64,000 bases of DNA from Halobacteriovorax sp. JY17 (GTDB lineage Bacteria; Bdellovibrionota; Bacteriovoracia; Bacteriovoracales; Bacteriovoracaceae): assembly GCF_002753895.1 (NCBI RefSeq), contig NZ_NJER01000001.1, positions 806,001 through 870,000 of the forward strand, written 5' to 3'. Below, in pieces: positions 1 through 64,000 of the stretch. Both the position numbers and the translations under genes were made by a program. The notes below the pieces were generated by a model. That model searched no databases. It had not been told where the DNA came from and was given only the letters and a program-made list of their open reading frames with translations. Numbering within the stretch: the stretch's first letter is position 1; each line of letters starts with the position of its first letter.

Positions 1-368
1 GGCTCAGCCTCAACAGGGTCACTGCCTTTTTTACGAATAACGCTCTTCTTTCGAACAACAGTCTTTTTCTTTGTCTCAGAATCTTCTGTAGAATCTTCGC
101 TAGAGTCAGCCGCTTTTGCTGTTACCGTTTTCTTGGCAACTTTCTTTTTAGCAGCTTTCTTCTTAACGACTTTCTTCTTAGTCTTAGAACCAGAGGCTTT
201 CTTTTCTTCTTTAGCAGAATCATATCCGGCCATAATCTGCTTTACTTCATCATCAGTAAGCGCAGTCATATGGTTTCGAACAGAAAAGCCTTTATTCTTT
301 AGTTCTTCAACTAAGTCTAAAGGTCCTTTATTCAATTCTTTCGCCAATTCAAATATTTTCATAGGCAT
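1..368 (-). CDS. infB: Translation initiation factor IF-2, N-terminal part (partial)
   Basis: This is the N-terminus of IF-2, the GTPase that brings initiator tRNA to the 30S subunit; the GTPase body lies beyond the left edge. The protein starts MPMKIFELAKELNKGP and shows the small IF2_N fold (to about residue 45), then a lysine/alanine-rich linker with repeated KKK blocks and an acidic SSEDSTEDSE patch, typical of the poorly conserved IF-2 linker. The start at 368 is preceded by GGGAG at about 8 bases; an ATG two codons later (362) is possible. It follows nusA by 26 bases, as in the conserved rimP-nusA-infB operon. The identity rests on the N-domain and the operon position. Confidence 0.88.
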   Translation of the reverse strand, partial: MPMKIFELAKELNKGPLDLVEELKNKGFSVRNHMTALTDDEVKQIMAGYDSAKEEKKASGSKTKKKVVKKKAAKKKVAKKTVTAKAADSSEDSTEDSETKKKTVVRKKSVIRKKGSDPVEAE

Positions 369-394
369 TATATGGACTCCCTATCCAGTTTCTT

Positions 395-1798
395 TTACTT
401 AAGTTTGAATGCTGCTAACTCTTCACGGAGTCTTCTTTCAGCATCAGAGAACTTATCTTGTGATTCTTCATCAGATTGTTCTTTATTTATAATTCCATGG
501 TAAGCAGGAACAGCAGAAGCAGAAACTAGCTCCTCTTCTTCATCAGCTTGGAATTGAATTTCACCAGCGTCAATCGCTGCAATAGTATCACTGATAATAC
601 CTGCAGCTTGCTCTTCATCAACCTCTAGAAGTTCAGCAAGCTCAGCCGCTTCAGCAGCTGCGATATCACCAATCGCTTGAATACCATTTTGAACCATAAC
701 CTGGGCCAAACTATCTGTAATAGAAGATATTTGAAGAAGGTTTGCCACAGATTTTTGAATTCTTTCCTGAAGCTTAGTTTTAGAAATGATATTAATTTTA
801 TATCCACTCAACATTGCAGCAAGACGAACATTCTGTCCTCTTCTACCAATAGCAAGTGATAATTGATCTTCTTCTACAACTACGTCCATAGTGTGATCAG
901 AATGATCAATTTGAATATTTGTAATTTCAGATGGAGCTAGAGCTGCTCTTGCAAATGTCTCAACGTCGTCAGACCATTTTACAATATCAATCTTCTCACC
1001 TTGAAGTTCATTCACAACGTTTTGAACTCTTGAACCTTTCATACCAACACAAGCACCAACTGGATCAATATCTTTATCTACAGAGATAACGGCAATTTTA
1101 GCTCTTTGCCCTGGCTCTCTTGCAGCAGATTTAATTTCAATAGTACCGTCTTGAATTTCAGGAACTTCAAGTTCAAATAATTTAACAAGGAACATTGGAG
1201 ATGTTCTTGATAAACGAATCTCTGGTCCTCTGTTAGTCATAACAACTTCTGTTAAGAAAGCTTGAATTCTATCTCCAGGCTTGAAGTTTTCACCAGGAAT
1301 AACTTCTCTTCTAGAAAGAACTGCATCGGCCTTACCAAGGTCAACAACAATATTTCCTCTCTCATATCTTCTAGCAATACCTGTAACAAGCTCATTTTCT
1401 TTGTGCTTGAATTCAGCAAAGAGGATCTCTCTTTCAGCATCTCTTACTTTTTGGAAGATAATCTGACGTGCTGTTTGTACGTCAACTCTTGAAAAGTTAG
1501 GGTTTTCAATCTTTATACCGATTTGATCACCAATCTCTACATCTTCATCTAATTCTTTAGCATCAATTAAAGTAATCTCTACAATTGAGTCTCTTACTTC
1601 TTCGACAACATTCTTATATTGATAGATTTCGATATCATCGTCACCATCGTTATATCTTGTTTCGTATTCACCTTGAATCCCGTACTTTTTTCTAGCAGTA
1701 ACTAAGAAAGCTTGCTCCACCGCTTTAATAACGATGTCTTTTTCAATCCCTCTTTCTTTACCGAGAGTTTCAATTACCCTACCTAGTTCAGAAAACAT
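395..1798 (-). CDS. nusA: Transcription termination/antitermination factor NusA
   Basis: NusA binds RNA polymerase and nascent RNA and modulates pausing, termination and antitermination. The 467-residue product has the N-terminal RNAP-binding domain (starting MFSELGRVIETLGKERG), an S1 domain, and two KH domains with GACVGMKGSRVQNVV and IGRRGQNVRLAAM signatures. A helix-hairpin-helix-like C-terminal segment and an acidic tail follow, instead of the two full AR repeats of E. coli. An in-frame start seven codons upstream exists, but AGGAAGG five bases before the ATG at 1798 favours the shorter form. It lies 27 bases after rimP in transcription order and before infB. Confidence 0.96.
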   Translation of the reverse strand: MFSELGRVIETLGKERGIEKDIVIKAVEQAFLVTARKKYGIQGEYETRYNDGDDDIEIYQYKNVVEEVRDSIVEITLIDAKELDEDVEIGDQIGIKIENPNFSRVDVQTARQIIFQKVRDAEREILFAEFKHKENELVTGIARRYERGNIVVDLGKADAVLSRREVIPGENFKPGDRIQAFLTEVVMTNRGPEIRLSRTSPMFLVKLFELEVPEIQDGTIEIKSAAREPGQRAKIAVISVDKDIDPVGACVGMKGSRVQNVVNELQGEKIDIVKWSDDVETFARAALAPSEITNIQIDHSDHTMDVVVEEDQLSLAIGRRGQNVRLAAMLSGYKINIISKTKLQERIQKSVANLLQISSITDSLAQVMVQNGIQAIGDIAAAEAAELAELLEVDEEQAAGIISDTIAAIDAGEIQFQADEEEELVSASAVPAYHGIINKEQSDEESQDKFSDAERRLREELAAFKLK

Positions 1799-1825
1799 TT
1801 TTACCTTCCTTTTGCTCAACTTACT

Positions 1826-2353
1826 CTATTCAAGATCAAGAGCAGGTTCTAAATTTGCTTTTTTTATATCATCGTATTTTAAATTTAATTCAAAACTATC
1901 GGCCAAGACGCAAATCCCATCTTCACTTACAGTCTTTAGCTTTCCAATCAACTTCCTCTCACCCTGTAGAGATTTTGGAATACCTGGAAAACTATCATTA
2001 ACTAATCTTGTTTTAACTGTGAATTGAATATCTTGATCTAAAGACATTTTGAAGTGTTCAACAGTAGTAAGATGCCTAAACATCCCCGGCGAAGAAACTT
2101 CAAGAGTAAGCTCGCTTGGCATCCATTCTTCTTCTTCAATAAAAGGAGTAAGGGCCTTATCAAGTTTAGAACAATCCTCTATTAGAGCTGTTTTAGTCGC
2201 AGGATCCATTATGAATACTCTAAGAGTATGAGACCCTTTGAGATATTCTAAATCATATATTTCTAAATTTAATTCTAAACAAAGCTTCGAACACAGCTCA
2301 TAGAACTTCTTTTCGATACCTGTACTCTCTTCTCTTAAAACCATACTTCTCAC
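1826..2353 (-). CDS. rimP: Ribosome maturation factor RimP
   Basis: RimP assists late 30S subunit maturation. The sequence has the N-terminal alpha/beta domain (LRVFIMDPA, followed by the LTLEVSSPGMFRHL motif that corresponds to the conserved VSSPG(L/I)xRPL of the family) and a C-terminal SH3-like domain. Its position directly before nusA is the classic arrangement. The longest form begins at a GTG at 2353; an ATG three codons in (2344), preceded by GAG, is an equally plausible start. The length is normal for the family, slightly long at 172-175 residues. Confidence 0.92.
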   Translation of the reverse strand: MRSMVLREESTGIEKKFYELCSKLCLELNLEIYDLEYLKGSHTLRVFIMDPATKTALIEDCSKLDKALTPFIEEEEWMPSELTLEVSSPGMFRHLTTVEHFKMSLDQDIQFTVKTRLVNDSFPGIPKSLQGERKLIGKLKTVSEDGICVLADSFELNLKYDDIKKANLEPALDLE

Positions 2354-2380
2354 TAAAAGCGCGCAAAATAAATTGCGGCA

Positions 2381-2407
2381 ATAAAAAAGGGAAGATTAAA
2401 TCTTCCC
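2381..2407 (-). terminator. Rho-independent terminator after the rimI-like unit
   Basis: A near-perfect palindrome at 2389-2407 (GGGAAGA stem, short A/T loop) is followed on the minus strand by a run of T. It separates the acetyltransferase unit from rimP. Confidence 0.8.
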
Positions 2408-2524
2408 TAGTTTCACAAAATTAATTGAAACCATAGATTAACAATCGAGATCAGTATTTAATATCAATTGAAATCTAATAACTTAATATCAGGATTACAA
2501 GCATTTGGCAAATAATGAAACCCT

Positions 2525-2968
2525 TTATAAGTGTTTTTCCATTATATGGGCATCTGCGCCATTTGAATAGAAGTTTTTCTTTAGATGAATTTTCTTATAA
2601 TCATGCCTCTCATAGAGTGCGATAGCCGATCTATTCCCTACCTCTACTTCTAAAATACATCTCTCAATTCCTAGAACTCTAAAATGACTATGCGAAGCAT
2701 TTAAAATAGCCGCCCCATACCCCTTTTTTCTAAATTTAGGATTCACAACAATTTTTGTTAGATGTGCCAATTTATCTAGAGGACTAAGTAGAAATATTGC
2801 AAAACCATGACACTGAGGATCAAAGAAGGCAAAATAATCTTTATTTAACCTTGCTCTCTCCCAAAGCTGCTCACTCCAGGGAAAAGGAAAATACGATTCA
2901 TCTAACTCTTGTAAGTGTTCTAAGTTTTCAGCTGAAACTTCACCCAATACGAGAGACTTTATAATCAC
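2525..2968 (-). CDS. GNAT acetyltransferase, RimI-like
   Basis: This is a single-domain GNAT N-acetyltransferase of 147 residues. Motif A reads KIVVNPKFRKKGYGAAIL, containing the RxxGxG-type acetyl-CoA loop, followed by a LEVEVGNRSAIALYERHDY segment that is characteristic of RimI/protein N-terminal acetyltransferases (LEVRxSNxAAxxLYexxGF). RimI acetylates the N-terminal alanine of ribosomal protein S18; that substrate is inferred from the family only. The gene overlaps the upstream secreted-protein gene by 4 bases (ATGA), so the two are probably translationally coupled. Confidence 0.8.
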   Translation of the reverse strand: MIIKSLVLGEVSAENLEHLQELDESYFPFPWSEQLWERARLNKDYFAFFDPQCHGFAIFLLSPLDKLAHLTKIVVNPKFRKKGYGAAILNASHSHFRVLGIERCILEVEVGNRSAIALYERHDYKKIHLKKNFYSNGADAHIMEKHL

Positions 2969-3510
2969 AAGAAGTAGACCTGAGACGAAAGTTTTCGATC
3001 AATACCAGAGTAGAAAATACGAATTTTCTCTTTAAGATGTTCGTCTAGTTTTACAGGCCTTCTCTCTCTAAGAAATCGATCTCTAAGCAAGAATTCACTT
3101 TTAATAAATAATTTTAAAACATCCGTAATTTTCTTAGATTTATGACACTTCGTAAAATTAATACCACTAAGCTCATCACCAGTAACTTCGACCTGGATGG
3201 TTGCTGAATACATTAAAATTTTATTTAAAAGGAGAATCTTTTGTAATTGCTCCTGCCTTCTATTTAATACGGTATAATCCGACAAGAATGCAGGAAGAGA
3301 TTCGTAATCTTTCTTTGAAAGTTCAAGGCTTCTAATCAAGTAACTCTTATCCCCGACACATCTAAAAACCTCTAAAGGAGATAGGAATTTATTTACATCA
3401 GAGAGATAGAAAGTTTGTTCTTCAATTTTAAAAAGAGCTGTGTCAGAAATATTTTGGGCCAACGAAATTGGCCCAAAGATTAAAATAAAAATAGATATAA
3501 TAAACTTCAT
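2965..3510 (-). CDS. Secreted hypothetical protein
   Basis: I do not recognise this 181-residue protein. It begins with a clear signal peptide (MKFIISIFILIFGPISLAQ), probably cut after SLA-Q, so it is exported. The mature part is mostly helical and charged, with two cysteines (in FRCVGD and FTKCHK) that could pair. It lies 7 bases after the TPR regulator gene and overlaps the RimI-like gene, forming a three-gene unit. No function can be assigned. Confidence 0.65.
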   Translation of the reverse strand: MKFIISIFILIFGPISLAQNISDTALFKIEEQTFYLSDVNKFLSPLEVFRCVGDKSYLIRSLELSKKDYESLPAFLSDYTVLNRRQEQLQKILLLNKILMYSATIQVEVTGDELSGINFTKCHKSKKITDVLKLFIKSEFLLRDRFLRERRPVKLDEHLKEKIRIFYSGIDRKLSSQVYFL

Positions 3511-3517
3511 GGGTTTA

Positions 3518-4792
3518 TTATACAGGAGAACTCAATTCAACGTTAGCAATAGTTTTATCGTCAACATTCTTCGTTTCCATATGGAATCTAATTTTAGCTG
3601 ATGGATTAAAGGTATAACCGTCTTTCCCACGGATAATATACTTTCTCTTTTCTGCCTTAGCCGCTTTAGGCTCAATAAGCTTTCTCAGCCTAGAAACACT
3701 TGTATAAATTAGCTTATCGTGAATAAGAGGGTTGTACTCATCTTTCCAGATAGACTTGGCCAACTGTTCCTTATCGTAGTATTCACCAGGGTTCTTGGCG
3801 AGTAAGAAAAGAATTTCTAAAAGAACAAAACGGTGCTTGAAATCAATAGTTCCAAGAGTTCTCTCTTTAATTTTCCTATTATTTCTATCTAAGTAGAGAT
3901 CAACACTTGAATCGTTAACTTCTTCGATTTCAGTATTTAATAAATTTGAAAGTCTTCTAAAAACAGAAGGGTCATTTGACTCACTTGCAAGCTTGAAATA
4001 CTCAAGAGCACGGTCGAAATCTCCCATATTCTTATAAACATTTCCTTTGCCTAAGAGGATATATCCAAATAGGTTCCAGCACTTCTTAGTCTGAAGAGTT
4101 TCATTAGCAAGCTTGAAGAATTTAAGAGAATTTTCAAAATCTTCAACTTCTAGATAAACCTTCGCTGAAAAGAGGTACATTGCACCACTTAAGTAGTCTT
4201 TCTTAATTATTGCCAGCAATTGATTAAGTTGCCCTAAGTAATCAAGTGCACCTTTATAGTCTTTTCTATTATAGCAATTATTTGAAAGGGCCAAGAGTGT
4301 TTTTGCAAGAATATCTGGCTCATTTTCTTCTTTAGATTTCTTATAGGCAAATTGAAAGTTCTCAAAAGCCTCTTGAAAGTTGCCACCGTAATTTTTTACG
4401 ATTCCAACGTTATAGAAATATTCTGAATTTAAACTTCCTAAAACCTTAGTTAAGTCATCAACTAACTCTTCCGCGTGAGCAATATAAGCTGTCGCTTTTT
4501 CATCATCTAATTTCTCAGAAGAGATTCTAATCAGGAAACCTAGGATTTTAAAAATTGAGAAGATATCTCTTGGTCTCTCTGCACACTTTAAAGACTTAAG
4601 AAAGTTTTCTTCCGCTGCATCTAAATCAGATTTATCGTAGTGAAGCTTTCCTAGTTGATAAAAAGATCTACCAATTTCTCTTTTAGAAAGTGAGTCTTCT
4701 GTAGGTATGTATTGGTCATTGAACTCGTAAAAAGCGATGGATGTTTCAGCTTCTGTAGGCCTTATATTCATCTCTAGATTGTCGTTCATCAT
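3518..4792 (-). CDS. TPR-repeat regulator with C-terminal winged-helix DNA-binding domain
   Basis: Residues of about 40-290 form tandem tetratricopeptide repeats (for example GRSFYQLGKLHYDKSDLDAA and GNVYKNMGDFDRALEYFKLA). Residues of about 300-400 look like an OmpR/PhoB-type winged helix: FVLLEILFLLAKNPGEYYDK, then LIYTSVSRLRKLIEP, then the wing IIRGKDGYTF. The order, with TPR before the DNA-binding domain and no receiver domain, suggests a one-component regulator whose activity is set by a protein partner (inference). GGGGA seven bases before the first ATG supports the start. It is transcribed divergently from thrS. Confidence 0.78.
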   Translation of the reverse strand: MMNDNLEMNIRPTEAETSIAFYEFNDQYIPTEDSLSKREIGRSFYQLGKLHYDKSDLDAAEENFLKSLKCAERPRDIFSIFKILGFLIRISSEKLDDEKATAYIAHAEELVDDLTKVLGSLNSEYFYNVGIVKNYGGNFQEAFENFQFAYKKSKEENEPDILAKTLLALSNNCYNRKDYKGALDYLGQLNQLLAIIKKDYLSGAMYLFSAKVYLEVEDFENSLKFFKLANETLQTKKCWNLFGYILLGKGNVYKNMGDFDRALEYFKLASESNDPSVFRRLSNLLNTEIEEVNDSSVDLYLDRNNRKIKERTLGTIDFKHRFVLLEILFLLAKNPGEYYDKEQLAKSIWKDEYNPLIHDKLIYTSVSRLRKLIEPKAAKAEKRKYIIRGKDGYTFNPSAKIRFHMETKNVDDKTIANVELSSPV

Positions 4793-4943
4793 AGTTCATT
4801 CCCCGAAAAGTTGGTTTAAAACCTTGGTCAATTGCGCAGCCTATTCAAGCACTTAAGAATTGAGCTTGCAAGTTCATATCACGTTATAGCGCCATAAGTC
4901 AAAAAAGAGATTATAAAGATGTAATTTTTCTCCCTCTAACTCA

Positions 4944-4972
4944 TTGATAAATGGAATTCCCGTTGGTAAAGT
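4944..4972 (+). promoter_or_regulatory. Candidate sigma-70 promoter of the thrS operon
   Basis: TTGATA (4944-4949), a 17-base spacer and TAAAGT (4967-4972) lie about 50 bases before the thrS start in the 230-base divergent intergenic region. The match is moderate. No leader hairpin of the type that autoregulates E. coli thrS was obvious. Confidence 0.35.
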
Positions 4973-5022
4973 GTGAAATTATTATAAAACAAAATTATGA
5001 AGTAATTTCGGAGCTTTAACTC

Positions 5023-6777
5023 ATGGCCAAATTTGACCTAGACACAATCAGACACTCAACTGCACATTTAATGGCTCAGGCCATCTCCAGAGTGTTTCCA
5101 GACACCCATATTCAATTTGGGATAGGGCCAGTAATAGAACACGGATTTTACTACGATGTAGATATGGAACATCGTCTTGTTGACGAAGATCTAGAAAAAA
5201 TCGAAGCTGAAATGCAGAATCTTATAAAAGAGAATCTATCAATCGAAAGAAAAGAGATGTCTCGTACTGAAGCCCTTAAGTTCTTCGCAGACAAAAATGA
5301 TGAACTCAAACAAGACCTCATTAATAGCTTTGACGAAGACGCCGAAATAACTTGCTACCAACAAGGAGACTTTATCGACCTTTGTCGTGGTCCTCACGTT
5401 GAGAGCACAGGACAGCTTCCAAGATTCTTTAAACTACTCCATATTGCCGGTGCCTACTGGCGTGGAGATGAAAATAATAAAATGCTTCAAAGAATTTATG
5501 CGGCAAGTTTTAGTGATAGAAAAGAGCTTAAGGCCCATTTAAACTTCTTAGAAGAAGCAAAAAAGCGTGACCATAGAAAGCTTGGAAAAGACATGGAGCT
5601 CTTCCACTTTAATCCTGTGGCACAAGCTTCTCCTTTCTTTATGCCAAAAGGTGCTTTTGTTTATAATAAGCTTATCGAGTTTATGAGAGAGCTCTATAGA
5701 ATCTACGATTATCAAGAAGTGATCACACCACAAATTCTTGACTCTGATCTCTGGCACACGAGTGGTCACTATGAACACTATAAAGAAAATATGTACTTCT
5801 CAAGAATTGATGAGAGAGAGTACGCCGTAAAGCCAATGAATTGTCCATGTCACATGCTTATGTTTAAGCATTATAAGTATTCTTATAGAGACCTTCCAAT
5901 GAGATATGCTGACTTTGGTAGACTTCATAGATACGAGAAAGCTGGAGCAGTTACAGGGCTCACAAGAGTTAGAACTTTCTGCCAAGATGATGCCCATATC
6001 TTTATCGATATTGATGGTATCCAAGATGAGATCACAAAACTAATGGAGATGTTCTTCATTTGTTACGATCACTTTGGATTTACAGGAATTAAGGTCAACT
6101 TATCCACAAGACCTGAAAAGAAATCTGGTGATGATGCCACATGGGACAAAGCAGAAGCGGCCCTTGAGGACGCTCTTAAAAAGAGTGGTCATGAATACTT
6201 TATCAAAGAAGGAGACGGAGCATTCTACGGTCCAAAAATTGACGTAGAGATTGCTGACGCCATTGGAAGATACTATCAACTTGGAACAATCCAATTAGAC
6301 TTCCAACTTCCTGAGAGATTTGGACTACATTATACGACAGCTGACGGTAATGAAGAAAAACCAGTTGTTATCCACAGGGCCCTACTTGGATCTCTGGAGA
6401 GATTCTTTGGAGTCTACCTTGAGCACGTTGCCGGATGCTTCCCATTTTGGTTAGCCCCTGAACAAGCGGTCATCGTTCCTGTTAATAATGAATTTCACTT
6501 AGACTTTGCCAATAAGCTTCAAAGAGAATTATTCGCCAAAGGACTTAGAGTAAAAGTTGACGATAGAAATGAATCGATGGGCTACAAGACGAGACAGATT
6601 CAACAATCAAAAGCTCCTTATATGATTGTTATCGGAGACAGAGAGATGGAAAATAACAGTGTCTCTCTTAGAAAGCACGGTGAAAAGAAAACTGAATCGA
6701 TGACAATTGAAGAGCTAAAGAAACTATTTACAGAGCTTAATGCTGAGTTTATTCCGGCGAAGCTTAGACAGAGTTAA
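5023..6777 (+). CDS. thrS: Threonyl-tRNA synthetase lacking the TGS domain
   Basis: It charges tRNA-Thr with threonine. The protein is 584 residues, about 60 shorter than E. coli ThrRS, because it begins directly at the editing domain: HSTAH (H11, H15) and DLCRGPHVESTG (C120, H124) are the editing motifs that clear Ser-tRNA. The class II catalytic core follows (NCPCHMLMFKH, RYADFGRLHRYEKAG, TRVRTFCQDDAHIF, PVVIHRALLGSLERF), then the anticodon-binding domain. The start has GGAG upstream. It heads a packed operon with ddl and aminotransferase genes rather than the usual infC-rpmI-rplT. It may be the housekeeping enzyme or a specialised copy; the window cannot decide. Confidence 0.95.
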   Translation: MAKFDLDTIRHSTAHLMAQAISRVFPDTHIQFGIGPVIEHGFYYDVDMEHRLVDEDLEKIEAEMQNLIKENLSIERKEMSRTEALKFFADKNDELKQDLINSFDEDAEITCYQQGDFIDLCRGPHVESTGQLPRFFKLLHIAGAYWRGDENNKMLQRIYAASFSDRKELKAHLNFLEEAKKRDHRKLGKDMELFHFNPVAQASPFFMPKGAFVYNKLIEFMRELYRIYDYQEVITPQILDSDLWHTSGHYEHYKENMYFSRIDEREYAVKPMNCPCHMLMFKHYKYSYRDLPMRYADFGRLHRYEKAGAVTGLTRVRTFCQDDAHIFIDIDGIQDEITKLMEMFFICYDHFGFTGIKVNLSTRPEKKSGDDATWDKAEAALEDALKKSGHEYFIKEGDGAFYGPKIDVEIADAIGRYYQLGTIQLDFQLPERFGLHYTTADGNEEKPVVIHRALLGSLERFFGVYLEHVAGCFPFWLAPEQAVIVPVNNEFHLDFANKLQRELFAKGLRVKVDDRNESMGYKTRQIQQSKAPYMIVIGDREMENNSVSLRKHGEKKTESMTIEELKKLFTELNAEFIPAKLRQS

Positions 6778-6778
6778 T

Positions 6779-7768
6779 ATGAAAAATATTCTTCTCCTTT
6801 GTGGTGGCGGTGGAAGTGAGCACGATGTCTCACTTCGCTCCGCGGATTATATCTACAACGAACTTTTAAGTTTAAATCTCTATAAAGTTTTCAAAGTAGA
6901 GATCAAACATAACGGAGATAGAATTGATCAAAATGGCGAGTTATGCGAGCTTAGAAAGGCAGGAGAGCTTCACTTTCCAAATTCTAAAACAACGGAAAAC
7001 CTAGACTTCGCTATTCCTTGTATTCACGGACCTCCAGGAGAGAATGGCATTATCCAATCTATTTTTGAACTCATGGGGCTCCCCTACTTAGGTTGTAGAC
7101 CAGAGCCAAGTCAAACTTGCTTTAATAAGGTCACTACAAAGTTGTGGTTGGACACTTTAGACATTCCGAATACACCCTATGTCTATCTAAGTGATGACAG
7201 TGAAAAGTCTCTTACTAAAGCGAGAGATTTTTTCCAAACTCACAAAGACGTCTATATAAAAGCCGCAAGCCAAGGCTCTTCAGTAGGATGCTATCATGTA
7301 GCAAGTCGAGAAGAAGTAGATAATATGATTCGAAAGGCCTTTACTTTTTCAGATTACGTTCTAATAGAGAAGACAATTAAAGCAAGAGAGCTTGAAGTCA
7401 GTGTCTATGAATTCAATGGCGAAATAAGAGTGAGCCTTCCCGGCGAAATTATTTGTCCTGACGGCTTCTACGACTTTGATCAAAAATACTCAAATGAAAG
7501 TAAGACGAAAACTGATATCGAAGCAAAGAACTTATCCAGTGAAGTTATCAACTCAATTCAAGGCTATGCCCTAGAAGCGTTCAAAGGGCTAAAACTTCGC
7601 CACCTCTCAAGAGTTGATTTCTTCTTCACCGATACTGGAGAAGTTTACTTAAATGAGATCAACACATTCCCTGGGATGACTCCAATCTCAATGTTTCCAA
7701 AGATGATGGAAAACCATGGGACTAAGTTCTCTCAATTTCTAAAAAATATAATCGAAGAATCTATATAA
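6779..7768 (+). CDS. ddl: D-alanine--D-alanine ligase (ATP-grasp)
   Basis: It joins two D-alanines for peptidoglycan precursors. The 329-residue product has all Ddl landmarks: GGGGSEHDVSLRSA at the N-terminus, HGPPGENGIIQSIFELMGLPYLG (family HGxxGEDG, with N for D), YIKAASQGSSVG, LEVSVYEFNG and the metal/ATP site VYLNEINTFPGMTPISMFPK. The start at 6779 lies one base after the thrS stop. Although Ddl is a cell-wall enzyme, its operon partners are aminotransferases, a C45 acyltransferase and CoA-transferases. A related dipeptide ligase role is therefore possible, but the active-site segments look like ordinary Ddl. Confidence 0.85.
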   Translation: MKNILLLCGGGGSEHDVSLRSADYIYNELLSLNLYKVFKVEIKHNGDRIDQNGELCELRKAGELHFPNSKTTENLDFAIPCIHGPPGENGIIQSIFELMGLPYLGCRPEPSQTCFNKVTTKLWLDTLDIPNTPYVYLSDDSEKSLTKARDFFQTHKDVYIKAASQGSSVGCYHVASREEVDNMIRKAFTFSDYVLIEKTIKARELEVSVYEFNGEIRVSLPGEIICPDGFYDFDQKYSNESKTKTDIEAKNLSSEVINSIQGYALEAFKGLKLRHLSRVDFFFTDTGEVYLNEINTFPGMTPISMFPKMMENHGTKFSQFLKNIIEESI

Positions 7769-7801
7769 TATTTATCAAAATATTTATCTAAGGCGGACAT
7801 C

Positions 7802-10800
7802 ATGAAGCTTCCAATAATAAATACAAAGACTGAAGAATATTCAAAAGCATTACTTAATAAATTCTATGACAATGAATTTATACCTGCAGAGAAGAAGAAC
7901 TACTTAACCGACTTAAAGAAGTCTACTGGTCCATTCCTCGCAATTGATGACGAAAACGGTGAGACAAAGTACTTAATGGATGCCGCTTCTCAAATTGCAA
8001 CACTAGGCCTTGGTTTCTCTCCTTCAGTATTCTTTGGGACTGCACACTACCTATCCAGTTGGACAAATGACAGTAACTCATCAGAGTTTAAAAATATCAG
8101 AAAGGCCTTTACTGAAATTTTAAAGAGAAAAATAAATTGGGAAAACCTAGATTTAACAATTTGTAATTCAGGAGCAGAGGCCAATGAAATAGCCCTTGGC
8201 TACTGTTATGAGAAGAGAGTTAATAGGTCGGCCAATAAAGTTCTCGCATTTGAAGGAAGTTTTCACGGAAGAATGATGATTACTCTCTCTAGTACTTGGA
8301 ATAAAACAAAGAGAGAACCATTTGAATGGCCAGGTCATGAAACGACGTATTGTACTTTTCCTGAACTAGAAACTGATGAGATGAATCCTCTTGCACCACA
8401 AGGCTGGCAATCCCTTTGGGCCGATGCTAGCTTAAAAGATTTAGAAGTTCCAAATGACTGGAAGAAAGACTCACAAGTGGCAAAAGAAATTGATTCCCTC
8501 TTAGAAGTTAGAGAGAAGCTTCAGGCCGGAGATATTTTTGCAGTCATCGTTGAGCCTATGCAGTGTGAAGGTGGAGATAGATACGCTTCAGGAAGATTCA
8601 ACGAGGCCTTAATTCTACTCTCACACAGCTTCAATATTCCAGTTATTCACGATGAAGTGCAAACAGGTTTTCACCTTGGGAAAGAATTCTTCTGGCACCG
8701 CGAATTCAAACTAAGAAATGATCTCGGAGAAGAGATTTCTCCAGACTACGTTGTGTGCGCTAAAAAAGCTCAAGTAGGCCTTGTCCTATCAAAAGAAAAT
8801 CATAAAAAGAGAGAACAACTTCAAGTGGCTTCAGTTATAAGAGGCTATCTCCACGCGGTGGCCCTTGATCAATCTCAAGAGTTAATTCAAGCACTAGAGA
8901 AAACCTCAAGAGATCTACTGAGTAAGTTATGTGCAAAATTTCCAGAGAAAATCACTCGTCCTCGTGCAAATGGAATGGCCTTTGGCTTTGAACTTCCAAG
9001 TTCAGAAATTACCACTGAATTTATTAACAAGAGATTTGCTCACGGACTACTCTATTATCCTGCCGGAGATAAGACTCTTAGATTCAGGCTAAATACAAGT
9101 TTTACAAAGAAAGATATCGAATATCTCTTTAATCGCCTTGAAGTGATGGCCCAAGAAATCCTTGAAGGAAAATCATCTGCTGCTATTTGTGAAATCGAAA
9201 CAAGAAATAGATCTAATGACAGCATCTACGACTGGCAAGAACTTCTTCTTCTCACTAAATTAAATCTCTTTCAAGGAGATGATTTAAGTGGAGAGGTATT
9301 CATTGAAGAAATTCAAAAACTATTTAAGAAAACGACTGGATACCAGATTCTTCGAATTAATCAAAATAATTTTGATAAATGGAAAGACAAAGTTCACCAA
9401 ATGCAGCTTGATATTTATGAACCTGCAAGACAAACTGAAATCATGAAGTTTGAGCAATGTGCTCTTAGTGAAAAAGGTGTTGCTGTAGCGATTGTTGACG
9501 GTGAGAGCTTACTTGCCATGAGCTTTAGTTCCCCTCTTGATTTAAATCCACTTGAGAGAGGAGTAAGAAATGATCCTGACTTTAAGAACTCTAATGCTCT
9601 TTATATGGTTGACTCTACTGTAGGAAAAAGACTTCAAGGAAAAGGAGTTGGAAGATATTTAAAATATGCACTCACTTGCTTTGCGATGATTGAAGATATT
9701 GAAAAAATCAATGGAAGAAATCGAGATAGAATGGCCGCAAGTATGTTAAATATTAACTTATCTCTGGGGGCTCATGAAATCATGTATATGAGCGAAGATT
9801 ATCCTGACTTTGAAAAATACAGAGATGTTCTCTATTATAGTTGCCCTACGATTTTCAAGAAAGATTCTCTCGTTCTCAGTGATGCTATCAACTCTCCTCT
9901 TGGAAGTTCTGACCTCACAAATGAGTACGTAACTGAACAACTCCCCTACCTCGTAAATAAGGTATGTCTTTCAAACTTTGTTTCAACAAGATTCCTAGAA
10001 CAATTGAGCGCCCTAAAAACAGAGCTACCAGAAGAACTCAAGCATATTTACACAACATCAGGACAATCAGAATGTGTAGATAAGCTTGCAAAAAGTATTT
10101 GGTACAATCAAGAAGAGAAAACAAACCATATGGTGACTTTTAAAGGACACTATTTTGGAGAAGGAAGTTTTCTCGCAAGATCTCTTAGCTCTACTTGTGA
10201 TACTTTCTTTAACGTTACTCACCTAGAGCAACCAACAGAAGATAATCTCGAAGAAGTGCTTAAATCCTTAGAAGATACACTAAAGAAGACAAAGACCATG
10301 GCAGTGTGGCTAGAGCCTCTCACTCAACTAACAATGACAAAGCTGTCAGAAGAGGTCATAGAGAAAATCATTACAGTAACGAGAAAATATGGAGCAAAAG
10401 TTATCTTCAATGAAACGGCCTCTAGCTTCTATCGTTATTCTTCAGAAAGCTTCTTTGCTTCAAAGAATAAAACTATAGGGCCTGATGCGGCCATGGCCTT
10501 TCTAGGAGGACAGGCCGGACTTTGCTTCATGAAGAAGGAAAACTTCTTAGCAAAGCCACTTATGCTCATAAGTACTTGGGACGGAGACGAGTTCTCACTT
10601 TCTAATTACAACAAGGCCGTAAGCAGTATTAACAACGATCTTTCAAGTTTTATTCAAACACGTCTTGAGTTTACAAATAAACTAACGGAGCTTCTTGAAG
10701 AATATCAAATAGAAGAAATGGAAATAGAAAATGGATGTGGATACTTCATTGGAAATATTTCAGTACAATTAAAGAGATACTTCACCAGAGAAGGCAACCG

Positions 10801-10858
10801 CTTCATTGTTAACCCAAGCTATTCTGCGATGAGGGAATTTATCAAGGAAGATATCTAA
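7802..10858 (+). CDS. Three-part fusion: class III aminotransferase, GNAT domain, degenerate aminotransferase
   Basis: Residues about 1-450 are a PLP class III aminotransferase: NSGAEANEIALGY, FEGSFHGRMM, VIVEPMQCEGGDR, HDEVQTGF (D284 for the PLP ring) and PDYVVCAKKAQVG (Schiff-base lysine K321 or K322). The KKxQV form resembles lysine 6-aminotransferase and GABA aminotransferase. Residues about 510-690 hold a GNAT domain with QGKGVG (612-617). Residues about 700-1018 repeat the aminotransferase fold (TTSGQSECVDKLAKS, FKGHYFGEGSFLARS), but with N870 for the Asp and FLGG (900-903) where the lysine should be, so this copy is probably catalytically dead. Its stop overlaps the next start (TAATG). 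The substrate is unknown. Confidence 0.85.
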   Translation: MKLPIINTKTEEYSKALLNKFYDNEFIPAEKKNYLTDLKKSTGPFLAIDDENGETKYLMDAASQIATLGLGFSPSVFFGTAHYLSSWTNDSNSSEFKNIRKAFTEILKRKINWENLDLTICNSGAEANEIALGYCYEKRVNRSANKVLAFEGSFHGRMMITLSSTWNKTKREPFEWPGHETTYCTFPELETDEMNPLAPQGWQSLWADASLKDLEVPNDWKKDSQVAKEIDSLLEVREKLQAGDIFAVIVEPMQCEGGDRYASGRFNEALILLSHSFNIPVIHDEVQTGFHLGKEFFWHREFKLRNDLGEEISPDYVVCAKKAQVGLVLSKENHKKREQLQVASVIRGYLHAVALDQSQELIQALEKTSRDLLSKLCAKFPEKITRPRANGMAFGFELPSSEITTEFINKRFAHGLLYYPAGDKTLRFRLNTSFTKKDIEYLFNRLEVMAQEILEGKSSAAICEIETRNRSNDSIYDWQELLLLTKLNLFQGDDLSGEVFIEEIQKLFKKTTGYQILRINQNNFDKWKDKVHQMQLDIYEPARQTEIMKFEQCALSEKGVAVAIVDGESLLAMSFSSPLDLNPLERGVRNDPDFKNSNALYMVDSTVGKRLQGKGVGRYLKYALTCFAMIEDIEKINGRNRDRMAASMLNINLSLGAHEIMYMSEDYPDFEKYRDVLYYSCPTIFKKDSLVLSDAINSPLGSSDLTNEYVTEQLPYLVNKVCLSNFVSTRFLEQLSALKTELPEELKHIYTTSGQSECVDKLAKSIWYNQEEKTNHMVTFKGHYFGEGSFLARSLSSTCDTFFNVTHLEQPTEDNLEEVLKSLEDTLKKTKTMAVWLEPLTQLTMTKLSEEVIEKIITVTRKYGAKVIFNETASSFYRYSSESFFASKNKTIGPDAAMAFLGGQAGLCFMKKENFLAKPLMLISTWDGDEFSLSNYNKAVSSINNDLSSFIQTRLEFTNKLTELLEEYQIEEMEIENGCGYFIGNISVQLKRYFTREGNRFIVNPSYSAMREFIKEDI

Positions 10859-11961
10859 TGAAAGATTGCGACTTTCCAATACTTCACTATCAAAAAGGAA
10901 ATTCTTACAAGGACTGGGGTATAAGTCACGGAGAAGAATATAGAGAGGCCATTGGTGAGTTATTTCTCATTAGAAAAGAGTTAATGTTAAAGAGAAATCC
11001 TTCTTTAATTAATCACCTACTTCCAATGGCACAAGCACAGTATGAGCAAACGCTTAAATACTGTGGTGATGCTGCGACAGAATTAGAGGGAATAGCCAAA
11101 GGCAGTAATCTCTCTCTCACTGATATAGTAATACTAAATAATTATACTGACTTTAGAGATATAGAACTCACCGATCAAGGCTGTTCAACAATCCAAGTTC
11201 AAAATGAATCAAACATTCTAAGTGGCCAAACTTGGGATATGCATTCAAGTGCTAAGAATTATCTCTGTGTCATCGAAGTACCAGAAACAGAACTTGCAAG
11301 TAAGAGTCTCATTTTAACTGTTACTGGTTGCGTAGGACTGATGGGAATTAATACTGATAATTGTCTGGTTGGTGTAAATAATATTAACACCACAAGAGCA
11401 GAGGTTGGTTTAATTTGGCCTTCCCTTGTAAGAAAAACTCTTGAAGGAAAGAATCTTGGTCAAATGCGCGACATTCTCTTAGATGCTCCAATAACTTCAG
11501 GACATAATTACTTAATCTCCACCCCTAAAGGTGCAGAACACTGGGAAATAACTCCAACCGAAAAAGACCTTGTTCATGCCCATGGAGACGGAGAGATTGG
11601 CTCTTCCTTCCACACAAATCATTGCCTAGGAGCAAATGTCTCAAAGATTGAGAGTGCTAAGAATGTAAGTGCTACAAGTCATGCAAGATACGATATTCTA
11701 AAACAGAAAGTTAAGAATGTAACAGATAGTGCTCAACTAAAGAAACTCCTTCAATGTCACGAAGGAATGCCATTATCAATTTGCTCTCACTACGATAGTG
11801 GAGCCAGAGATCCTTCACAGACCTGTGGCGGTGGAATGGCCGATCTAAGTTCTGGTGAAATTCAATTTTGGCGTGGATGCCCAGAGTATGATTCAAATTA
11901 CAAAGAGTACACTTATCAATTAAATAGTGAAGAAAAATCCTTCACTTTAAAACAAAGTTGA
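10858..11961 (+). CDS. C45-family acyltransferase/peptidase (acyl-CoA:6-APA acyltransferase-like)
   Basis: This is an N-terminal-nucleophile hydrolase of the C45 family, which includes penicillin-forming acyl-CoA:6-aminopenicillanate acyltransferase and the beta-alanyl-dopamine hydrolase Tan. It begins with the helical N-terminal part (about 1-100); DQGCST follows, where the Gly108-Cys109 bond corresponds to the self-cleavage site that exposes the nucleophilic Cys. LSGQTWDMHSS and GINTDNCLVGVNNI are further family landmarks. C45 enzymes transfer or hydrolyse an acyl/aminoacyl group on an amine. Here it is coupled by a 1-base overlap to the aminotransferase fusion and lies 9 bases before a second aminotransferase. 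There is no signal peptide. Confidence 0.82.
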   Translation: MKDCDFPILHYQKGNSYKDWGISHGEEYREAIGELFLIRKELMLKRNPSLINHLLPMAQAQYEQTLKYCGDAATELEGIAKGSNLSLTDIVILNNYTDFRDIELTDQGCSTIQVQNESNILSGQTWDMHSSAKNYLCVIEVPETELASKSLILTVTGCVGLMGINTDNCLVGVNNINTTRAEVGLIWPSLVRKTLEGKNLGQMRDILLDAPITSGHNYLISTPKGAEHWEITPTEKDLVHAHGDGEIGSSFHTNHCLGANVSKIESAKNVSATSHARYDILKQKVKNVTDSAQLKKLLQCHEGMPLSICSHYDSGARDPSQTCGGGMADLSSGEIQFWRGCPEYDSNYKEYTYQLNSEEKSFTLKQS

Positions 11962-11970
11962 GTAAAAGAA

Positions 11971-13155
11971 ATGAATAACTATCCCTTCTATCTTACATGG
12001 ACAGCTCAGAAAAATGCTCTCAAGATAGATATTAAGGGCGCAAAGAGCTCATACTATATAACAAGTAGTGATAAGAAATTATATGATCTCTCATCAACAA
12101 GCTATCAAGCAGCCTTTGGTCACTCCTACAAACCAATTACAAACGCGATAAAGAAGCAATTGGACAGCCTACCTATTTCAACCCCTAAAGGTATTTTTGA
12201 TTTAAAAGTCAATGCGACTAATAAACTACTCGATCTCATAGGCCTTCCAGGTAAGATCTTCTACACCATTTCGGGAGCAGAGAGTGTAGAAAACGCCTTA
12301 AAAATTGCGAGGCAAATTACGGGAAAGAGTATCGTTCTCGCCAGAGAAAATTCCTATCACGGAGCAACCCTAGGAGCACTCAGTGTCACTGGAGACTGGA
12401 GAAATAAAGAACATAGAACAATTGATAATTGGACCAAGAGAATTCCTGATCCAATAGATGATCCAAAGGCAGAGGCCCTTGAAAAATTAATTCAAAAGAT
12501 TGGAGCTGAGAAGATTGCGGCCATTTGTATTGAAACAATTATTGGGGGCAATGGTGTTTTCAGTGCCCCAAACTCTTGGTGGAAGGCCTTAAATAAACTA
12601 AAGTCTAAATATCAATTTCTAGTAATTCTTGATGAAGTCGTTTGTGGGTTTGGAAGAACAGGAAAGCACTTTGGTTTTCAGCACTTCTCTATAAGACCTG
12701 ATCTCATTTGCATGGCAAAAGTTATTACTGGAGGATACATTCCTTTTGGAGCTGTCTGGACATCAAAGAAGATCTCAAAACTCTATGACAATAAAATACT
12801 CTCTTGTGGACTCACTAATTACGCTCACCCTCTAGGTCTAGCGGCCATGAATGCTGTGATGGATGCGATTGAAACAGAAAGCTTTAAAAGAGAATTTAAT
12901 CTGCTTGAAAATGAATTAATAAAGAGTAAAGAAAAACTAGAAAAACTAAGCAACGTACAAGAAGTAAGACAGGTAGGTCTACTTATGGCAATCGACTTAA
13001 AAGAAAAACCTAATTTCTTAGAGTTTACAGAAAAAGAAATTCTTGTGGCCATGGTAGGAAATAGATTAGTCCTTGCTCCCCCTTTTATCATTTCTCCTAG
13101 TAAATTAAAAACTCTCCTAGGAAGAATCTACACCATTTTAAAGGAAGTAAATTGA
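11971..13155 (+). CDS. Class III PLP-dependent aminotransferase
   Basis: This is a complete 394-residue omega-type aminotransferase: SGAESVENALKIAR for cofactor phosphate, NSYHGATLGALS, LDEVVCGFGRTGKHFGF (D221) and MAKVITGGY with the Schiff-base lysine K250. It most resembles beta-alanine/taurine/diamine-type transaminases, but the substrate cannot be read from sequence. It overlaps the CoA-transferase A gene by 4 bases. The pairing of an amino-group-removing enzyme with a CoA-transferase suggests that the semialdehyde or keto acid formed is later activated as a CoA ester (inference). Confidence 0.88.
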   Translation: MNNYPFYLTWTAQKNALKIDIKGAKSSYYITSSDKKLYDLSSTSYQAAFGHSYKPITNAIKKQLDSLPISTPKGIFDLKVNATNKLLDLIGLPGKIFYTISGAESVENALKIARQITGKSIVLARENSYHGATLGALSVTGDWRNKEHRTIDNWTKRIPDPIDDPKAEALEKLIQKIGAEKIAAICIETIIGGNGVFSAPNSWWKALNKLKSKYQFLVILDEVVCGFGRTGKHFGFQHFSIRPDLICMAKVITGGYIPFGAVWTSKKISKLYDNKILSCGLTNYAHPLGLAAMNAVMDAIETESFKREFNLLENELIKSKEKLEKLSNVQEVRQVGLLMAIDLKEKPNFLEFTEKEILVAMVGNRLVLAPPFIISPSKLKTLLGRIYTILKEVN

Positions 13156-13850
13156 TGAAAACAAAAGTATATGAGAACGCAGCTCTCGCCTGCGCTGATA
13201 TTTCTTCAGGCTCAAGCCTTATGAGTGGAGGCTTTGGTCTTTGTGGAATTGCAGAGAACTGCATTGATGCCATAGCAGAGCTTAATATCAATAACCTCAC
13301 AGTGATTTCAAATAATATTGGAAACTCTGGAAGAGGCCTAGTTAAAATTCTAGTTCAAAATAAAATATCTAAGGCATATTGCTCTTACGTCGGAGGTAAT
13401 CCTGATTTAGAGAAGCAAATGTTAGATGGAAGTATTCAAGTAGAATTAGTCCCTCAAGGAACGTTTAGTGAGAGGATTAGAGCAGCAGGTCTTGGAATAA
13501 GGGCCTTCTACACTCCAACAGGATATGGAACTCTTGTGGCAGAAGGTAAAGAAACTAAGGACTTTGATAAGCCTTGTATTCTTGAAACAGCTCTACATGG
13601 AGACTTTGCCATTATCAAGGCGCAAAAGGGAGATAAGTACGGAAACCTCTGGTTTAAAGAAACGGCGAGAAACTTCTCTCCTCTTATGGCCATGGCCGCG
13701 AGGACAACAATTGTAGAGGTTGAAGAATTAGTTGAACTTGGTGAAATTCCTCCTGAAGATATTCACCTTCCAGGAATTTTTGTTCAGAGAATTTTCCAAG
13801 GAAGTAATTATAAGAATGATATTGAATTTTTAAAAGTTGAGGAAGAGTAA
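13152..13850 (+). CDS. scoA: 3-oxoacid (succinyl-CoA-type) CoA-transferase subunit A
   Basis: This is the alpha subunit of a family I CoA-transferase, which moves CoA from a donor such as succinyl-CoA to a 3-oxoacid such as acetoacetate. The start pattern MSGGFGLCGIAENCIDAI and later NLTVISNNIGN, FYTPTGYGTLVAEGK and YGNLWFKETARNF are typical of ScoA/AtoD-type subunits, and the 232-residue length is normal. It overlaps the upstream aminotransferase by 4 bases and the B subunit by 1 base (TAATG), so all are co-translated. Confidence 0.92.
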   Translation: MMKTKVYENAALACADISSGSSLMSGGFGLCGIAENCIDAIAELNINNLTVISNNIGNSGRGLVKILVQNKISKAYCSYVGGNPDLEKQMLDGSIQVELVPQGTFSERIRAAGLGIRAFYTPTGYGTLVAEGKETKDFDKPCILETALHGDFAIIKAQKGDKYGNLWFKETARNFSPLMAMAARTTIVEVEELVELGEIPPEDIHLPGIFVQRIFQGSNYKNDIEFLKVEEE

Positions 13851-14470
13851 TGACTTGGACTAACGATGAAATGGCAAAAGAAGTAATTGAATTATTCGAA
13901 CCTCAAAGTTCTGTAAACCTAGGAATTGGTCTTCCTACTCTTGTGGCCCAATATATTCCGAAGGAATTAGAAATAATGATTCATTCTGAAAATGGAGTCC
14001 TTGGTGTTAAAGGTCGCCCGAAAAAAGACGAGGTCTCACCTACACTTATCAATGCTGGAAAAGAAACGATTTCAATAAAAGAAGGAGCAAGCTTCTTTGA
14101 TAGCTCACTCAGCTTTGGAATGATTAGAGGTGGCCATATAGATTACTGTGTCCTCGGAGGAATGGAGGTCGATACAAAGAGATCTCTTGCAAATTGGATG
14201 ATCCCTGGGAAGAAAGTAACTGGAATGGGTGGAGCAATGGATCTTGTTAACGGATCTCGCTGCGTTATTGTCATGATGTCCCATTTTAGTAAGACTGGAT
14301 CATCTAAACTTCTCTCAACATGCTCGCTTCCCCTTACAGGTGTAGATGTTGTTGATATAGTCGTTACAGACTTTGGAATATTTAAACCGATTGGTGGAAA
14401 ATTTGAAATTATTAAATTAGCTAATGGTGTAAAAAGAGAAGACTTGAAAGATTTAGAAATTTATCAGTAG
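13850..14470 (+). CDS. scoB: 3-oxoacid (succinyl-CoA-type) CoA-transferase subunit B
   Basis: This is the beta subunit, carrying the catalytic glutamate in the SENGVLGV motif (family ENGxxG) that forms the enzyme-CoA thioester. NLGIGLPTLVAQYIP, SFGMIRGGHIDYCVLGGMEV and GMGGAMDLV are family hallmarks. At 206 residues the length is normal. It is the last gene of the operon starting at thrS and is followed 9 bases later by a strong terminator. Confidence 0.92.
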   Translation: MTWTNDEMAKEVIELFEPQSSVNLGIGLPTLVAQYIPKELEIMIHSENGVLGVKGRPKKDEVSPTLINAGKETISIKEGASFFDSSLSFGMIRGGHIDYCVLGGMEVDTKRSLANWMIPGKKVTGMGGAMDLVNGSRCVIVMMSHFSKTGSSKLLSTCSLPLTGVDVVDIVVTDFGIFKPIGGKFEIIKLANGVKREDLKDLEIYQ

Positions 14471-14478
14471 AAATAAAA

Positions 14479-14511
14479 AAGGGGCCCCCTGCAAAGTGGC
14501 CCCTTCTTTCG
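14479..14511 (+). terminator. Rho-independent terminator of the thrS-scoB operon
   Basis: AAGGGGCC (14479-14486) pairs with GGCCCCTT (14498-14505) and is followed by a T-rich tail. It lies directly after scoB. Confidence 0.85.
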
Positions 14512-14641
14512 GCATCCTGCCTCATACGTAATTGACTTCCTGTCATTTACAAATTAAGTATAACCTGTTTTCAAAAAAAAATAAGTAAAAACTTTTCTAG
14601 GCAATTCTTTCCAGAGAGTAGCATCAAATAGTCTGATCATA

Positions 14642-14669
14642 TTGACAAAAATTAAATTCCTACTATTCT
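14642..14669 (+). promoter_or_regulatory. Sigma-70-type promoter of the 14706 gene
   Basis: A consensus TTGACA (14642-14647), a 16-base spacer and TATTCT (14664-14669) stand about 35 bases before the first gene after the operon terminator. Confidence 0.6.
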
Positions 14670-14705
14670 ATTAAGGTAAGAACAAATTAAATAAGTAGTG
14701 TCATT

Positions 14706-15071
14706 ATGGGTCCATTCCAAAAATTCTATCATTCAATCAGAGAACTATTCTTTCCAAGTCACTACAAAATACAATCGTTTACCTTCTATGTCCCCTCTCC
14801 TCCTATGAGAAAGATTGGCTATAGAGAGAAAGAGTTTGATAAGATTTTCTACACCTTTATTAATAGAGGTTTTCAAATAATAAATTTCTCAACTCAAGCC
14901 AATACCAACTCAAAACAGTCGGGAATGTGGATAGTTGTTATTGTAAAGTCACTTAAGAAACAATCGGCTTCTCTAAATTTCGTAGAAGATGAGCTGGCAG
15001 AGTTCTCTATCAACCAACAAGAAGAAGCGGACCAGGAAGTAATTGATGGTCTCTACCATTTAAATGATTAA
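14706..15071 (+). CDS. Hypothetical protein
   Basis: I do not recognise this 121-residue protein. It has no signal peptide. It contains an alternating hydrophobic strand pattern (SFTFYVPSP and MWIVVIVKSLKK) that suggests a small alpha/beta fold, and an acidic C-terminus. It has its own good promoter and overlaps the next lipoprotein gene by 8 bases, so the two probably work together. Confidence 0.55.
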   Translation: MGPFQKFYHSIRELFFPSHYKIQSFTFYVPSPPMRKIGYREKEFDKIFYTFINRGFQIINFSTQANTNSKQSGMWIVVIVKSLKKQSASLNFVEDELAEFSINQQEEADQEVIDGLYHLND

Positions 15072-16317
15072 GAAATTTAGCGGCCTCTTTATTATTCTCC
15101 CCTTACTGACTAGTTGCGGACTCTTTATAAAACTAGATCAGCCCGATGAAGAAATAGTTTTTAAAAAGAACTTACAAGACAGGATTTGCCATTTAAAAAA
15201 TGATGAACTAACTCTTGCGACTTCAACCAGTGGTGATCAAAACTTATTTGAAGAAAGAATAGTAATTGCGGCAAAAAAACATAGACTTCAGCCAATAGAT
15301 GTCTTCGTCATTTGGTCTCTTGTTCAAATGTATATCAGACCCGACAAAGTCTCTCCTGGATCAAACCTACAATTTATTGACTCTAATTCAAAGAAGCCTT
15401 TTTATAGCAGCTATAATTTAAATATTAATAAAGATCCAAATCTCTTTTTAAACTCTTTAAAGGATTTACTTAAAAAATATAAATCCAAGAGGTCTCTAAA
15501 GTATTTAGCCAGAGTAACGGATGACCTCTCTCCCTACCAAACATCTGTTGACAAAGAACTTGCCACTCTTTTAACAAATAATAAGGGAGCCCTTTCAAGT
15601 AACAAACTTCTAGAGACATACTTCTTTAAGGGAGATCAAGTCCTTCGACCAGGAGAAGGTCTTAGAACTTTCAAAATTTGGCCAATAGTGAGTCAAGCGG
15701 CTTATAAGAATAATTCATTTAATACTCACCTCTTCTCTTTCACTATCGGAAAAGGAAGAGTTGCAAATTGTAATTTTGATATGCGTATTTATCAAAATGC
15801 AGTCTATCTCATTGATAAGAATGCAGGTAATGACTCTCATTCATATTCTATTTCTTACAAGGGAGAAACATTTCTTGGAATCAGCTCTCAAAGACCTAAT
15901 CTAGAAAAGAATTATTCTACGACTTACACATTCCCACCAAAAGACCTAGGAACGCAGAAAGCTGTCTGCTTCATTAAAACACCTAACTCCAACTTCACAA
16001 TGATCTCCACCAAAGGTCGCGACAGTGGTCAGCATTTATTTAATATGATTGAGTATAATATTGCCGGAGCAAGTACAGTTGACGAAGTCTTAGCGATGTT
16101 AGAATTTCCAAGATATCTCTTTCTTTTAAACCCTGAACGAATGGTCTATGAATCAGATAGATCGACTACTCTACAGACACAAACTTTCTTGAACACTAGC
16201 TTTCCAATTTATCATAAATCCAATCTAGGCAATGTATGGATTCACTATAAAAATAAGAAAGAAAGCTCTCTTTTAATTGATGACAGAGTTCCAAATTATA
16301 AATCATGCTTGAAGTAA
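15064..16317 (+). CDS. Lipoprotein of unknown function
   Basis: This is a 417-residue lipoprotein: the signal sequence ends in the lipobox LLTSC, so the mature protein begins at that cysteine and is anchored to a membrane. I recognise no domain. The body is rich in lysine, asparagine and aromatic strands, as in many predatory-bacterium surface lipoproteins. It overlaps genes on both sides (8 bases upstream, 13 downstream), giving a coupled three-gene unit with a ferredoxin-like protein. Confidence 0.65.
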   Translation: MIKKFSGLFIILPLLTSCGLFIKLDQPDEEIVFKKNLQDRICHLKNDELTLATSTSGDQNLFEERIVIAAKKHRLQPIDVFVIWSLVQMYIRPDKVSPGSNLQFIDSNSKKPFYSSYNLNINKDPNLFLNSLKDLLKKYKSKRSLKYLARVTDDLSPYQTSVDKELATLLTNNKGALSSNKLLETYFFKGDQVLRPGEGLRTFKIWPIVSQAAYKNNSFNTHLFSFTIGKGRVANCNFDMRIYQNAVYLIDKNAGNDSHSYSISYKGETFLGISSQRPNLEKNYSTTYTFPPKDLGTQKAVCFIKTPNSNFTMISTKGRDSGQHLFNMIEYNIAGASTVDEVLAMLEFPRYLFLLNPERMVYESDRSTTLQTQTFLNTSFPIYHKSNLGNVWIHYKNKKESSLLIDDRVPNYKSCLK

Positions 16318-16553
16318 TTATTTTCGGCCAGGCCTCACATACACAAATAAAGAAAATTACACTCAAAGAAAGTGATTTAGAAAAAACTATTCTCGAATTT
16401 CTACAAGAAAATAAAATCCCCGTTGCAAGTTCTTGCATGGGAGAAGGTATTTGTAAGAAGTGCGTCATCAATGAGAATATCCTAAGCTGCTTTAAGCTAG
16501 TAAAAGATATCTACAACTGGGAAAAACCCACTATTTACATCAGTTATTTATAA
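16305..16553 (+). CDS. Small 2Fe-2S ferredoxin-like protein
   Basis: This 82-residue protein resembles a plant-type 2Fe-2S ferredoxin core: strands, then LEFLQENKIPVASSCMGEG, then ICKKC and a further Cys in ILSC. The cysteine pattern is C-x5-C-x2-C-x8-C. The first three fit the binding loop, but the last follows much sooner than the usual 20-30 residues and the C-terminal half is shortened. It may be an electron carrier or a relic. It overlaps the lipoprotein gene by 13 bases. Confidence 0.6.
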   Translation: MLEVIIFGQASHTQIKKITLKESDLEKTILEFLQENKIPVASSCMGEGICKKCVINENILSCFKLVKDIYNWEKPTIYISYL

Positions 16554-16560
16554 ATATCCC

Positions 16561-16590
16561 TTGGCAGATAGTTTTTAAGTTCTCTAGAAT
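16561..16590 (+). promoter_or_regulatory. Sigma-70-type promoter of the EEP nuclease gene
   Basis: TTGGCA (16561-16566), an 18-base spacer and TAGAAT (16585-16590) give a start of transcription around 16597. Confidence 0.5.
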
Positions 16591-16604
16591 ATCCTTATAC
16601 AAGG

Positions 16605-17483
16605 ATGTATTTTTTGAAAATGTTAAGGATTATTGCAATCACAATATCTCTGTTCTGTATTAACATAACAGACGCCATGACAATATCTAGCTTCAATATT
16701 CGAAATTTTGAAGTTGATGGACCATACTCAACGAATCCAAATTCATTAGAGAAAATTCTAAAAGAAAACATCTCAGATATTTTCGCCTTCCAAGAAATTG
16801 TTGATACTGAAAATTTTAAAAGAATCCTTCAAAGAAATCTTCCCAATCACAAATCGATTATTTCTAAATGTGGAGGCTACGGCAGACAGAAGCTAAACTT
16901 TGTCTATGATTCAAGAAAATTTAAAGTCCTAGATTCAAAAGAAGACCTGGGTATAACTGGTGGTGAGAATTGTAACTCAGGGGTTCGTCCTCTTCTAAAA
17001 ATCAGAATTGAAAGTAGGGAAACATCTGAAAAAACTTGGGCACTTCTTGTTCACTTAAAGGCCGGAGCAAATATAAGTGATATCAACTTTAGAAAAGAAC
17101 AAATTAATTATATTCAAGAAGTTATTAGAAGCTTAGATAATTACTTCATCCTTGGAGACTTTAATACAACACAATACTTTGAAGAAAGTGGTGAGTATTT
17201 TCAAAATTTTGTTGAGAGAAATAAGCTTACTCATTCATCATCTCAAGTTGAGTGTTCAAGCTACTGGTGGGGTGGTATCTCTGACGGACTCTACTATCCA
17301 AGCTTATTAGACCATATTCTCATCTCTACAAAGCTTGCTAATAAATTTGAGAGAATTGATTTTTCAAATAGAGAGCACTGTAAAATTAATACCTGCCATA
17401 TCTCTAGCGAATCAGAACTTGGGGATAGCTTTAATAATGTAAGTGACCACTGCCCAATTAGAGCTGAATTAAAAAGGAAATAG
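16605..17483 (+). CDS. Secreted endonuclease/exonuclease/phosphatase (DNase I-like) family protein
   Basis: The EEP-fold metallophosphoesterase motifs are present in order: TISSFNIRNFE, FAFQEIVD (catalytic Glu), LLVHLKAGA, FILGDFNTTQ (Asp/Asn), LLDHILIS and VSDHCPIRAEL (terminal SDH). The first ~25 residues form a signal peptide ending near TDA, so this is probably an exported nuclease or phosphoesterase; prey nucleic acid breakdown would fit a predator (inference). The start is uncertain: ATG at 16605 lies very close to the predicted transcription start, and ATG at 16620 keeps the signal peptide. It lies 1 base before the next gene. Confidence 0.85.
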   Translation: MYFLKMLRIIAITISLFCINITDAMTISSFNIRNFEVDGPYSTNPNSLEKILKENISDIFAFQEIVDTENFKRILQRNLPNHKSIISKCGGYGRQKLNFVYDSRKFKVLDSKEDLGITGGENCNSGVRPLLKIRIESRETSEKTWALLVHLKAGANISDINFRKEQINYIQEVIRSLDNYFILGDFNTTQYFEESGEYFQNFVERNKLTHSSSQVECSSYWWGGISDGLYYPSLLDHILISTKLANKFERIDFSNREHCKINTCHISSESELGDSFNNVSDHCPIRAELKRK

Positions 17484-17484
17484 A

Positions 17485-18078
17485 ATGAAATACTTATCTT
17501 TTGATATAGAGGCCACAGGTCTTGCTGAAAATGACTATATGATAGAATTTGGAATGGTTCCTTTTTGCTCAGAAACAGGGGAGATCGCCCACCACCTAGA
17601 GAGAAATTGGTATATCAAGTGTCCAAGTTTTGAAGAGCTAAAACCAAGACTAGACAAATGGGTTATCGACCACAATCAAGAATTGATAACGAAAGCACAT
17701 GAGGAAGGACAAGATCTTCAAGTATTTAAGAATGATCTAGAACAATACTTACACGATGAAGAAGTTATCGAGTACTTTGGTAAATCAGAAAGGGATAAAA
17801 TTGTTCTCTTTGGAAAGTCTATGAATGCCATCGATCTTCCTTTCTTAAATAGAGACCTAGGCTGGAACTTTATGCGTGAACACTTCCATCACCAAGTGCT
17901 AGACCTATCTAGTGTTGTAAGAAGCTTATGTGATATGAACCTTCTTCCAGAGGCCTGTCATAGTGGCTCAGGCCTGATGAAACACTTTAAGATGGGTGAT
18001 GTTGCTCATACTGCACTTGAAGATGCTGTCAACACGGCTAAGCTCTATCTACTGATAATGGAGCAAGTAAAGAAGTAG
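17485..18078 (+). CDS. DEDD-family 3'-5' exonuclease (RNase T/DnaQ-like)
   Basis: The exonuclease motifs are visible: Exo I FDIEATG with D and E, Exo II around FGKSMNAIDLPFLNRDL, and Exo III HTALEDAVNTAKL (H and D). This places the 197-residue protein in the DEDDh group that degrades single-stranded nucleic acids, such as oligoribonuclease, RNase T and DnaQ. It is a stand-alone domain, directly behind the EEP nuclease, and convergent with the following M23 gene. Confidence 0.85.
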   Translation: MKYLSFDIEATGLAENDYMIEFGMVPFCSETGEIAHHLERNWYIKCPSFEELKPRLDKWVIDHNQELITKAHEEGQDLQVFKNDLEQYLHDEEVIEYFGKSERDKIVLFGKSMNAIDLPFLNRDLGWNFMREHFHHQVLDLSSVVRSLCDMNLLPEACHSGSGLMKHFKMGDVAHTALEDAVNTAKLYLLIMEQVKK

Positions 18079-18080
18079 TC

Positions 18081-18734
18081 TTACTTGGCCTTATAACTTA
18101 CAAAACTATTTGGATTTAGTGCCCTAGAGTTTCTTCTGATTTCAAAGTGTAGGTGAGGGCCAGTTGAGCGCCCAGTACTTCCTACCAGGGCAATAACTTG
18201 TCCCTTATGAACCTTTTGGCCTTTATTTGTATAGTTCTTTGCTGCGTGAGCATAAACTGAAAACAATCCATTCTTATGTGCAACGACAGTAATATTTCCG
18301 TAACCACCAAGTTCTTTACCAGAATAGACAACAACTCCAGCATCGACACTAACAATGTGAGCGCCACTTCTAGCAGGAATATCTATTCCATCGTGATGTT
18401 TTCCCCATCTTCTCCCAAAACCAGAACTAATTCTTGAACTAGAAGGTACAGGCCATATATATCTTCCACTGGCCATATACTGGGCCGTACTAGCAGGCAT
18501 TCTAACGCTCTTAGCTCCCATGAGCCCACGTTCTAATGGAACAAAGAACCATTCGCCTACACGAAGTGCCTTCTTATTATTGGCCTCTTCTAGAAGCCAT
18601 TTATCCACATTGAATTCTTTAGCGAGCTTAGTGTAATTATCACCTTTCCTTATTTGGACATATTGTCCACTTCCCATGTGGGAACAAGAAAAGCTGAGAA
18701 CTACGAGCGCCATTAAAATGACATAAAATTTCAA
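18081..18734 (-). CDS. LysM and M23 peptidase lipoprotein (NlpD/EnvC-like)
   Basis: The protein is 217 residues: a lipoprotein signal ending SFSC, a LysM peptidoglycan-binding repeat (about 25-70, YVQIRKGDNYTKLAKEF) and an M23 zinc endopeptidase domain (about 95-215). Zinc ligands are visible in HHDGIDIP (HxxxD) and HLHFEIRR, with the central YAHA histidine, so it appears catalytically intact, unlike NlpD. The start is a TTG at 18734 preceded by AGGAG. It probably cleaves peptide cross-links in murein. Confidence 0.9.
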   Translation of the reverse strand: MKFYVILMALVVLSFSCSHMGSGQYVQIRKGDNYTKLAKEFNVDKWLLEEANNKKALRVGEWFFVPLERGLMGAKSVRMPASTAQYMASGRYIWPVPSSSRISSGFGRRWGKHHDGIDIPARSGAHIVSVDAGVVVYSGKELGGYGNITVVAHKNGLFSVYAHAAKNYTNKGQKVHKGQVIALVGSTGRSTGPHLHFEIRRNSRALNPNSFVSYKAK

Positions 18735-18769
18735 AACATTCTCCTAAAAAGTTATGAGATTTCGAATAC

Positions 18770-19549
18770 TTAGTCCATTGACTCTAAGAATTCTCTCCAC
18801 TTTTTAGGCTCTTCGGTATTTTGTGCTAGTAAATTTAGGGGGGTGAGGGAAATTTTTCCCTCATCTATAGTTGAACAATCTGATCCGATGTCATTATTAT
18901 GACCGCTATAGTTACCACCAATCCAGTAGTATTCTCTATTTCTAAAATCAGTTCTCTTGTCAATGTTCTCTGAGTACTTTCTAAATCCAAGATGAGTAAC
19001 TTCTACTCCTTTAATTTCTTCTTCCATCACCTCTGGAACGTTTACATTAATAACTGTCATAGGAGAGATATATTCATGGATATTAGCTAGTACTAACTTC
19101 TTAATAAATCTAGCTGCTGTATAAAAGTACTCATCGTTAGGTTTCTTTATTGAAGCGAAATCCATAGCAGAGCTTACAGAGATGCTTGGAATATCGTGGA
19201 AAGTTGCTTCTCTAGCTGCTGCGACAGTTCCAGAGTAGTAAATATCTTGTCCCAGGTTTGCGCCTCTATTAATCCCAGAAATAAAGAGATCAACTTTAGA
19301 CTTCTCTACCAAGTGACCAAATCCCATTAAAGCACAATCCGCAGGGTAACCACTACAACCGTAAATATTTTCTTTAATCTTTACAACTCTAAGAGGATGA
19401 TCAAGAGTCAGAGTATGGCCTGTAGTAGAGCGCTCTTCAAGAGGAGCAACCATCGTGACATTTGCAATTTCAGATAAAACTTCAAAGAGAATATTTATCC
19501 CAGGAGCGTAAACTCCATCATCATTACTAATTACAATATTTAAACTCAT
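18770..19549 (-). CDS. surE: 5'/3'-nucleotidase SurE
   Basis: SurE dephosphorylates nucleoside monophosphates. The N-terminal metal site ISNDDGVYAPGI (adjacent Asp residues) and SGINRGANLGQDIYYSGTVAAAREA are diagnostic, and the 259 residues match the family. Its Shine-Dalgarno AGGAG lies inside a perfect short hairpin (see that feature). It is 35 bases upstream of the LysM/M23 gene, an arrangement reminiscent of the surE-pcm-nlpD group of other proteobacteria. Confidence 0.95.
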   Translation of the reverse strand: MSLNIVISNDDGVYAPGINILFEVLSEIANVTMVAPLEERSTTGHTLTLDHPLRVVKIKENIYGCSGYPADCALMGFGHLVEKSKVDLFISGINRGANLGQDIYYSGTVAAAREATFHDIPSISVSSAMDFASIKKPNDEYFYTAARFIKKLVLANIHEYISPMTVINVNVPEVMEEEIKGVEVTHLGFRKYSENIDKRTDFRNREYYWIGGNYSGHNNDIGSDCSTIDEGKISLTPLNLLAQNTEEPKKWREFLESMD

Positions 19550-19555
19550 TATGAT

Positions 19556-19571
19556 CTCCTAAATCTAGGAG
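19556..19571 (-). promoter_or_regulatory. Hairpin enclosing the surE ribosome-binding site
   Basis: On the minus strand CTCCTA pairs with TAGGAG across a four-base loop. The second arm is the surE Shine-Dalgarno, six bases before ATG. It could limit translation; this is inference from pairing alone. Confidence 0.4.
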
Positions 19572-19607
19572 CAATATTGCTAATAATCTATGATTTGTAA
19601 AGGGAGA

Positions 19608-20273
19608 CTAGAGGGATAAAGTCTTTAAGTATTGAACATGAGTTTGAACTTTTGCTAAGTCAACATTTCTATAACATATTTCAACTTTATTACTAATCGG
19701 AATAGAAATGAGATCAAAATCAAAGTATTTTGAAATCGATGAAAATAAATTACTATCCCAGTCCAGCTCCAGGATAAGGCTGAAGTCATCTCTAGAAAGA
19801 TGCTTAATAAACTGTGAGTGAAAATTATTGCAGAAGTTATGTAGAACGCCGTCTTCGTGAAGCTTCAAGAGATCTGAAAACTTTAAAACAAGTCCGCTGG
19901 CATACTTAGAGTTAACGATTGAATCAAAATTCTTATACTCAAAATTGTAATGCCAAATATAAGGCACTTCAAATTGATCATAGAAGTCAGCGCTCTGTAG
20001 ATCTGAAAATTCTAAGAAAATATTCTTTAAATTTCTCTTATTAGAGAGATCATCTAAAATTTTCTTTATGACAAAATCGGCTTCATTTTCAAATTGTAGA
20101 TAAAGGCCTTCATCTAAGGAAAGTTCTTCCTGGAGACTCATAAAGGAATGCTGCTGAAGGAAATTAAAGCTTCGCGCGCGAAAATCAAAAGAGAATTGAT
20201 CTGTGCCAATTTCTTTTAATCTTTGAATAGTTCTCTTGTCATAGATCCCGCAGACCTTAACTTTTTTATCCAT
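19608..20273 (-). CDS. Divergent phosphoribosylanthranilate isomerase-like (TrpF-like) protein
   Basis: The N-terminus KVKVCGIYDKRTIQRLKEIG matches the TrpF opening (KxKICGI, with the catalytic Cys), and the 221-residue length and alternating alpha/beta pattern suit a TIM barrel. The later TrpF signatures, the Asp-containing strand and the C-terminal SSGVE phosphate loop, are not recognisable. Function as a tryptophan enzyme is therefore doubtful. It follows a TrpG/PabA-like gene by 8 bases, and trpF next to accD-folC is a known arrangement, which supports the ancestry if not the activity. Confidence 0.5.
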   Translation of the reverse strand: MDKKVKVCGIYDKRTIQRLKEIGTDQFSFDFRARSFNFLQQHSFMSLQEELSLDEGLYLQFENEADFVIKKILDDLSNKRNLKNIFLEFSDLQSADFYDQFEVPYIWHYNFEYKNFDSIVNSKYASGLVLKFSDLLKLHEDGVLHNFCNNFHSQFIKHLSRDDFSLILELDWDSNLFSSISKYFDFDLISIPISNKVEICYRNVDLAKVQTHVQYLKTLSL

Positions 20274-20281
20274 CTCATCTA

Positions 20282-20854
20282 TTATACAAGAAATTGATGG
20301 AATAACTCTTTCTGGAAAGAAGTTCCAATTGATTCACAGTGAAATTGATAAGTAGTTATATTCTTAGAGAAGCTGGCCAGTATTTCATCAGAAGTCCCAA
20401 AAATTTCAAGTTCAAAGTCTAGATTACACGGGCCATTTACCACGCCCCACGAATTATAGAACTGGAGTGAAACATTCTTGTTCCGGAGCCCCTTAGTCAA
20501 GTATTTACTGTCTGGAAAACTGAACTCGATACTCTGCCCATGGATAGGGTTTTCTAAACGGGAAACTTCCCTACCAAGTCTATTGTGAATAAGCTGGTGA
20601 CCCAGACAAATTCCAATGAGCTTTATCCTCTGCCCAAGAGCATCTAAAATAAGCTTATCTACTAAAGGAAAATATCCCTGGTAGTCAAGAATACTTCCGG
20701 GTCCTGGACCTAGAATAATATGTGAAAATTCAGATAATAGATCAACGTTAAAGTTTTTATAATTAACAACATAGGCCTCTATCTCTAACTCTTTAATCAT
20801 TGAGTAAATATTAAAAGTGAAACTATCTTCAAAATCAATAATTACAACTCTCAA
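20282..20854 (-). CDS. Class I glutamine amidotransferase, anthranilate/aminodeoxychorismate synthase component II
   Basis: This is a 190-residue GATase of the TrpG/PabA type, which releases ammonia from glutamine for a chorismate-using partner. DFEDSFTFNI at the start, ILGPGPG, GICLGHQLI with nucleophile C83 and QFHCES with H172 and E174 complete the triad (family FHPES). No trpE/pabB partner lies in the window. It sits 2 bases after lptD in transcription order and 8 before the TrpF-like gene. Confidence 0.82.
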   Translation of the reverse strand: MRVVIIDFEDSFTFNIYSMIKELEIEAYVVNYKNFNVDLLSEFSHIILGPGPGSILDYQGYFPLVDKLILDALGQRIKLIGICLGHQLIHNRLGREVSRLENPIHGQSIEFSFPDSKYLTKGLRNKNVSLQFYNSWGVVNGPCNLDFELEIFGTSDEILASFSKNITTYQFHCESIGTSFQKELFHQFLV

Positions 20855-20856
20855 GA

Positions 20857-23274
20857 TTACTCTCCGCCAGAGAAGGAATAGAATTTATTTTCGTTAAAGT
20901 TAATATAGAAATTAAAAGCAATAGAATTTTCAATCTCTGTCGTCTTATAAGAAATATCAGATTTCCAACAATTATTAAGAGGTGAATAAATTAGCTGAAA
21001 ATAAGTTTCTTTCACTTTCTTTTGATCAATGTCGTAACTATATCTTGTATTGAGATCAAATAAATCACTTATCTTAATTCCACCAGTGAGATCTACTGTC
21101 TTATTAATTGGTGTTGTAAATGAATCGTATCTAAAAGAGACTCCATAATTTAATCTTTCCAAGGAATGGCTTAGCCCAAGATCAAAAATATGTTCATTAT
21201 TTTGATGATAGAAGTATTCTGATAAGGAAAAGGAGAAATTACTGAGAGAAAATCCCGTTCCCACATACAGACGAGTAAGCTTATCTAAAGTATTCTCAGT
21301 GTTTGCATTTAAATCAATTCCCTGAGAAACATCAAAATAGGCGATCTTACTATAAGAGAAATTATCTCTTAGGTATTTGCCATCACTAAAGACATTAAAC
21401 TTCTTTGGGTACTTCTTTATGAGAGCATTCGACCACTGTAACTCTAGAGTATTTGAAACAGGAAGTGATGTTCTAGAAGAAACATGTGAGAGTTCAAATT
21501 CCTTTTCTCGAACAGAGTCATTTGAATCAAATTGTCCAATACCACTTTCAATTTGGTTAGCGAACTTCTGACTTCCCTTTTGCTTTTGATCTGCAAGATA
21601 GTAGTGTTTTAGTTTATATACTTGTGAGTAACGATAGCTATTTCTTGAAATCTTATACTGATCCTCTGTGAAGGATTCATTAATCCTTGGAACACTGCCA
21701 ACGTGTCCTTCAAATTTAATATCTTCATTTTTTGTTTCAATATTAAGTCCTTCCGATTTCTTAAGATCAATTCTCTCGAGCGGAATATTCTCATCATAAG
21801 AGAGACCAAATATTTTACTAATTTCAAAGGATGCTTCGTTCTCATAAACAAAACCACTTTTTACAAATCTCTTATCTGTTTTCTCCTTCGAAAACCAATA
21901 TTCTTGCCTATCCATAGAAACAGAAGATTTAAAATTCACAGGACCTAAATATCCAAGGTCCCATAAGATTTTTGGCTTCATATTTATACGAGTTGCATTT
22001 CGAATATTATTTATTTCATTGAAATGATTTTGCTTAAAGATGGCGCCTTCAGACTTCCACTGAAAACTTAAACTCTTCCCACCAAAGAAATCTCCTTGCC
22101 AAAGATAGAATGGTATAGAGTTAAAATTTACCCTTGGAAGTGTTTGAATATAGGAATGATCAAATCCTTTTGAATTATCAAAGAGTAGGTTTCTCTTAAA
22201 ATCAACTTCAACACCAAAATCAAAGTAGGAATTATAGATATTTAAAAAAGATTCAATTCCAAGATCAGAGCTTCTAATGCGGTCATCATAGAAACTTTGC
22301 AAATCTCTTGCCTGGTCTAAATCACTCATGCCACTAATATAAGAGTGAAAATTTACAAAATTATCTAAGAAAGAGTGAACTTCAAGGTCTCCGCCAATTC
22401 TCTGAGAATGCCCCCCACTTACTTTATAATCATCTTTTCTAGGAGCCCAGACTCTGTCATTTACTCCAATACTATTGAGCTCTAACCACGACTCTCCTCT
22501 AAGGGCCTGTCTAAATTGCAACTCACCACTGACTCCCCTCTTTCCACGCATCATTGGCGTAAAAGTCAAATCATTATGCTCACTCATTGCCCAGAAGTAA
22601 GGTATTCCAAAGTGAACCCCTTCGTCTGAATCAAATTTAATTTTTGGAAATAAGAGACCACTCTCACGGTCCTTCTTTATGGGAAGAACGATATAGGGAA
22701 GATACATCACAACAACGCCGTTAACTTTTATATAAGCGTGCTTGATTCTAATATATTCATTCTTTGTAATTTCGACTTCTTTCCCTAAGATACTCCAAGA
22801 CTCTGGGCAGTCTCTACATGTAGTGTACTCGGCCTCTCTTCCTATGAAGACATTTTCAGAAATTTTAGCAAGATACTTCCCAACAACAGTGTAATTAGAG
22901 TTAATTATTTTTCCGTTATAAACGCCTAAGTATGATGTCGTAAAATTGTACTCCATCTTTGAGCCAAAGACAGTCATATCACTACTGATATAGCGAACAT
23001 TACCTAAGACTTCTGCATCTCCAGTCTTAAAAGAAATAGAAGCTTTTTCTCCATAGATAGAATTCGTTTCGTGGTTAATGATGACATTTCCAACCGCTTC
23101 AAATTCATTATTCTTTGTTCGCCTATAAGCTTTGTCAGAAAGAACCTGAACTTTATTTCCAAAAGAGAAGTTAACGCGTTTTTCTGCGCATGCAGATTCA
23201 AGGCTAAAGAATACTATAGCGAGAATTAAGATATTTTTGAACTTCACCAATGAAGTAGTATGAACCAGTGACAA
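20857..23274 (-). CDS. lptD: LPS-assembly protein LptD
   Basis: LptD is the outer-membrane beta barrel that inserts lipopolysaccharide at the cell surface with LptE. The 805-residue protein has a signal peptide (ILILAIVFFSLESACA), an OstA/LptA-like N-terminal jellyroll (VLSDKAYRRTKNNEFEAVGN) and the LptD-type plug/barrel region, including LPYIVLPIKKDRESGLLFPK, followed by many aromatic-rich beta strands. The start appears to be a TTG at 23274 with AAAGGG upstream; a GTG at 23244 would also retain the signal peptide. Either start makes it overlap the folC 3' end by 40-70 bases. Confidence 0.9.
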   Translation of the reverse strand: MSLVHTTSLVKFKNILILAIVFFSLESACAEKRVNFSFGNKVQVLSDKAYRRTKNNEFEAVGNVIINHETNSIYGEKASISFKTGDAEVLGNVRYISSDMTVFGSKMEYNFTTSYLGVYNGKIINSNYTVVGKYLAKISENVFIGREAEYTTCRDCPESWSILGKEVEITKNEYIRIKHAYIKVNGVVVMYLPYIVLPIKKDRESGLLFPKIKFDSDEGVHFGIPYFWAMSEHNDLTFTPMMRGKRGVSGELQFRQALRGESWLELNSIGVNDRVWAPRKDDYKVSGGHSQRIGGDLEVHSFLDNFVNFHSYISGMSDLDQARDLQSFYDDRIRSSDLGIESFLNIYNSYFDFGVEVDFKRNLLFDNSKGFDHSYIQTLPRVNFNSIPFYLWQGDFFGGKSLSFQWKSEGAIFKQNHFNEINNIRNATRINMKPKILWDLGYLGPVNFKSSVSMDRQEYWFSKEKTDKRFVKSGFVYENEASFEISKIFGLSYDENIPLERIDLKKSEGLNIETKNEDIKFEGHVGSVPRINESFTEDQYKISRNSYRYSQVYKLKHYYLADQKQKGSQKFANQIESGIGQFDSNDSVREKEFELSHVSSRTSLPVSNTLELQWSNALIKKYPKKFNVFSDGKYLRDNFSYSKIAYFDVSQGIDLNANTENTLDKLTRLYVGTGFSLSNFSFSLSEYFYHQNNEHIFDLGLSHSLERLNYGVSFRYDSFTTPINKTVDLTGGIKISDLFDLNTRYSYDIDQKKVKETYFQLIYSPLNNCWKSDISYKTTEIENSIAFNFYINFNENKFYSFSGGE

Positions 23275-24430
23275 TCCATTGCCCTTTCTTACAATTTAAT
23301 ATGCTATCTAAATAGCTCTTCCAATCCTCAGTGATTGTAACCTCTTCAACATTTGGAATTGATTCAAGAGGTAGTGCTTTTAGATGTTCAAAGCTCGTAA
23401 CGTTAATCGACTCAAAGAGACAGGGTGCTGACTTAATAATCTCTAAGCTGGCCATGATATCTTCGTTCTTTCTCTTAGAAAAAGCACAGAGAATACTACT
23501 TCTATTCCCACTTCTTTGGGAAAGAAAGTAATCTCTCATTTTTCTAATTCCATCAACATTATGAGCACCTATAAAGATAAACTTAATATTCTCAATTGTC
23601 ACTTCTTCTTGTCTCCCCTTTGTCACACTGCACACAAATTCATTAATTTGCAGAAGCAAGGACTCCCTAGAGAGATCACGGCCAAGAAGAGTATTTATAA
23701 AGTATGATGCGAGTAATTTATTTCTAAGAAAGTAATTATCTTCTTCCCTTATAGTTCCGCTCTTAAATAAATCTATAAGATTCTTCTTTCTAGAGAGATA
23801 ACTTACTTGCTTACTACGAAGATATGCTTGCTCAAGAGAAGAGAAGTGAGGAGAATTCTCTCTACAAATACCCAACTTCTCTTTTAGAATTCCACTTAGG
23901 CTACTTCCAAGAAACTCTTCATGATCTTTTGAGATTGATGTGAGTAAAGTGTAATCAGCATCTAAGAAATTAACTGCATCTAACCTACCCCCCAGTCCTA
24001 CTTCCAAAATGATATAATCTAGATTTCTTTCAACACAGAGAGAGCAAAAGCTAAAGAGAAGAAATTCATAGTAGCTCATCTTCTGATCTTCAACATAGCA
24101 CTTCTTAAAAGTCTCCTCTAACTCAAGGTGAGATAAGTATTCTGAACCAAACTTAAATCTCTCTGTCACGCTCAAAACATGGGGAGAAGTCCAAAGAGCA
24201 CATGACTTTCCAATACTAGTCAAATAGTCATTTATATAATGAGCAGTTTGTCCCTTTCCATTTGTTCCGGCAATTGTAATGATCTTACATTTTGATGCTT
24301 TAATTATCTTATTAAAGTCTACGAAGTACTGACTAACTTCAGCATGCTTGGGATTGAAGAACTCTGCTCCAAAAAAACCTTGAAGCAGCTCATCTATTGA
24401 ATCATCTTTGAGTTTATCGTAACTCATCAA
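23204..24430 (-). CDS. folC: Folylpolyglutamate/dihydrofolate synthase
   Basis: It adds glutamate to folates (and may make dihydrofolate). It belongs to the Mur ligase family: the P-loop ITIAGTNGKGQTAHYI, then TSPHVLSVTERFK, LEVGLGGRLDAVN and TSISKDHEEFLG are typical FolC blocks. The C-terminal domain (about 290-408) is shorter and divergent. It lies 3 bases after accD, the accD-folC pairing common in proteobacteria, and its 3' end overlaps lptD. Confidence 0.9.
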   Translation of the reverse strand: MMSYDKLKDDSIDELLQGFFGAEFFNPKHAEVSQYFVDFNKIIKASKCKIITIAGTNGKGQTAHYINDYLTSIGKSCALWTSPHVLSVTERFKFGSEYLSHLELEETFKKCYVEDQKMSYYEFLLFSFCSLCVERNLDYIILEVGLGGRLDAVNFLDADYTLLTSISKDHEEFLGSSLSGILKEKLGICRENSPHFSSLEQAYLRSKQVSYLSRKKNLIDLFKSGTIREEDNYFLRNKLLASYFINTLLGRDLSRESLLLQINEFVCSVTKGRQEEVTIENIKFIFIGAHNVDGIRKMRDYFLSQRSGNRSSILCAFSKRKNEDIMASLEIIKSAPCLFESINVTSFEHLKALPLESIPNVEEVTITEDWKSYLDSILNCKKGQWIVTGSYYFIGEVQKYLNSRYSIL

Positions 24431-24433
24431 CTC

Positions 24434-25282
24434 TTAATTTTGAAAGAAATCTATAAAGTAGCTAAGTTCTTCCTTAAGCTTATGTCTATGAATAATTCTA
24501 TCCACAAAACCATGCTCTAAGAGAAACTCTGATCTTTGAAAACCTTGTGGTAATGTTTGTCTTATCGATTGTTCAATCACACGAGGTCCAGCAAAACCAA
24601 TTAAGGCCTTAGGTTCTGCAATATTGATGTCTCCAAGCATAGCGTACGAAGCCGCAACCCCACCTGTTGTTGGATCTGTAAGAATTGAAATGAAAGGAAT
24701 ACCTGCATTCTTAAGTTTTTGTCTGGCCGCTGAAGTCTTCGCCATCTGCATGAGAGAGAGAATTCCTTCTTGCATACGTGCTCCACCCGACGAACAAAGA
24801 ACAATAGCTGGAATTTTCTTTTCAAGAGCAATATCCATTACGTGAGCAACTTTCTCTCCTGTAACTACTCCCATCGAGCCACCCATGAATTGAAAATTCA
24901 TCACACAGAGTGCGACCTCTTTCTTGTCAATTTTTCCGGTACCACAGAGTGTTCCATCATAGAGACCAGTTTTATCATAGGCTTCTTTTAATCTATTCTT
25001 ATATGATTTCTTATCAGTAAATTCTAGAGGGTCAGATGAAGTGATGTCTTCTAAGTGATACTCAAAAGTTCCCTCATCAATAAGAAGATTAATTCTCTCA
25101 TGAGCACTTAACCTAAAATGATGATCACAGTAAGGACATACTTGGAATGTTTCATCTAACTTGTCACTCTGAACAATTTCAGCACAATTTGTACACTTCT
25201 TCCAAAGCCCTGAAGGCGTATTCGTTGAAACTTTCTTAGCACTTTTAAGTTTCGGGTTTTGAACCGTATCAAACCAACCCAT
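24434..25282 (-). CDS. accD: Acetyl-CoA carboxylase carboxyltransferase subunit beta
   Basis: AccD forms half of the carboxyltransferase that makes malonyl-CoA for fatty acid synthesis. The 282 residues contain the N-terminal four-cysteine zinc ribbon (KCTNCAEIV and VCPYCDHHF) and the crotonase-type core with QFMGGSMGVVTGEKV, LCSSGGARMQEGILSLMQMAKT and TDPTTGGVAASYAMLGD. CGGAGA stands 7 bases before the ATG. It begins the minus-strand run accD-folC-lptD-pabA/trpG-trpF-like. Confidence 0.96.
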   Translation of the reverse strand: MGWFDTVQNPKLKSAKKVSTNTPSGLWKKCTNCAEIVQSDKLDETFQVCPYCDHHFRLSAHERINLLIDEGTFEYHLEDITSSDPLEFTDKKSYKNRLKEAYDKTGLYDGTLCGTGKIDKKEVALCVMNFQFMGGSMGVVTGEKVAHVMDIALEKKIPAIVLCSSGGARMQEGILSLMQMAKTSAARQKLKNAGIPFISILTDPTTGGVAASYAMLGDINIAEPKALIGFAGPRVIEQSIRQTLPQGFQRSEFLLEHGFVDRIIHRHKLKEELSYFIDFFQN

Positions 25283-25472
25283 AAAGGAATCTCCGTATTT
25301 AATTCATATAGTGATAAGGCATGATGATATCTGCTAGCTCTTTAGACAAGGTTTTTTTTAGACGCTAAGTGACAATGCCATCTATTTTTGGCTACTTAGT
25401 AGAATTTTGAAGTCCTCCCTTAAAGCTTCCAAGTATCTTAATTTATAACGAATATAAAACTGATCATTTAAC

Positions 25473-25499
25473 TAAACTATTTCTCATTTAAGCCGATAA
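25473..25499 (+). promoter_or_regulatory. Sigma-28 (FliA) promoter
   Basis: TAAA (25473-25476), exactly 15 bases, then GCCGATAA (25492-25499): a full match to the flagellar sigma factor consensus TAAA-N15-GCCGATAA. Transcription would start near 25506, 18 bases before the secreted Ig-like gene. It is one of three such sites in this window. Confidence 0.8.
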
Positions 25500-25523
25500 G
25501 TATGTTGAGGTAGAATCAAAGAA

Positions 25524-27854
25524 ATGAAGAGAATTTTATTAAATCCTATTAATTTTAATAAATTATTAAGCGCAAGCTTAATTCTTTCTCTATTTTCTCT
25601 ACTTAATTTTAATATACACGCCTCGACTAAAGAGCAATGTAGCCAAGAATATCAGTCAAAAGTAAATGAACTCTTAAATGAAAAGAACTCCTCAGCTAAA
25701 GACCTTGCGGAAAAGGTACTTGGTCAAAGTTTTCAAAAACTTGCCTACGCCCATAATGTTTTCGCTGATGGAAATGAAGAAGAGTTAAAGAAGCTAGAAG
25801 GACGAATTGATAGCTATATAAATGAAAACCTTAAATACTCAATGAGTGCAAGCGATGTGATGAAGGAACTTAAAGACTTTAGTACTCCTTTTCAAAACGC
25901 TACTAATAAAGATCAGTCCTCAATGGCCGGGTCCAAGAATGCCACAAAGAGAAAACTAGATGCTCTCATTCTCTTCTCTAAGGGCCTTGAAGATAAGAAG
26001 TACCATATTGAAGATTATGAAAAAGACGCTCTATCAAAATTTAACTTCAGAGCACATGGAAGAAAAGTTGATGGCTGGGGACTCTTTGTAGGTGATGTTG
26101 CTAGAAATTTCTATCAGAGAAGATTCTTCGATAGAAATGATAATCAAGTTAATGTCGATAAGGAATTTTCTAGAAAGAAAATATCTATCTATAATTCTGA
26201 TGTTAATGCGGCCATCAAAGATGTAAAAGAAGAAATACTCGCAATGGCAAAGAATATGTCTAAAGACTGCCATCAATTTCTTCGCCCAACAGGAGTGAAC
26301 ACAGGAATGTGTAGTCTTCTAAATCCATTCGACTCTCCTTCACAAGACTTAATCTTAAACACGGAAACGATTCTTTCAAAAATGGAAGACCCAGATGCAA
26401 CTTTCATACAAAATCCAATTTCAGTTCACTATGCTGGCGCTCAATTTAGTATACCGAGTTGTAAGATCATTCCTGATGAAAATGAACCTGGAATGTACTC
26501 TATAAAAATGGATATGGACTTTAAATATATTCCAGGAGCAGATAACGAAGATTGGTCAGTCTCTCTCTTTGGTGGTCATAAATTCGATATTATAAATAAT
26601 GAAAACTTCTCAGACGATGAGCAATCAAATAAAACTTTCGAAACTTTTTCTGAAAAAGTAACTTTCAATAAAGTTAAACTTTCTCCAGAGCAATTAAAGC
26701 TTCCACTAGCTCTTGATTTTACAAATAAATCTGGAGGACAAGTCAAGATGTTTACAATTGGAAGCCCTGGCTACGAAAGAGATTTAAATGGAAATGGTTC
26801 CAAGTACAATATAAAGTGTGGTGAGCCACCAATTGAAGAACCTCTTATAGCTCCAGCTCCTGTAGAAAAAGCTATATACGCTTTCTCAGTTGCAAATGAC
26901 AAGAATCACATCACTCTCTCCCTTAATAAAGACGGAGAAGCGGCCAACTTAAATAGTGAAGAACTTAAAAATGCAAAAGTTGAGTGGACTCTTCCAGAAG
27001 GTATTGCATGTGAAGAAAATGTAGAGGATACATTTAAGTTAAGCTGTAAAATTACAACTGAAATAACATCGCCTACGAAAGTATCTTTCGCACTAATAGA
27101 GCACAGTATTCCAGAGGATACTGCAACTGCTCCAACTCCAGGAGAAGTAGATCTCATATTAAAAGAATTACCGGCAAGAGCAATTGAAGTCGCAACTACA
27201 AATGATATTGCAGCTGTAAAAACTAAACTTACAGCAACAGTCTCAGGCTTTAGTCAACCTCCTGAGATAAAGTGGAAAATAAAAACTGGCGAGACTGCAA
27301 GCGAGCAAACTGGAGAAGAAATAATCGTCAATATGTTTGATAGTATATCCTACGAAGTCTGTGCAGAAGAGACTTGTGGAACTGGAAAGGTTGAAAATAA
27401 ACTCGCAGTAAATATTGAAAAAGATGGTGACAATAAAGAGACAGAGGAAACTGTAAAACTCAAGGCCTCAATTACTGATGCTTTCAAAGACCTAAAAGGC
27501 GAATATAGCTGGAAGTGCGACGGAGAAAGCTGTGGTGCATCTGGAGACAAACTTGAAACAAAGAGGAAAGATAAGGACTTTAAAATCACTGCAACATTTA
27601 AAGTTGGAGACAAAGAATTCGTATCTGCTCAATATAGAATTGTGAAACTCAAGAAAGATGAAAAGAAAGAAGAGAAAGATGAGGACTGTGAAGAAGATGA
27701 AGACGAGGACAGCGATCCATTTAGCTCAAAGAAGAAAAAAGATTGTACACCTAAGGAAGAAAAGAAAGTTTTTGCTCCAAAGTATATGCCACCTATGCAG
27801 CAACCACTAATTCTACCACCATCACAGCCTTATATTACACCAGGCTTTAATTAG
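25524..27854 (+). CDS. Large secreted protein with Ig-like repeats, FliA-type promoter
   Basis: I recognise no known family. The 776-residue protein starts with a signal peptide (hydrophobic stretch LLSASLILSLFSLLNF, cut near IHAS). Residues of about 35-290 are charged and helical. The middle and later parts (about 290-720) look like successive beta-sandwich, Ig-like modules with paired cysteines and repeated VEWTLPEG / IKWKIKTG / YSWKCDG strand patterns. The tail is a Lys/Glu/Asp-rich stretch (KKDEKKEEKDEDCEEDEDED) and a proline-rich end (PPMQQPLILPPSQPY). It is convergent with, and overlaps by 4 bases, the phosphodiesterase gene. Its promoter suggests expression in motile cells. Confidence 0.75.
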   Translation: MKRILLNPINFNKLLSASLILSLFSLLNFNIHASTKEQCSQEYQSKVNELLNEKNSSAKDLAEKVLGQSFQKLAYAHNVFADGNEEELKKLEGRIDSYINENLKYSMSASDVMKELKDFSTPFQNATNKDQSSMAGSKNATKRKLDALILFSKGLEDKKYHIEDYEKDALSKFNFRAHGRKVDGWGLFVGDVARNFYQRRFFDRNDNQVNVDKEFSRKKISIYNSDVNAAIKDVKEEILAMAKNMSKDCHQFLRPTGVNTGMCSLLNPFDSPSQDLILNTETILSKMEDPDATFIQNPISVHYAGAQFSIPSCKIIPDENEPGMYSIKMDMDFKYIPGADNEDWSVSLFGGHKFDIINNENFSDDEQSNKTFETFSEKVTFNKVKLSPEQLKLPLALDFTNKSGGQVKMFTIGSPGYERDLNGNGSKYNIKCGEPPIEEPLIAPAPVEKAIYAFSVANDKNHITLSLNKDGEAANLNSEELKNAKVEWTLPEGIACEENVEDTFKLSCKITTEITSPTKVSFALIEHSIPEDTATAPTPGEVDLILKELPARAIEVATTNDIAAVKTKLTATVSGFSQPPEIKWKIKTGETASEQTGEEIIVNMFDSISYEVCAEETCGTGKVENKLAVNIEKDGDNKETEETVKLKASITDAFKDLKGEYSWKCDGESCGASGDKLETKRKDKDFKITATFKVGDKEFVSAQYRIVKLKKDEKKEEKDEDCEEDEDEDSDPFSSKKKKDCTPKEEKKVFAPKYMPPMQQPLILPPSQPYITPGFN

Positions 27855-28615
27855 AAAACATAACTAGTATCATCTGAGCCTAGAATAGATATCCTCTCAT
27901 TTCCAATGAGTTCTATTTCCTTAAAAAGTTGAGTTTGAAAATTTGGCTTAAGATGTCCTAGAAATATTGGAACATCACCAGGCATTTTCTTAATCTCTTC
28001 AATCATTGTGCTTGGAGTATGATGTTTTGAATCAAGAGCAACTTGCATCATATTATTTGGAAAGCTCACTTCAGTAAATATCGCTTTTAGATTCTTCTTC
28101 GTCTTAGCGATTTCCCAGATTCTATCAGTCGGCCCAGTGTCTTGAGTAAAGACAATACACGATCCATTTCTCTCTATTATGAATCCATGCCCAGGACCGT
28201 CATGATTAACAGGAATTGGTGTAACTGTATATTCTCCAATTGTTACTTCTTTTTCTGATTCTAATTCATTAAAGTGTAATGTTGGATTCTTCGCGCTTGG
28301 TAGTTTTGTAAAATCAGGCCAAATGACATCATTTAATAAGTGAGTCATAATTGAGTCTTTTACTCCCTTAACCGTATGTATCTCAAAAGGTCTCCCTTTT
28401 TGCCCGAAACAATTATCAGCAAGGAAAGCTAAATCAGAAATATGATCTAAATGAGAGTGTGAAATAAGTATATTATCGATCATGGTTTGTTCAGGGATTT
28501 GAATACCACTTGCCACAGAGCCTGCATCAATAAGTAGTTTGCCATCTATTAGGTAACTTGTCGCTCTATAGCCTGGTGAAACTCCACCATGACCACCGAT
28601 AATTCGTACTAACAT
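27851..28615 (-). CDS. Metallo-beta-lactamase-fold phosphodiesterase, class II cAMP phosphodiesterase-like
   Basis: This 254-residue MBL-fold enzyme has the metal site ISHSHLDHISD (H53, H55, D57, H58), later histidines at PVNHDGPGH, the metal-bridging Asp in FTQDTG and FLGHLKP. The compact form with GGHGGVSPGYRATSYLIDG at the start fits the class II 3',5'-cyclic nucleotide phosphodiesterase branch better than RNase Z. It lies 31 bases after the HD-GYP gene and is likely in the same FliA-driven transcript, so a role in second-messenger breakdown is plausible (inference). Confidence 0.75.
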   Translation of the reverse strand: MLVRIIGGHGGVSPGYRATSYLIDGKLLIDAGSVASGIQIPEQTMIDNILISHSHLDHISDLAFLADNCFGQKGRPFEIHTVKGVKDSIMTHLLNDVIWPDFTKLPSAKNPTLHFNELESEKEVTIGEYTVTPIPVNHDGPGHGFIIERNGSCIVFTQDTGPTDRIWEIAKTKKNLKAIFTEVSFPNNMMQVALDSKHHTPSTMIEEIKKMPGDVPIFLGHLKPNFQTQLFKEIELIGNERISILGSDDTSYVF

Positions 28616-28646
28616 TTTTCTTCCTTAAAAAATTATATAAATTATT

Positions 28647-29810
28647 TTAACTTGCTTTCTTCTTAGAATCCAGTCTATTTACTGAATACATTTTAGTTGA
28701 TTCAAACCACTCTGAAAAAGCTTCCACTACGTTACTGCTAAATTGAGTTCCGCTATATTTACGAATCTCTTCATAAGCAACCATCGGTGGTAAACCTTTC
28801 CTATAAGGCCTAGTACTAATCATGGCATCAAATGTATCGGCCACGGAGATAATCATTGCAATAATAGGAATCTCATCTCCTTTGAGTCCATAAGGATATC
28901 CTGTGCCATCAGGTCTCTCATGATGAAATCTCATTCCATCTACAACCCGGCTTAGAGAATCAACATTCTTTAAAATTTCATATCCAAGTCGTGGGTGCTC
29001 TCTCATCACAGCAAATTCATCGTCAGTGAGAGGCGCCTTCTTTTTTAAAATCGCATCTTCAATTCCAATTTTTCCAATATCATGTAAAACTGCGGCAAGT
29101 CTTAGATCGTTCATTTCTTCCCATGAGAGATTTAACTTCGATCCAATCTTCATAGCAAAATGAGAAACTCTCTTAGTATGTCCACCAGTATAAGAATCTT
29201 TCTTTGTAATTGTATCTGCTAGCGCTTCAACAACTTGTATGAACTGCTTATGAAGCTCTTCATAGAGATAAGCATTTTGTATGACAGGCGTTAGCTGAGT
29301 TGCTACCGCTTCACCAAATTGAATATCTTGTTCATTGAAATTATTATTTAAAGAATTTGTCGCTTGAATTACCCCTAATAACTCTCCATTTAAAACCATA
29401 GGAATAACCAGCATTGACTTTGGACGAAGCTTTTTGATTGCTAAGACTTCTCTAGCAAAGCGAATATCGCTCACACCCTTATCAATCTTTAAAGTGGCCT
29501 GTAAATAAGCGCTACTACCTACAACGGAATTTTCATCAATAGCAATAGAGTGTTCTTCACCCATTTGATCAGTCATAGAAAGATAGTCTGCACTCTTATC
29601 TTTTAAATAAATACAAACATGCTCACTCTCAAGTAATTTTCGAGTATGGCCTTGCGCTTTTTTAATAATATCTTTTAAAGACAAAGAGCCAGAAATAACC
29701 CTTGAAAATTTTAGCATTGACTCAAATCGGTTCAATCGATGAGACTTTTCAAGCTCATCTAACCCATCATCAATTTCAGTATTAGAAAATTGTTGTTTAT
29801 TCTCTTTCAT
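28647..29810 (-). CDS. GAF-HD-GYP phosphodiesterase
   Basis: An N-terminal GAF sensor domain (about 30-185) is followed by an HD-GYP domain (about 190-365). The catalytic signatures are complete: GGHTKRVSHFA, LHDIGKIGI (H243, D244), REHPRLGYEIL, RFHHERPDGTGYP (GYP at 304-306) and VADTFDAM. HD-GYP enzymes hydrolyse cyclic di-GMP or related dinucleotides; the GAF domain may sense a small ligand. A FliA-type promoter starts 34 bases upstream, and GGA precedes the ATG. It is co-directional with the cyclic-nucleotide phosphodiesterase-like gene. Confidence 0.93.
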   Translation of the reverse strand: MKENKQQFSNTEIDDGLDELEKSHRLNRFESMLKFSRVISGSLSLKDIIKKAQGHTRKLLESEHVCIYLKDKSADYLSMTDQMGEEHSIAIDENSVVGSSAYLQATLKIDKGVSDIRFAREVLAIKKLRPKSMLVIPMVLNGELLGVIQATNSLNNNFNEQDIQFGEAVATQLTPVIQNAYLYEELHKQFIQVVEALADTITKKDSYTGGHTKRVSHFAMKIGSKLNLSWEEMNDLRLAAVLHDIGKIGIEDAILKKKAPLTDDEFAVMREHPRLGYEILKNVDSLSRVVDGMRFHHERPDGTGYPYGLKGDEIPIIAMIISVADTFDAMISTRPYRKGLPPMVAYEEIRKYSGTQFSSNVVEAFSEWFESTKMYSVNRLDSKKKAS

Positions 29811-29843
29811 AGCTAGTCCAATAAATTCATAAACACATAGAAT

Positions 29844-29870
29844 TTATCGACTTCTTAAGAAAAAACTTTA
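29844..29870 (-). promoter_or_regulatory. Sigma-28 (FliA) promoter
   Basis: On the minus strand TAAAGTTT begins at 29870 and, 15 bases after TAAA, GTCGATAA ends at 29844. The -35 matches the extended consensus TAAAGTTT fully and the -10 matches 7 of 8. The predicted start near 29837 gives a leader of about 27 bases for the HD-GYP gene. Confidence 0.75.
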
Positions 29871-29880
29871 TCCTTTCCAG

Positions 29881-30699
29881 TTATTCTTGATTTAATTGCT
29901 GATAAATAACTTTAGGATTTTCGTCAAGAATTTCTGCCAAGATTTTAGCTAAATTCTTCTTACTCTGCTTATTCTCTAAATATTCGAGAGCTAATGACTC
30001 AAGCTTCTTTCCTTCCACAGACTTCTCACTTGATTGGTGGTTTATTAAGAGAACAATCTCCCCTACACTTTTAATTTCAACACTCTCCCAATCCTTTGCC
30101 TTAAATCTATAAACTGTTTCAAATTTCTTAGTCAGCTCTCTAGCAACTGCAATATTAGATTCAGGTAGCACATCAGCTAGAACCTTCAGTGTCTTTGTTA
30201 GTCTATGAGGACTCTCAAAATAGATAAAGGTTCCGCTATACTGTAGAAGATTTTTGAAAGTCTCTTTCTTTTTAGAATCCTCTCTTGGAGTAAAACCATA
30301 GAAAGTAAAAGGTTGTGGCGGTAACCCACTAAGCTCAAGGGCCGCAATAACAGCACTAACACCTGGACAAGATTCAATTGTTATACCTGCATCTATACAG
30401 GCCTTCACCAAAGGAAAAGCCGGGTCAGAAATTACCGGACTACCAGCATCGGAGACTAGAACGTAATTATTTCCGCTCTTTAACTTGGAGACATAGTAGT
30501 CAATCTTATCTTTTGAATGATCATGAAAAGAATCTACATCCTTATGAGAACCATCAACACCCAAGAGGTCGAAGATCTTTCTCAAATTCCTCGTATCTTC
30601 GGCCAAGAATAACCTCTCGCTATTAAGTGTCTCTAAGGCCCTAGGTGTAATATCCGACAAATTCCCTATGGGAAGAGTAACAAGCTTTAATGTAGACAA
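29881..30699 (-). CDS. rsmI: 16S rRNA (cytidine(1402)-2'-O)-methyltransferase RsmI
   Basis: RsmI methylates the ribose of C1402 in the decoding centre. The tetrapyrrole-methylase fold shows LVTLPIGNLSDITPRALETL, LAEDTRNLRKIFDLLG, YVLVSDAGSPVISDPAF, ESCPGVSAVIAALELSGLP and FIYFESPHRL, all RsmI blocks; the 272-residue length is normal. The start is TTG at 30699 with GGGGA six bases upstream. It lies divergent to the STAS gene. Confidence 0.95.
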   Translation of the reverse strand: MSTLKLVTLPIGNLSDITPRALETLNSERLFLAEDTRNLRKIFDLLGVDGSHKDVDSFHDHSKDKIDYYVSKLKSGNNYVLVSDAGSPVISDPAFPLVKACIDAGITIESCPGVSAVIAALELSGLPPQPFTFYGFTPREDSKKKETFKNLLQYSGTFIYFESPHRLTKTLKVLADVLPESNIAVARELTKKFETVYRFKAKDWESVEIKSVGEIVLLINHQSSEKSVEGKKLESLALEYLENKQSKKNLAKILAEILDENPKVIYQQLNQE

Positions 30700-30808
30700 G
30701 GATAATCCCCTTTTAATAACGCAGTGAAATAAATTCCGGCTTAATTCAATAAATATGAAATGATAGAATAGATTAGTTCTAACGAAGATTCAACGAGGAG
30801 TCACATAT

Positions 30809-31195
30809 ATGAGTCTAAAAGCACAAGTACGAACAGATTCACTTGGAAATATCACTGTTCACATGGAAGGTGGTCTAGATTTTGAAAATAGTCTACCATT
30901 TAGAAAAGAACTCCAATCTCTGATTAGTGATAACCCTTTATCAACGGTTACTCTTGATATGAATGGATTAGACTTTGTTGGTTCATCTGGAATTGGTGTC
31001 TTTGTAGAAACCTTAAAATCTCTTAACGAGAAAAAAAGTCAGATTAAACTTTCAAATGTTAAAACAGAGTTTCTAAAAGTTTTTAAATTATTTGAATATG
31101 ATGCTATGGAAGCCCTTATTATGGACTTTGAAAACGACGACACAGAAACTCTTAATACAAGATACGGTAATCGTCGTAAAACTTTTCAGAACTGA
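30809..31195 (+). CDS. STAS-domain anti-sigma factor antagonist
   Basis: This is a single STAS domain of 128 residues. VTLDMNGLDFVGSSGIGVFVETL contains the serine next to Gly-Ile-Gly that is phosphorylated by partner kinases in SpoIIAA/RsbV proteins. After it come a longer helix and a C-terminal tail (NTRYGNRRKTFQN). GAGGAG eight bases before ATG supports the start. No kinase or phosphatase partner lies beside it. Confidence 0.88.
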   Translation: MSLKAQVRTDSLGNITVHMEGGLDFENSLPFRKELQSLISDNPLSTVTLDMNGLDFVGSSGIGVFVETLKSLNEKKSQIKLSNVKTEFLKVFKLFEYDAMEALIMDFENDDTETLNTRYGNRRKTFQN

Positions 31196-31716
31196 TAATT
31201 TACTAAATTCATAAAGAACACGGGTCTATCTGGCCCGTTCTTTTTTTGGAGTCTATCTAATGACTGCATATCTAAACCGAAGTCCATACTGTGCTCTTTC
31301 ATTACATCCATTCTATTATAAAAACTCCAAGAATCATCATCACTACCAGTGCCAGTTGCCGGAGCTGATTCATTATAGGGAGTGTTTCCATCTTCAGGAT
31401 AGTAATTATTATTGGCCGGTGGAGTTGCTGGAGAATTATAGCGATTACTTCTCATTGAATGAGAAATGACCACGTAACTTCCAAAAATAATCCCACCATA
31501 GAGTCCAAGAGAAGCTCCTTGCGCTATCGCTCTACCGTTAGTACCAAAGGCTAAAGAAGCAGCTCCAAGTAAGGCTCCACCAACTGTTCCATAGAGGGCC
31601 ATTGAACCTAAGGCCTTTGCCCTAGCATCCATTGCATATGATTTCTCAGTCCCAATAACGAAAGTTAGGGCCATTGTTAGAATAATTATTGTCGTTTTAA
31701 TTTTAAATAATTTCAT
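31186..31716 (-). CDS. Small glycine-rich membrane/exported protein
   Basis: I do not recognise this protein. From the ATG at 31716 it has a signal peptide (IIILTMALTFVIGTEKSYA), then a glycine/alanine-rich hydrophobic segment (LYGTVGGALLGAASLAFG and LYGGIIFGSYVVI) suggesting two membrane-embedded glycine-zipper helices, and a proline/asparagine-rich C-terminal half. An in-frame start upstream (31752) would add 12 residues and spoil the signal. Its 3' end overlaps the STAS gene and the STAS terminator on the opposite strand. Confidence 0.6.
   Translation of the reverse strand: MKLFKIKTTIIILTMALTFVIGTEKSYAMDARAKALGSMALYGTVGGALLGAASLAFGTNGRAIAQGASLGLYGGIIFGSYVVISHSMRSNRYNSPATPPANNNYYPEDGNTPYNESAPATGTGSDDDSWSFYNRMDVMKEHSMDFGLDMQSLDRLQKKNGPDRPVFFMNLVNYQF
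31215..31247 (+). terminator. Rho-independent terminator of the STAS gene
   Basis: AGAACACGGG pairs (one bulge) with CCCGTTCT and is followed by eight T in total. It lies inside the 3' end of the convergent gene. Confidence 0.7.
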
Positions 31717-31748
31717 ACATATAGAATAACGGTGCTTTAGAACTCTTG

Positions 31749-32045
31749 TCAATTTTCCTTATGAATAAAATTAAATTTAACACTAAGGCCTAGAACCTTC
31801 CCTATATAATCTGCTGACGCAAAGAGTCTTTTAGCTTGTCTCACCCCTAAACGTTGTGAGTACTTAACTTCAGCAATCTCGAGAATTCCACTCTTAATTC
31901 TCGCCAAATCCACCTGGCCCATTCCAAATTGTCGCAATATTTTTGAAGATATTAAAACTGGAGTAGAGTCTCGGTGAAAGCCCTCACTCACCTCTTTTTC
32001 AAAAGATTCACCTTTAACATAATTATTAGCAATATTCTTTAACAC
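31749..32045 (-). CDS. Small restriction-endonuclease-fold protein (YraN/UPF0102-like)
   Basis: A conserved-looking core, MGQVDLARIKSGILEIAEVKYS, carries the Asp...Glu-x-Lys pattern of PD-(D/E)xK nucleases and resembles the GEIDLI...FVEVKxR core of YraN. I choose the GTG at 32045 as start (98 residues), because GGAAGAG lies eight bases before it; a longer frame reaching 32126 would run deep inside rnhB. It overlaps the rnhB 3' end by 20 bases. YraN next to rnhB and rplS is a common arrangement, which supports the call. Confidence 0.7.
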   Translation of the reverse strand: MLKNIANNYVKGESFEKEVSEGFHRDSTPVLISSKILRQFGMGQVDLARIKSGILEIAEVKYSQRLGVRQAKRLFASADYIGKVLGLSVKFNFIHKEN

Positions 32046-32706
32046 CTTTAAAACTCTTCCTATGAATTGGTGTGACACCAAGCTTAACAATGGCCTCACG
32101 ATGGGCCTTTGTTGGATAACCCGCATGATTCTCTAAACCATAGCCTGGATACTGCTTAGAGAAAGCTATCATCAAATCATCTCTATATTCTTTGGCGATA
32201 ATAGAAGCAAGTCCAATAACTACCGACTTAGAATCTCCCTTCACAACACATTCTTCGGTCACATGCTCAAGATCAAGACCAAGCATTTTATTTCCATCAA
32301 TGAGAATTTTAGAAACTTTCTTATCGTTATCACAATCTAGAAACGCATCTCCCATTGCTTTTAAAGATGCACGAAGGATATTTAAATCATCAATTAAAGT
32401 ATTAGATAATTCACGCACGCTGTAGGTAATAGGAAATTTTTTGTTAATTGTGTGGATATTTCTTTGATTCACATTCACATTTTGAATTCCTAAGACTTCT
32501 AAGATTTTCTTTCTCTTCTTGGTAGATAATTTCTTTGAATCAGTAACCCCAAGATTTAAAAGATATGTTAGGTTTTCTCTATTTAAAAACTCCCTTTCAA
32601 TTGCAACACAGCAGCCTACGACAGGACCAGCAAGTGGGCCTCTGCCAACTTCATCGCAACCAGCAAGAACTTCTTTAGATCCTAAGTTTTCTAAATCAAA
32701 CATCAA
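32026..32706 (-). CDS. rnhB: Ribonuclease HII
   Basis: RNase HII cuts RNA in RNA-DNA hybrids and removes misincorporated ribonucleotides. AGCDEVGRGPLAGPVVG (catalytic Asp-Glu), ILIDGNKM (Asp), GDSKSVVIGLASIIAKEYRD and YGLENHAGYPTKAHREAI are diagnostic, and the 226-residue length is normal. Two adjacent ATG codons (32706, 32703) could start it. It is next to rplS, as in many proteobacteria. Confidence 0.95.
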   Translation of the reverse strand: MMFDLENLGSKEVLAGCDEVGRGPLAGPVVGCCVAIEREFLNRENLTYLLNLGVTDSKKLSTKKRKKILEVLGIQNVNVNQRNIHTINKKFPITYSVRELSNTLIDDLNILRASLKAMGDAFLDCDNDKKVSKILIDGNKMLGLDLEHVTEECVVKGDSKSVVIGLASIIAKEYRDDLMIAFSKQYPGYGLENHAGYPTKAHREAIVKLGVTPIHRKSFKGVKEYC

Positions 32707-32716
32707 TACAGCTCAC

Positions 32717-32744
32717 AAAAAAAAAGGCTCCCTAAGGAGCCTTT
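32717..32744 (-). terminator. Rho-independent terminator after rplS
   Basis: AAAGGCTCC and GGAGCCTTT form a nine-pair stem with a CTAA loop. A long T run follows on the minus strand. A short T run on the other side could give weak activity in both directions. Confidence 0.85.
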
Positions 32745-32766
32745 CATTAAACTTTTTTTGAAAGAA

Positions 32767-33129
32767 TTACTTTCTATCGTAATCGATAGCAATTCTTGCA
32801 GATTTACCAGATCTATCTCTAAGGTAGTAAAGCTTACTTCTTCTAGATTTACCACGTTGAACGATTTCAATCTTTTCAACATTTGGAGAATGAAATGGAA
32901 ATACTCTCTCAACACCCATACCAGAAGAAATCTTTCTTACTCTGAAATGTCCATTAAGATCGTTCTTACTTTTAATTCCGATACAAACACCTTGGAATAC
33001 CTGAATACGAGATTTTTCACCTTCTCTAATTCTTGCGTGTACAGCAAGTGTGTCACCAGTTCTAAATTCTGGAAATGTTTCTACTGTTTTTGATAAGTGA
33101 TCTTGTTCTACAATATCAACTAAATTCAT
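32767..33129 (-). CDS. rplS: 50S ribosomal protein L19
   Basis: The 120-residue protein matches L19 throughout: FRTGDTLAVHARIREGEKSRIQVFQGVCI, SSGMGVERVFPFHSPNVEKIE and KLYYLRDRSGKSARI. It lies at the 30S-50S interface. Together with rimM and trmD upstream it forms the classical rimM-trmD-rplS group (rpsP is not adjacent here), interrupted by a SPOUT methyltransferase. A 210-base gap precedes it, so it may also have its own promoter. Confidence 0.97.
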   Translation of the reverse strand: MNLVDIVEQDHLSKTVETFPEFRTGDTLAVHARIREGEKSRIQVFQGVCIGIKSKNDLNGHFRVRKISSGMGVERVFPFHSPNVEKIEIVQRGKSRRSKLYYLRDRSGKSARIAIDYDRK

Positions 33130-33339
33130 GGGTCAACTCCCTAATCTTTTTTGAACCTTCTAGAGGACTGACGATATGTCATTCTTGGACAAGTTCTATT
33201 CTGTAAACTCATAGGCTCGTTTTAATTAGACCAATTGGCCCAAAAAACACAAATAGCATTCAGTTCGAAGCTGCAAAATTACCAGAAATAACTTTGCTAG
33301 TCAATCTACTTTTACTTTAAGTAATCAATGACTTATGTC

Positions 33340-33903
33340 TTATTTCTGAATATATCTATCTAGGTAAATGGCCACAGCACTTCTCACTGATAAGTGATTA
33401 TATCCGTCTTGATCTGCGCCAAGTATAGGGTCCAACATAAAGTCAGACTTCTCTAGGATAGACTCGTGTAAACCCCAGCCAGTTCCAAAAAGTAATAAAC
33501 AAGGTCTTTCAGAATCTGACATTTTATTCTTTAAATCACTAGTTGTTCCATGAAAGCTTTCAAAATTTGCCCCAGTAACTGCTAAGAGAGGTTTTCTTCC
33601 TTCTTTCTCTTCAATTGCGGCCAGAGCATCTTCCACAGAATCCACAAGCTTTGCTATAGAAAGAGCATTCTGTCTATCAGGATTATAAGCACCATTTTTA
33701 TCTTCTTCCCAGTGTCCCAAAATTTTACTTACGAGTTCATGCTGAGCTTTAAGGGGAGTAACAATAAAGTATTTTGAAACACCAAATGTCTTACAACTTC
33801 TAGCGATATCGTGAATATCTAAATTTGTTACCGAAGTTGTAACTGTATCCCCTCTCTTATTTTTAATAGGGTGATGAACCAGGGCCAAGTATAAATTCTG
33901 CAC
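33340..33903 (-). CDS. SPOUT-type RNA methyltransferase of the trmD operon (Methyltrn_RNA_4-like)
   Basis: The 187-residue protein has the C-terminal trefoil-knot features of a SPOUT methyltransferase: LLLFGTGWGLHESILEKSDF for the cofactor loop and YNHLSVRSAVAIYLDRYI for the last knot helix, which resembles TrmH-type ends. The N-terminal half (YLALVHHPIKNKRGDTVTTS, ARSCKTFGVSKYFIVTPL) matches the RNA methyltransferase family often found directly after trmD. Its RNA target is not known to me. It overlaps trmD by 1 base. Confidence 0.82.
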   Translation of the reverse strand: MQNLYLALVHHPIKNKRGDTVTTSVTNLDIHDIARSCKTFGVSKYFIVTPLKAQHELVSKILGHWEEDKNGAYNPDRQNALSIAKLVDSVEDALAAIEEKEGRKPLLAVTGANFESFHGTTSDLKNKMSDSERPCLLLFGTGWGLHESILEKSDFMLDPILGADQDGYNHLSVRSAVAIYLDRYIQK

Positions 33904-34652
33904 TATTTTCTATCCTTTTCTAATAAATCAAGTCTCCACTTCTTTGTCATTTCAACTTGTTTTTCTTTTTTCCAAATATCAATTTTCTTATGATCCCCAC
34001 TCGTGAGAATTTCTGGAACTTTCATTCCTTCAAATTCAGCAGGTCTAGTATATTGCGGGTGCTCTAAGAGATTTACTTCAAAACTATCTTCCACAGCACT
34101 TTCCCCGTTCCCAAGGACACCTTCACTAAATCTCATCGCAGAATCTATAATGGCCATAACGGCAATCTCTCCACCAGAGAGGACATAGTCGCCAATACAG
34201 TAAACTTCATCTACGTATTTTTCAATAAATCTCTCATCGATTCCTTCATATCGGCCACAGATAAAAACGAGGTCTTTGGTGGAATCTGAATTAAAATAAT
34301 TCTTTGCGAACTTCTTACAAGTAGAGTTATTCCAAACTTCTCCCCTAGGCGCCGTAAAAATAACTGCTAATTCATTCTTAATATTTTCTGGATTATAATT
34401 TCCAGACTTAATAATCCCTTCATCTAATGCTCGCTTTAGAATATCTGCTCGCATGACGACGCCTGGTCCTCCACCATAAGGAGCACTATCTACGCCTTTA
34501 AAGCCTTTTTCAGAAAATTCGGGAAGATAGAGAGTGTTCATTTCAAACTTTTCCCCCCTCATTCCTTGAAAGACTTGTCCAACAACTCCTACTTCAGTAA
34601 GTGGTTTAAAGAAATCTGGAAACATTGAGATGATCCAAATCTTCTTCGCCAT
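33903..34652 (-). CDS. trmD: tRNA (guanine-N1)-methyltransferase TrmD
   Basis: TrmD makes m1G37 in tRNAs, preventing frameshifts. IWIISMFPDFFKPL, YGGGPGVVMRAD, GRYEGIDERFIEKYVDE, IGDYVLSGGEIAVMAIIDS and the C-terminal LLEHPQYTRPAEFEG block are all conserved TrmD features; 249 residues is typical. It overlaps rimM by 1 base and the SPOUT methyltransferase by 1 base. Confidence 0.97.
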   Translation of the reverse strand: MAKKIWIISMFPDFFKPLTEVGVVGQVFQGMRGEKFEMNTLYLPEFSEKGFKGVDSAPYGGGPGVVMRADILKRALDEGIIKSGNYNPENIKNELAVIFTAPRGEVWNNSTCKKFAKNYFNSDSTKDLVFICGRYEGIDERFIEKYVDEVYCIGDYVLSGGEIAVMAIIDSAMRFSEGVLGNGESAVEDSFEVNLLEHPQYTRPAEFEGMKVPEILTSGDHKKIDIWKKEKQVEMTKKWRLDLLEKDRK

Positions 34653-35194
34653 TATTTCTCGCCTTCAATAAAGCTAGGTAAAATCATAGTAAGATAACCT
34701 TCTTCAATATTTACTTCAGGAAAGAACTCTTCAATAAATGGAAGCTCTTGTACTTGATTTCCAGCCCCTTTTACGACTAGAACGATCTGAGCGGAGTTAT
34801 CATAGAAGCTAGAAATTTTTCCATAAACTTCATCTAGTCCATTTACCCTCACTTCAAGACCCACTAGGTCTGAAATATAGAACTCATCATCTTCAGGATC
34901 TGGAAATAAATTTCTTTCTACATAAACTTCAAAAGGAATAATTTCTTCTACTTTATTTCTATCCGTAACCTCTTCTAGGTAAACGATAACCTTATTGCCA
35001 AATGCAATGGACTGAATCGTATAAGTCTCTCCCTTTTCACTTAGAGAGCTATTACCATTTTTTGGAAAGAGAATTACCTTAGTTTTCTTTTTTAAAACAC
35101 TATCTTCTAGATTACTAAGATTAAAAGTAAAACCACCTTTAATACCGTGTGGTTTTGCACAGAATCCCATTTCTACTAATTGTTCATTTTTCAT
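34652..35194 (-). CDS. rimM: Ribosome maturation factor RimM
   Basis: RimM helps 30S head assembly around S19. The 180-residue protein starts with the RimM N-domain (GFCAKPHGIKGGFTF, family GxxxxpHGLxGExk) and ends with a PRC-barrel domain (FYISDLVGLEVRV, then LPFIEEFFPEVNIEEGYL). It is first in the rimM-trmD-methyltransferase-rplS group and is divergent from the VOC gene. Confidence 0.93.
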   Translation of the reverse strand: MKNEQLVEMGFCAKPHGIKGGFTFNLSNLEDSVLKKKTKVILFPKNGNSSLSEKGETYTIQSIAFGNKVIVYLEEVTDRNKVEEIIPFEVYVERNLFPDPEDDEFYISDLVGLEVRVNGLDEVYGKISSFYDNSAQIVLVVKGAGNQVQELPFIEEFFPEVNIEEGYLTMILPSFIEGEK

Positions 35195-35314
35195 AATTGC
35201 CTTTTTAGAATAGATTGGTCAGGGGGTCAATCTCTATGGCCATATAGATACAATCTATTCTTCTTTTAACTCTTCTTAGTTCATAATGTGTTCAACATTA
35301 ACAAGGAAATAGAA

Positions 35315-35719
35315 ATGTTAAAAATAAAAGCAATTGATCATATAAATATGAATGTTCTAAATTTTAAAGAGAGCGAAGAGTTTTACAAAGAGCTATTTGG
35401 AATGACTCTCCTAGAAGATGGAAAAAGTGCCAAAAGTGGCAATCCATTTAAAGTAATTGGGATACCAAATAAAGTGGCCCTCTGCTTATATGAAGTAGAT
35501 GAAATTAGTTTCAACACTGCTCCAATTGCACACTTTGGCCTTAATATTGATAATTATTCGGAAATAGAAAGCATTCTTGAAGAACAGAATATTGGAATTC
35601 TCTACGGAGGAGAAATTCCATGGAAGAGCTCTTCCTCTATCTACTTAAAGGACCCTTCAGGACATGAAATTGAACTAACAAAGAACTTTGCAGGAGGTTT
35701 AAAATGTATGGATTCCTAG
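35315..35719 (+). CDS. VOC-superfamily (glyoxalase/dioxygenase-fold) protein
   Basis: The 134-residue single VOC module starts IKAIDHINMNVLNFKESEEF and ends KDPSGHEIELTKNF, with metal-ligand candidates H (in DHINM), H (in IAHFGLNI) and E (in HEIELT). Activity (glyoxalase, resistance or dioxygenase) cannot be told. AAGGAAA with five bases spacing favours the start at 35315 over an in-frame ATG nine codons earlier. It stands alone between rimM and the rRNA operon. Confidence 0.8.
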   Translation: MLKIKAIDHINMNVLNFKESEEFYKELFGMTLLEDGKSAKSGNPFKVIGIPNKVALCLYEVDEISFNTAPIAHFGLNIDNYSEIESILEEQNIGILYGGEIPWKSSSSIYLKDPSGHEIELTKNFAGGLKCMDS

Positions 35720-35850
35720 GATATTACTATAAAACAAGCCACTAATTTCTTATTTTAAATTGAAAGAAGAGAATTTAGACTTACACGACTCGGGCTCCTG
35801 CCCTCGCTGCATTACTTAGAATCATTTGCTCCTGCAAATGCTTTAGACAA
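35720..35850. other. Intergenic stretch between VOC gene and rRNA terminator, with two small hairpins
   Basis: No gene is visible. On the minus strand, GGGC-AGGA-GCCC (35792-35803) and CATTTGC-AGGA-GCAAATG (35823-35840) are two short hairpins that share the loop AGGA. A tRNA is not recognisable. Confidence 0.4.
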
Positions 35851-35880
35851 AAAAAAAGCTCATCCGAAGATGAGCTTTTT
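35851..35880 (-). terminator. Rho-independent terminator of the rRNA operon
   Basis: AAAAAGCTCATC (35853-35864) pairs with GATGAGCTTTTT (35869-35880) around a CGAA loop. On the minus strand it begins 8 bases after the 5S end and leads into a T run. Confidence 0.9.
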
Positions 35881-35887
35881 AAATAAT

Positions 35888-36003
35888 GGGTGCATCGTGC
35901 TAGCCTCACACCAAGTCCCCCTGGCACTACTTTCGCCGCTGACGAGCTTGACTTCTGAGTTCGGGATGGGATCAGGTATTTCCTCGTCGCTATCGACACA
36001 CCC
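35888..36003 (-). rRNA. rrf: 5S ribosomal RNA
   Basis: On the minus strand the molecule runs from GGGTGTGTCGATAGCG to GATGCACCC. The two ends pair as helix I, and the interior holds the conserved CCTGATCCCATCCCGAAC and CGAAAGTAGTG segments. The length is about 116 bases; the ends are set by the terminal helix and may be off by 1-3 bases. Confidence 0.95.
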
Positions 36004-36117
36004 AAACTGATTTTAACAATTTAGATATGGACTCTTTAATACTACTCGTGGCAAACAGAGTCAACTCCACCACGAAAATTTTATCAATCATCTTTGGCAT
36101 TCTCAAAACAAAACCAA

Positions 36118-36141
36118 ATAGAAGTGAACCTAAAATAAAAT
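36118..36141 (-). other. 3' arm of the 23S processing stem
   Basis: Just outside the 23S 3' end, this stretch (GAACCTAAAATAAAAT core on the plus strand) is complementary to 39121-39149 just outside the 5' end. Such stems are cut by RNase III in other bacteria; the pairing is seen, the cleavage is inferred. Confidence 0.6.
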
Positions 36142-36143
36142 AG

Positions 36144-39071
<2,928 letters not shown>

Positions 39072-39314
39072 CTATCTAAAGTTTTTACACAAGTTTTTAA
39101 ATTTTCTTGGTTTGAATTTTATTTTTATTTTAGGTTCTCGTCTTCTATCTGATTCTGTTATGAGAATGTTAAAGATCTATGCTGTTATTTTTTAAAATAC
39201 TCGTTAAAGTACTTTGAAAAATAACAACTATAAGAGTTGAAAGATGAAAAAAGATCCCAAAAGCATAAGTGCTCCTTGACCGGTCATAGAACAGCAAGCT
39301 GTTCAATTCCTTTA
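39072..39314 (-). other. 16S-23S internal transcribed spacer without tRNA genes
   Basis: About 243 A/T-rich bases. No tRNA-Ile or tRNA-Ala cloverleaf, anticodon or TTCGA-type T-arm was found. The spacer holds the inner arms of the 16S (39251-39272) and 23S (39121-39149) processing stems. Confidence 0.8.
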
Positions 39315-40871
<1,557 letters not shown>

Positions 40872-41030
40872 AATATGAACTGTTGTCTTCATTAAAATTT
40901 AAAAATTAAAAATTGATATACAGTGCTCTAAATCTTCCAAATAAATTTGGCTCTTGGCTTTTGGAATTCTACGTTACTAACTTCAACTGTTTACAGCATC
41001 CAAGATTTAGTTACGCCAAGACTTTAATTA

Positions 41031-41055
41031 GCACTTATACTATTTTTGGGATCTT
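41031..41055 (-). other. 5' arm of the 16S processing stem
   Basis: This leader stretch is complementary to 39251-39272 behind the 16S gene: AAGATCCCAAAA pairs over 12 bases and ATAAGTGC over 8, separated by a small unequal bulge. Together they would enclose the 16S precursor. Confidence 0.75.
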
Positions 41056-41194
41056 CTCATCTTGATATTCAGCCGAAGCTTCATATCTTTAACTATTATT
41101 CGAATTTTAAAGAGCTTCCAAAAAACGGTCAAAAGAACCTAGTAAAGCGACGTTCGCTTTGCTTGTCAGTTGTTTCGTTTTGGGAACAGGACGG

Positions 41195-41223
41195 ATACTA
41201 CGCATGTGCTACAAAAAGGTCAA
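41195..41223 (-). promoter_or_regulatory. rRNA operon promoter
   Basis: On the minus strand TTGACC (41223-41218), exactly 17 bases, then TAGTAT (41200-41195). It is preceded by an A/T-rich tract resembling an UP element and followed by a leader of about 315 bases to the 16S 5' end. No second promoter of equal quality was seen in the 495-base region before pheT. Confidence 0.8.
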
Positions 41224-41328
41224 TACCTTTTTTTAATTATTATCACTTTTTTTTTCAGCAAAATAAAAAGTATTTCAGGAAGTTAGGTGTTTTTAAGTAA
41301 GATTAATGGACGATATTAGGCGGACATT

Positions 41329-41354
41329 AAAAAGGGCCGCAAAAGCGACCCTCA
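41329..41354 (-). terminator. Rho-independent terminator of pheST
   Basis: On the minus strand AGGGTCGC-TTTT-GCGGCCCT (one mismatch) is followed by TTTTTAA, 13 bases after the pheT stop. It insulates pheST from the rRNA promoter. Confidence 0.75.
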
Positions 41355-41366
41355 TTCAACGTAATT

Positions 41367-43790
41367 TTAAGACTTTAGCGGAAAACCGGCTTTTTCTAGC
41401 TCATCCACAATTTTCTTCGAAGATTGTGTAATAAATTCACCATCTAGGGTTTTTTCAGGGTCCATAAAGACAGATCTAAGGGTTATGGCCTTATTTCCAG
41501 ACTCTAAACTGAAGATATCTACGATTTTTGTGCTTTGAAGTTCTTTAATTTTTAACTTTTGAAGAGAATTTAGAACTTCTCCTACATTAGTATGCTCATT
41601 TGCAACTACTGTGCAGTCAAAAGTAGAGCCAGGAAACTTAGCTAAAGGACTATACTTAACTTTGTCCTTAAGAGGACGTGCTTCTACTTGAGTTAAATCA
41701 ACTACAGCGATACTTAAATGTCCTTTAATCTTATATTGCTTAAGAATAAGAGGGTGAATACTAGTAATTACACCTTTCATTTTTCCCATAATACGAATGT
41801 TATAAAACTCAAATGGATGTACTCCCACCCAATCTTCACTAACAACTTCATTCTTAAACTTAGGATGTTTTTCACTTAAGTCATAAGGAATATTCGTTGC
41901 ACTTAAAAGTTTAGTCGTATCATTTACAAGATCCATAAAAGGAGTTTCTTCCTTGGAGTACATAGCAATGATTAACTCACTCTTTTCCTGCGCAAAACTC
42001 TTTTGTCCCTTATGATAAGTTCTTCCAAGTTCAAAGAAAGAAAACTTATTAAAGTTTTTAACATTCGTAGCTGTGATAGCAAGAGCGTTTGGAATAATTG
42101 AATCGCGCATAATAGAATGATCTTTTGAAATAGAATTTAAAAGATCTAAACCAGAACGAGTAGGCCATGAACATTTTTCTAAAAGCTTCTCACCAACAAG
42201 TGGATATGAATTCACTTCAAATGAATTTGCATTATACACCATGAAGTCTCTAATCCTCCTGTGTAGCTCCTGAGCAGGAGTAAGTCTCACAGGCTCTATA
42301 GTAAGCTTAGGAGAGCTCGGAGTAATATTATCATATCCTATGATACGTCCTATCTCCTCTACGAGATCTGCCTCGCAATCAATGTCTTTAGTAGATCTAT
42401 AACTAGGGATAGCTATTTCTAAATCATCTCCATTTCTTTCAATTCCAAAATCAAGAGCAGAGAAAATTGAAAGTATTTTCTCTTCACTAACAGGAAGCCC
42501 AAGAACAGTATTTATTTTCTTAATTGAAGTATTGATTTTAAGAGTTGGAATTGAATCTAAATCTTCTCCGTCATACTCCATCTTCCCTACGACTTTTGCC
42601 TCAGGGCAAAGTTCGAGAATGAGCTCTAAAGTTCTAAGCATTGTTCTCTCGCAAAGTTTAGAGTCTAGAGTTTTCTCGTACCTCTGAGAAGAATCTGTTC
42701 TTAGTCCTAGTCTCGTCGAAGTGCTACGAACCATTGCCGCCTGCCAATTGGCAACTTCGATAAAGACCTTCTTCGTAGTCTCTGTTACACCACTGTTTAA
42801 ACCTCCCATGAGGCCACCAATGACAAGAGGCTTTTCACTATCGCAGATCACAGTATCACTTGCGATAAGATCTCTCTTCTCTTCATCGAGAGTAATGAAC
42901 TCAGTTTCAGTTCCGAGAGATTTAATAATGATCTTCTCATCCTTGATTAATTCTCTATCAAAAATATGAAGAGGCATTCCAAGTTCGAGCATAACGTAGT
43001 TAGAGATATCAACGATATTATTTATCGGTCTAAGTCCCACTGCCAGCAATCTCTTCTTCATCCAAAGAGGAGCTTCTTCAACTTTTACATTATCAATCGA
43101 TAAACCAAAGTAGGCCTTGCAAGCACTCTCTCCTTCAAGTTTTGGAACTATAGGTGAATTATCTGTTGTAAATTTTGCTTTTAGATTACTGGCCCACTTA
43201 TCATCGTAAGGAACTTTTAACTCTTGTTCAAAAATTGCTCCGAACTCACGAGCAAGTCCATAATGTCCCCAAAGATCAGGTCTATGTGTAAGAGATTTAT
43301 TATCTACGTCTAAAAGAATATCTTTTGTTTCGTTATAGTAGTCGATCATATTTTGACCGATAGGAGCGTCTGCAGGTAATTCTAAGATTCCAGCAGACTC
43401 TTCAGCGAAACCAAGCTCTTCTTCAGAACAGAGCATTCCTTCTGAGAGCACGCCTCTAATTTTCTTAGGCTCTAAGACGAGACCATTTGGCAAAGAGACT
43501 CCAAGAGGTGCGTAAGCAGTTCTTAATCCAACTCTCACATTGGCAGCTCCACAAACAACTCTCTTATTTTCTTTATCCCCGTAATTAAATGTTACAAGGT
43601 TTAATTTATCTGCTTCAGGGTGACTTTCAATCGAAACAATTTCGGCCACACGTATTTTCTCTAGGTGATCACCAACAACGATAACCTCTTCAACTTCGGC
43701 CGTCCCGAGAGTAAATTTAACACCAAGATCTTTTGGTGAAATATCTGGAATAGAAACAAAGTCTTTAATCCATTCTGTACTAATTAACAT
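41367..43790 (-). CDS. pheT: Phenylalanyl-tRNA synthetase beta subunit
   Basis: The 807-residue large subunit has the N-terminal tRNA-binding OB fold (about 40-150: VAEIVSIESHPEADKLNLVTF, VVCGAANVRVG, GMLCSEEELGF), the editing B3/B4 domain (NIVDISNYVMLELGMPLHIFD), the B5 domain (EADLVEEIGRIIGYDNI) and the C-terminal anticodon-binding FDX-ACB domain (YSPLAKFPGSTFDCTVV). All expected parts are present at normal length. It lies 15 bases after pheS. Confidence 0.97.
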   Translation of the reverse strand: MLISTEWIKDFVSIPDISPKDLGVKFTLGTAEVEEVIVVGDHLEKIRVAEIVSIESHPEADKLNLVTFNYGDKENKRVVCGAANVRVGLRTAYAPLGVSLPNGLVLEPKKIRGVLSEGMLCSEEELGFAEESAGILELPADAPIGQNMIDYYNETKDILLDVDNKSLTHRPDLWGHYGLAREFGAIFEQELKVPYDDKWASNLKAKFTTDNSPIVPKLEGESACKAYFGLSIDNVKVEEAPLWMKKRLLAVGLRPINNIVDISNYVMLELGMPLHIFDRELIKDEKIIIKSLGTETEFITLDEEKRDLIASDTVICDSEKPLVIGGLMGGLNSGVTETTKKVFIEVANWQAAMVRSTSTRLGLRTDSSQRYEKTLDSKLCERTMLRTLELILELCPEAKVVGKMEYDGEDLDSIPTLKINTSIKKINTVLGLPVSEEKILSIFSALDFGIERNGDDLEIAIPSYRSTKDIDCEADLVEEIGRIIGYDNITPSSPKLTIEPVRLTPAQELHRRIRDFMVYNANSFEVNSYPLVGEKLLEKCSWPTRSGLDLLNSISKDHSIMRDSIIPNALAITATNVKNFNKFSFFELGRTYHKGQKSFAQEKSELIIAMYSKEETPFMDLVNDTTKLLSATNIPYDLSEKHPKFKNEVVSEDWVGVHPFEFYNIRIMGKMKGVITSIHPLILKQYKIKGHLSIAVVDLTQVEARPLKDKVKYSPLAKFPGSTFDCTVVANEHTNVGEVLNSLQKLKIKELQSTKIVDIFSLESGNKAITLRSVFMDPEKTLDGEFITQSSKKIVDELEKAGFPLKS

Positions 43791-43805
43791 ATATAATTCC
43801 TTCTA

Positions 43806-44870
43806 CTAAAACGTTTTAAATTGAGTGTTAAATCTAAGGTCGCCACTTTGCAGGTGTCTAATGTCATCGATGCCGTACTTCATCATAACAAGACGATCAA
43901 GTCCTAGACCAAAAGCAAATCCATTATATTTTTCAGGATCAATTCCTCCAGACTTTAAAACGTTAGGGTGAACCATTCCACAAGGTAATAGCTCTACCCA
44001 ACCGACCTGCTTACAAACAGAGCAGCCCTTACCTGAACAAATAAGACATTTAATATCTAGTTCAAAACCAGGTTCAACAAATGGGAAGAAACCAGGACGA
44101 AGTCTAACTTCGACTTCTTTCTTAAAAATTTCTTTCAGAATCGTTTTCATGAAGTAAATTAAGTGACCTACTGAAATATCTTCTCCAACCATCATTCCTT
44201 CAAGTTGATTGAAGACCATTTCGTGAGAAGCATCTGTTCTTTCACATCTAAAAACAGTTCCGGGAGCAATAAATTTAAATGGTGGCTTTCTCGACTGCAT
44301 ACCATGAACTTGAACTGTTGAAGTGTGAGTTCTCAAGAGATGCTTCTTCTCATCACTTTCAACATTTGGGTCGTGAAACCAGAAAGTGTCTTGCATATCT
44401 CTTGCTGGGTGATCACCTGGAATATTTAGTGCTTCAAAGTTGTGAAACTCATCTTCAATATGTGGCCCATCTAAAATATCAAATCCCATAGAAAGAAAAA
44501 TATCTTCAATCTCTCTTTGAATTAATGTTCTTGGATGAAAGCCACCTCCGAGAGAGCTACCAATCTTCACATCATCTGTGAGAGTGATATCAATTCGACT
44601 TGAAGCTAGCTTTTCGTTGATCTCTTGTGCTTCAATTGCAGTTAACTTATCGGCGACCATTTTGGTAATATCATTCTTAATATCATTGGCCTTAGGTCCA
44701 ATCGCTTTCCTCTCGTCTGGAGTCGCATCTTTTAGAGATTTTAGAACTTCTGAAATAAGTCCTTTCTTTCCAAGATACTCCGACTTTAAATTTAAAATAT
44801 CTGCCTGATTGGCAAGACCTTCGATCTTTCCCTCAAATTGAGAGAAGAGTTCATCAAGTTTTTTGATCAT
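43806..44870 (-). CDS. pheS: Phenylalanyl-tRNA synthetase alpha subunit
   Basis: The 354-residue catalytic subunit has an N-terminal coiled coil, then the class II core with HPRTLIQREIEDIFLSMGFD, FWFHDPNVESDEKKHLLRTHTS, FRCERTDASHEMVFNQLEG and FGLGLDRLVMMKYGIDDIR. A CxxC pair region (LICSGKGCSVCKQVGW) is also present, as in many bacterial PheS. AAGGGA precedes the ATG. Two inverted repeats and a GC-rich hairpin lie in the upstream region. Confidence 0.97.
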   Translation of the reverse strand: MIKKLDELFSQFEGKIEGLANQADILNLKSEYLGKKGLISEVLKSLKDATPDERKAIGPKANDIKNDITKMVADKLTAIEAQEINEKLASSRIDITLTDDVKIGSSLGGGFHPRTLIQREIEDIFLSMGFDILDGPHIEDEFHNFEALNIPGDHPARDMQDTFWFHDPNVESDEKKHLLRTHTSTVQVHGMQSRKPPFKFIAPGTVFRCERTDASHEMVFNQLEGMMVGEDISVGHLIYFMKTILKEIFKKEVEVRLRPGFFPFVEPGFELDIKCLICSGKGCSVCKQVGWVELLPCGMVHPNVLKSGGIDPEKYNGFAFGLGLDRLVMMKYGIDDIRHLQSGDLRFNTQFKTF

Positions 44871-44888
44871 ATTATTATATCCCTTGAA

Positions 44889-44920
44889 TTCTAGCTTGCT
44901 AGAACGTTTATTCTAAACGT
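44889..44920 (-). repeat. Two adjacent inverted repeats upstream of pheS
   Basis: TTCTAGC-TT-GCTAGAA (44889-44904) and ACGTTTA-TTC-TAAACGT (44904-44920) are perfect 7-base inverted repeats lying end to end, 19-50 bases before pheS. They could be operator half-sites or leader-RNA hairpins. Confidence 0.5.
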
Positions 44921-44976
44921 CGCATTTTGTCATAGGAATAGAAAATGATCAAGACGAAGCGGGTAAAAGGAGATAA

Positions 44977-45045
44977 ATGAGAAGAAAATTGTGCGGGGGC
45001 AAATCCCCCGCAAGACTAACGGTTTTAGAAGGCATGAAAGCCTAA
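44977..45045 (+). CDS. Possible 22-residue small protein
   Basis: ATG at 44977, with AAAAGGAG just upstream (4-base spacing), opens a short frame MRRKLCGGKSPARLTVLEGM plus two residues, ending TAA at 45043-45045. Its end overlaps a small hairpin (AGGC-ATGAAA-GCCT) followed by AATTTTTT, which looks like a terminator. The GC-rich hairpin 44993-45011 lies inside it. The good ribosome-binding site is the main support; the frame could be chance. Confidence 0.3.
   Translation: MRRKLCGGKSPARLTVLEGMKA
44993..45011 (-). terminator. GC-rich hairpin in the region before pheS, possible attenuator
   Basis: GCGGGGG and CCCCCGC form a seven-pair stem with a five-base loop. On the minus strand it is followed by ACAATTTTCTTC, only moderately T-rich, about 120 bases before pheS. 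It may end read-through or attenuate pheST; no Phe-rich leader peptide or T-box was found. Confidence 0.4.
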
Positions 45046-45262
45046 TTTTTTAATGGCCAAAAAAGTAATGACTAGTAATTGTCCAAAAGAAAGAGAACAA
45101 AGAAAAAGTCTGGAACAATTTCCGTGGCCAAGAATGTGTGAATTTTAGAAATCAAAGTCTTAAAGTCTAACTCTGAGACGCCTCCTTAAAAGCACAGAAT
45201 AGATTGATCATCAGATCAAGAGCTATGGAATAAATATAACACACAACAGCAATTCAAGAATT
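45046..45262. other. Intergenic stretch between the small frame and the DUF4416 terminator
   Basis: I see no gene here. It contains a strong AAGGAGG on the minus strand (near 45180) with no start codon at the right distance, and no recognisable tmRNA, SRP RNA, RNase P RNA or T-box signature. Together with its flanks the gene-free interval runs 44871-45289. Confidence 0.4.
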
Positions 45263-45288
45263 AAAAAATCTTCATATTTTTAAGATTT
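45263..45288 (-). terminator. Rho-independent terminator of the cmk-DUF4416 operon
   Basis: AAATCTT (45266-45272) and AAGATTT (45282-45288) form the stem; on the minus strand a run of T follows. It begins 2 bases after the DUF4416 gene. Confidence 0.7.
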
Positions 45289-45289
45289 A

Positions 45290-45808
45290 TTATTGCCCAA
45301 TAAATTGACGGGCCCATGTAAAAAAATCAATCACATCGGGGTGAGAATAGTCGGGATAGGCCCAAGGTGTCGTTTGAAATGACTGGTCTTTCATAATTAG
45401 TGTCAAATCTGCGAACACCCCTTCCCCGAGATAAGGGCGGTGAGAAAAATTCTTGCCAGTTGCGAGAGTGAGATTCTCTAATGTCAGAAGTCCCATATCC
45501 AAGTTAATTTCTCTCGCTCCCTTGAAAGCAAAACCTTGTTCAAAGCTTTCGGCCCAGACTTTGGCAGAGACAAGCTTCTCTCTTTCAATATTCTTAGTGA
45601 AGACGACAAAAACTCGAGCAAGCAGAGACTCATCCCCCATTTCTTTAGAATAGTATTCTTTCATGGGAAAATAAGTATGGTGGAAAGTGACGTACTCTCC
45701 AAACTTAAGAGCAACGGCTTCTAGAATTTCTAATTCCCGGTGAAGATCACTTCGGTAGAGAATACTTGCAATCAAAAGCCCTTTAGAAGGGCTTTTCAAT
45801 TTACTCAT
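45290..45808 (-). CDS. DUF4416 family protein
   Basis: The 172-residue protein carries what I recognise as the DUF4416 pattern: KGLLIASILYRSD at the start, HHTYFPMKEYYSKEMG, INLDMGLLTLENLTLATGKNFSHRPYLGEGVFADLTLI and TTPWAYPDYSHPDVIDFF. Its function is unknown. I take the ATG at 45808, which overlaps the stop of the heptose kinase gene (TAATG), rather than an in-frame start 12 codons earlier. The operon links it to LPS heptose synthesis. Confidence 0.8.
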   Translation of the reverse strand: MSKLKSPSKGLLIASILYRSDLHRELEILEAVALKFGEYVTFHHTYFPMKEYYSKEMGDESLLARVFVVFTKNIEREKLVSAKVWAESFEQGFAFKGAREINLDMGLLTLENLTLATGKNFSHRPYLGEGVFADLTLIMKDQSFQTTPWAYPDYSHPDVIDFFTWARQFIGQ

Positions 45809-46820
45809 TAAAGTTCTTTGAAATATTATTATAGAATTTTTCAAGTTCTTCTAAGTTAACGGTTGCTGTTCCTTTCTTAGCAACCACTACACCTGAGCCA
45901 CAATTACCGATCCAACAGGCATCAGTAAGAGTTGCACCGGCCAGTAGAGAAGAACTTAATAGAGAGATCGCAGTATCTCCTGCTCCTGAGACGTCGAAGA
46001 CCTCATTGGCAACAGTTGGAATAATGCGAACCTTTTCATCACCTCTTGTGAAGATCGCCATCCCTTCTCCACCTAGAGTAATTACAACTTCAGAGATATC
46101 TAAAGACTCTGAAAGTATTTTTGCCATCTCTAAAACATCAGTTGTATTGTGCCCTAGCATCGAAACCATCATCTCAGCTTCAGCTCTATTGGGTTTTAAA
46201 AGATCAACACCTTTATAAAATTCGGGAGGAGTTGTTCTTGAAGGATCAACAAAGACTTTCTTCTTATGCTTTCTCGCAAGAGAAACAACTTCTGCAATAG
46301 TTTCTTTTGAAAGAGTTCCCTTCCCATAATCTTCAATAATAATTCCACTATGAGTTGGAATAAATTCATTTACTCTCTCAAGTAGTCTCTCTTGAGTTGC
46401 CACAGAGAGCGGAGATTTATCTTCATAATCAACGCGGCAAATTTGTTGAGTAGAGGTAGTGACTCTCTCTTTAAAGATAGTCGGTCTCTCACTACATCTC
46501 ACCACTCCCCAGATAGAGAGTTCATTTTCTTCTAATAAACTTTCAAGTTTACTGGCCTGCATATCTTCTCCGACTACTCCACAAATAGTTGATGAAACTC
46601 CAAGGGCCGAGAGATTATTTGAGATATTTGTTGCAAGACCTAGAGTTGTCCACTCTTTAGTTACTTCTAGAACCGGAACTGGCGCTTCTGGAGAAATTCT
46701 TTTTACATCTCCGAAAGTATACTTATCTAGACCAATATCCCCTATGACAAGAACAGGTCCAATTTCATTAAATTTACCCGTAACTTTCTTAAAATTATCT
46801 TTTGTGATTATTGAGCTCAC
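45801..46820 (-). CDS. rfaE1: D-glycero-beta-D-manno-heptose-7-phosphate kinase (HldE/RfaE domain I)
   Basis: This PfkB-family sugar kinase of 339 residues phosphorylates heptose-7-phosphate at C1 on the path to ADP-heptose for the LPS inner core. VLVIGDIGLDKYTFGDVKRISPEAPVPVLEV is nearly the HldE opening, and DVSGAGDTAISLL holds the catalytic Asp and anion hole. There is no C-terminal adenylyltransferase domain, so it is the separate RfaE1 form. It overlaps the glycosyltransferase and DUF4416 genes. Confidence 0.9.
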   Translation of the reverse strand: MSSIITKDNFKKVTGKFNEIGPVLVIGDIGLDKYTFGDVKRISPEAPVPVLEVTKEWTTLGLATNISNNLSALGVSSTICGVVGEDMQASKLESLLEENELSIWGVVRCSERPTIFKERVTTSTQQICRVDYEDKSPLSVATQERLLERVNEFIPTHSGIIIEDYGKGTLSKETIAEVVSLARKHKKKVFVDPSRTTPPEFYKGVDLLKPNRAEAEMMVSMLGHNTTDVLEMAKILSESLDISEVVITLGGEGMAIFTRGDEKVRIIPTVANEVFDVSGAGDTAISLLSSSLLAGATLTDACWIGNCGSGVVVAKKGTATVNLEELEKFYNNISKNFNE

Positions 46821-47914
46821 TATTTCTCCAAATTTAATAAATCAATTAATTCATTCATTATATCTTGAACTTCAATTTTAGACATACACTCATAGTATGG
46901 ACAAGCATTTCCTGCACACTTAAATCTCTCCCCGCATACAACATCAGGAATGACTAGTCTCAAGTTCTCTTCCTCTCTATTGAACGGAGCCCAGCGAAGT
47001 GTACTTTGCACTTTAATAGGAGAATAAATACCGACTGTTTTTACTCCGAGAGTATTGGCAATATGAGTTGTTCCCGTACTAGGTCCAATAAATGCTGCTG
47101 CTTTAGAGAGGATATTCATATAGTCAGTAAGACCGTTTACACCACCATCAAAGAGATAGACTCTTCCGCTTAGGTGGTCACACTTATCAATATGGTCTTT
47201 TAATCCCGAGAGGAATTGTTGATCACTTGCGGTGTGAGAGATAATCCAATTATACTTCTTAGGAAAGCGCCTCTCCATTTTATCGATAAGTCTTCCGTAA
47301 TTCCTAGAAGACCAATTAAGAGTATGTCCCGTCATTCCTGGATGAATAAATATATTTTCAAGGGAAGAGTCTAGCCCTTCTTTTTCAATCGCTAATTTAA
47401 AGTTTTCAAGAGAAGTGTCTCTATCCTTTTCATTAATCGTAATCTTTGGAGAGAGATCGAATTCTTTTTTTACATCGTGCTCAATTCCAAGCCCACGTAG
47501 AAGGTTTAAATTATACTCGCTCTCATGCATCGTCACGAGAGATCTCTTTTGCCTGACTCCAGCATTTAAAAATAAAAAACTAGGTAACTTAGAAATAAGC
47601 CCTGCCCTCTTTTCAATTCTCTTAAGCCACATATAGAGGCTGACGAATTGATCACCGCCTACAAAAATATAAATATCAGGCCTAAAGCCTCTAATAATAT
47701 TTCCTAGGGTTTTCATTCTATTGAGTAGTGAAGCTTTCTTTCTATATAGAAAAACGCCGTCAACATAGGGATGATTTTCAAATAACGGAGCTGAGATTGG
47801 AGAGATTAAGAATCTAATATCTGCTTCTGGAAACTTTAACCTAAGAAGAGCTGCTATAGGCTCAGTCAATATAGTATCGCCGAGAGCATCTGTTCTATTG
47901 ATTAAGATTTTCAC
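46820..47914 (-). CDS. Glycosyltransferase family 9 (heptosyltransferase-like)
   Basis: This 364-residue GT-B enzyme begins MKILINRTDALGDTILTEPI, the heptosyltransferase opening (RxDxLGDxxLxxP), and contains IFIHPGMTGHTLNW and FIGPSTGTTHIANTLG, the ADP-heptose-binding region. A C-terminal cysteine cluster (FKCAGNACPYYECM) is a further family feature. It most likely adds heptose to the LPS core, in keeping with the adjoining heptose kinase gene. Which heptosyltransferase (WaaC or WaaF) cannot be said. Confidence 0.85.
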   Translation of the reverse strand: MKILINRTDALGDTILTEPIAALLRLKFPEADIRFLISPISAPLFENHPYVDGVFLYRKKASLLNRMKTLGNIIRGFRPDIYIFVGGDQFVSLYMWLKRIEKRAGLISKLPSFLFLNAGVRQKRSLVTMHESEYNLNLLRGLGIEHDVKKEFDLSPKITINEKDRDTSLENFKLAIEKEGLDSSLENIFIHPGMTGHTLNWSSRNYGRLIDKMERRFPKKYNWIISHTASDQQFLSGLKDHIDKCDHLSGRVYLFDGGVNGLTDYMNILSKAAAFIGPSTGTTHIANTLGVKTVGIYSPIKVQSTLRWAPFNREEENLRLVIPDVVCGERFKCAGNACPYYECMSKIEVQDIMNELIDLLNLEK

Positions 47915-48603
47915 AAAGAGATTCCTATCCCCTTGGCCTTATCTAGAACAGAGCTTTTAAGCGAACTTAGAACTTCTACTAACTCCATTTCGCTAGTGTC
48001 AACAAGAGCAGCATCCTCCGCCATCTTTAGAGGAGCAACTTCTCGGTTCATATCACTCTCATCTCTCTTTTTTACATCTATCATTATTTGCTCGAGAGAG
48101 AGCTCTGACTCACCAGCTTCTTGAAGCTGATTAAGTCTCCTATTAGACCTGACTTCAACTGAGGCAGTCACGAAGAATTTACAAAAGGCATTTGGAAAAA
48201 CAACTGTTCCAATATCTCGCCCCTCCATTACGCAAACCACTCGGCTAGCGAGATCTCTTTGAAAATTTAAGAGATATTCCCTGACTTTTGGAATTTGAGA
48301 AATGATTGAAGCAAGTTTAGAAACATTATGCTCTCTGATTTTAAGAGAGAGGTTCTCCCCATCAATTCCAATCAGAAAGTCAGAGGATTTCCCGTACTCT
48401 AGATTAATACTTGATAGAAACTCATCCATTTCAGGACCAGCAGTTAATGAAATATTTCTTTGATCACAACAATATGCAAGCGCTCTAAACATGGCGCCAG
48501 TATCTATATAAAGAACATCAAGCGTTTCAGCTAATTTTTTAGCAATAGTCGACTTCCCGCTACCAGAAGGTCCATCTATAGCAATGACTTTTGAAAAAGA
48601 CAT
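47911..48603 (-). CDS. cmk: Cytidylate kinase
   Basis: Cmk phosphorylates CMP and dCMP. The 230-residue protein starts with the P-loop IAIDGPSGSGKSTIAKKLAE and continues LYIDTGAMFRALAYCC, then the CMP-binding and lid segments VVCVMEGRDIGTVVFPNAF and KFFVTASVEVRSNRRLNQL. The start at 48603 follows a 58-base gap to the next gene region. It leads the minus-strand operon cmk-heptosyltransferase-rfaE1-DUF4416, with 4-, 1- and 8-base overlaps. Confidence 0.95.
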   Translation of the reverse strand: MSFSKVIAIDGPSGSGKSTIAKKLAETLDVLYIDTGAMFRALAYCCDQRNISLTAGPEMDEFLSSINLEYGKSSDFLIGIDGENLSLKIREHNVSKLASIISQIPKVREYLLNFQRDLASRVVCVMEGRDIGTVVFPNAFCKFFVTASVEVRSNRRLNQLQEAGESELSLEQIMIDVKKRDESDMNREVAPLKMAEDAALVDTSEMELVEVLSSLKSSVLDKAKGIGISL

Positions 48604-48688
48604 TTTTTCTACTTCCTTGAAAATTAAGACACAACGGGTAAATAATCTACCACTTTAGTCAGAGCAAAACTAGACGCTATGTGAGAAT

Positions 48689-49663
48689 TTAGAGAGATTT
48701 CTGAGATTGACCAATTGAGTTAAGGGCCAAACGGTAATCGAAGCTTGGGAGTTCAACAAAGTGAAAAATTTGATCAACTTCGTATAATCGTGTGTATAAG
48801 TAGGCTGTTTTTGGATTTTCGACTACTAAAGTCTTTCTCAGTGAGAGATATTTTTTAGACGACTTCTTTGAGAAATTCTTTGAAATTAATTTATAATGCC
48901 TTCTCACTTTATCGAGGTAGAGATTTCTCACACCAACTTCTTGCTTATTTCTAAGTCTTCTATAGACGCCTCCCGGCCCCATATTATAGGCCACAGTGGC
49001 GAGCCGGTAATTTCCCTTAAACATTTTGAGTAGACGCTTTAAATAGAAAACACCCATTTCAATATTTAGATGTGGATCTTTAATATTTTCATAAACTACA
49101 GTTTCTTTAACTGGCATATTTAAAAGTTTGCTTAAGAAAACTCCCGTCGCTGGCATAATTTGCATAAGTCCAGTTGCCGAAACTGAACTGGTGGCCTTTA
49201 AGTTGAAGTGACTCTCCGTCCACATCACACTAAGCGCCCAAAAAGGATCTATTTGATACTGCTCGCAGATCTCCATAGTCTTTGTAATATATCTAGCGAG
49301 CCTCTTTTTAAGACGACCACTTTTTACTGCAGAGAGAATCAAACTTCTCGCTTCTTTCTTAGAGTAGAGCTCCATTTGATCGAGAGGAATTCCTCCAAAA
49401 GAATCTTGCACCATTGGAAATTGATAGAAAGTTTTCTCATCTAAGAAGTAAGCTGATTCACTCTTTGGCTTTTTCATTTCTAAGTTTTGACTTTGAGACT
49501 CAAGAGAAGCTTCTTTAGAAAAAATAATTCCCACTACAATGAAAATTGCCAGAGTATTTAAATAGCGAAGAGATGATCTGGCTGCCCCTGAACTCATAAC
49601 GCGAGAAAGCATCTGCAGACTTTCGTCTAGAAAGGAATGTACTTTTTGTGAATTCTTAAACAT
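48689..49663 (-). CDS. Membrane-anchored lytic transglycosylase (SLT domain)
   Basis: The protein has an N-terminal membrane segment (TLAIFIVVGIIFS, about 35-50) and an SLT/goose-lysozyme-type domain (about 135-290): ALSVMWTESHFN with the catalytic Glu, SATGLMQIMPATG, NIEMGVFYLKRLL and ATVAYNMGPGGVYRRL. Such enzymes cleave the glycan strands of murein with anhydro-muramyl formation. The whole is 324 residues. It is monocistronic, divergent from the YyaL gene. Confidence 0.9.
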   Translation of the reverse strand: MFKNSQKVHSFLDESLQMLSRVMSSGAARSSLRYLNTLAIFIVVGIIFSKEASLESQSQNLEMKKPKSESAYFLDEKTFYQFPMVQDSFGGIPLDQMELYSKKEARSLILSAVKSGRLKKRLARYITKTMEICEQYQIDPFWALSVMWTESHFNLKATSSVSATGLMQIMPATGVFLSKLLNMPVKETVVYENIKDPHLNIEMGVFYLKRLLKMFKGNYRLATVAYNMGPGGVYRRLRNKQEVGVRNLYLDKVRRHYKLISKNFSKKSSKKYLSLRKTLVVENPKTAYLYTRLYEVDQIFHFVELPSFDYRLALNSIGQSQKSL

Positions 49664-49780
49664 ACGCAGAGGCTTTTACCCCCCACTAAATTGGTCTGTC
49701 TAGCCCAGTACATAGAATTTACCCAGTGTTCATCGAAGGAAACGCACATCGCTAACGAAATTTCGAGATTTTAGGTGGTT

Positions 49781-49809
49781 TTGAGCCAATTTATCCTTTA
49801 AAATATCTT
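49781..49809 (+). promoter_or_regulatory. Candidate promoter of the YyaL-like gene
   Basis: TTGAGC (49781-49786), a 17-base spacer and TATCTT (49804-49809) lie before the chosen start at 49837. The match is modest. Confidence 0.3.
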
Positions 49810-49836
49810 TCTAGTTTATAAATGGAGACCAATATA

Positions 49837-51915
49837 ATGACGCAAGACACTACATATAATAGATTATCTGAAGAGAAATCGGCCTACCTACTTCAACATA
49901 AAGATAATTTGATTCACTGGTTTAGTTACGGACCTGAAGCTATTCAAAGGGCCAAGGACGAGAATAAGCCAATCTTTCTCTCCGTAGGTTATTCAACTTG
50001 TCACTGGTGTCACATCATGGCCGCGGAGTCTTTTGGAGATCAAGAGACCGCTGACTTTATGAATGAGAATTTTATCAATATAAAAGTAGATAAAGAAGAA
50101 TTACCAGATATTGATAATTACTATCAACAGGCCTGTCACCTCTTTACTCAAAGTGGTGGGTGGCCTCTCTCGGCATTTCTTCTTCCAGATATGAGACCAT
50201 ACTTTGTGGGTACTTACTTTCCAAAGAATGCAGTTGAAGGTCAAACAAGTTTTAAAGAATTAACAGCAGAACTACTTAGAGCTTTTAATGAAGAGCATGA
50301 GCAGATTGAAACTAATGCAACAAATGTCACTGAGGCCATAGCGAAAGGTCTTATTCCAAAAGATAAGGTTGAATATCAAGGACACTTCCCACCTCCAGCA
50401 GCAATTATGGACGCCGTTAAGCAATTTGCGGATGAAGAGAATGGTGGATATGGACAGTCTCCTAAATTTCCTCAATTTGCTTTCTACGAATGGGCCATCG
50501 AGCAAATGCTTGAAGGTATGATTCAAAAAGATCAGGGTGAGCATATTATTAAATCTCTTGAACGAATGCTCATGGGTGGAATCTATGACCACGCACGCGG
50601 AGGAATTCACAGATATTCGACAGATGAAAAATGGCTTGTACCTCACTTTGAGAAAATGATTTACGATCAAGCTGGTCTTTTAAGACTTCTCTCCAAAGCG
50701 AGCGTTCTCTACCCTTCTCCGATTATCTTCGATAGTTTAATTCAAACCCTAGACTACCTAGAAGCAGAAATGCTCGGAGAATCGTCACACTTTCTTACCG
50801 CTCAAGATGCCGACGCAGAAGGTGTTGAAGGACTCTTTCACACTTTTTCTTTAGAAGAATTTGAAGATGCTCTTAAAAACTTTGAAGATGAAAATGAAAG
50901 TCTTATCGACAATAGTGAAACTATTAAGAAGTGGTTTAATATTACGAAGGAAGGAAATTTTGATAAAGGCCTTAATGTTATCTCTTTAAATTATGACCTA
51001 CGTTCAGAATTCTTTACTCAAGAAGGTTGGAACACCATTAGAAAAGTGAAGAAGTCTCTGCAAAATGAAAGAAAGCAGCGTATTCCACCAATGACTGATA
51101 ACAAGGGTGTTGCCAGCTGGAACTTCATGATGGTTTCTGCTCTAGTCGATGTCATGCAATACTGCCAAATCGATGTTATTCGCCAAAAAGCGTCTTCACT
51201 CTTTAACACTACTCTTGAAGGACTTTACACCAATTTTCTAGTCTCTAAAGACGAGAAGGGAATGAGAATTCGCCATTCGACAACAAGAGCGGCCAGTCTT
51301 CCTTACTTAGAAGATTATGTAAACTTCGCTCAGACTCAACTTAGAGTTTATGAAATGACTGGCAACCCTGTTTTCAAACAGAACTTCACAGATACATTGG
51401 AGTATGTCCTTAAAGAATTTATCGATGGTGATAAGGTTTATACAAGAGCAATCTCTTCTAGTGAGCACGAACTCTATCCAAATCAACTCGTAAACTCCAT
51501 GGATCAATCCTATAAGTCTGCTGCCTCAACTCTTATTCATATTGTAAGAAGAGCCGCTATTCTCCTTGGTGATAGAGAGTACTTAGACAAGATTAAAGAT
51601 ATTCAAGAAGACTTCACTCACGAGGCCTTAAAGAATCCACTCAGTTGCGGCGAGGCCCTAAGGGCGCTTAGTTATCCAGATAGCGCTTATAGAGTAGTTA
51701 AACTTCCTGTGGAGTGGTTAGAAAATCCTCAGTACATAAACTTCATGCCATACTTCCTTAGTCGCTTTGTTCTAGACTATAGAAAAGATAGTGAAGATAA
51801 GTGGGAAATTTGTAATCTAACAGAGTGCGAGATTACAGGAACAGGGCTTGAGGAATTTATTGAAACTCTAAGACCTACTAGTTCTCCGGACGAAGCTGAG
51901 AGCGATGACGAATAA
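49837..51915 (+). CDS. Thioredoxin-domain protein of the YyaL/SPATA20 family
   Basis: About 692 residues. The N-terminal DUF255 thioredoxin-like domain (about 5-165) starts [21 protein letters not shown] and includes [14 protein letters not shown], with the CxxC motif and [11 protein letters not shown]. An (alpha/alpha)6 barrel follows ([37 protein letters not shown]). The function is uncertain in all organisms. GGAG nine bases before ATG at 49837 is better than the in-frame ATG five codons earlier. Its end overlaps the next gene by 11 bases. Confidence 0.9.
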
Positions 51916-52828
51916 TATTTTAGAAGGCATTACTATTTTAGACTTTGGTCACAGACTCCCTGGTCCACTTGCGGGAAAAATTCTCGCAGGACTTGGAGCA
52001 AGAGTGATCAAAGTTGAAGATCATATTTTTCAAGATCCTTTCTGTGCAGGCGCTTTTGCAGAATTCGATGCAAGTTTTAAAGATTGGTATAAAGAATTAA
52101 ACGGCAAGAAAGAAATTCTTCGCCTAGACTTTAAATCTCCTACGATAAAAGAAGAAATTAGACTTCTCCTTCAAAAGTCTTCGGGAATAATCAATGGACT
52201 TCCAGAAAAAGTTCAAAAGAGTTTAGGAATTGATTCAGAGTCAATCTTAAAGCTAGAGCGCCCAATCGCAGTTGTCGACATGAAGGCCTCTAAAGAATCT
52301 AAAACGGCCATGCATGACCTTAATGCTCTGGCGATGACGGGCCTTCTCTCACTATATGTCGAAGGAAAAACTAAAAATATTGTTGATCCTCCTTTTCTTC
52401 CTATTGCTGGGATTAACTTTGGACACAAAGTTGCGACAGATTTACTTGCTGTCTTATTAAAGGTCAGGGAAAGCGGGAAGAGCATCTTTCATACAACTTA
52501 CTTACTTGAAAGTACCGAAGAGATCTTCAATGCTTTTTGGCCAAGATCAAGTCGACATCTTCGCACAAAATTTCTCCACAACGGACTCTACCCTTGTTAC
52601 TCTCTCTATAAAACAGCTGATGATAAGTATGTGGCCCTTGCTGCGGTGGAAGAAAAATTTTGGATAGAATTCTGTGAAGTATTCGAACTTAATATTCCTA
52701 AAGAAGAGAGATTTAATCATCAAGATGACAAAGTGTTTAGAGCGATCTCTAAGTGCTTCCTATCTCTTACGCAAAAGGAAATTAAGAAAATTACTGAGCG
52801 CCACGACTTCTGTCTATCATTGATTTAA
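51905..52828 (+). CDS. CaiB/BaiF family (class III) CoA-transferase-like protein
   Basis: The N-terminus [33 protein letters not shown] is the class III CoA-transferase signature, and [14 protein letters not shown] places the catalytic Asp. The family usually has 380-450 residues; at 307 this one lacks part of the C-terminal interlocking region (it still has [31 protein letters not shown]). It could be an alpha-methylacyl-CoA racemase-like relative or a reduced enzyme. It overlaps the YyaL gene by 11 bases. Confidence 0.78.
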
Positions 52829-52864
52829 CTTGCCAATTTACTAGGTTTTAACTAATCTTCGCCC

Positions 52865-53434
52865 ATGGGATTAATGTATATGTTTCCAGTTTCTGAAGAA
52901 GAAACTGATAGAGTAAAAATTCAAGAGGCCTCCATCACTATAAAGTCCTATGGACTTCCTATGATTTTCTGGGGCTATTTAGTAGCGATACTCGTGGTTA
53001 TTGGGGCCATGTATCTTGCTGTGGCAGCGCCAATTAATAAACTCATAGCAACGGGTGATCAGATCAATATGATCTTGGCCTATGCCGTTCTTGTTGTAAT
53101 TTACGGACTTCCTCTCACTCTATTGGCACTCTATTTCTATGAGAAATCAATCATCAAAAAAGATTCCCTCATTACAGTTGTCCATAAAGTTTTCTGGATT
53201 CCAGTAATGAAGAAAGTTATTCATTTAGAAAATCGTGATGCTATTGAGCTTCACCACTTCATGGACTCTCCCAATGTAGCCAAAATGAGAGCTCAACCAG
53301 AGCTTAGAGGCTTTGAAAATAAAGGTTACTTCGAATTATTTGCCAAAAATAGTCAAGGAAAGGCCATTTTTCTAGATAGACACTCTAGAAAGGCCGATAT
53401 TATCAAAATTAGAGACTTACTTAGAAAGTACTAA
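52865..53434 (+). CDS. Small membrane protein
   Basis: I do not recognise this 189-residue protein. Two strong hydrophobic segments (about 37-60, LVAILVVIGAMYLAVAA; about 75-97, LAYAVLVVIYGLPLTLLALY) indicate a hairpin in the inner membrane. A soluble basic C-terminal domain follows (VHKVFWIPVMKKVIHLENRD), probably cytoplasmic. No clear ribosome-binding site is seen, and the start at 52865 is taken as the first ATG after the upstream stop. Confidence 0.65.
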   Translation: MGLMYMFPVSEEETDRVKIQEASITIKSYGLPMIFWGYLVAILVVIGAMYLAVAAPINKLIATGDQINMILAYAVLVVIYGLPLTLLALYFYEKSIIKKDSLITVVHKVFWIPVMKKVIHLENRDAIELHHFMDSPNVAKMRAQPELRGFENKGYFELFAKNSQGKAIFLDRHSRKADIIKIRDLLRKY

Positions 53435-53475
53435 CCTCAAATATTCAGCATCTGTACAGGGAAAGCCGAACACAG

Positions 53476-53505
53476 TTGGTCATTTTGCTGTAAATTTGAT
53501 ATAAA
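53476..53505 (+). promoter_or_regulatory. Sigma-70-type promoter of slyD
   Basis: TTGGTC (53476-53481), an 18-base spacer and TATAAA (53500-53505) precede slyD, whose GGAAGG lies 6 bases before ATG. Confidence 0.5.
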
Positions 53506-53532
53506 TAAAAAAATTGTAACGGAAGGTAAATT

Positions 53533-54027
53533 ATGAAAATTCAAAACGATCACGTAGTAGAAATCAACTATACTCTAAAGACTGACGGAGGTGAAACGAT
53601 TGATACTTCTGATACAGGTGGACCTCTTTGTTACCTTCACGGTAAGCAAAATATTATTCCAGGACTTGAAAATGCCCTAACAGGTAAGTCTCTAAACGAT
53701 AAAGTAAGCGTAAGAGTTGAGCCAAAAGAAGCCTATGGGGAAAGAGAAGAAGAACTTATTCAAAAAATTGATAAGTCTCAATTTCCTAATTTTGATGAAA
53801 TGACAATTGGTCAACAACTTCAAGTTCAAACAGAAAGTGGACACCCACTAATTGTAACAGTAATTGAAAAAGAAGAAGATGGTCTTACTCTTGACGGTAA
53901 TCACCCTCTTGCAGGGATCAATCTTAACTTTGATGTTGAAGTTGTAAGTATTAGAGAAGCAACTAAAGAAGAACTTACTCATGGTCACGTACATGGAGAA
54001 GGTTCAGGTTGCGGTCACGAACACTAA
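53533..54027 (+). CDS. slyD: FKBP-type peptidyl-prolyl isomerase SlyD
   Basis: The 164-residue protein is a SlyD-like prolyl isomerase and metallochaperone. The FKBP half (about 1-70, 130-150) has VEINYTLKTDGGETIDTS and PGLENALTGKSLNDKVSV, with an inserted IF flap (about 75-125). The C-terminal tail HGHVHGEGSGCGHEH is a short metal-binding His/Cys cluster. There is no signal peptide, so it acts in the cytoplasm. Confidence 0.93.
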   Translation: MKIQNDHVVEINYTLKTDGGETIDTSDTGGPLCYLHGKQNIIPGLENALTGKSLNDKVSVRVEPKEAYGEREEELIQKIDKSQFPNFDEMTIGQQLQVQTESGHPLIVTVIEKEEDGLTLDGNHPLAGINLNFDVEVVSIREATKEELTHGHVHGEGSGCGHEH

Positions 54028-54035
54028 AAAAATTC

Positions 54036-54063
54036 GCCCTCAAAAAAACTCACTTTTGAGGGC
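54036..54063. terminator. Hairpin after slyD
   Basis: GCCCTCAAAA and TTTTGAGGGC form a ten-pair stem. There is no T run after it on the plus strand. On the minus strand GAATTTTTTT follows, so it would terminate best in the antisense direction. Confidence 0.55.
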
Positions 54064-54159
54064 AAACACTCCTCCCTAATCAAATCAATATATATTACCT
54101 ATAGAAAATTTAAGAATCTTTAGTAGAATAGTAGAAAATTACTTACTAAGGGACTACTA

Positions 54160-55776
54160 ATGCAAAGAGTATTCGCAGCTTCACTCATTCTACTTCTATG
54201 TCTTTCTTGTCAAAAAGAAGAGCAAGACTACTATCAAAAGAACGGAAAAATAAAGAATGTCATCTTTGTCATTGGTGATGGAATGGGACCTCAACAACTC
54301 TCAATGCTACAACTCTTTGCCAAACATTCAAAAGAGCCTCACTTTAAAAATAGAGTGACTAATCTTGAAAGACTTATGTCTGTGGGGAGAACAAGCTCTG
54401 TTATGACAAATCCTGGAAAGAATTTAGTGGTAGACTCATCTTGCTCAGCGACTCAGTACTCAACAGGGGAATACTCCCTTCCAGAAGTTGTAGGTCTTGA
54501 TGACAACGGAGAAGTTTCTAAGACAATTTTAGAATTAGCAAAAGAGAAAGGTCTTCGCACAGGCCTCGTTTCAGATACAAGACTCACTCACGCGACTCCG
54601 GCCTCTTACGCCTCTCATAATATTTCAAGAAGCGATGAGAGCGCAATTGCTAAAGAGATGCTAGAAGTTGGCCCAGACATTATGCTCTCAGGTGGACTTA
54701 GATACTTTATTCCAAAGAGTGCAGAAAAAGACGAAGAACTTAGAAACCTCGTTCCCTCTTATATTTCTCTAAATTCTAAGAGAAAGGATGAAGAGAATTT
54801 ACTTAATTTTGCCAGTGATAAGAATTATCAACTGGTTTTTGATAGAGAGTCTTTATCAAAGGCAGAAAAGGGAAAAGTTCTAGGGCTCTTTGAAAGTTCT
54901 TCAATGCCTGATGGAATTTGGAATACACAGAATAAAGATAAAGCGGAGAGACAGATTCCAACTCTTACTGAAATGGCGAAGACTGCCCTAGATAATCTTG
55001 ATGGTAGTGAGAAAGGATTCTTTCTTATGATTGAAGCGGGTCAAATTGATTGGGCCGGACATAGAAACGACACGGGACTTCTACTTCATGAAATGCTTAG
55101 AGCGGACGAACTCTTTGGGCTTCTTCATAAGTGGATGAAAGGAAGAGAAGATACTCTCCTAGTTGTCACAGCTGATCATGAAACAGGTGGTTTTGGTTTT
55201 AGCTATAGTGGATACGATGTTTTAAAACCAGTAAAAATTACGGGGGAAAAATTCAAAGGTGAAGACTATAGGCCTAAGTATAACTATGGTGATTTCTCAA
55301 CTCTAGACAAGCTCTACCGTCAATCTAGATCAACACTAGATCTAATGATAGATGTGAAAGGATGGCCAAAGGAAAAGCAAACAAAGAAGAATATGAGAGA
55401 GTATTTTGAGACTCACATGGGTTATGCCTTTTCAGACAAAGATATTGATCAATTAATGAGAAGTTCAAAGAACGAATTCTATAGACCTGATCATGGAAAC
55501 CTTAGCCTAAAAGAAGTTCCTCACATAGAAGACTTTGCGGCCTTCTATACTTATGGAAATATTGTACGGGCCAATATCTTTGCTCGTATTCTTGGGCATA
55601 AGCAAAATGCTGTTTGGGCCACAGGTTCTCATACTTCAACACCTGTCACCATGATCACAGTAGGACCTAGAAGTTTAACAGATGAGTTTAACGGTCTTCT
55701 TCACTCAACGGAAGTAGGACGAAAGACAATAAAAGCCCTTGGACTTAAGAAAGATTATAAGACAGTTATAAAGTAA
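54160..55776 (+). CDS. Alkaline phosphatase, lipoprotein form
   Basis: The 538-residue protein of the alkaline phosphatase (PhoA) superfamily has a lipoprotein signal ending LLLCLSC. Metal and catalytic motifs are present: FVIGDGMGPQQLSM (Asp), VDSSCSATQYSTGEYS (phosphorylated Ser), LTHATPASYASH, MIEAGQIDWAGHRND, VTADHETGGFGFS and TGSHTSTPV. It would release phosphate from organic esters on the cell surface or in the periplasm. AAGGGA lies eight bases before the start. Confidence 0.92.
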   Translation: MQRVFAASLILLLCLSCQKEEQDYYQKNGKIKNVIFVIGDGMGPQQLSMLQLFAKHSKEPHFKNRVTNLERLMSVGRTSSVMTNPGKNLVVDSSCSATQYSTGEYSLPEVVGLDDNGEVSKTILELAKEKGLRTGLVSDTRLTHATPASYASHNISRSDESAIAKEMLEVGPDIMLSGGLRYFIPKSAEKDEELRNLVPSYISLNSKRKDEENLLNFASDKNYQLVFDRESLSKAEKGKVLGLFESSSMPDGIWNTQNKDKAERQIPTLTEMAKTALDNLDGSEKGFFLMIEAGQIDWAGHRNDTGLLLHEMLRADELFGLLHKWMKGREDTLLVVTADHETGGFGFSYSGYDVLKPVKITGEKFKGEDYRPKYNYGDFSTLDKLYRQSRSTLDLMIDVKGWPKEKQTKKNMREYFETHMGYAFSDKDIDQLMRSSKNEFYRPDHGNLSLKEVPHIEDFAAFYTYGNIVRANIFARILGHKQNAVWATGSHTSTPVTMITVGPRSLTDEFNGLLHSTEVGRKTIKALGLKKDYKTVIK

Positions 55777-57099
55777 TTATTGATACTCATATTCAGGAAA
55801 GGAATTTGTTATTGAACTTAGAAGACGCTCTTCATTACTAGGGCTTCTTCTAATTTTATTTAAATTCGCGACCAAGTATTGAGACTTCTTACTCACTTCA
55901 AGATCCGCCAGTGTTCCCTTAGTTAGAGCTATTTGATGAGTAAGATTTGTAAATTTATCACCTGTAAGCTTAGGTGTTGCGATCATTCTCTTATTTAATG
56001 GATTCATCCATTTTCCATTTGGCCTTTTAAAACCAAAGTGAAGGTGCGCCCCCGTCACTCTCCCCGTCGCTCCAACTCTTCCAATGACTTGATGAGATCT
56101 TACCCAGTCACCTACTTTTACTCCTCGAGTAGAGAGGTGATAGTAGAAAGAAGTTGATCCATCTCTATGCTTAATACCAATTTTATTTCCAGCAAATTCA
56201 TTAAAGCTTGAAATGACAACCTTTCCAGCAGAGACAGCATGTACTCTCTCTCCAGTTCTTCCTCTAAGGTCAACTCCCCTATGCATAGCTCTATGCCCTG
56301 TAACAGGATGTCTTCTCCATCCATAACTTGAACGGATATGTAATCTTGAAAGCGGGTATCTAAGTCCAGAATTAATGAGGGCCTGTCCGTCCTCAGTATA
56401 GTGGGCCGTGTAAGTAGATCCCTTCTCTTCATCTTCGTAGAAGAAGGCCTGATGACTTCCGGCCCTAATTCCTTCATAAGATGTGAAGAGGACTTTCGTT
56501 CCTACGATTTTGTCTTTATACATTCTCTCACTAAGAAGAACTTTATAGCGATCTCCCTTTCTAGCATTCATTCTAAAGTTCACTTTACACAGAAGAACAT
56601 TTACCACTTCATTAACGACAGAGGGTTGAAGTCCTTGTGTAATGAGATCTTCTTCAAGAGTTGACCCTGGCTGAAGACTTCCCTCTATTGTTCTTGGTTT
56701 CCAGAAAGTATCTAGAGTCGTTAGGGAGTAATCCCAATGACCAGTTAAATCATTTAGGGTAACAGTATGAGTCTCGACAAGGTTTTGAGAGAATGAAAAC
56801 TTCTTTAGGTTTTCATTATGATCGAATGTGGCCTGAAGCTGATCGCCAACTTTTATTTTTGAAAATTCCACTTCATCTCTTAAGGCATTAATTAATTTAA
56901 GAGACTGAGCATTATCAATAGATACACTCTTAAGTGCTTGATAGAGTCCCTGTCCTCTTTTAACTTCACCGTTTCTTACAGTGTCTACTATTTGTAGAGG
57001 TCTCAAAGGGCTTATAAATGGAGTAGCTTCGACGCTCTTTGCACTGTCACAGCTATAGAGACAACTAGATACTAGAATGAAGATTAGAATTTTTATCAT
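55777..57099 (-). CDS. M23 murein endopeptidase lipoprotein, FliA-type promoter
   Basis: This is a lipoprotein (signal IKILIFILVSSCLYSC) of about 440 residues. An N-terminal OapA/LysM-like region (about 30-230, GEVKRGQGLYQALKSVSI) leads to an M23 zinc peptidase domain (about 255-380): RSSYGWRRHPVTGHRAMHRG with H and D ligands in HRGVDLRG, FYYHLSTRG and GAHLHFGFKRPNG. It resembles MepM/YebA-type cross-link hydrolases. I prefer ATG at 57099 over 57114, since the promoter upstream would put transcription start at about 57115. Confidence 0.88.
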   Translation of the reverse strand: MIKILIFILVSSCLYSCDSAKSVEATPFISPLRPLQIVDTVRNGEVKRGQGLYQALKSVSIDNAQSLKLINALRDEVEFSKIKVGDQLQATFDHNENLKKFSFSQNLVETHTVTLNDLTGHWDYSLTTLDTFWKPRTIEGSLQPGSTLEEDLITQGLQPSVVNEVVNVLLCKVNFRMNARKGDRYKVLLSERMYKDKIVGTKVLFTSYEGIRAGSHQAFFYEDEEKGSTYTAHYTEDGQALINSGLRYPLSRLHIRSSYGWRRHPVTGHRAMHRGVDLRGRTGERVHAVSAGKVVISSFNEFAGNKIGIKHRDGSTSFYYHLSTRGVKVGDWVRSHQVIGRVGATGRVTGAHLHFGFKRPNGKWMNPLNKRMIATPKLTGDKFTNLTHQIALTKGTLADLEVSKKSQYLVANLNKIRRSPSNEERLLSSITNSFPEYEYQ

Positions 57100-57121
57100 A
57101 TTAGGAAATAGCATAACAAAA

Positions 57122-57148
57122 TTATCGGATTTTGAAAGAATAACTTTA
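57122..57148 (-). promoter_or_regulatory. Sigma-28 (FliA) promoter
   Basis: On the minus strand TAAAGTTA begins at 57148 and, 15 bases after TAAA, TCCGATAA ends at 57122. It differs from consensus at one base of each extended element. It lies directly before the M23 lipoprotein gene and has the same spacing as the sites at 25473 and 29844. Confidence 0.75.
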
Positions 57149-57167
57149 TAAGAATTTTATGGATTAC

Positions 57168-58319
57168 TTAGACTTTTGACTGCTCATAGTGTGACTTACC
57201 TGCTCTTGAAATCATGGCCCCACCAAGACAAACTTCCTCACCTTCCATTGTGGTATAGAAAACAATGGATTGCCTAAGGGCCACAGCTCTTTGAGGAGAA
57301 TCAAATTGAATATGCGCTACACCATCTTCAATACTTAGAATCGTACAATCCTGGTCTGCTTGGCGATAACGAATCTTGGCCTTACATTTAAGTGGTAAAT
57401 CTAGCGAAAATTCATTCTCCACCCAAGATATTTCATTTGCCCAAAGCTCGTCAAAAAAGAGCGCTGGATGGTCCTCACCGCGCTCAACGGTGACAACATT
57501 TCTCTGGGTATCCTTACCAACCACAAACCACGCAGCACCTGGGCCACCGAGACCTAGTCCCTTTCTCTGTCCGATCGTATAGTAAGCAGAACCAGTATGA
57601 TCCCCTACAACTTCTCCCTCTAGAGTTTCAAATTTTCCAGGCTTTATTTGAATATAATTTGAAAGAAAATTCTTAAAATTTCTCTCGCCAATGAAGCAGA
57701 TGCCAGTGGAATCTTTCTTATGCTTAGTTGCCAGATCGTATTTTTCAGCGAGGACTCTCACTTCGGTTTTTGGTAAGTGTCCGATAGGGAAAACCACGTG
57801 ATCAAGTTTCTCTTTTTTCATAGTGTAGAGAAAGTAAGTCTGATCTTTTCCAGGATCATTTCCTTTTATTAATCTATTCTCACCAGCAATGATTTTATTT
57901 TGACAATAGTGACCTGTGGCCAAGTAATCGGCCCCAAGCTCTAGAGCTTTATTTAAAAAGACTTTGAATTTGATCTCTCGATTACAGAGAATATCTGGAT
58001 TTGGTGTAAAGCCCGCTTCATATTCTTCAAGGAAATACTTAAAGACATTGTCTCGGTACTCTTTTACAAAATCAACAGAGTAGTATGGGATATCTAATTT
58101 CTCACAGACAGCTATTACATCTGCGTACTCTTTAGATGATTGGCAAACACCATTTTCGTCTTCTTCTTCCCAGTTCTTCATAAACATACCAATAACATTG
58201 TAGCCCTGCTCTTTTAGAACAGCAGCGCATACAGAAGAGTCAACTCCGCCAGACATTCCCACAATAATGGTTGTCTCCTCATTACTCTTTGTTTGATTTG
58301 ATATATTTCCTGTACTCAT
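57168..58319 (-). CDS. mnmA: tRNA-specific 2-thiouridylase MnmA
   Basis: MnmA thiolates U34 of Lys, Glu and Gln tRNAs. The PP-loop VGMSGGVDSSVCAAVL binds ATP. Both catalytic cysteines are present: C112 in NPDILCNREIKF and C208 in KDSTGICFIGER. HTGSAYYTIGQRKGLGLGG is also conserved, and the 383 residues match the family. It is the third gene of a unit with an M28 peptidase and a degenerate MnmA paralogue upstream. Confidence 0.96.
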   Translation of the reverse strand: MSTGNISNQTKSNEETTIIVGMSGGVDSSVCAAVLKEQGYNVIGMFMKNWEEEDENGVCQSSKEYADVIAVCEKLDIPYYSVDFVKEYRDNVFKYFLEEYEAGFTPNPDILCNREIKFKVFLNKALELGADYLATGHYCQNKIIAGENRLIKGNDPGKDQTYFLYTMKKEKLDHVVFPIGHLPKTEVRVLAEKYDLATKHKKDSTGICFIGERNFKNFLSNYIQIKPGKFETLEGEVVGDHTGSAYYTIGQRKGLGLGGPGAAWFVVGKDTQRNVVTVERGEDHPALFFDELWANEISWVENEFSLDLPLKCKAKIRYRQADQDCTILSIEDGVAHIQFDSPQRAVALRQSIVFYTTMEGEEVCLGGAMISRAGKSHYEQSKV

Positions 58320-58364
58320 AGGGTCTATCTACCAAGAAAACCCCATTAGGAAAAGGGAGTATGA

Positions 58365-59498
58365 TTAAATTATATCGTATGTCCAAGCGATAATACTGGC
58401 ACTAATGAAGCGAAATGCCCTATCTAAGCTTTTGAAATTTAAAGTCTCAACAAAATCATTCGACGTGTGATTCTTCTTATTTGGGTCGTCCTCCCAATTC
58501 TCGGAGAAAGTCACAGCAGGAAACCCCTCCTCCCAAAAGCTCACATGATCACTTCTATTAAAACCATTTGCGCTAATTTCAAAGCGCATTCCCGAGAGAG
58601 ACTTATCTCCTGCGTTTACTAATTTATTGGCAAGCTTTAAATCAAGTCCGTAAAGAGGATCTGATTCTTTTCTCGTGTAAACTTTAAAGTTATTAAATTT
58701 AGAGCTCTTATCATTTCTCTTAGAGTCATAACCAAGCATGAGAAGATTTACAAAGCCCGCGAATTTTTCTTTCTTTAAAGATTCTTTATACTTACTTACA
58801 AAGGCCCTTGCCCCAAGAAAAGCAAATTCTTGATAATCAAAGAACACTATTCTAACAGTCTTTGGCGTATTCACTTCTGTAAGTATTTCAATGAGAGAGA
58901 GAAGTGTCGCGACACCTGATCCATTATTATCAGCACCTGGCTGTGGCGCAGAAAAATCAATGACCAGATTTTCTTTATCGTAACTAATTGTATCGTAATG
59001 GGCCCCTAGAAGAATTACTTCATTAGGAGCAATACTTCCCTTCTTTTCCCAGATAATATTCTTTCCCTTAACAGTTTTTAATTTATCTAGCTGAGAGATC
59101 ATAGAATTAGTGAAATGATTCCACTTCTTATAAATCGGTGAAGTCTTAGGATAATTTCCCGCAATTTCTTTTTGAAAGTCTGCTCGGTAAACTCCTTTAG
59201 CGTATTCAATATCAGGAGAGAACTCGTCTACTACAATATAGGCCTTTGGATCAATCTTCTTAACTCTATCAACAAGCCAAGTCGCGGCCTTCTCATGTCC
59301 CTTTGTTCCAACCATTCGGGATGGTCTGCAACATGAAACAAAATCTCTTAAATTATCTAAAAGAAGATCATCCTTATACTTTCGTATGACATTCTTAATA
59401 GAGCCCATATTCTTAATATTTTTCTCGTAATCCCTTAAGACATAAGGGGCCGCAGAGAAAACACTAAATTGAAAAATAAAAATTAAAAAATACTTCAT
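58365..59498 (-). CDS. Secreted M28-family metallopeptidase (aminopeptidase/glutaminyl cyclase-like)
   Basis: The 377-residue exported protein has signal MKYFLIFIFQFSVFSA and the M28 zinc ligands in order: ILLGAHYDTIS (His), PGADNNGSGVATLLSLIEIL (Asp), FDYQEFAFLGARAFV (Glu pair; first Glu is the general base), GYDSKRN (Asp) and NHTSNDFVETL (His). M28 members include aminopeptidases and glutaminyl cyclases; which activity applies cannot be told. It lies 2 bases after the MnmA-like gene and 45 before mnmA. Confidence 0.88.
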   Translation of the reverse strand: MKYFLIFIFQFSVFSAAPYVLRDYEKNIKNMGSIKNVIRKYKDDLLLDNLRDFVSCCRPSRMVGTKGHEKAATWLVDRVKKIDPKAYIVVDEFSPDIEYAKGVYRADFQKEIAGNYPKTSPIYKKWNHFTNSMISQLDKLKTVKGKNIIWEKKGSIAPNEVILLGAHYDTISYDKENLVIDFSAPQPGADNNGSGVATLLSLIEILTEVNTPKTVRIVFFDYQEFAFLGARAFVSKYKESLKKEKFAGFVNLLMLGYDSKRNDKSSKFNNFKVYTRKESDPLYGLDLKLANKLVNAGDKSLSGMRFEISANGFNRSDHVSFWEEGFPAVTFSENWEDDPNKKNHTSNDFVETLNFKSLDRAFRFISASIIAWTYDII

Positions 59499-59500
59499 AA

Positions 59501-60730
59501 TTAAAACTCTAAATGAACCTTCTTCTTAGCTGGTTGATCTTCGTCGAAGGCCTCTTCTTCTTCACGGGACTTTGGATAGACACGGTACTCTCCGTCCTGA
59601 AAGAAGCCAGAACTTCTAACAACTCCCGAACCAATAACTAGTGCTCCAACTCCTCTCTTATTATAGAAGACTTGGTAGCCTCCTCGAGGACAAACACCTT
59701 CCTGGGGAGTTTCAAACTCGACAACAACGGCCCTATTATTTTTAAAATATAATTTACAAGGAACCTTTGCCCCTGCAGATTCAGTTTGTACAAAGCAATT
59801 AATAGGCTTTGATAAATCCATTGAAGGATCATTAGAAAAGCGCATAAGCCTACAATGAGTATAGAAGTACTTTCCAGGATAATCCACGTAGACATCTTGT
59901 TGTCTTGGATTAATTTTTACAACAATTAGAGATTTATCAATGACAGCATCTTTTTTTCCAACAAGACCTTCTTGATTTAAGTGATAGTGATGAACCCCTG
60001 TATGTTCCACTAGAGTTGTTCCATCTCTAAAGTTTATAATTCGACCTTCTTTTCTAAGACTTGGAGCTGTGAATCTTTCAACCACTTCATTAAAATACTT
60101 ATTGAATAAAAATCCTTTTCTTCTCTTCTTATTTTCAAGATCGTCTTTTACAAATGTAATCCCTAGAAGACTTGATATTTTTACCACTTCACTATGTTTA
60201 ATTTCTGCGAGAGGAAAGATGAGCTTTGCCAATTCTTCCTGGGAGAGACGACTAAGGCCATAAGTTTCATCAAGGGTCACATCTGTTGGAACAAGTAGAC
60301 TATAAATTCCATTTTTTTGATTTTTAAAAACTTTTGCCTTATGCCCCGTAGCAATATTATCTGCACCTACAAGTTTTGCTTTTTCTAAGAGAGTCTCTAC
60401 TAAGATTTTATTCCAAGCGATCACTGGTTCAAATTGTTCGGCCGCAAGCCTTGTTGAAACAACGGGCTCTATAACTCTAGAATAGAAGAGTGAGTTAATA
60501 TTTGTTCCGTAGAAAGTGATTTCTAGTTGATTGCAAATCTTCTTAATATCTTCCAATGATTTTGGATTCCAAACGCTTAAGCTCTTATAGGGATATTCGT
60601 GGAAAACGACTCCAAGACCTATGACATTGAGACCCTGTTTCTTAAGTAAGTACGCAGCAACCGTGGACTCAATTCCACCATCCATACCTACTAGAACAGT
60701 TTTTTGATTAGAGCTTGAGTGCTTATTCAT
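59501..60730 (-). CDS. Degenerate MnmA paralogue
   Basis: The 409-residue protein aligns with MnmA over its length. The PP-loop reads VGMDGGIESTVAAYLL where MnmA has SGGVDSS, with Asp for Ser, Glu for Asp and Thr for Ser. Where MnmA has PDILCNR this has PVIAWNK (Trp106 for Cys), and the second catalytic Cys falls in a Lys/Arg-rich stretch (ENKKRRKGF). The downstream EHTGVHHYHLNQEGLVG and a C-terminal barrel segment remain. It cannot perform normal thiolation by the known mechanism, so it may bind tRNA or a partner. It has an extra acidic tail and may be translationally linked with the M28 gene. Confidence 0.82.
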   Translation of the reverse strand: MNKHSSSNQKTVLVGMDGGIESTVAAYLLKKQGLNVIGLGVVFHEYPYKSLSVWNPKSLEDIKKICNQLEITFYGTNINSLFYSRVIEPVVSTRLAAEQFEPVIAWNKILVETLLEKAKLVGADNIATGHKAKVFKNQKNGIYSLLVPTDVTLDETYGLSRLSQEELAKLIFPLAEIKHSEVVKISSLLGITFVKDDLENKKRRKGFLFNKYFNEVVERFTAPSLRKEGRIINFRDGTTLVEHTGVHHYHLNQEGLVGKKDAVIDKSLIVVKINPRQQDVYVDYPGKYFYTHCRLMRFSNDPSMDLSKPINCFVQTESAGAKVPCKLYFKNNRAVVVEFETPQEGVCPRGGYQVFYNKRGVGALVIGSGVVRSSGFFQDGEYRVYPKSREEEEAFDEDQPAKKKVHLEF

Positions 60731-60889
60731 GCAACACTTTTCCTTACGTTAACCAGACAAAAAAGATCAACATATTTAAGAGATATAACTTATGATAATT
60801 ATAGCAAAAAACGGCCTATTTTAAAGCCTTGCAAATATATCCTAGGGAAAACCGGTAAAGTAATCGACTTAAAGACCGATAAAAAGGCG

Positions 60890-61546
60890 ATGATATATAG
60901 GAAAACACCACAATTTAACGCTGGAGACACACTTCTCTTTGAAGTGAAGAAACAGCAACACAATCAAAGTCAACTCAAAGACTTTATTCACTTTATAAAG
61001 TATTGTGGAAGACGTGGGCCAATTAGATTTAAGCATATTGAAGAGCGTGCCGAGTTGATGGCCAATCTCACTCTTAAAGAAAACCTTCTTCTAGACCTTG
61101 GAATGAGAGAAAATACCAATAAAAGTATTAGTGAACTACTAAAGAAAGAAGAACGTCTTGCCCTATCTAAACTAATGGATTGCGTGAAAGATGAAAATAC
61201 TTATCCTGCAGACGCCTCCACAGAAGATAAGAAAATTATTTCTATAATAAAGATTCTCTTTCATAGTTCTGATTACTTATTTCTAGAAAAGCCTGAGAAA
61301 TTTCTCTGTGAAGAGAAGCAGAAAGTTTTCTTTGACGCTTTATTTGCCAGTAAAGAAAAATTTAATCAGACTCTTTTGATTACAAGTGATCATAGAAATC
61401 TTTGGCTACAATATGTAAGTAAAATAGTAAGCAAGGCTCCAAATGGGCACTTTGTCCTAAGTGACATCGTGCGCCACTCAGATACTTCAAATGTTGTTGA
61501 GCTCAAGACCAGCAATACTGATTTTAATTCCAAAAAAGCCGCATAA
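60890..61546 (+). CDS. Degenerate ABC-ATPase-like protein
   Basis: The segment order recalls an ABC ATPase with its catalytic motifs worn away. ELMANLTLKENLLLDLG matches the NLTVxENL region. ASTEDKKIISIIKILFHSSDYLFLEKPEKF stands where LSGGQ-(x)-Walker B (LLLDEP) would be, and NQTLLITSDHRNLW stands at the H-loop (LLVTHD). No Walker A was found. ATP hydrolysis is therefore unlikely. ATG at 60890 gives 218 residues; a frame opening at a GTG at 60719 would overlap the divergent MnmA-like gene. True start uncertain. Confidence 0.5.
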   Translation: MIYRKTPQFNAGDTLLFEVKKQQHNQSQLKDFIHFIKYCGRRGPIRFKHIEERAELMANLTLKENLLLDLGMRENTNKSISELLKKEERLALSKLMDCVKDENTYPADASTEDKKIISIIKILFHSSDYLFLEKPEKFLCEEKQKVFFDALFASKEKFNQTLLITSDHRNLWLQYVSKIVSKAPNGHFVLSDIVRHSDTSNVVELKTSNTDFNSKKAA

Positions 61547-61560
61547 TCTCCTTTCATTAT

Positions 61561-61590
61561 TTGACAGATTTACCGCGCTAATTCGATAAT
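61561..61590 (+). promoter_or_regulatory. Sigma-70-type promoter of the methyltransferase gene
   Basis: A consensus TTGACA (61561-61566), an 18-base spacer and GATAAT (61585-61590) stand about 40 bases before the ATG at 61632. Confidence 0.6.
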
Positions 61591-61631
61591 ATATTGTAAT
61601 TAAAAGATAAACTCACAACCTAAGAGTTGAA

Positions 61632-62783
61632 ATGACTAATAATGTTTTAAACTTCATAGATGTTTTTGCGGGCGCTGGTGGCCTATCATGCGGGCTAGAG
61701 CTTGCTGGAATGAAATGTGTCCTAGGAATCGATGCCAATAAGCATGCCATGGATACTTTTGCACGCAACCACAAGCACGCAGAAACTTACTGTGGTGATA
61801 TCACCAAGCTGGCCAAGAAAGACCTACTTGAAAAATTAAAGGGAAATCACGTTCATGTTGTTGTTGGTGGACCTCCTTGCCAAGGTTTTTCAACTGTAGG
61901 CCTTGGAAATCCAGACGATATGAGAAATACGCTCTTCTTAGAGTTTTGTAGAATTGTTAGAACAACAATGCCTTACTTCGTCGTCATTGAAAATGTAACC
62001 GGGCTTCTTGCAAAGAAGAACGAGAAGACATTACAAAATATTTTCAAGAAATTTAAAACTCTTGGATATGATATGGAAGTTCAAGTCATGTCTTCACAAA
62101 ACTACGGGGTTCCTGAAAAGAGAAGAAGAACAATTCTCATTGGAACGCGAGTTAATACTGATATTACTTTTCCAAAACATACACATGATACTATCATTGC
62201 TAAGACCCTTAGAAATTCAATGACTGTTGGAGATGCTTTTAAGAACTTAAAAACAAAGTCAGGAAAGCTCTTTAATCATGATATCGAACAGGCCAAAATT
62301 AAATCAAAGATAGATCTTAAAAGACTTAAGAGAATTCCCGAAGGAAAGGGAATTCGCTATGAAGCCGATGAGAAGAAATACTTCACTCCTTCTTTAAAAC
62401 TTGGTGTGGACTGGGTAAACCTTAGAGAGAACCGCTTTCGTCAAACAAAGTATCAAAGACTCGACAGGTCTCTTCCAAGCCCTACAATTATGACTCACAG
62501 ACATAGCTACTATCATCCTGTTGAGCATAGATATCTAACTCAAAGAGAAGCGGCTGCTCTACAAAGTTTTCCAAATGACTTTGAGTTTATGGGGCCTCTT
62601 TCTGCTCAGTGGAGACAGATTGGAAATGCTGTTCCGCCACTTATGGCGAAGGCCATCGGAAAATCTCTAAAGAGCATGTACAAGTCATACCTCGAGCAGA
62701 GGGATTCAAAAGTAACCAAAAAGAGTAACACAAAACAAAAGATTGAATATGTCAGAGAGAAAGCCTTTGTTTATAAGAAGTAA
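61632..62783 (+). CDS. DNA (cytosine-5)-methyltransferase, solitary
   Basis: The 383-residue enzyme has the canonical C5 motifs in order: I (DVFAGAGGLSCGLELAG), IV (GGPPCQGFS with the nucleophilic Cys), VI (VVIENVTG), VIII (QNYGVPEKRRRTI), IX (RLDRSLPSPTIM) and X (WRQIGNAVPPLMAKAIG). The target-recognition region is between VIII and IX and cannot be read for specificity. No restriction endonuclease, S subunit or mobile element is adjacent, so it is probably an orphan or regulatory methyltransferase. Its own promoter precedes it. Confidence 0.94.
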   Translation: MTNNVLNFIDVFAGAGGLSCGLELAGMKCVLGIDANKHAMDTFARNHKHAETYCGDITKLAKKDLLEKLKGNHVHVVVGGPPCQGFSTVGLGNPDDMRNTLFLEFCRIVRTTMPYFVVIENVTGLLAKKNEKTLQNIFKKFKTLGYDMEVQVMSSQNYGVPEKRRRTILIGTRVNTDITFPKHTHDTIIAKTLRNSMTVGDAFKNLKTKSGKLFNHDIEQAKIKSKIDLKRLKRIPEGKGIRYEADEKKYFTPSLKLGVDWVNLRENRFRQTKYQRLDRSLPSPTIMTHRHSYYHPVEHRYLTQREAAALQSFPNDFEFMGPLSAQWRQIGNAVPPLMAKAIGKSLKSMYKSYLEQRDSKVTKKSNTKQKIEYVREKAFVYKK

Positions 62784-63774
62784 TTTTCTATTAGTTGTCA
62801 CCCTTCTAATACTCTCAAGCTGTAGCTCTCTTACAAAGAAAGAGAGCTGCCTTGTTAAGAGAGCTGCTTTTGATATTGGCTCGGGTTCCACTAAAATGAC
62901 TCTGGCCAAAGTAGATACTTGCACAGGGAAAATTGTAGAGGTTTTCTTTGAAGATCAAGCCGCTGTCGCCTATAAGCAATCACTCTATGACAATGACAAT
63001 TCCTTTTCTAAAGAAATTATTAAAGAAGGTATTCAAGAATTAAAAGATCTAAAAGAAACCGCTGTTGAACTTGGAGTTACTCAATTTAGTGCGCTCGCCA
63101 CTCAAGCTTTTAGAGAAGCTAAGAATGGTAAGAATACTCTCGAAGAAATTAGCGATCAAACAGGCATTGAAATAAGAGTAATTAATCAAGAACTAGAAGC
63201 TAAATTTGGCTACCTCGGGGCAAAAGTTAAACATCCATTCGCTGATGATGAGAAAATTCTCGTTTGGGATATCGGCGGGGGAAGTATGCAGATGACTTAC
63301 GTTGAAGATGGAAAGTTTCATACTTATTTGGGAAACCTTGCCAGCGTTTCTTTTAAAGAAAGTGTTTTAAAAAACCTCTATAAGGGAAAGAAAGGCTCTC
63401 CAAATCCTCTTGGAAGAAATAGAGCGAAAAAGGCCCGAGCTCTTGCGAGATTCTTCGCGAAAGGAAATGTAGACCAGAAAATTCAGGAATATATAAAAAC
63501 AGCGAGAGTCTTTGGCATAGGTGGAGTGCACTACTATTCAGTGAAAAACCAAGCATTAGAGAAGGGCCATATTTATAATCAAACCCAACTTAGAGTTGCT
63601 CTTAACAAGAGGTCAAAATTAAGTGATAAGAAAATTGGTGGAAAATTTGCTTCTACTGATGTGACAAATATTGCACTTGTCCTTGGCTTCATGGAGGCCC
63701 TAGGAATAAGAAAAGTAGAGGCCCTAAAAGTTAATATGTCTCACGGATTATTTCTAGATAAATCTTCATGGTAA
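62749..63774 (+). CDS. Lipoprotein of the Ppx/GppA phosphatase family
   Basis: The body is an actin-fold Ppx/GppA domain: RAAFDIGSGSTKMTLA for phosphate 1, ALATQAFREAKNG, INQELEAKFGYLGA and VWDIGGGSMQMTYVEDGK for phosphate 2. Known members hydrolyse polyphosphate or pppGpp in the cytoplasm. This one instead has a lipoprotein signal (FLLVVTLLILSSC), placing it outside the inner membrane. It overlaps the methyltransferase 3' end by 35 bases and the next lipoprotein gene by 7. The start is either ATG 62749 or the in-frame TTG at 62743 two codons earlier. Confidence 0.82.
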   Translation: MSERKPLFIRSNFLLVVTLLILSSCSSLTKKESCLVKRAAFDIGSGSTKMTLAKVDTCTGKIVEVFFEDQAAVAYKQSLYDNDNSFSKEIIKEGIQELKDLKETAVELGVTQFSALATQAFREAKNGKNTLEEISDQTGIEIRVINQELEAKFGYLGAKVKHPFADDEKILVWDIGGGSMQMTYVEDGKFHTYLGNLASVSFKESVLKNLYKGKKGSPNPLGRNRAKKARALARFFAKGNVDQKIQEYIKTARVFGIGGVHYYSVKNQALEKGHIYNQTQLRVALNKRSKLSDKKIGGKFASTDVTNIALVLGFMEALGIRKVEALKVNMSHGLFLDKSSW

Positions 63775-64000
63775 AACTCCTTACCTTCATCTCCCTTCTC
63801 CTACTTTGTTCATGTGCTAACAGCAAAGATATTAGAGAGAAGTGGAGTTCCAAAAAAGATGGTAGTCAGTTCATAGATATTGAAGGAACAAAAGTTCACT
63901 ACAAGGATTTCGGAAGTGGAACTCCAATTGTTCTAATTCATGGAATTTGCGATAGCCTCCACACTTGGAGAAAGTGGAAGGATCCAATTGTGTCCAAAGG
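63768..64000 (+). CDS. Alpha/beta hydrolase lipoprotein, N-terminal part (partial)
   Basis: The ATG at 63768 overlaps the preceding stop. The protein opens with a lipoprotein signal (ISLLLLCSC) and continues IDIEGTKVHYKDFGSGTPIVLIHGICDSLHTW, where IVLIHG is the oxyanion-hole HG motif of alpha/beta hydrolases. The nucleophile region lies beyond the right edge. It probably forms a unit with the Ppx/GppA lipoprotein gene. Confidence 0.75.
   Translation, partial: MVKLLTFISLLLLCSCANSKDIREKWSSKKDGSQFIDIEGTKVHYKDFGSGTPIVLIHGICDSLHTWRKWKDPIVSK

Follow-up and report, generated by a model that had tools for sequence, protein, structure and literature searches.

The mnmA locus and its degenerate MnmA-like protein

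The window, a stretch of 64,000 nucleotides from Halobacteriovorax sp. JY17, contains three consecutive genes transcribed from the minus strand in the order MnmA-like gene (60730-59501), M28 peptidase gene (59498-58365) and mnmA (58319-57168). The D-type MnmA is thus encoded two genes downstream of the MnmA-like gene. The features are as follows:

59501-60730, minus strand: MnmA-like pseudoenzyme, 409 residues, a degenerate MnmA relative (open reading frame; PF03054 and PF20258; family orthologues)
60662-60688, minus strand: degenerate PP-loop GMDGGIEST, residues 15-23, canonical form GMSGGVDSS (alignment; DGG[IVL]EST in 4/4 congeners)
60572-60574, minus strand: V53 of the MnmA-like protein, at the site of the upstream cysteine (C59 in the neighbouring MnmA)
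60410-60430, minus strand: EPVIAWN, residues 101-107, replacing NPDILCN; W106 occupies the catalytic cysteine site and V103 the Asp99-equivalent site (E[PA][VI]IAWN in congeners)
60113-60130, minus strand: basic stretch KKRRKG, residues 201-206, replacing DSTGIC (alignment)
59504-59566, minus strand: family-specific C-terminal tail, acidic and then basic, ending HLEF-COOH
58365-59498, minus strand: M28 peptidase between the MnmA-like gene and mnmA (PF04389; gene order)
57168-58319, minus strand: canonical D-type MnmA, 383 residues, the presumed partner (NF001138 443 bits, above the cut-off; motifs intact)
57981-58001, minus strand: NPDILCN of MnmA, with D109 and C112
57693-57713, minus strand: DSTGICF of MnmA, with C208

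A preliminary description of this DNA had reported a normal MnmA with SGGVDSS, C112 and C208, a second gene with DGGIEST, W106 and a basic stretch, and one M28 peptidase gene beginning 2 bases after the latter. The reading frames, the gene order, the 2-base spacing (59498/59501) and every named residue were found as described, SGGVDSS at residues 23-29 of MnmA and DGGIEST at residues 17-23 of the MnmA-like protein.

The MnmA-like protein matches the NF001138 model over its full length (residues 12-371) with 174.5 bits, below the cut-off of 284, and the equivalog TIGR00420 with 152.4 bits, below the cut-off of 236.95. A full-length match excludes chance despite the sub-cut-off score. It scores best against models and structures of MnmA, not against the NcsA/Ctu family. 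D-type MnmAs (E. coli and S. pneumoniae; PDB 2DER and 2HMA) are matched over nearly the full length; unlike them, the protein lacks the catalytic residues, and it is 25% identical to the neighbouring MnmA (387 columns, E 3e-26). The HUP and beta-barrel domains were matched (PF03054 and PF20258), and the domain search detected no middle domain (PF20259). A structure prediction from four sequences had a low pLDDT of 52. The nearest named relative is in Bacteriovoracaceae bacterium UBA3083 (86% over the MnmA-like protein), and a scan of genome contigs returned one close relative only.

MnmA catalysis depends on Asp99, Cys102 and Cys199 in E. coli numbering (PMC11784392). The corresponding sites in the MnmA-like protein are V103, W106 and G206, and the PP-loop aspartate is replaced by glutamate. 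Furthermore, five basic residues that are invariant in working MnmAs (K158, R188, R252, R317 and R344; reference set, 116 canonical MnmAs) are L, V, E, E and E in the window copy. Such invariant basic residues of MnmA are generally expected to contact tRNA.

Retention, linkage and residue loss in Bacteriovoracaceae

The preliminary description had proposed a search for orthologues and for conservation of the changed motif. Orthologues occur across Bacteriovoracaceae. Among 59 relatives, the gene is present in 4/4 congeners at 64-85% identity, and in most other family genera at 28-40%. Searching 129 family genomes with a profile yielded a pair of MnmA-type matches in nearly every genus; MnmA and MnmA-like loci were told apart by two profiles, and the survey, set within the phylum, covered about 40 family genera. 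DGG[IVL]EST and E[PA][VI]IAWN are conserved in the window genus, the basic stretch less strictly. All canonical partner MnmAs carry SGGVDSx, NPDxxCN and DSTG[IV]CF.

The MnmA-like gene is under purifying selection. Pairwise dN was mostly 0.07-0.30 and dS mostly above 0.9, up to saturation. The dN/dS of the cysteine-free copies was about 0.05-0.12, rough values since dS is saturated in many pairs, and was similar to that of mnmA or up to about twice it. These values, well under 0.2, bear on whether the gene is a decaying pseudogene. Frames are broken by an internal stop or a split reading frame in two family genomes (L083 in G026; L024/L099 in G029), and the copies of G021 and G006 lie on very long branches, as decay would predict. 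However, frames are open and full-length in nearly all orthologues, and the congeners share their altered motifs. We therefore rejected decay, which is very improbable for the family.

In each of the 70 family loci that carry both genes, the MnmA-like gene lies immediately 5′ of mnmA and points the same way. Between the two, 48 loci have 0.9-1.4 kb, the size of one gene and mostly taken up by the M28 gene, 18 have fewer than 500 bases, and 4 are spaced otherwise. Some two thirds of the family loci contain the M28 gene, which is missing where the MnmA-type genes adjoin each other; the link to mnmA thus persists without it. The flanks outside the pair vary among genera, and in Bacteriovoracaceae no cysteine desulfurase gene adjoins the MnmA-like gene. 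A few genera (g32 and G031) have mnmA without the MnmA-like gene, so the pseudoenzyme is not essential to MnmA. In genome G006 (96% complete), only the MnmA-like gene was found and mnmA was not detectable. Copies that have lost mnmA as a neighbour (L101 and L132) have very long branches.

Evolutionary distances at 46 loci covary between the MnmA-like protein and MnmA, with a partial r of 0.60 versus 0.34 and 0.23 in the comparisons with M28, the single control gene. The mean distance is 1.67 for the MnmA-like protein and 0.53 for MnmA. This fast divergence, the new family-specific tail with its final phenylalanine, and the retention of the gene without mnmA in G006 would suit an MnmA fold repurposed for a task unrelated to tRNA thiolation, for example as a regulator or RNA-binding protein, its adjacency to mnmA being historical. 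We consider such repurposing unlikely, as the linkage has survived changes in the flanking genes and the coming or going of the M28 gene.

The four-cysteine set C...CxxC...C is all-or-none. Among 75 orthologues, all three cysteines of CxxC...C are present in 46, none in 26 (including the window copy) and some in 3. The fourth, about 50 residues upstream, shows the same distribution without exception, present in the 46 and absent from the 26, whereas 64/75 retain C66, a cysteine unrelated to the set. Most cysteine-free copies cluster near one another on the tree, where cysteine loss takes about four changes on the best tree. Since well-supported branches force only one change, the pattern is no evidence of many independent co-losses.

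The PP-loop is broken in 34 of the 46 cysteine-bearing orthologues, so cysteines are retained without an intact adenylation loop. The invariant basic residues are lost from both sorts of orthologue: the share kept in cysteine-bearing and cysteine-free copies, respectively, is 0 and 4% for K158, 2 and 0% for R188, 7 and 0% for R252, 0 and 15% for R317, and 2 and 0% for R344. Thus, no family copy resembles a working MnmA, the cysteine-bearing ones included. Both sorts keep T135-G136-H137, D159, P178, G228 and H241-x-G243.

An enzyme that is still active on another substrate, or that makes another modification, would account for the conservation of TGH, D159, loop S22 and K133. We hold this to be improbable: the PP-loop is intact in just 14/75 orthologues and its state differs between genera, no active-site replacement is conserved family-wide, and none of the four active-site cysteines remains in the window copy. 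The preliminary description had read full-length retention as selection on a non-thiolating role, such as tRNA binding, heteromer formation or different chemistry. Selection on such a role is supported by the family-wide orthologues, the altered motifs common to congeners, the low dN/dS and the 70/70 linkage. Of the roles named, tRNA binding is weakened by the disappearance of the basic residues from nearly all family orthologues, and for the window copy, which has no such cysteines, nothing speaks positively for different chemistry. Heteromer formation would be among the better readings.

At their C terminus, the family MnmA-like proteins carry a tail that MnmA does not have; as a rule, a charged part is followed by hydrophobic-x-Phe. 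The terminal residue is phenylalanine in 55/75 orthologues versus 2/87 canonical MnmAs. This tail may be a short docking motif.

C-type relatives and the origin of the MnmA-like protein

The D-type MnmAs of the family group with those of its sister order in a single clade (100/100), apart from the MnmA-like proteins, which have a clade of their own (100/100). The MnmA-like protein lies outside the D-type clade and is therefore no tandem copy of the neighbouring MnmA. The term paralogue used in the preliminary description is to be read with caution; a recent tandem duplication of the neighbour we rejected on these grounds.

The sister order and other families of the phylum have a C-type MnmA (NPCxxCN...ICF), the CC-CxxC-C class of Shigi cited in PMC11784392. 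At many loci, its gene directly follows one for a NifS-type cysteine desulfurase whose active-site lysine and cysteine are intact. Some sister-order genomes carry an additional D-type MnmA elsewhere. Of the sister-order genera, 10/10 that lack a second MnmA have an intact C-type MnmA, against 1/16 of those that possess one (Fisher p 2e-6, an optimistic value because genera are not independent). The degenerate sister-order copies still adjoin the NifS-type desulfurase, nearly all with its active-site cysteine. The sister-order C-type MnmA is the apparent counterpart of the family MnmA-like protein: the cysteine-bearing orthologues share C...CxxC...C at the same places, and in its intact form this counterpart is a C-type MnmA. 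Unlike C-type MnmA, the window copy has 0/4 cysteines, nearly all family orthologues have lost K158 and R317, the family PP-loop is mostly broken, and the family proteins bear the additional tail.

The first, larger quick tree placed the MnmA-like clade by the sister-order C type (83), and the careful best tree by the D type (42/79.8). AU tests rejected no placement (p 0.27 with the sister-order C type, 0.39 with other C types). The cysteine signature of its relatives favours a C-type origin of the MnmA-like protein. In the simplest history, a D-type enzyme would have displaced the resident C-type MnmA, which was then retained in two lineages with different neighbours.

Of the E. coli relay proteins, TusE was absent from 23/24 and TusA from 22/24 phylum genomes examined; thus, a Tus relay is missing here. 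The window genome has five class-V desulfurase-type matches. In Bacillus subtilis, the desulfurase YrvO feeds sulfur straight to MnmA (cited in PMC11784392). Since some MnmAs work with a desulfurase alone, the absence of Tus proteins does not demand a relay. The arrangement of YrvO-MnmA, a NifS-type desulfurase directly before MnmA, recurs in the sister order and in other families; in contrast, the gene for the family pseudoenzyme lies apart from the desulfurase gene and next to that for the D-type MnmA.

A putative non-catalytic helper of thiolation

Conservation beside a working MnmA in nearly the entire family suggests a non-catalytic helper. Our preferred reading, held tentatively and at somewhat less than an even chance, is that the MnmA-like gene encodes a conserved, MnmA-derived pseudoenzyme that assists thiolation without catalysing it. 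In its favour we count the family-wide orthologues, the purifying selection, the 70/70 linkage, the distance covariation, the residue losses, the all-or-none cysteines, the contrast between sister-order genera, the missing Tus relay, the long branches of copies that lost mnmA as a neighbour, and the precedent of Ctu1/Ctu2. The ancestor would have had a C-type MnmA (C...CxxC...C) that received its sulfur from a NifS-type desulfurase encoded adjacent to it. After a D-type MnmA had been acquired and had taken over s2U34 synthesis, the C-type protein would have lost its ATP-loop and its tRNA/U34-site residues and stayed as a helper. Most likely, it would then link a cysteine desulfurase to the D-type MnmA, as a docking or sulfur-relay adaptor or as a regulatory pseudo-subunit. 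An adaptor would suit both lineages, the dead copy being linked to the sulfur donor gene in one and to the acceptor gene in the other. Orthologues with four cysteines may serve as carriers of sulfur or of an Fe-S cluster; the window copy is without them, which would leave it a scaffold or regulator role only.

Counted against the helper reading were the lack of mnmA in G006, the lack of the pseudoenzyme in g32 and G031, the AU tests that rejected neither a C-type nor a D-type origin, the MnmAs that work with a desulfurase alone, the monomeric state of E. coli MnmA in solution (PMC8961635), the want of a desulfurase neighbour in the family and the use of one control gene for the distance covariation.

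The main rival to the adaptor reading takes the MnmA-like protein as a bacterial counterpart of Ctu2, forming an obligate heteromer with the D-type MnmA and positioning tRNA or stabilising the enzyme, the desulfurase being uninvolved. In the eukaryotic cytosolic U34 thiolase, Ctu2 is the non-catalytic partner of its homologue Ctu1; it lacks the cluster cysteines, and the cell requires the two together (PMC10067955). Like the MnmA-like protein, Ctu2/Ncs2 is a homologue of the catalytic subunit without cluster-binding cysteines, found beside an intact homologue acting at the same tRNA position (PMC10067955). The same logic, the strict linkage and the rate covariation with MnmA would all fit such a heteromer. 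Nevertheless, we regard it as rather unlikely, given that E. coli MnmA is monomeric, that the basic residues of working MnmAs are lost, and that several genera have MnmA without the pseudoenzyme. The parallel of a conserved cysteine-free homologue with an intact enzyme holds for 26 orthologues, the window copy among them, whereas 46 keep their cysteines. Ctu1/Ncs6 and Ctu2/Ncs2 belong to the NcsA/TtuA subclass of PP-loop enzymes and the MnmA-like protein to MnmA, the losses having arisen independently. Besides, Ctu2 is required for thiolation in vivo, whereas the pseudoenzyme is known from sequence, linkage and rate covariation.

The helper reading can be extended to a bacterial two-component U34 thiolase, independent of Ctu1/Ctu2, in which a catalytic D-type MnmA would work with a dedicated pseudoenzyme derived from the displaced C-type MnmA. 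The dead subunit would dock the sulfur donor and, in some lineages, would provide a cysteine or Fe-S site without adenylation. We consider this possible rather than probable. The D and C classes of MnmA are already known (PMC11784392); the pairing of a pseudoenzyme with MnmA was not found described. A literature search, with subscription journals largely outside it, returned no paper that treats a degenerate partner of MnmA, the MnmA of Bacteriovorax, or the co-occurrence of C- and D-type MnmA within a genome. If the two-component reading is true, the pairing of a live with a dead thiolase subunit would have evolved at least two times for one tRNA position. A natural series would then run through the family and its sister order, from intact C-type MnmA through copies with cysteines and no PP-loop to cysteine-free copies, and comparison along it could show which parts of MnmA activate ATP, which handle sulfur and which dock the partner. 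Many of the genes recorded as a second MnmA in this phylum are probably not thiolases.

Other genes in the window

60893-61546, + strand (listed ORF 60719-61546): neighbouring gene, divergent from the MnmA-like one; product weakly similar to ABC ATPases
61632-62783, + strand: C-5 cytosine DNA methyltransferase gene
35887-40871, - strand: complete rRNA operon (16S, 23S, 5S)

The weak similarity of the divergent neighbour's product to ABC ATPases lies around Walker B, and no Walker A is visible in this product. It appears to be another degenerate protein of the ATPase type. Its homologues occupy the same position in many loci of the family Bacteriovoracaceae, and their C-terminus is conserved and KKAA/KKAS-like. 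The methyltransferase gene is likewise conserved in its place, as the second gene upstream of the MnmA-like one, in many loci of the family.

Interrupted and displaced copies

In the single genomes G026 (locus L083) and G029 (L099/L024), an internal stop codon splits or ends the MnmA-like gene; these stops may reflect either real decay or assembly error. In genomes G006 (L132) and G108 (L101), the MnmA-like gene does not adjoin MnmA, and both copies have very long branches. MnmA was not detectable in G006, the completeness of which is 96%.

Further degenerate copies

The sister order's families f8 and f12 include six loci (L202, L204-L206, L208, and L209) whose MnmA-like proteins are extremely degenerate and retain 3 to 6 of 15 key residues. 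Despite this degeneration, the genes for these proteins still come after a NifS-type desulfurase gene. Several of these preceding desulfurases have SHGSAC followed by K/R, whereas others have SxGSACSSG.

Genome G197 (L185, L210) carries two C-type MnmAs: one is degenerate, and the other is intact, belongs to a different lineage and stands in place of a D-type MnmA.
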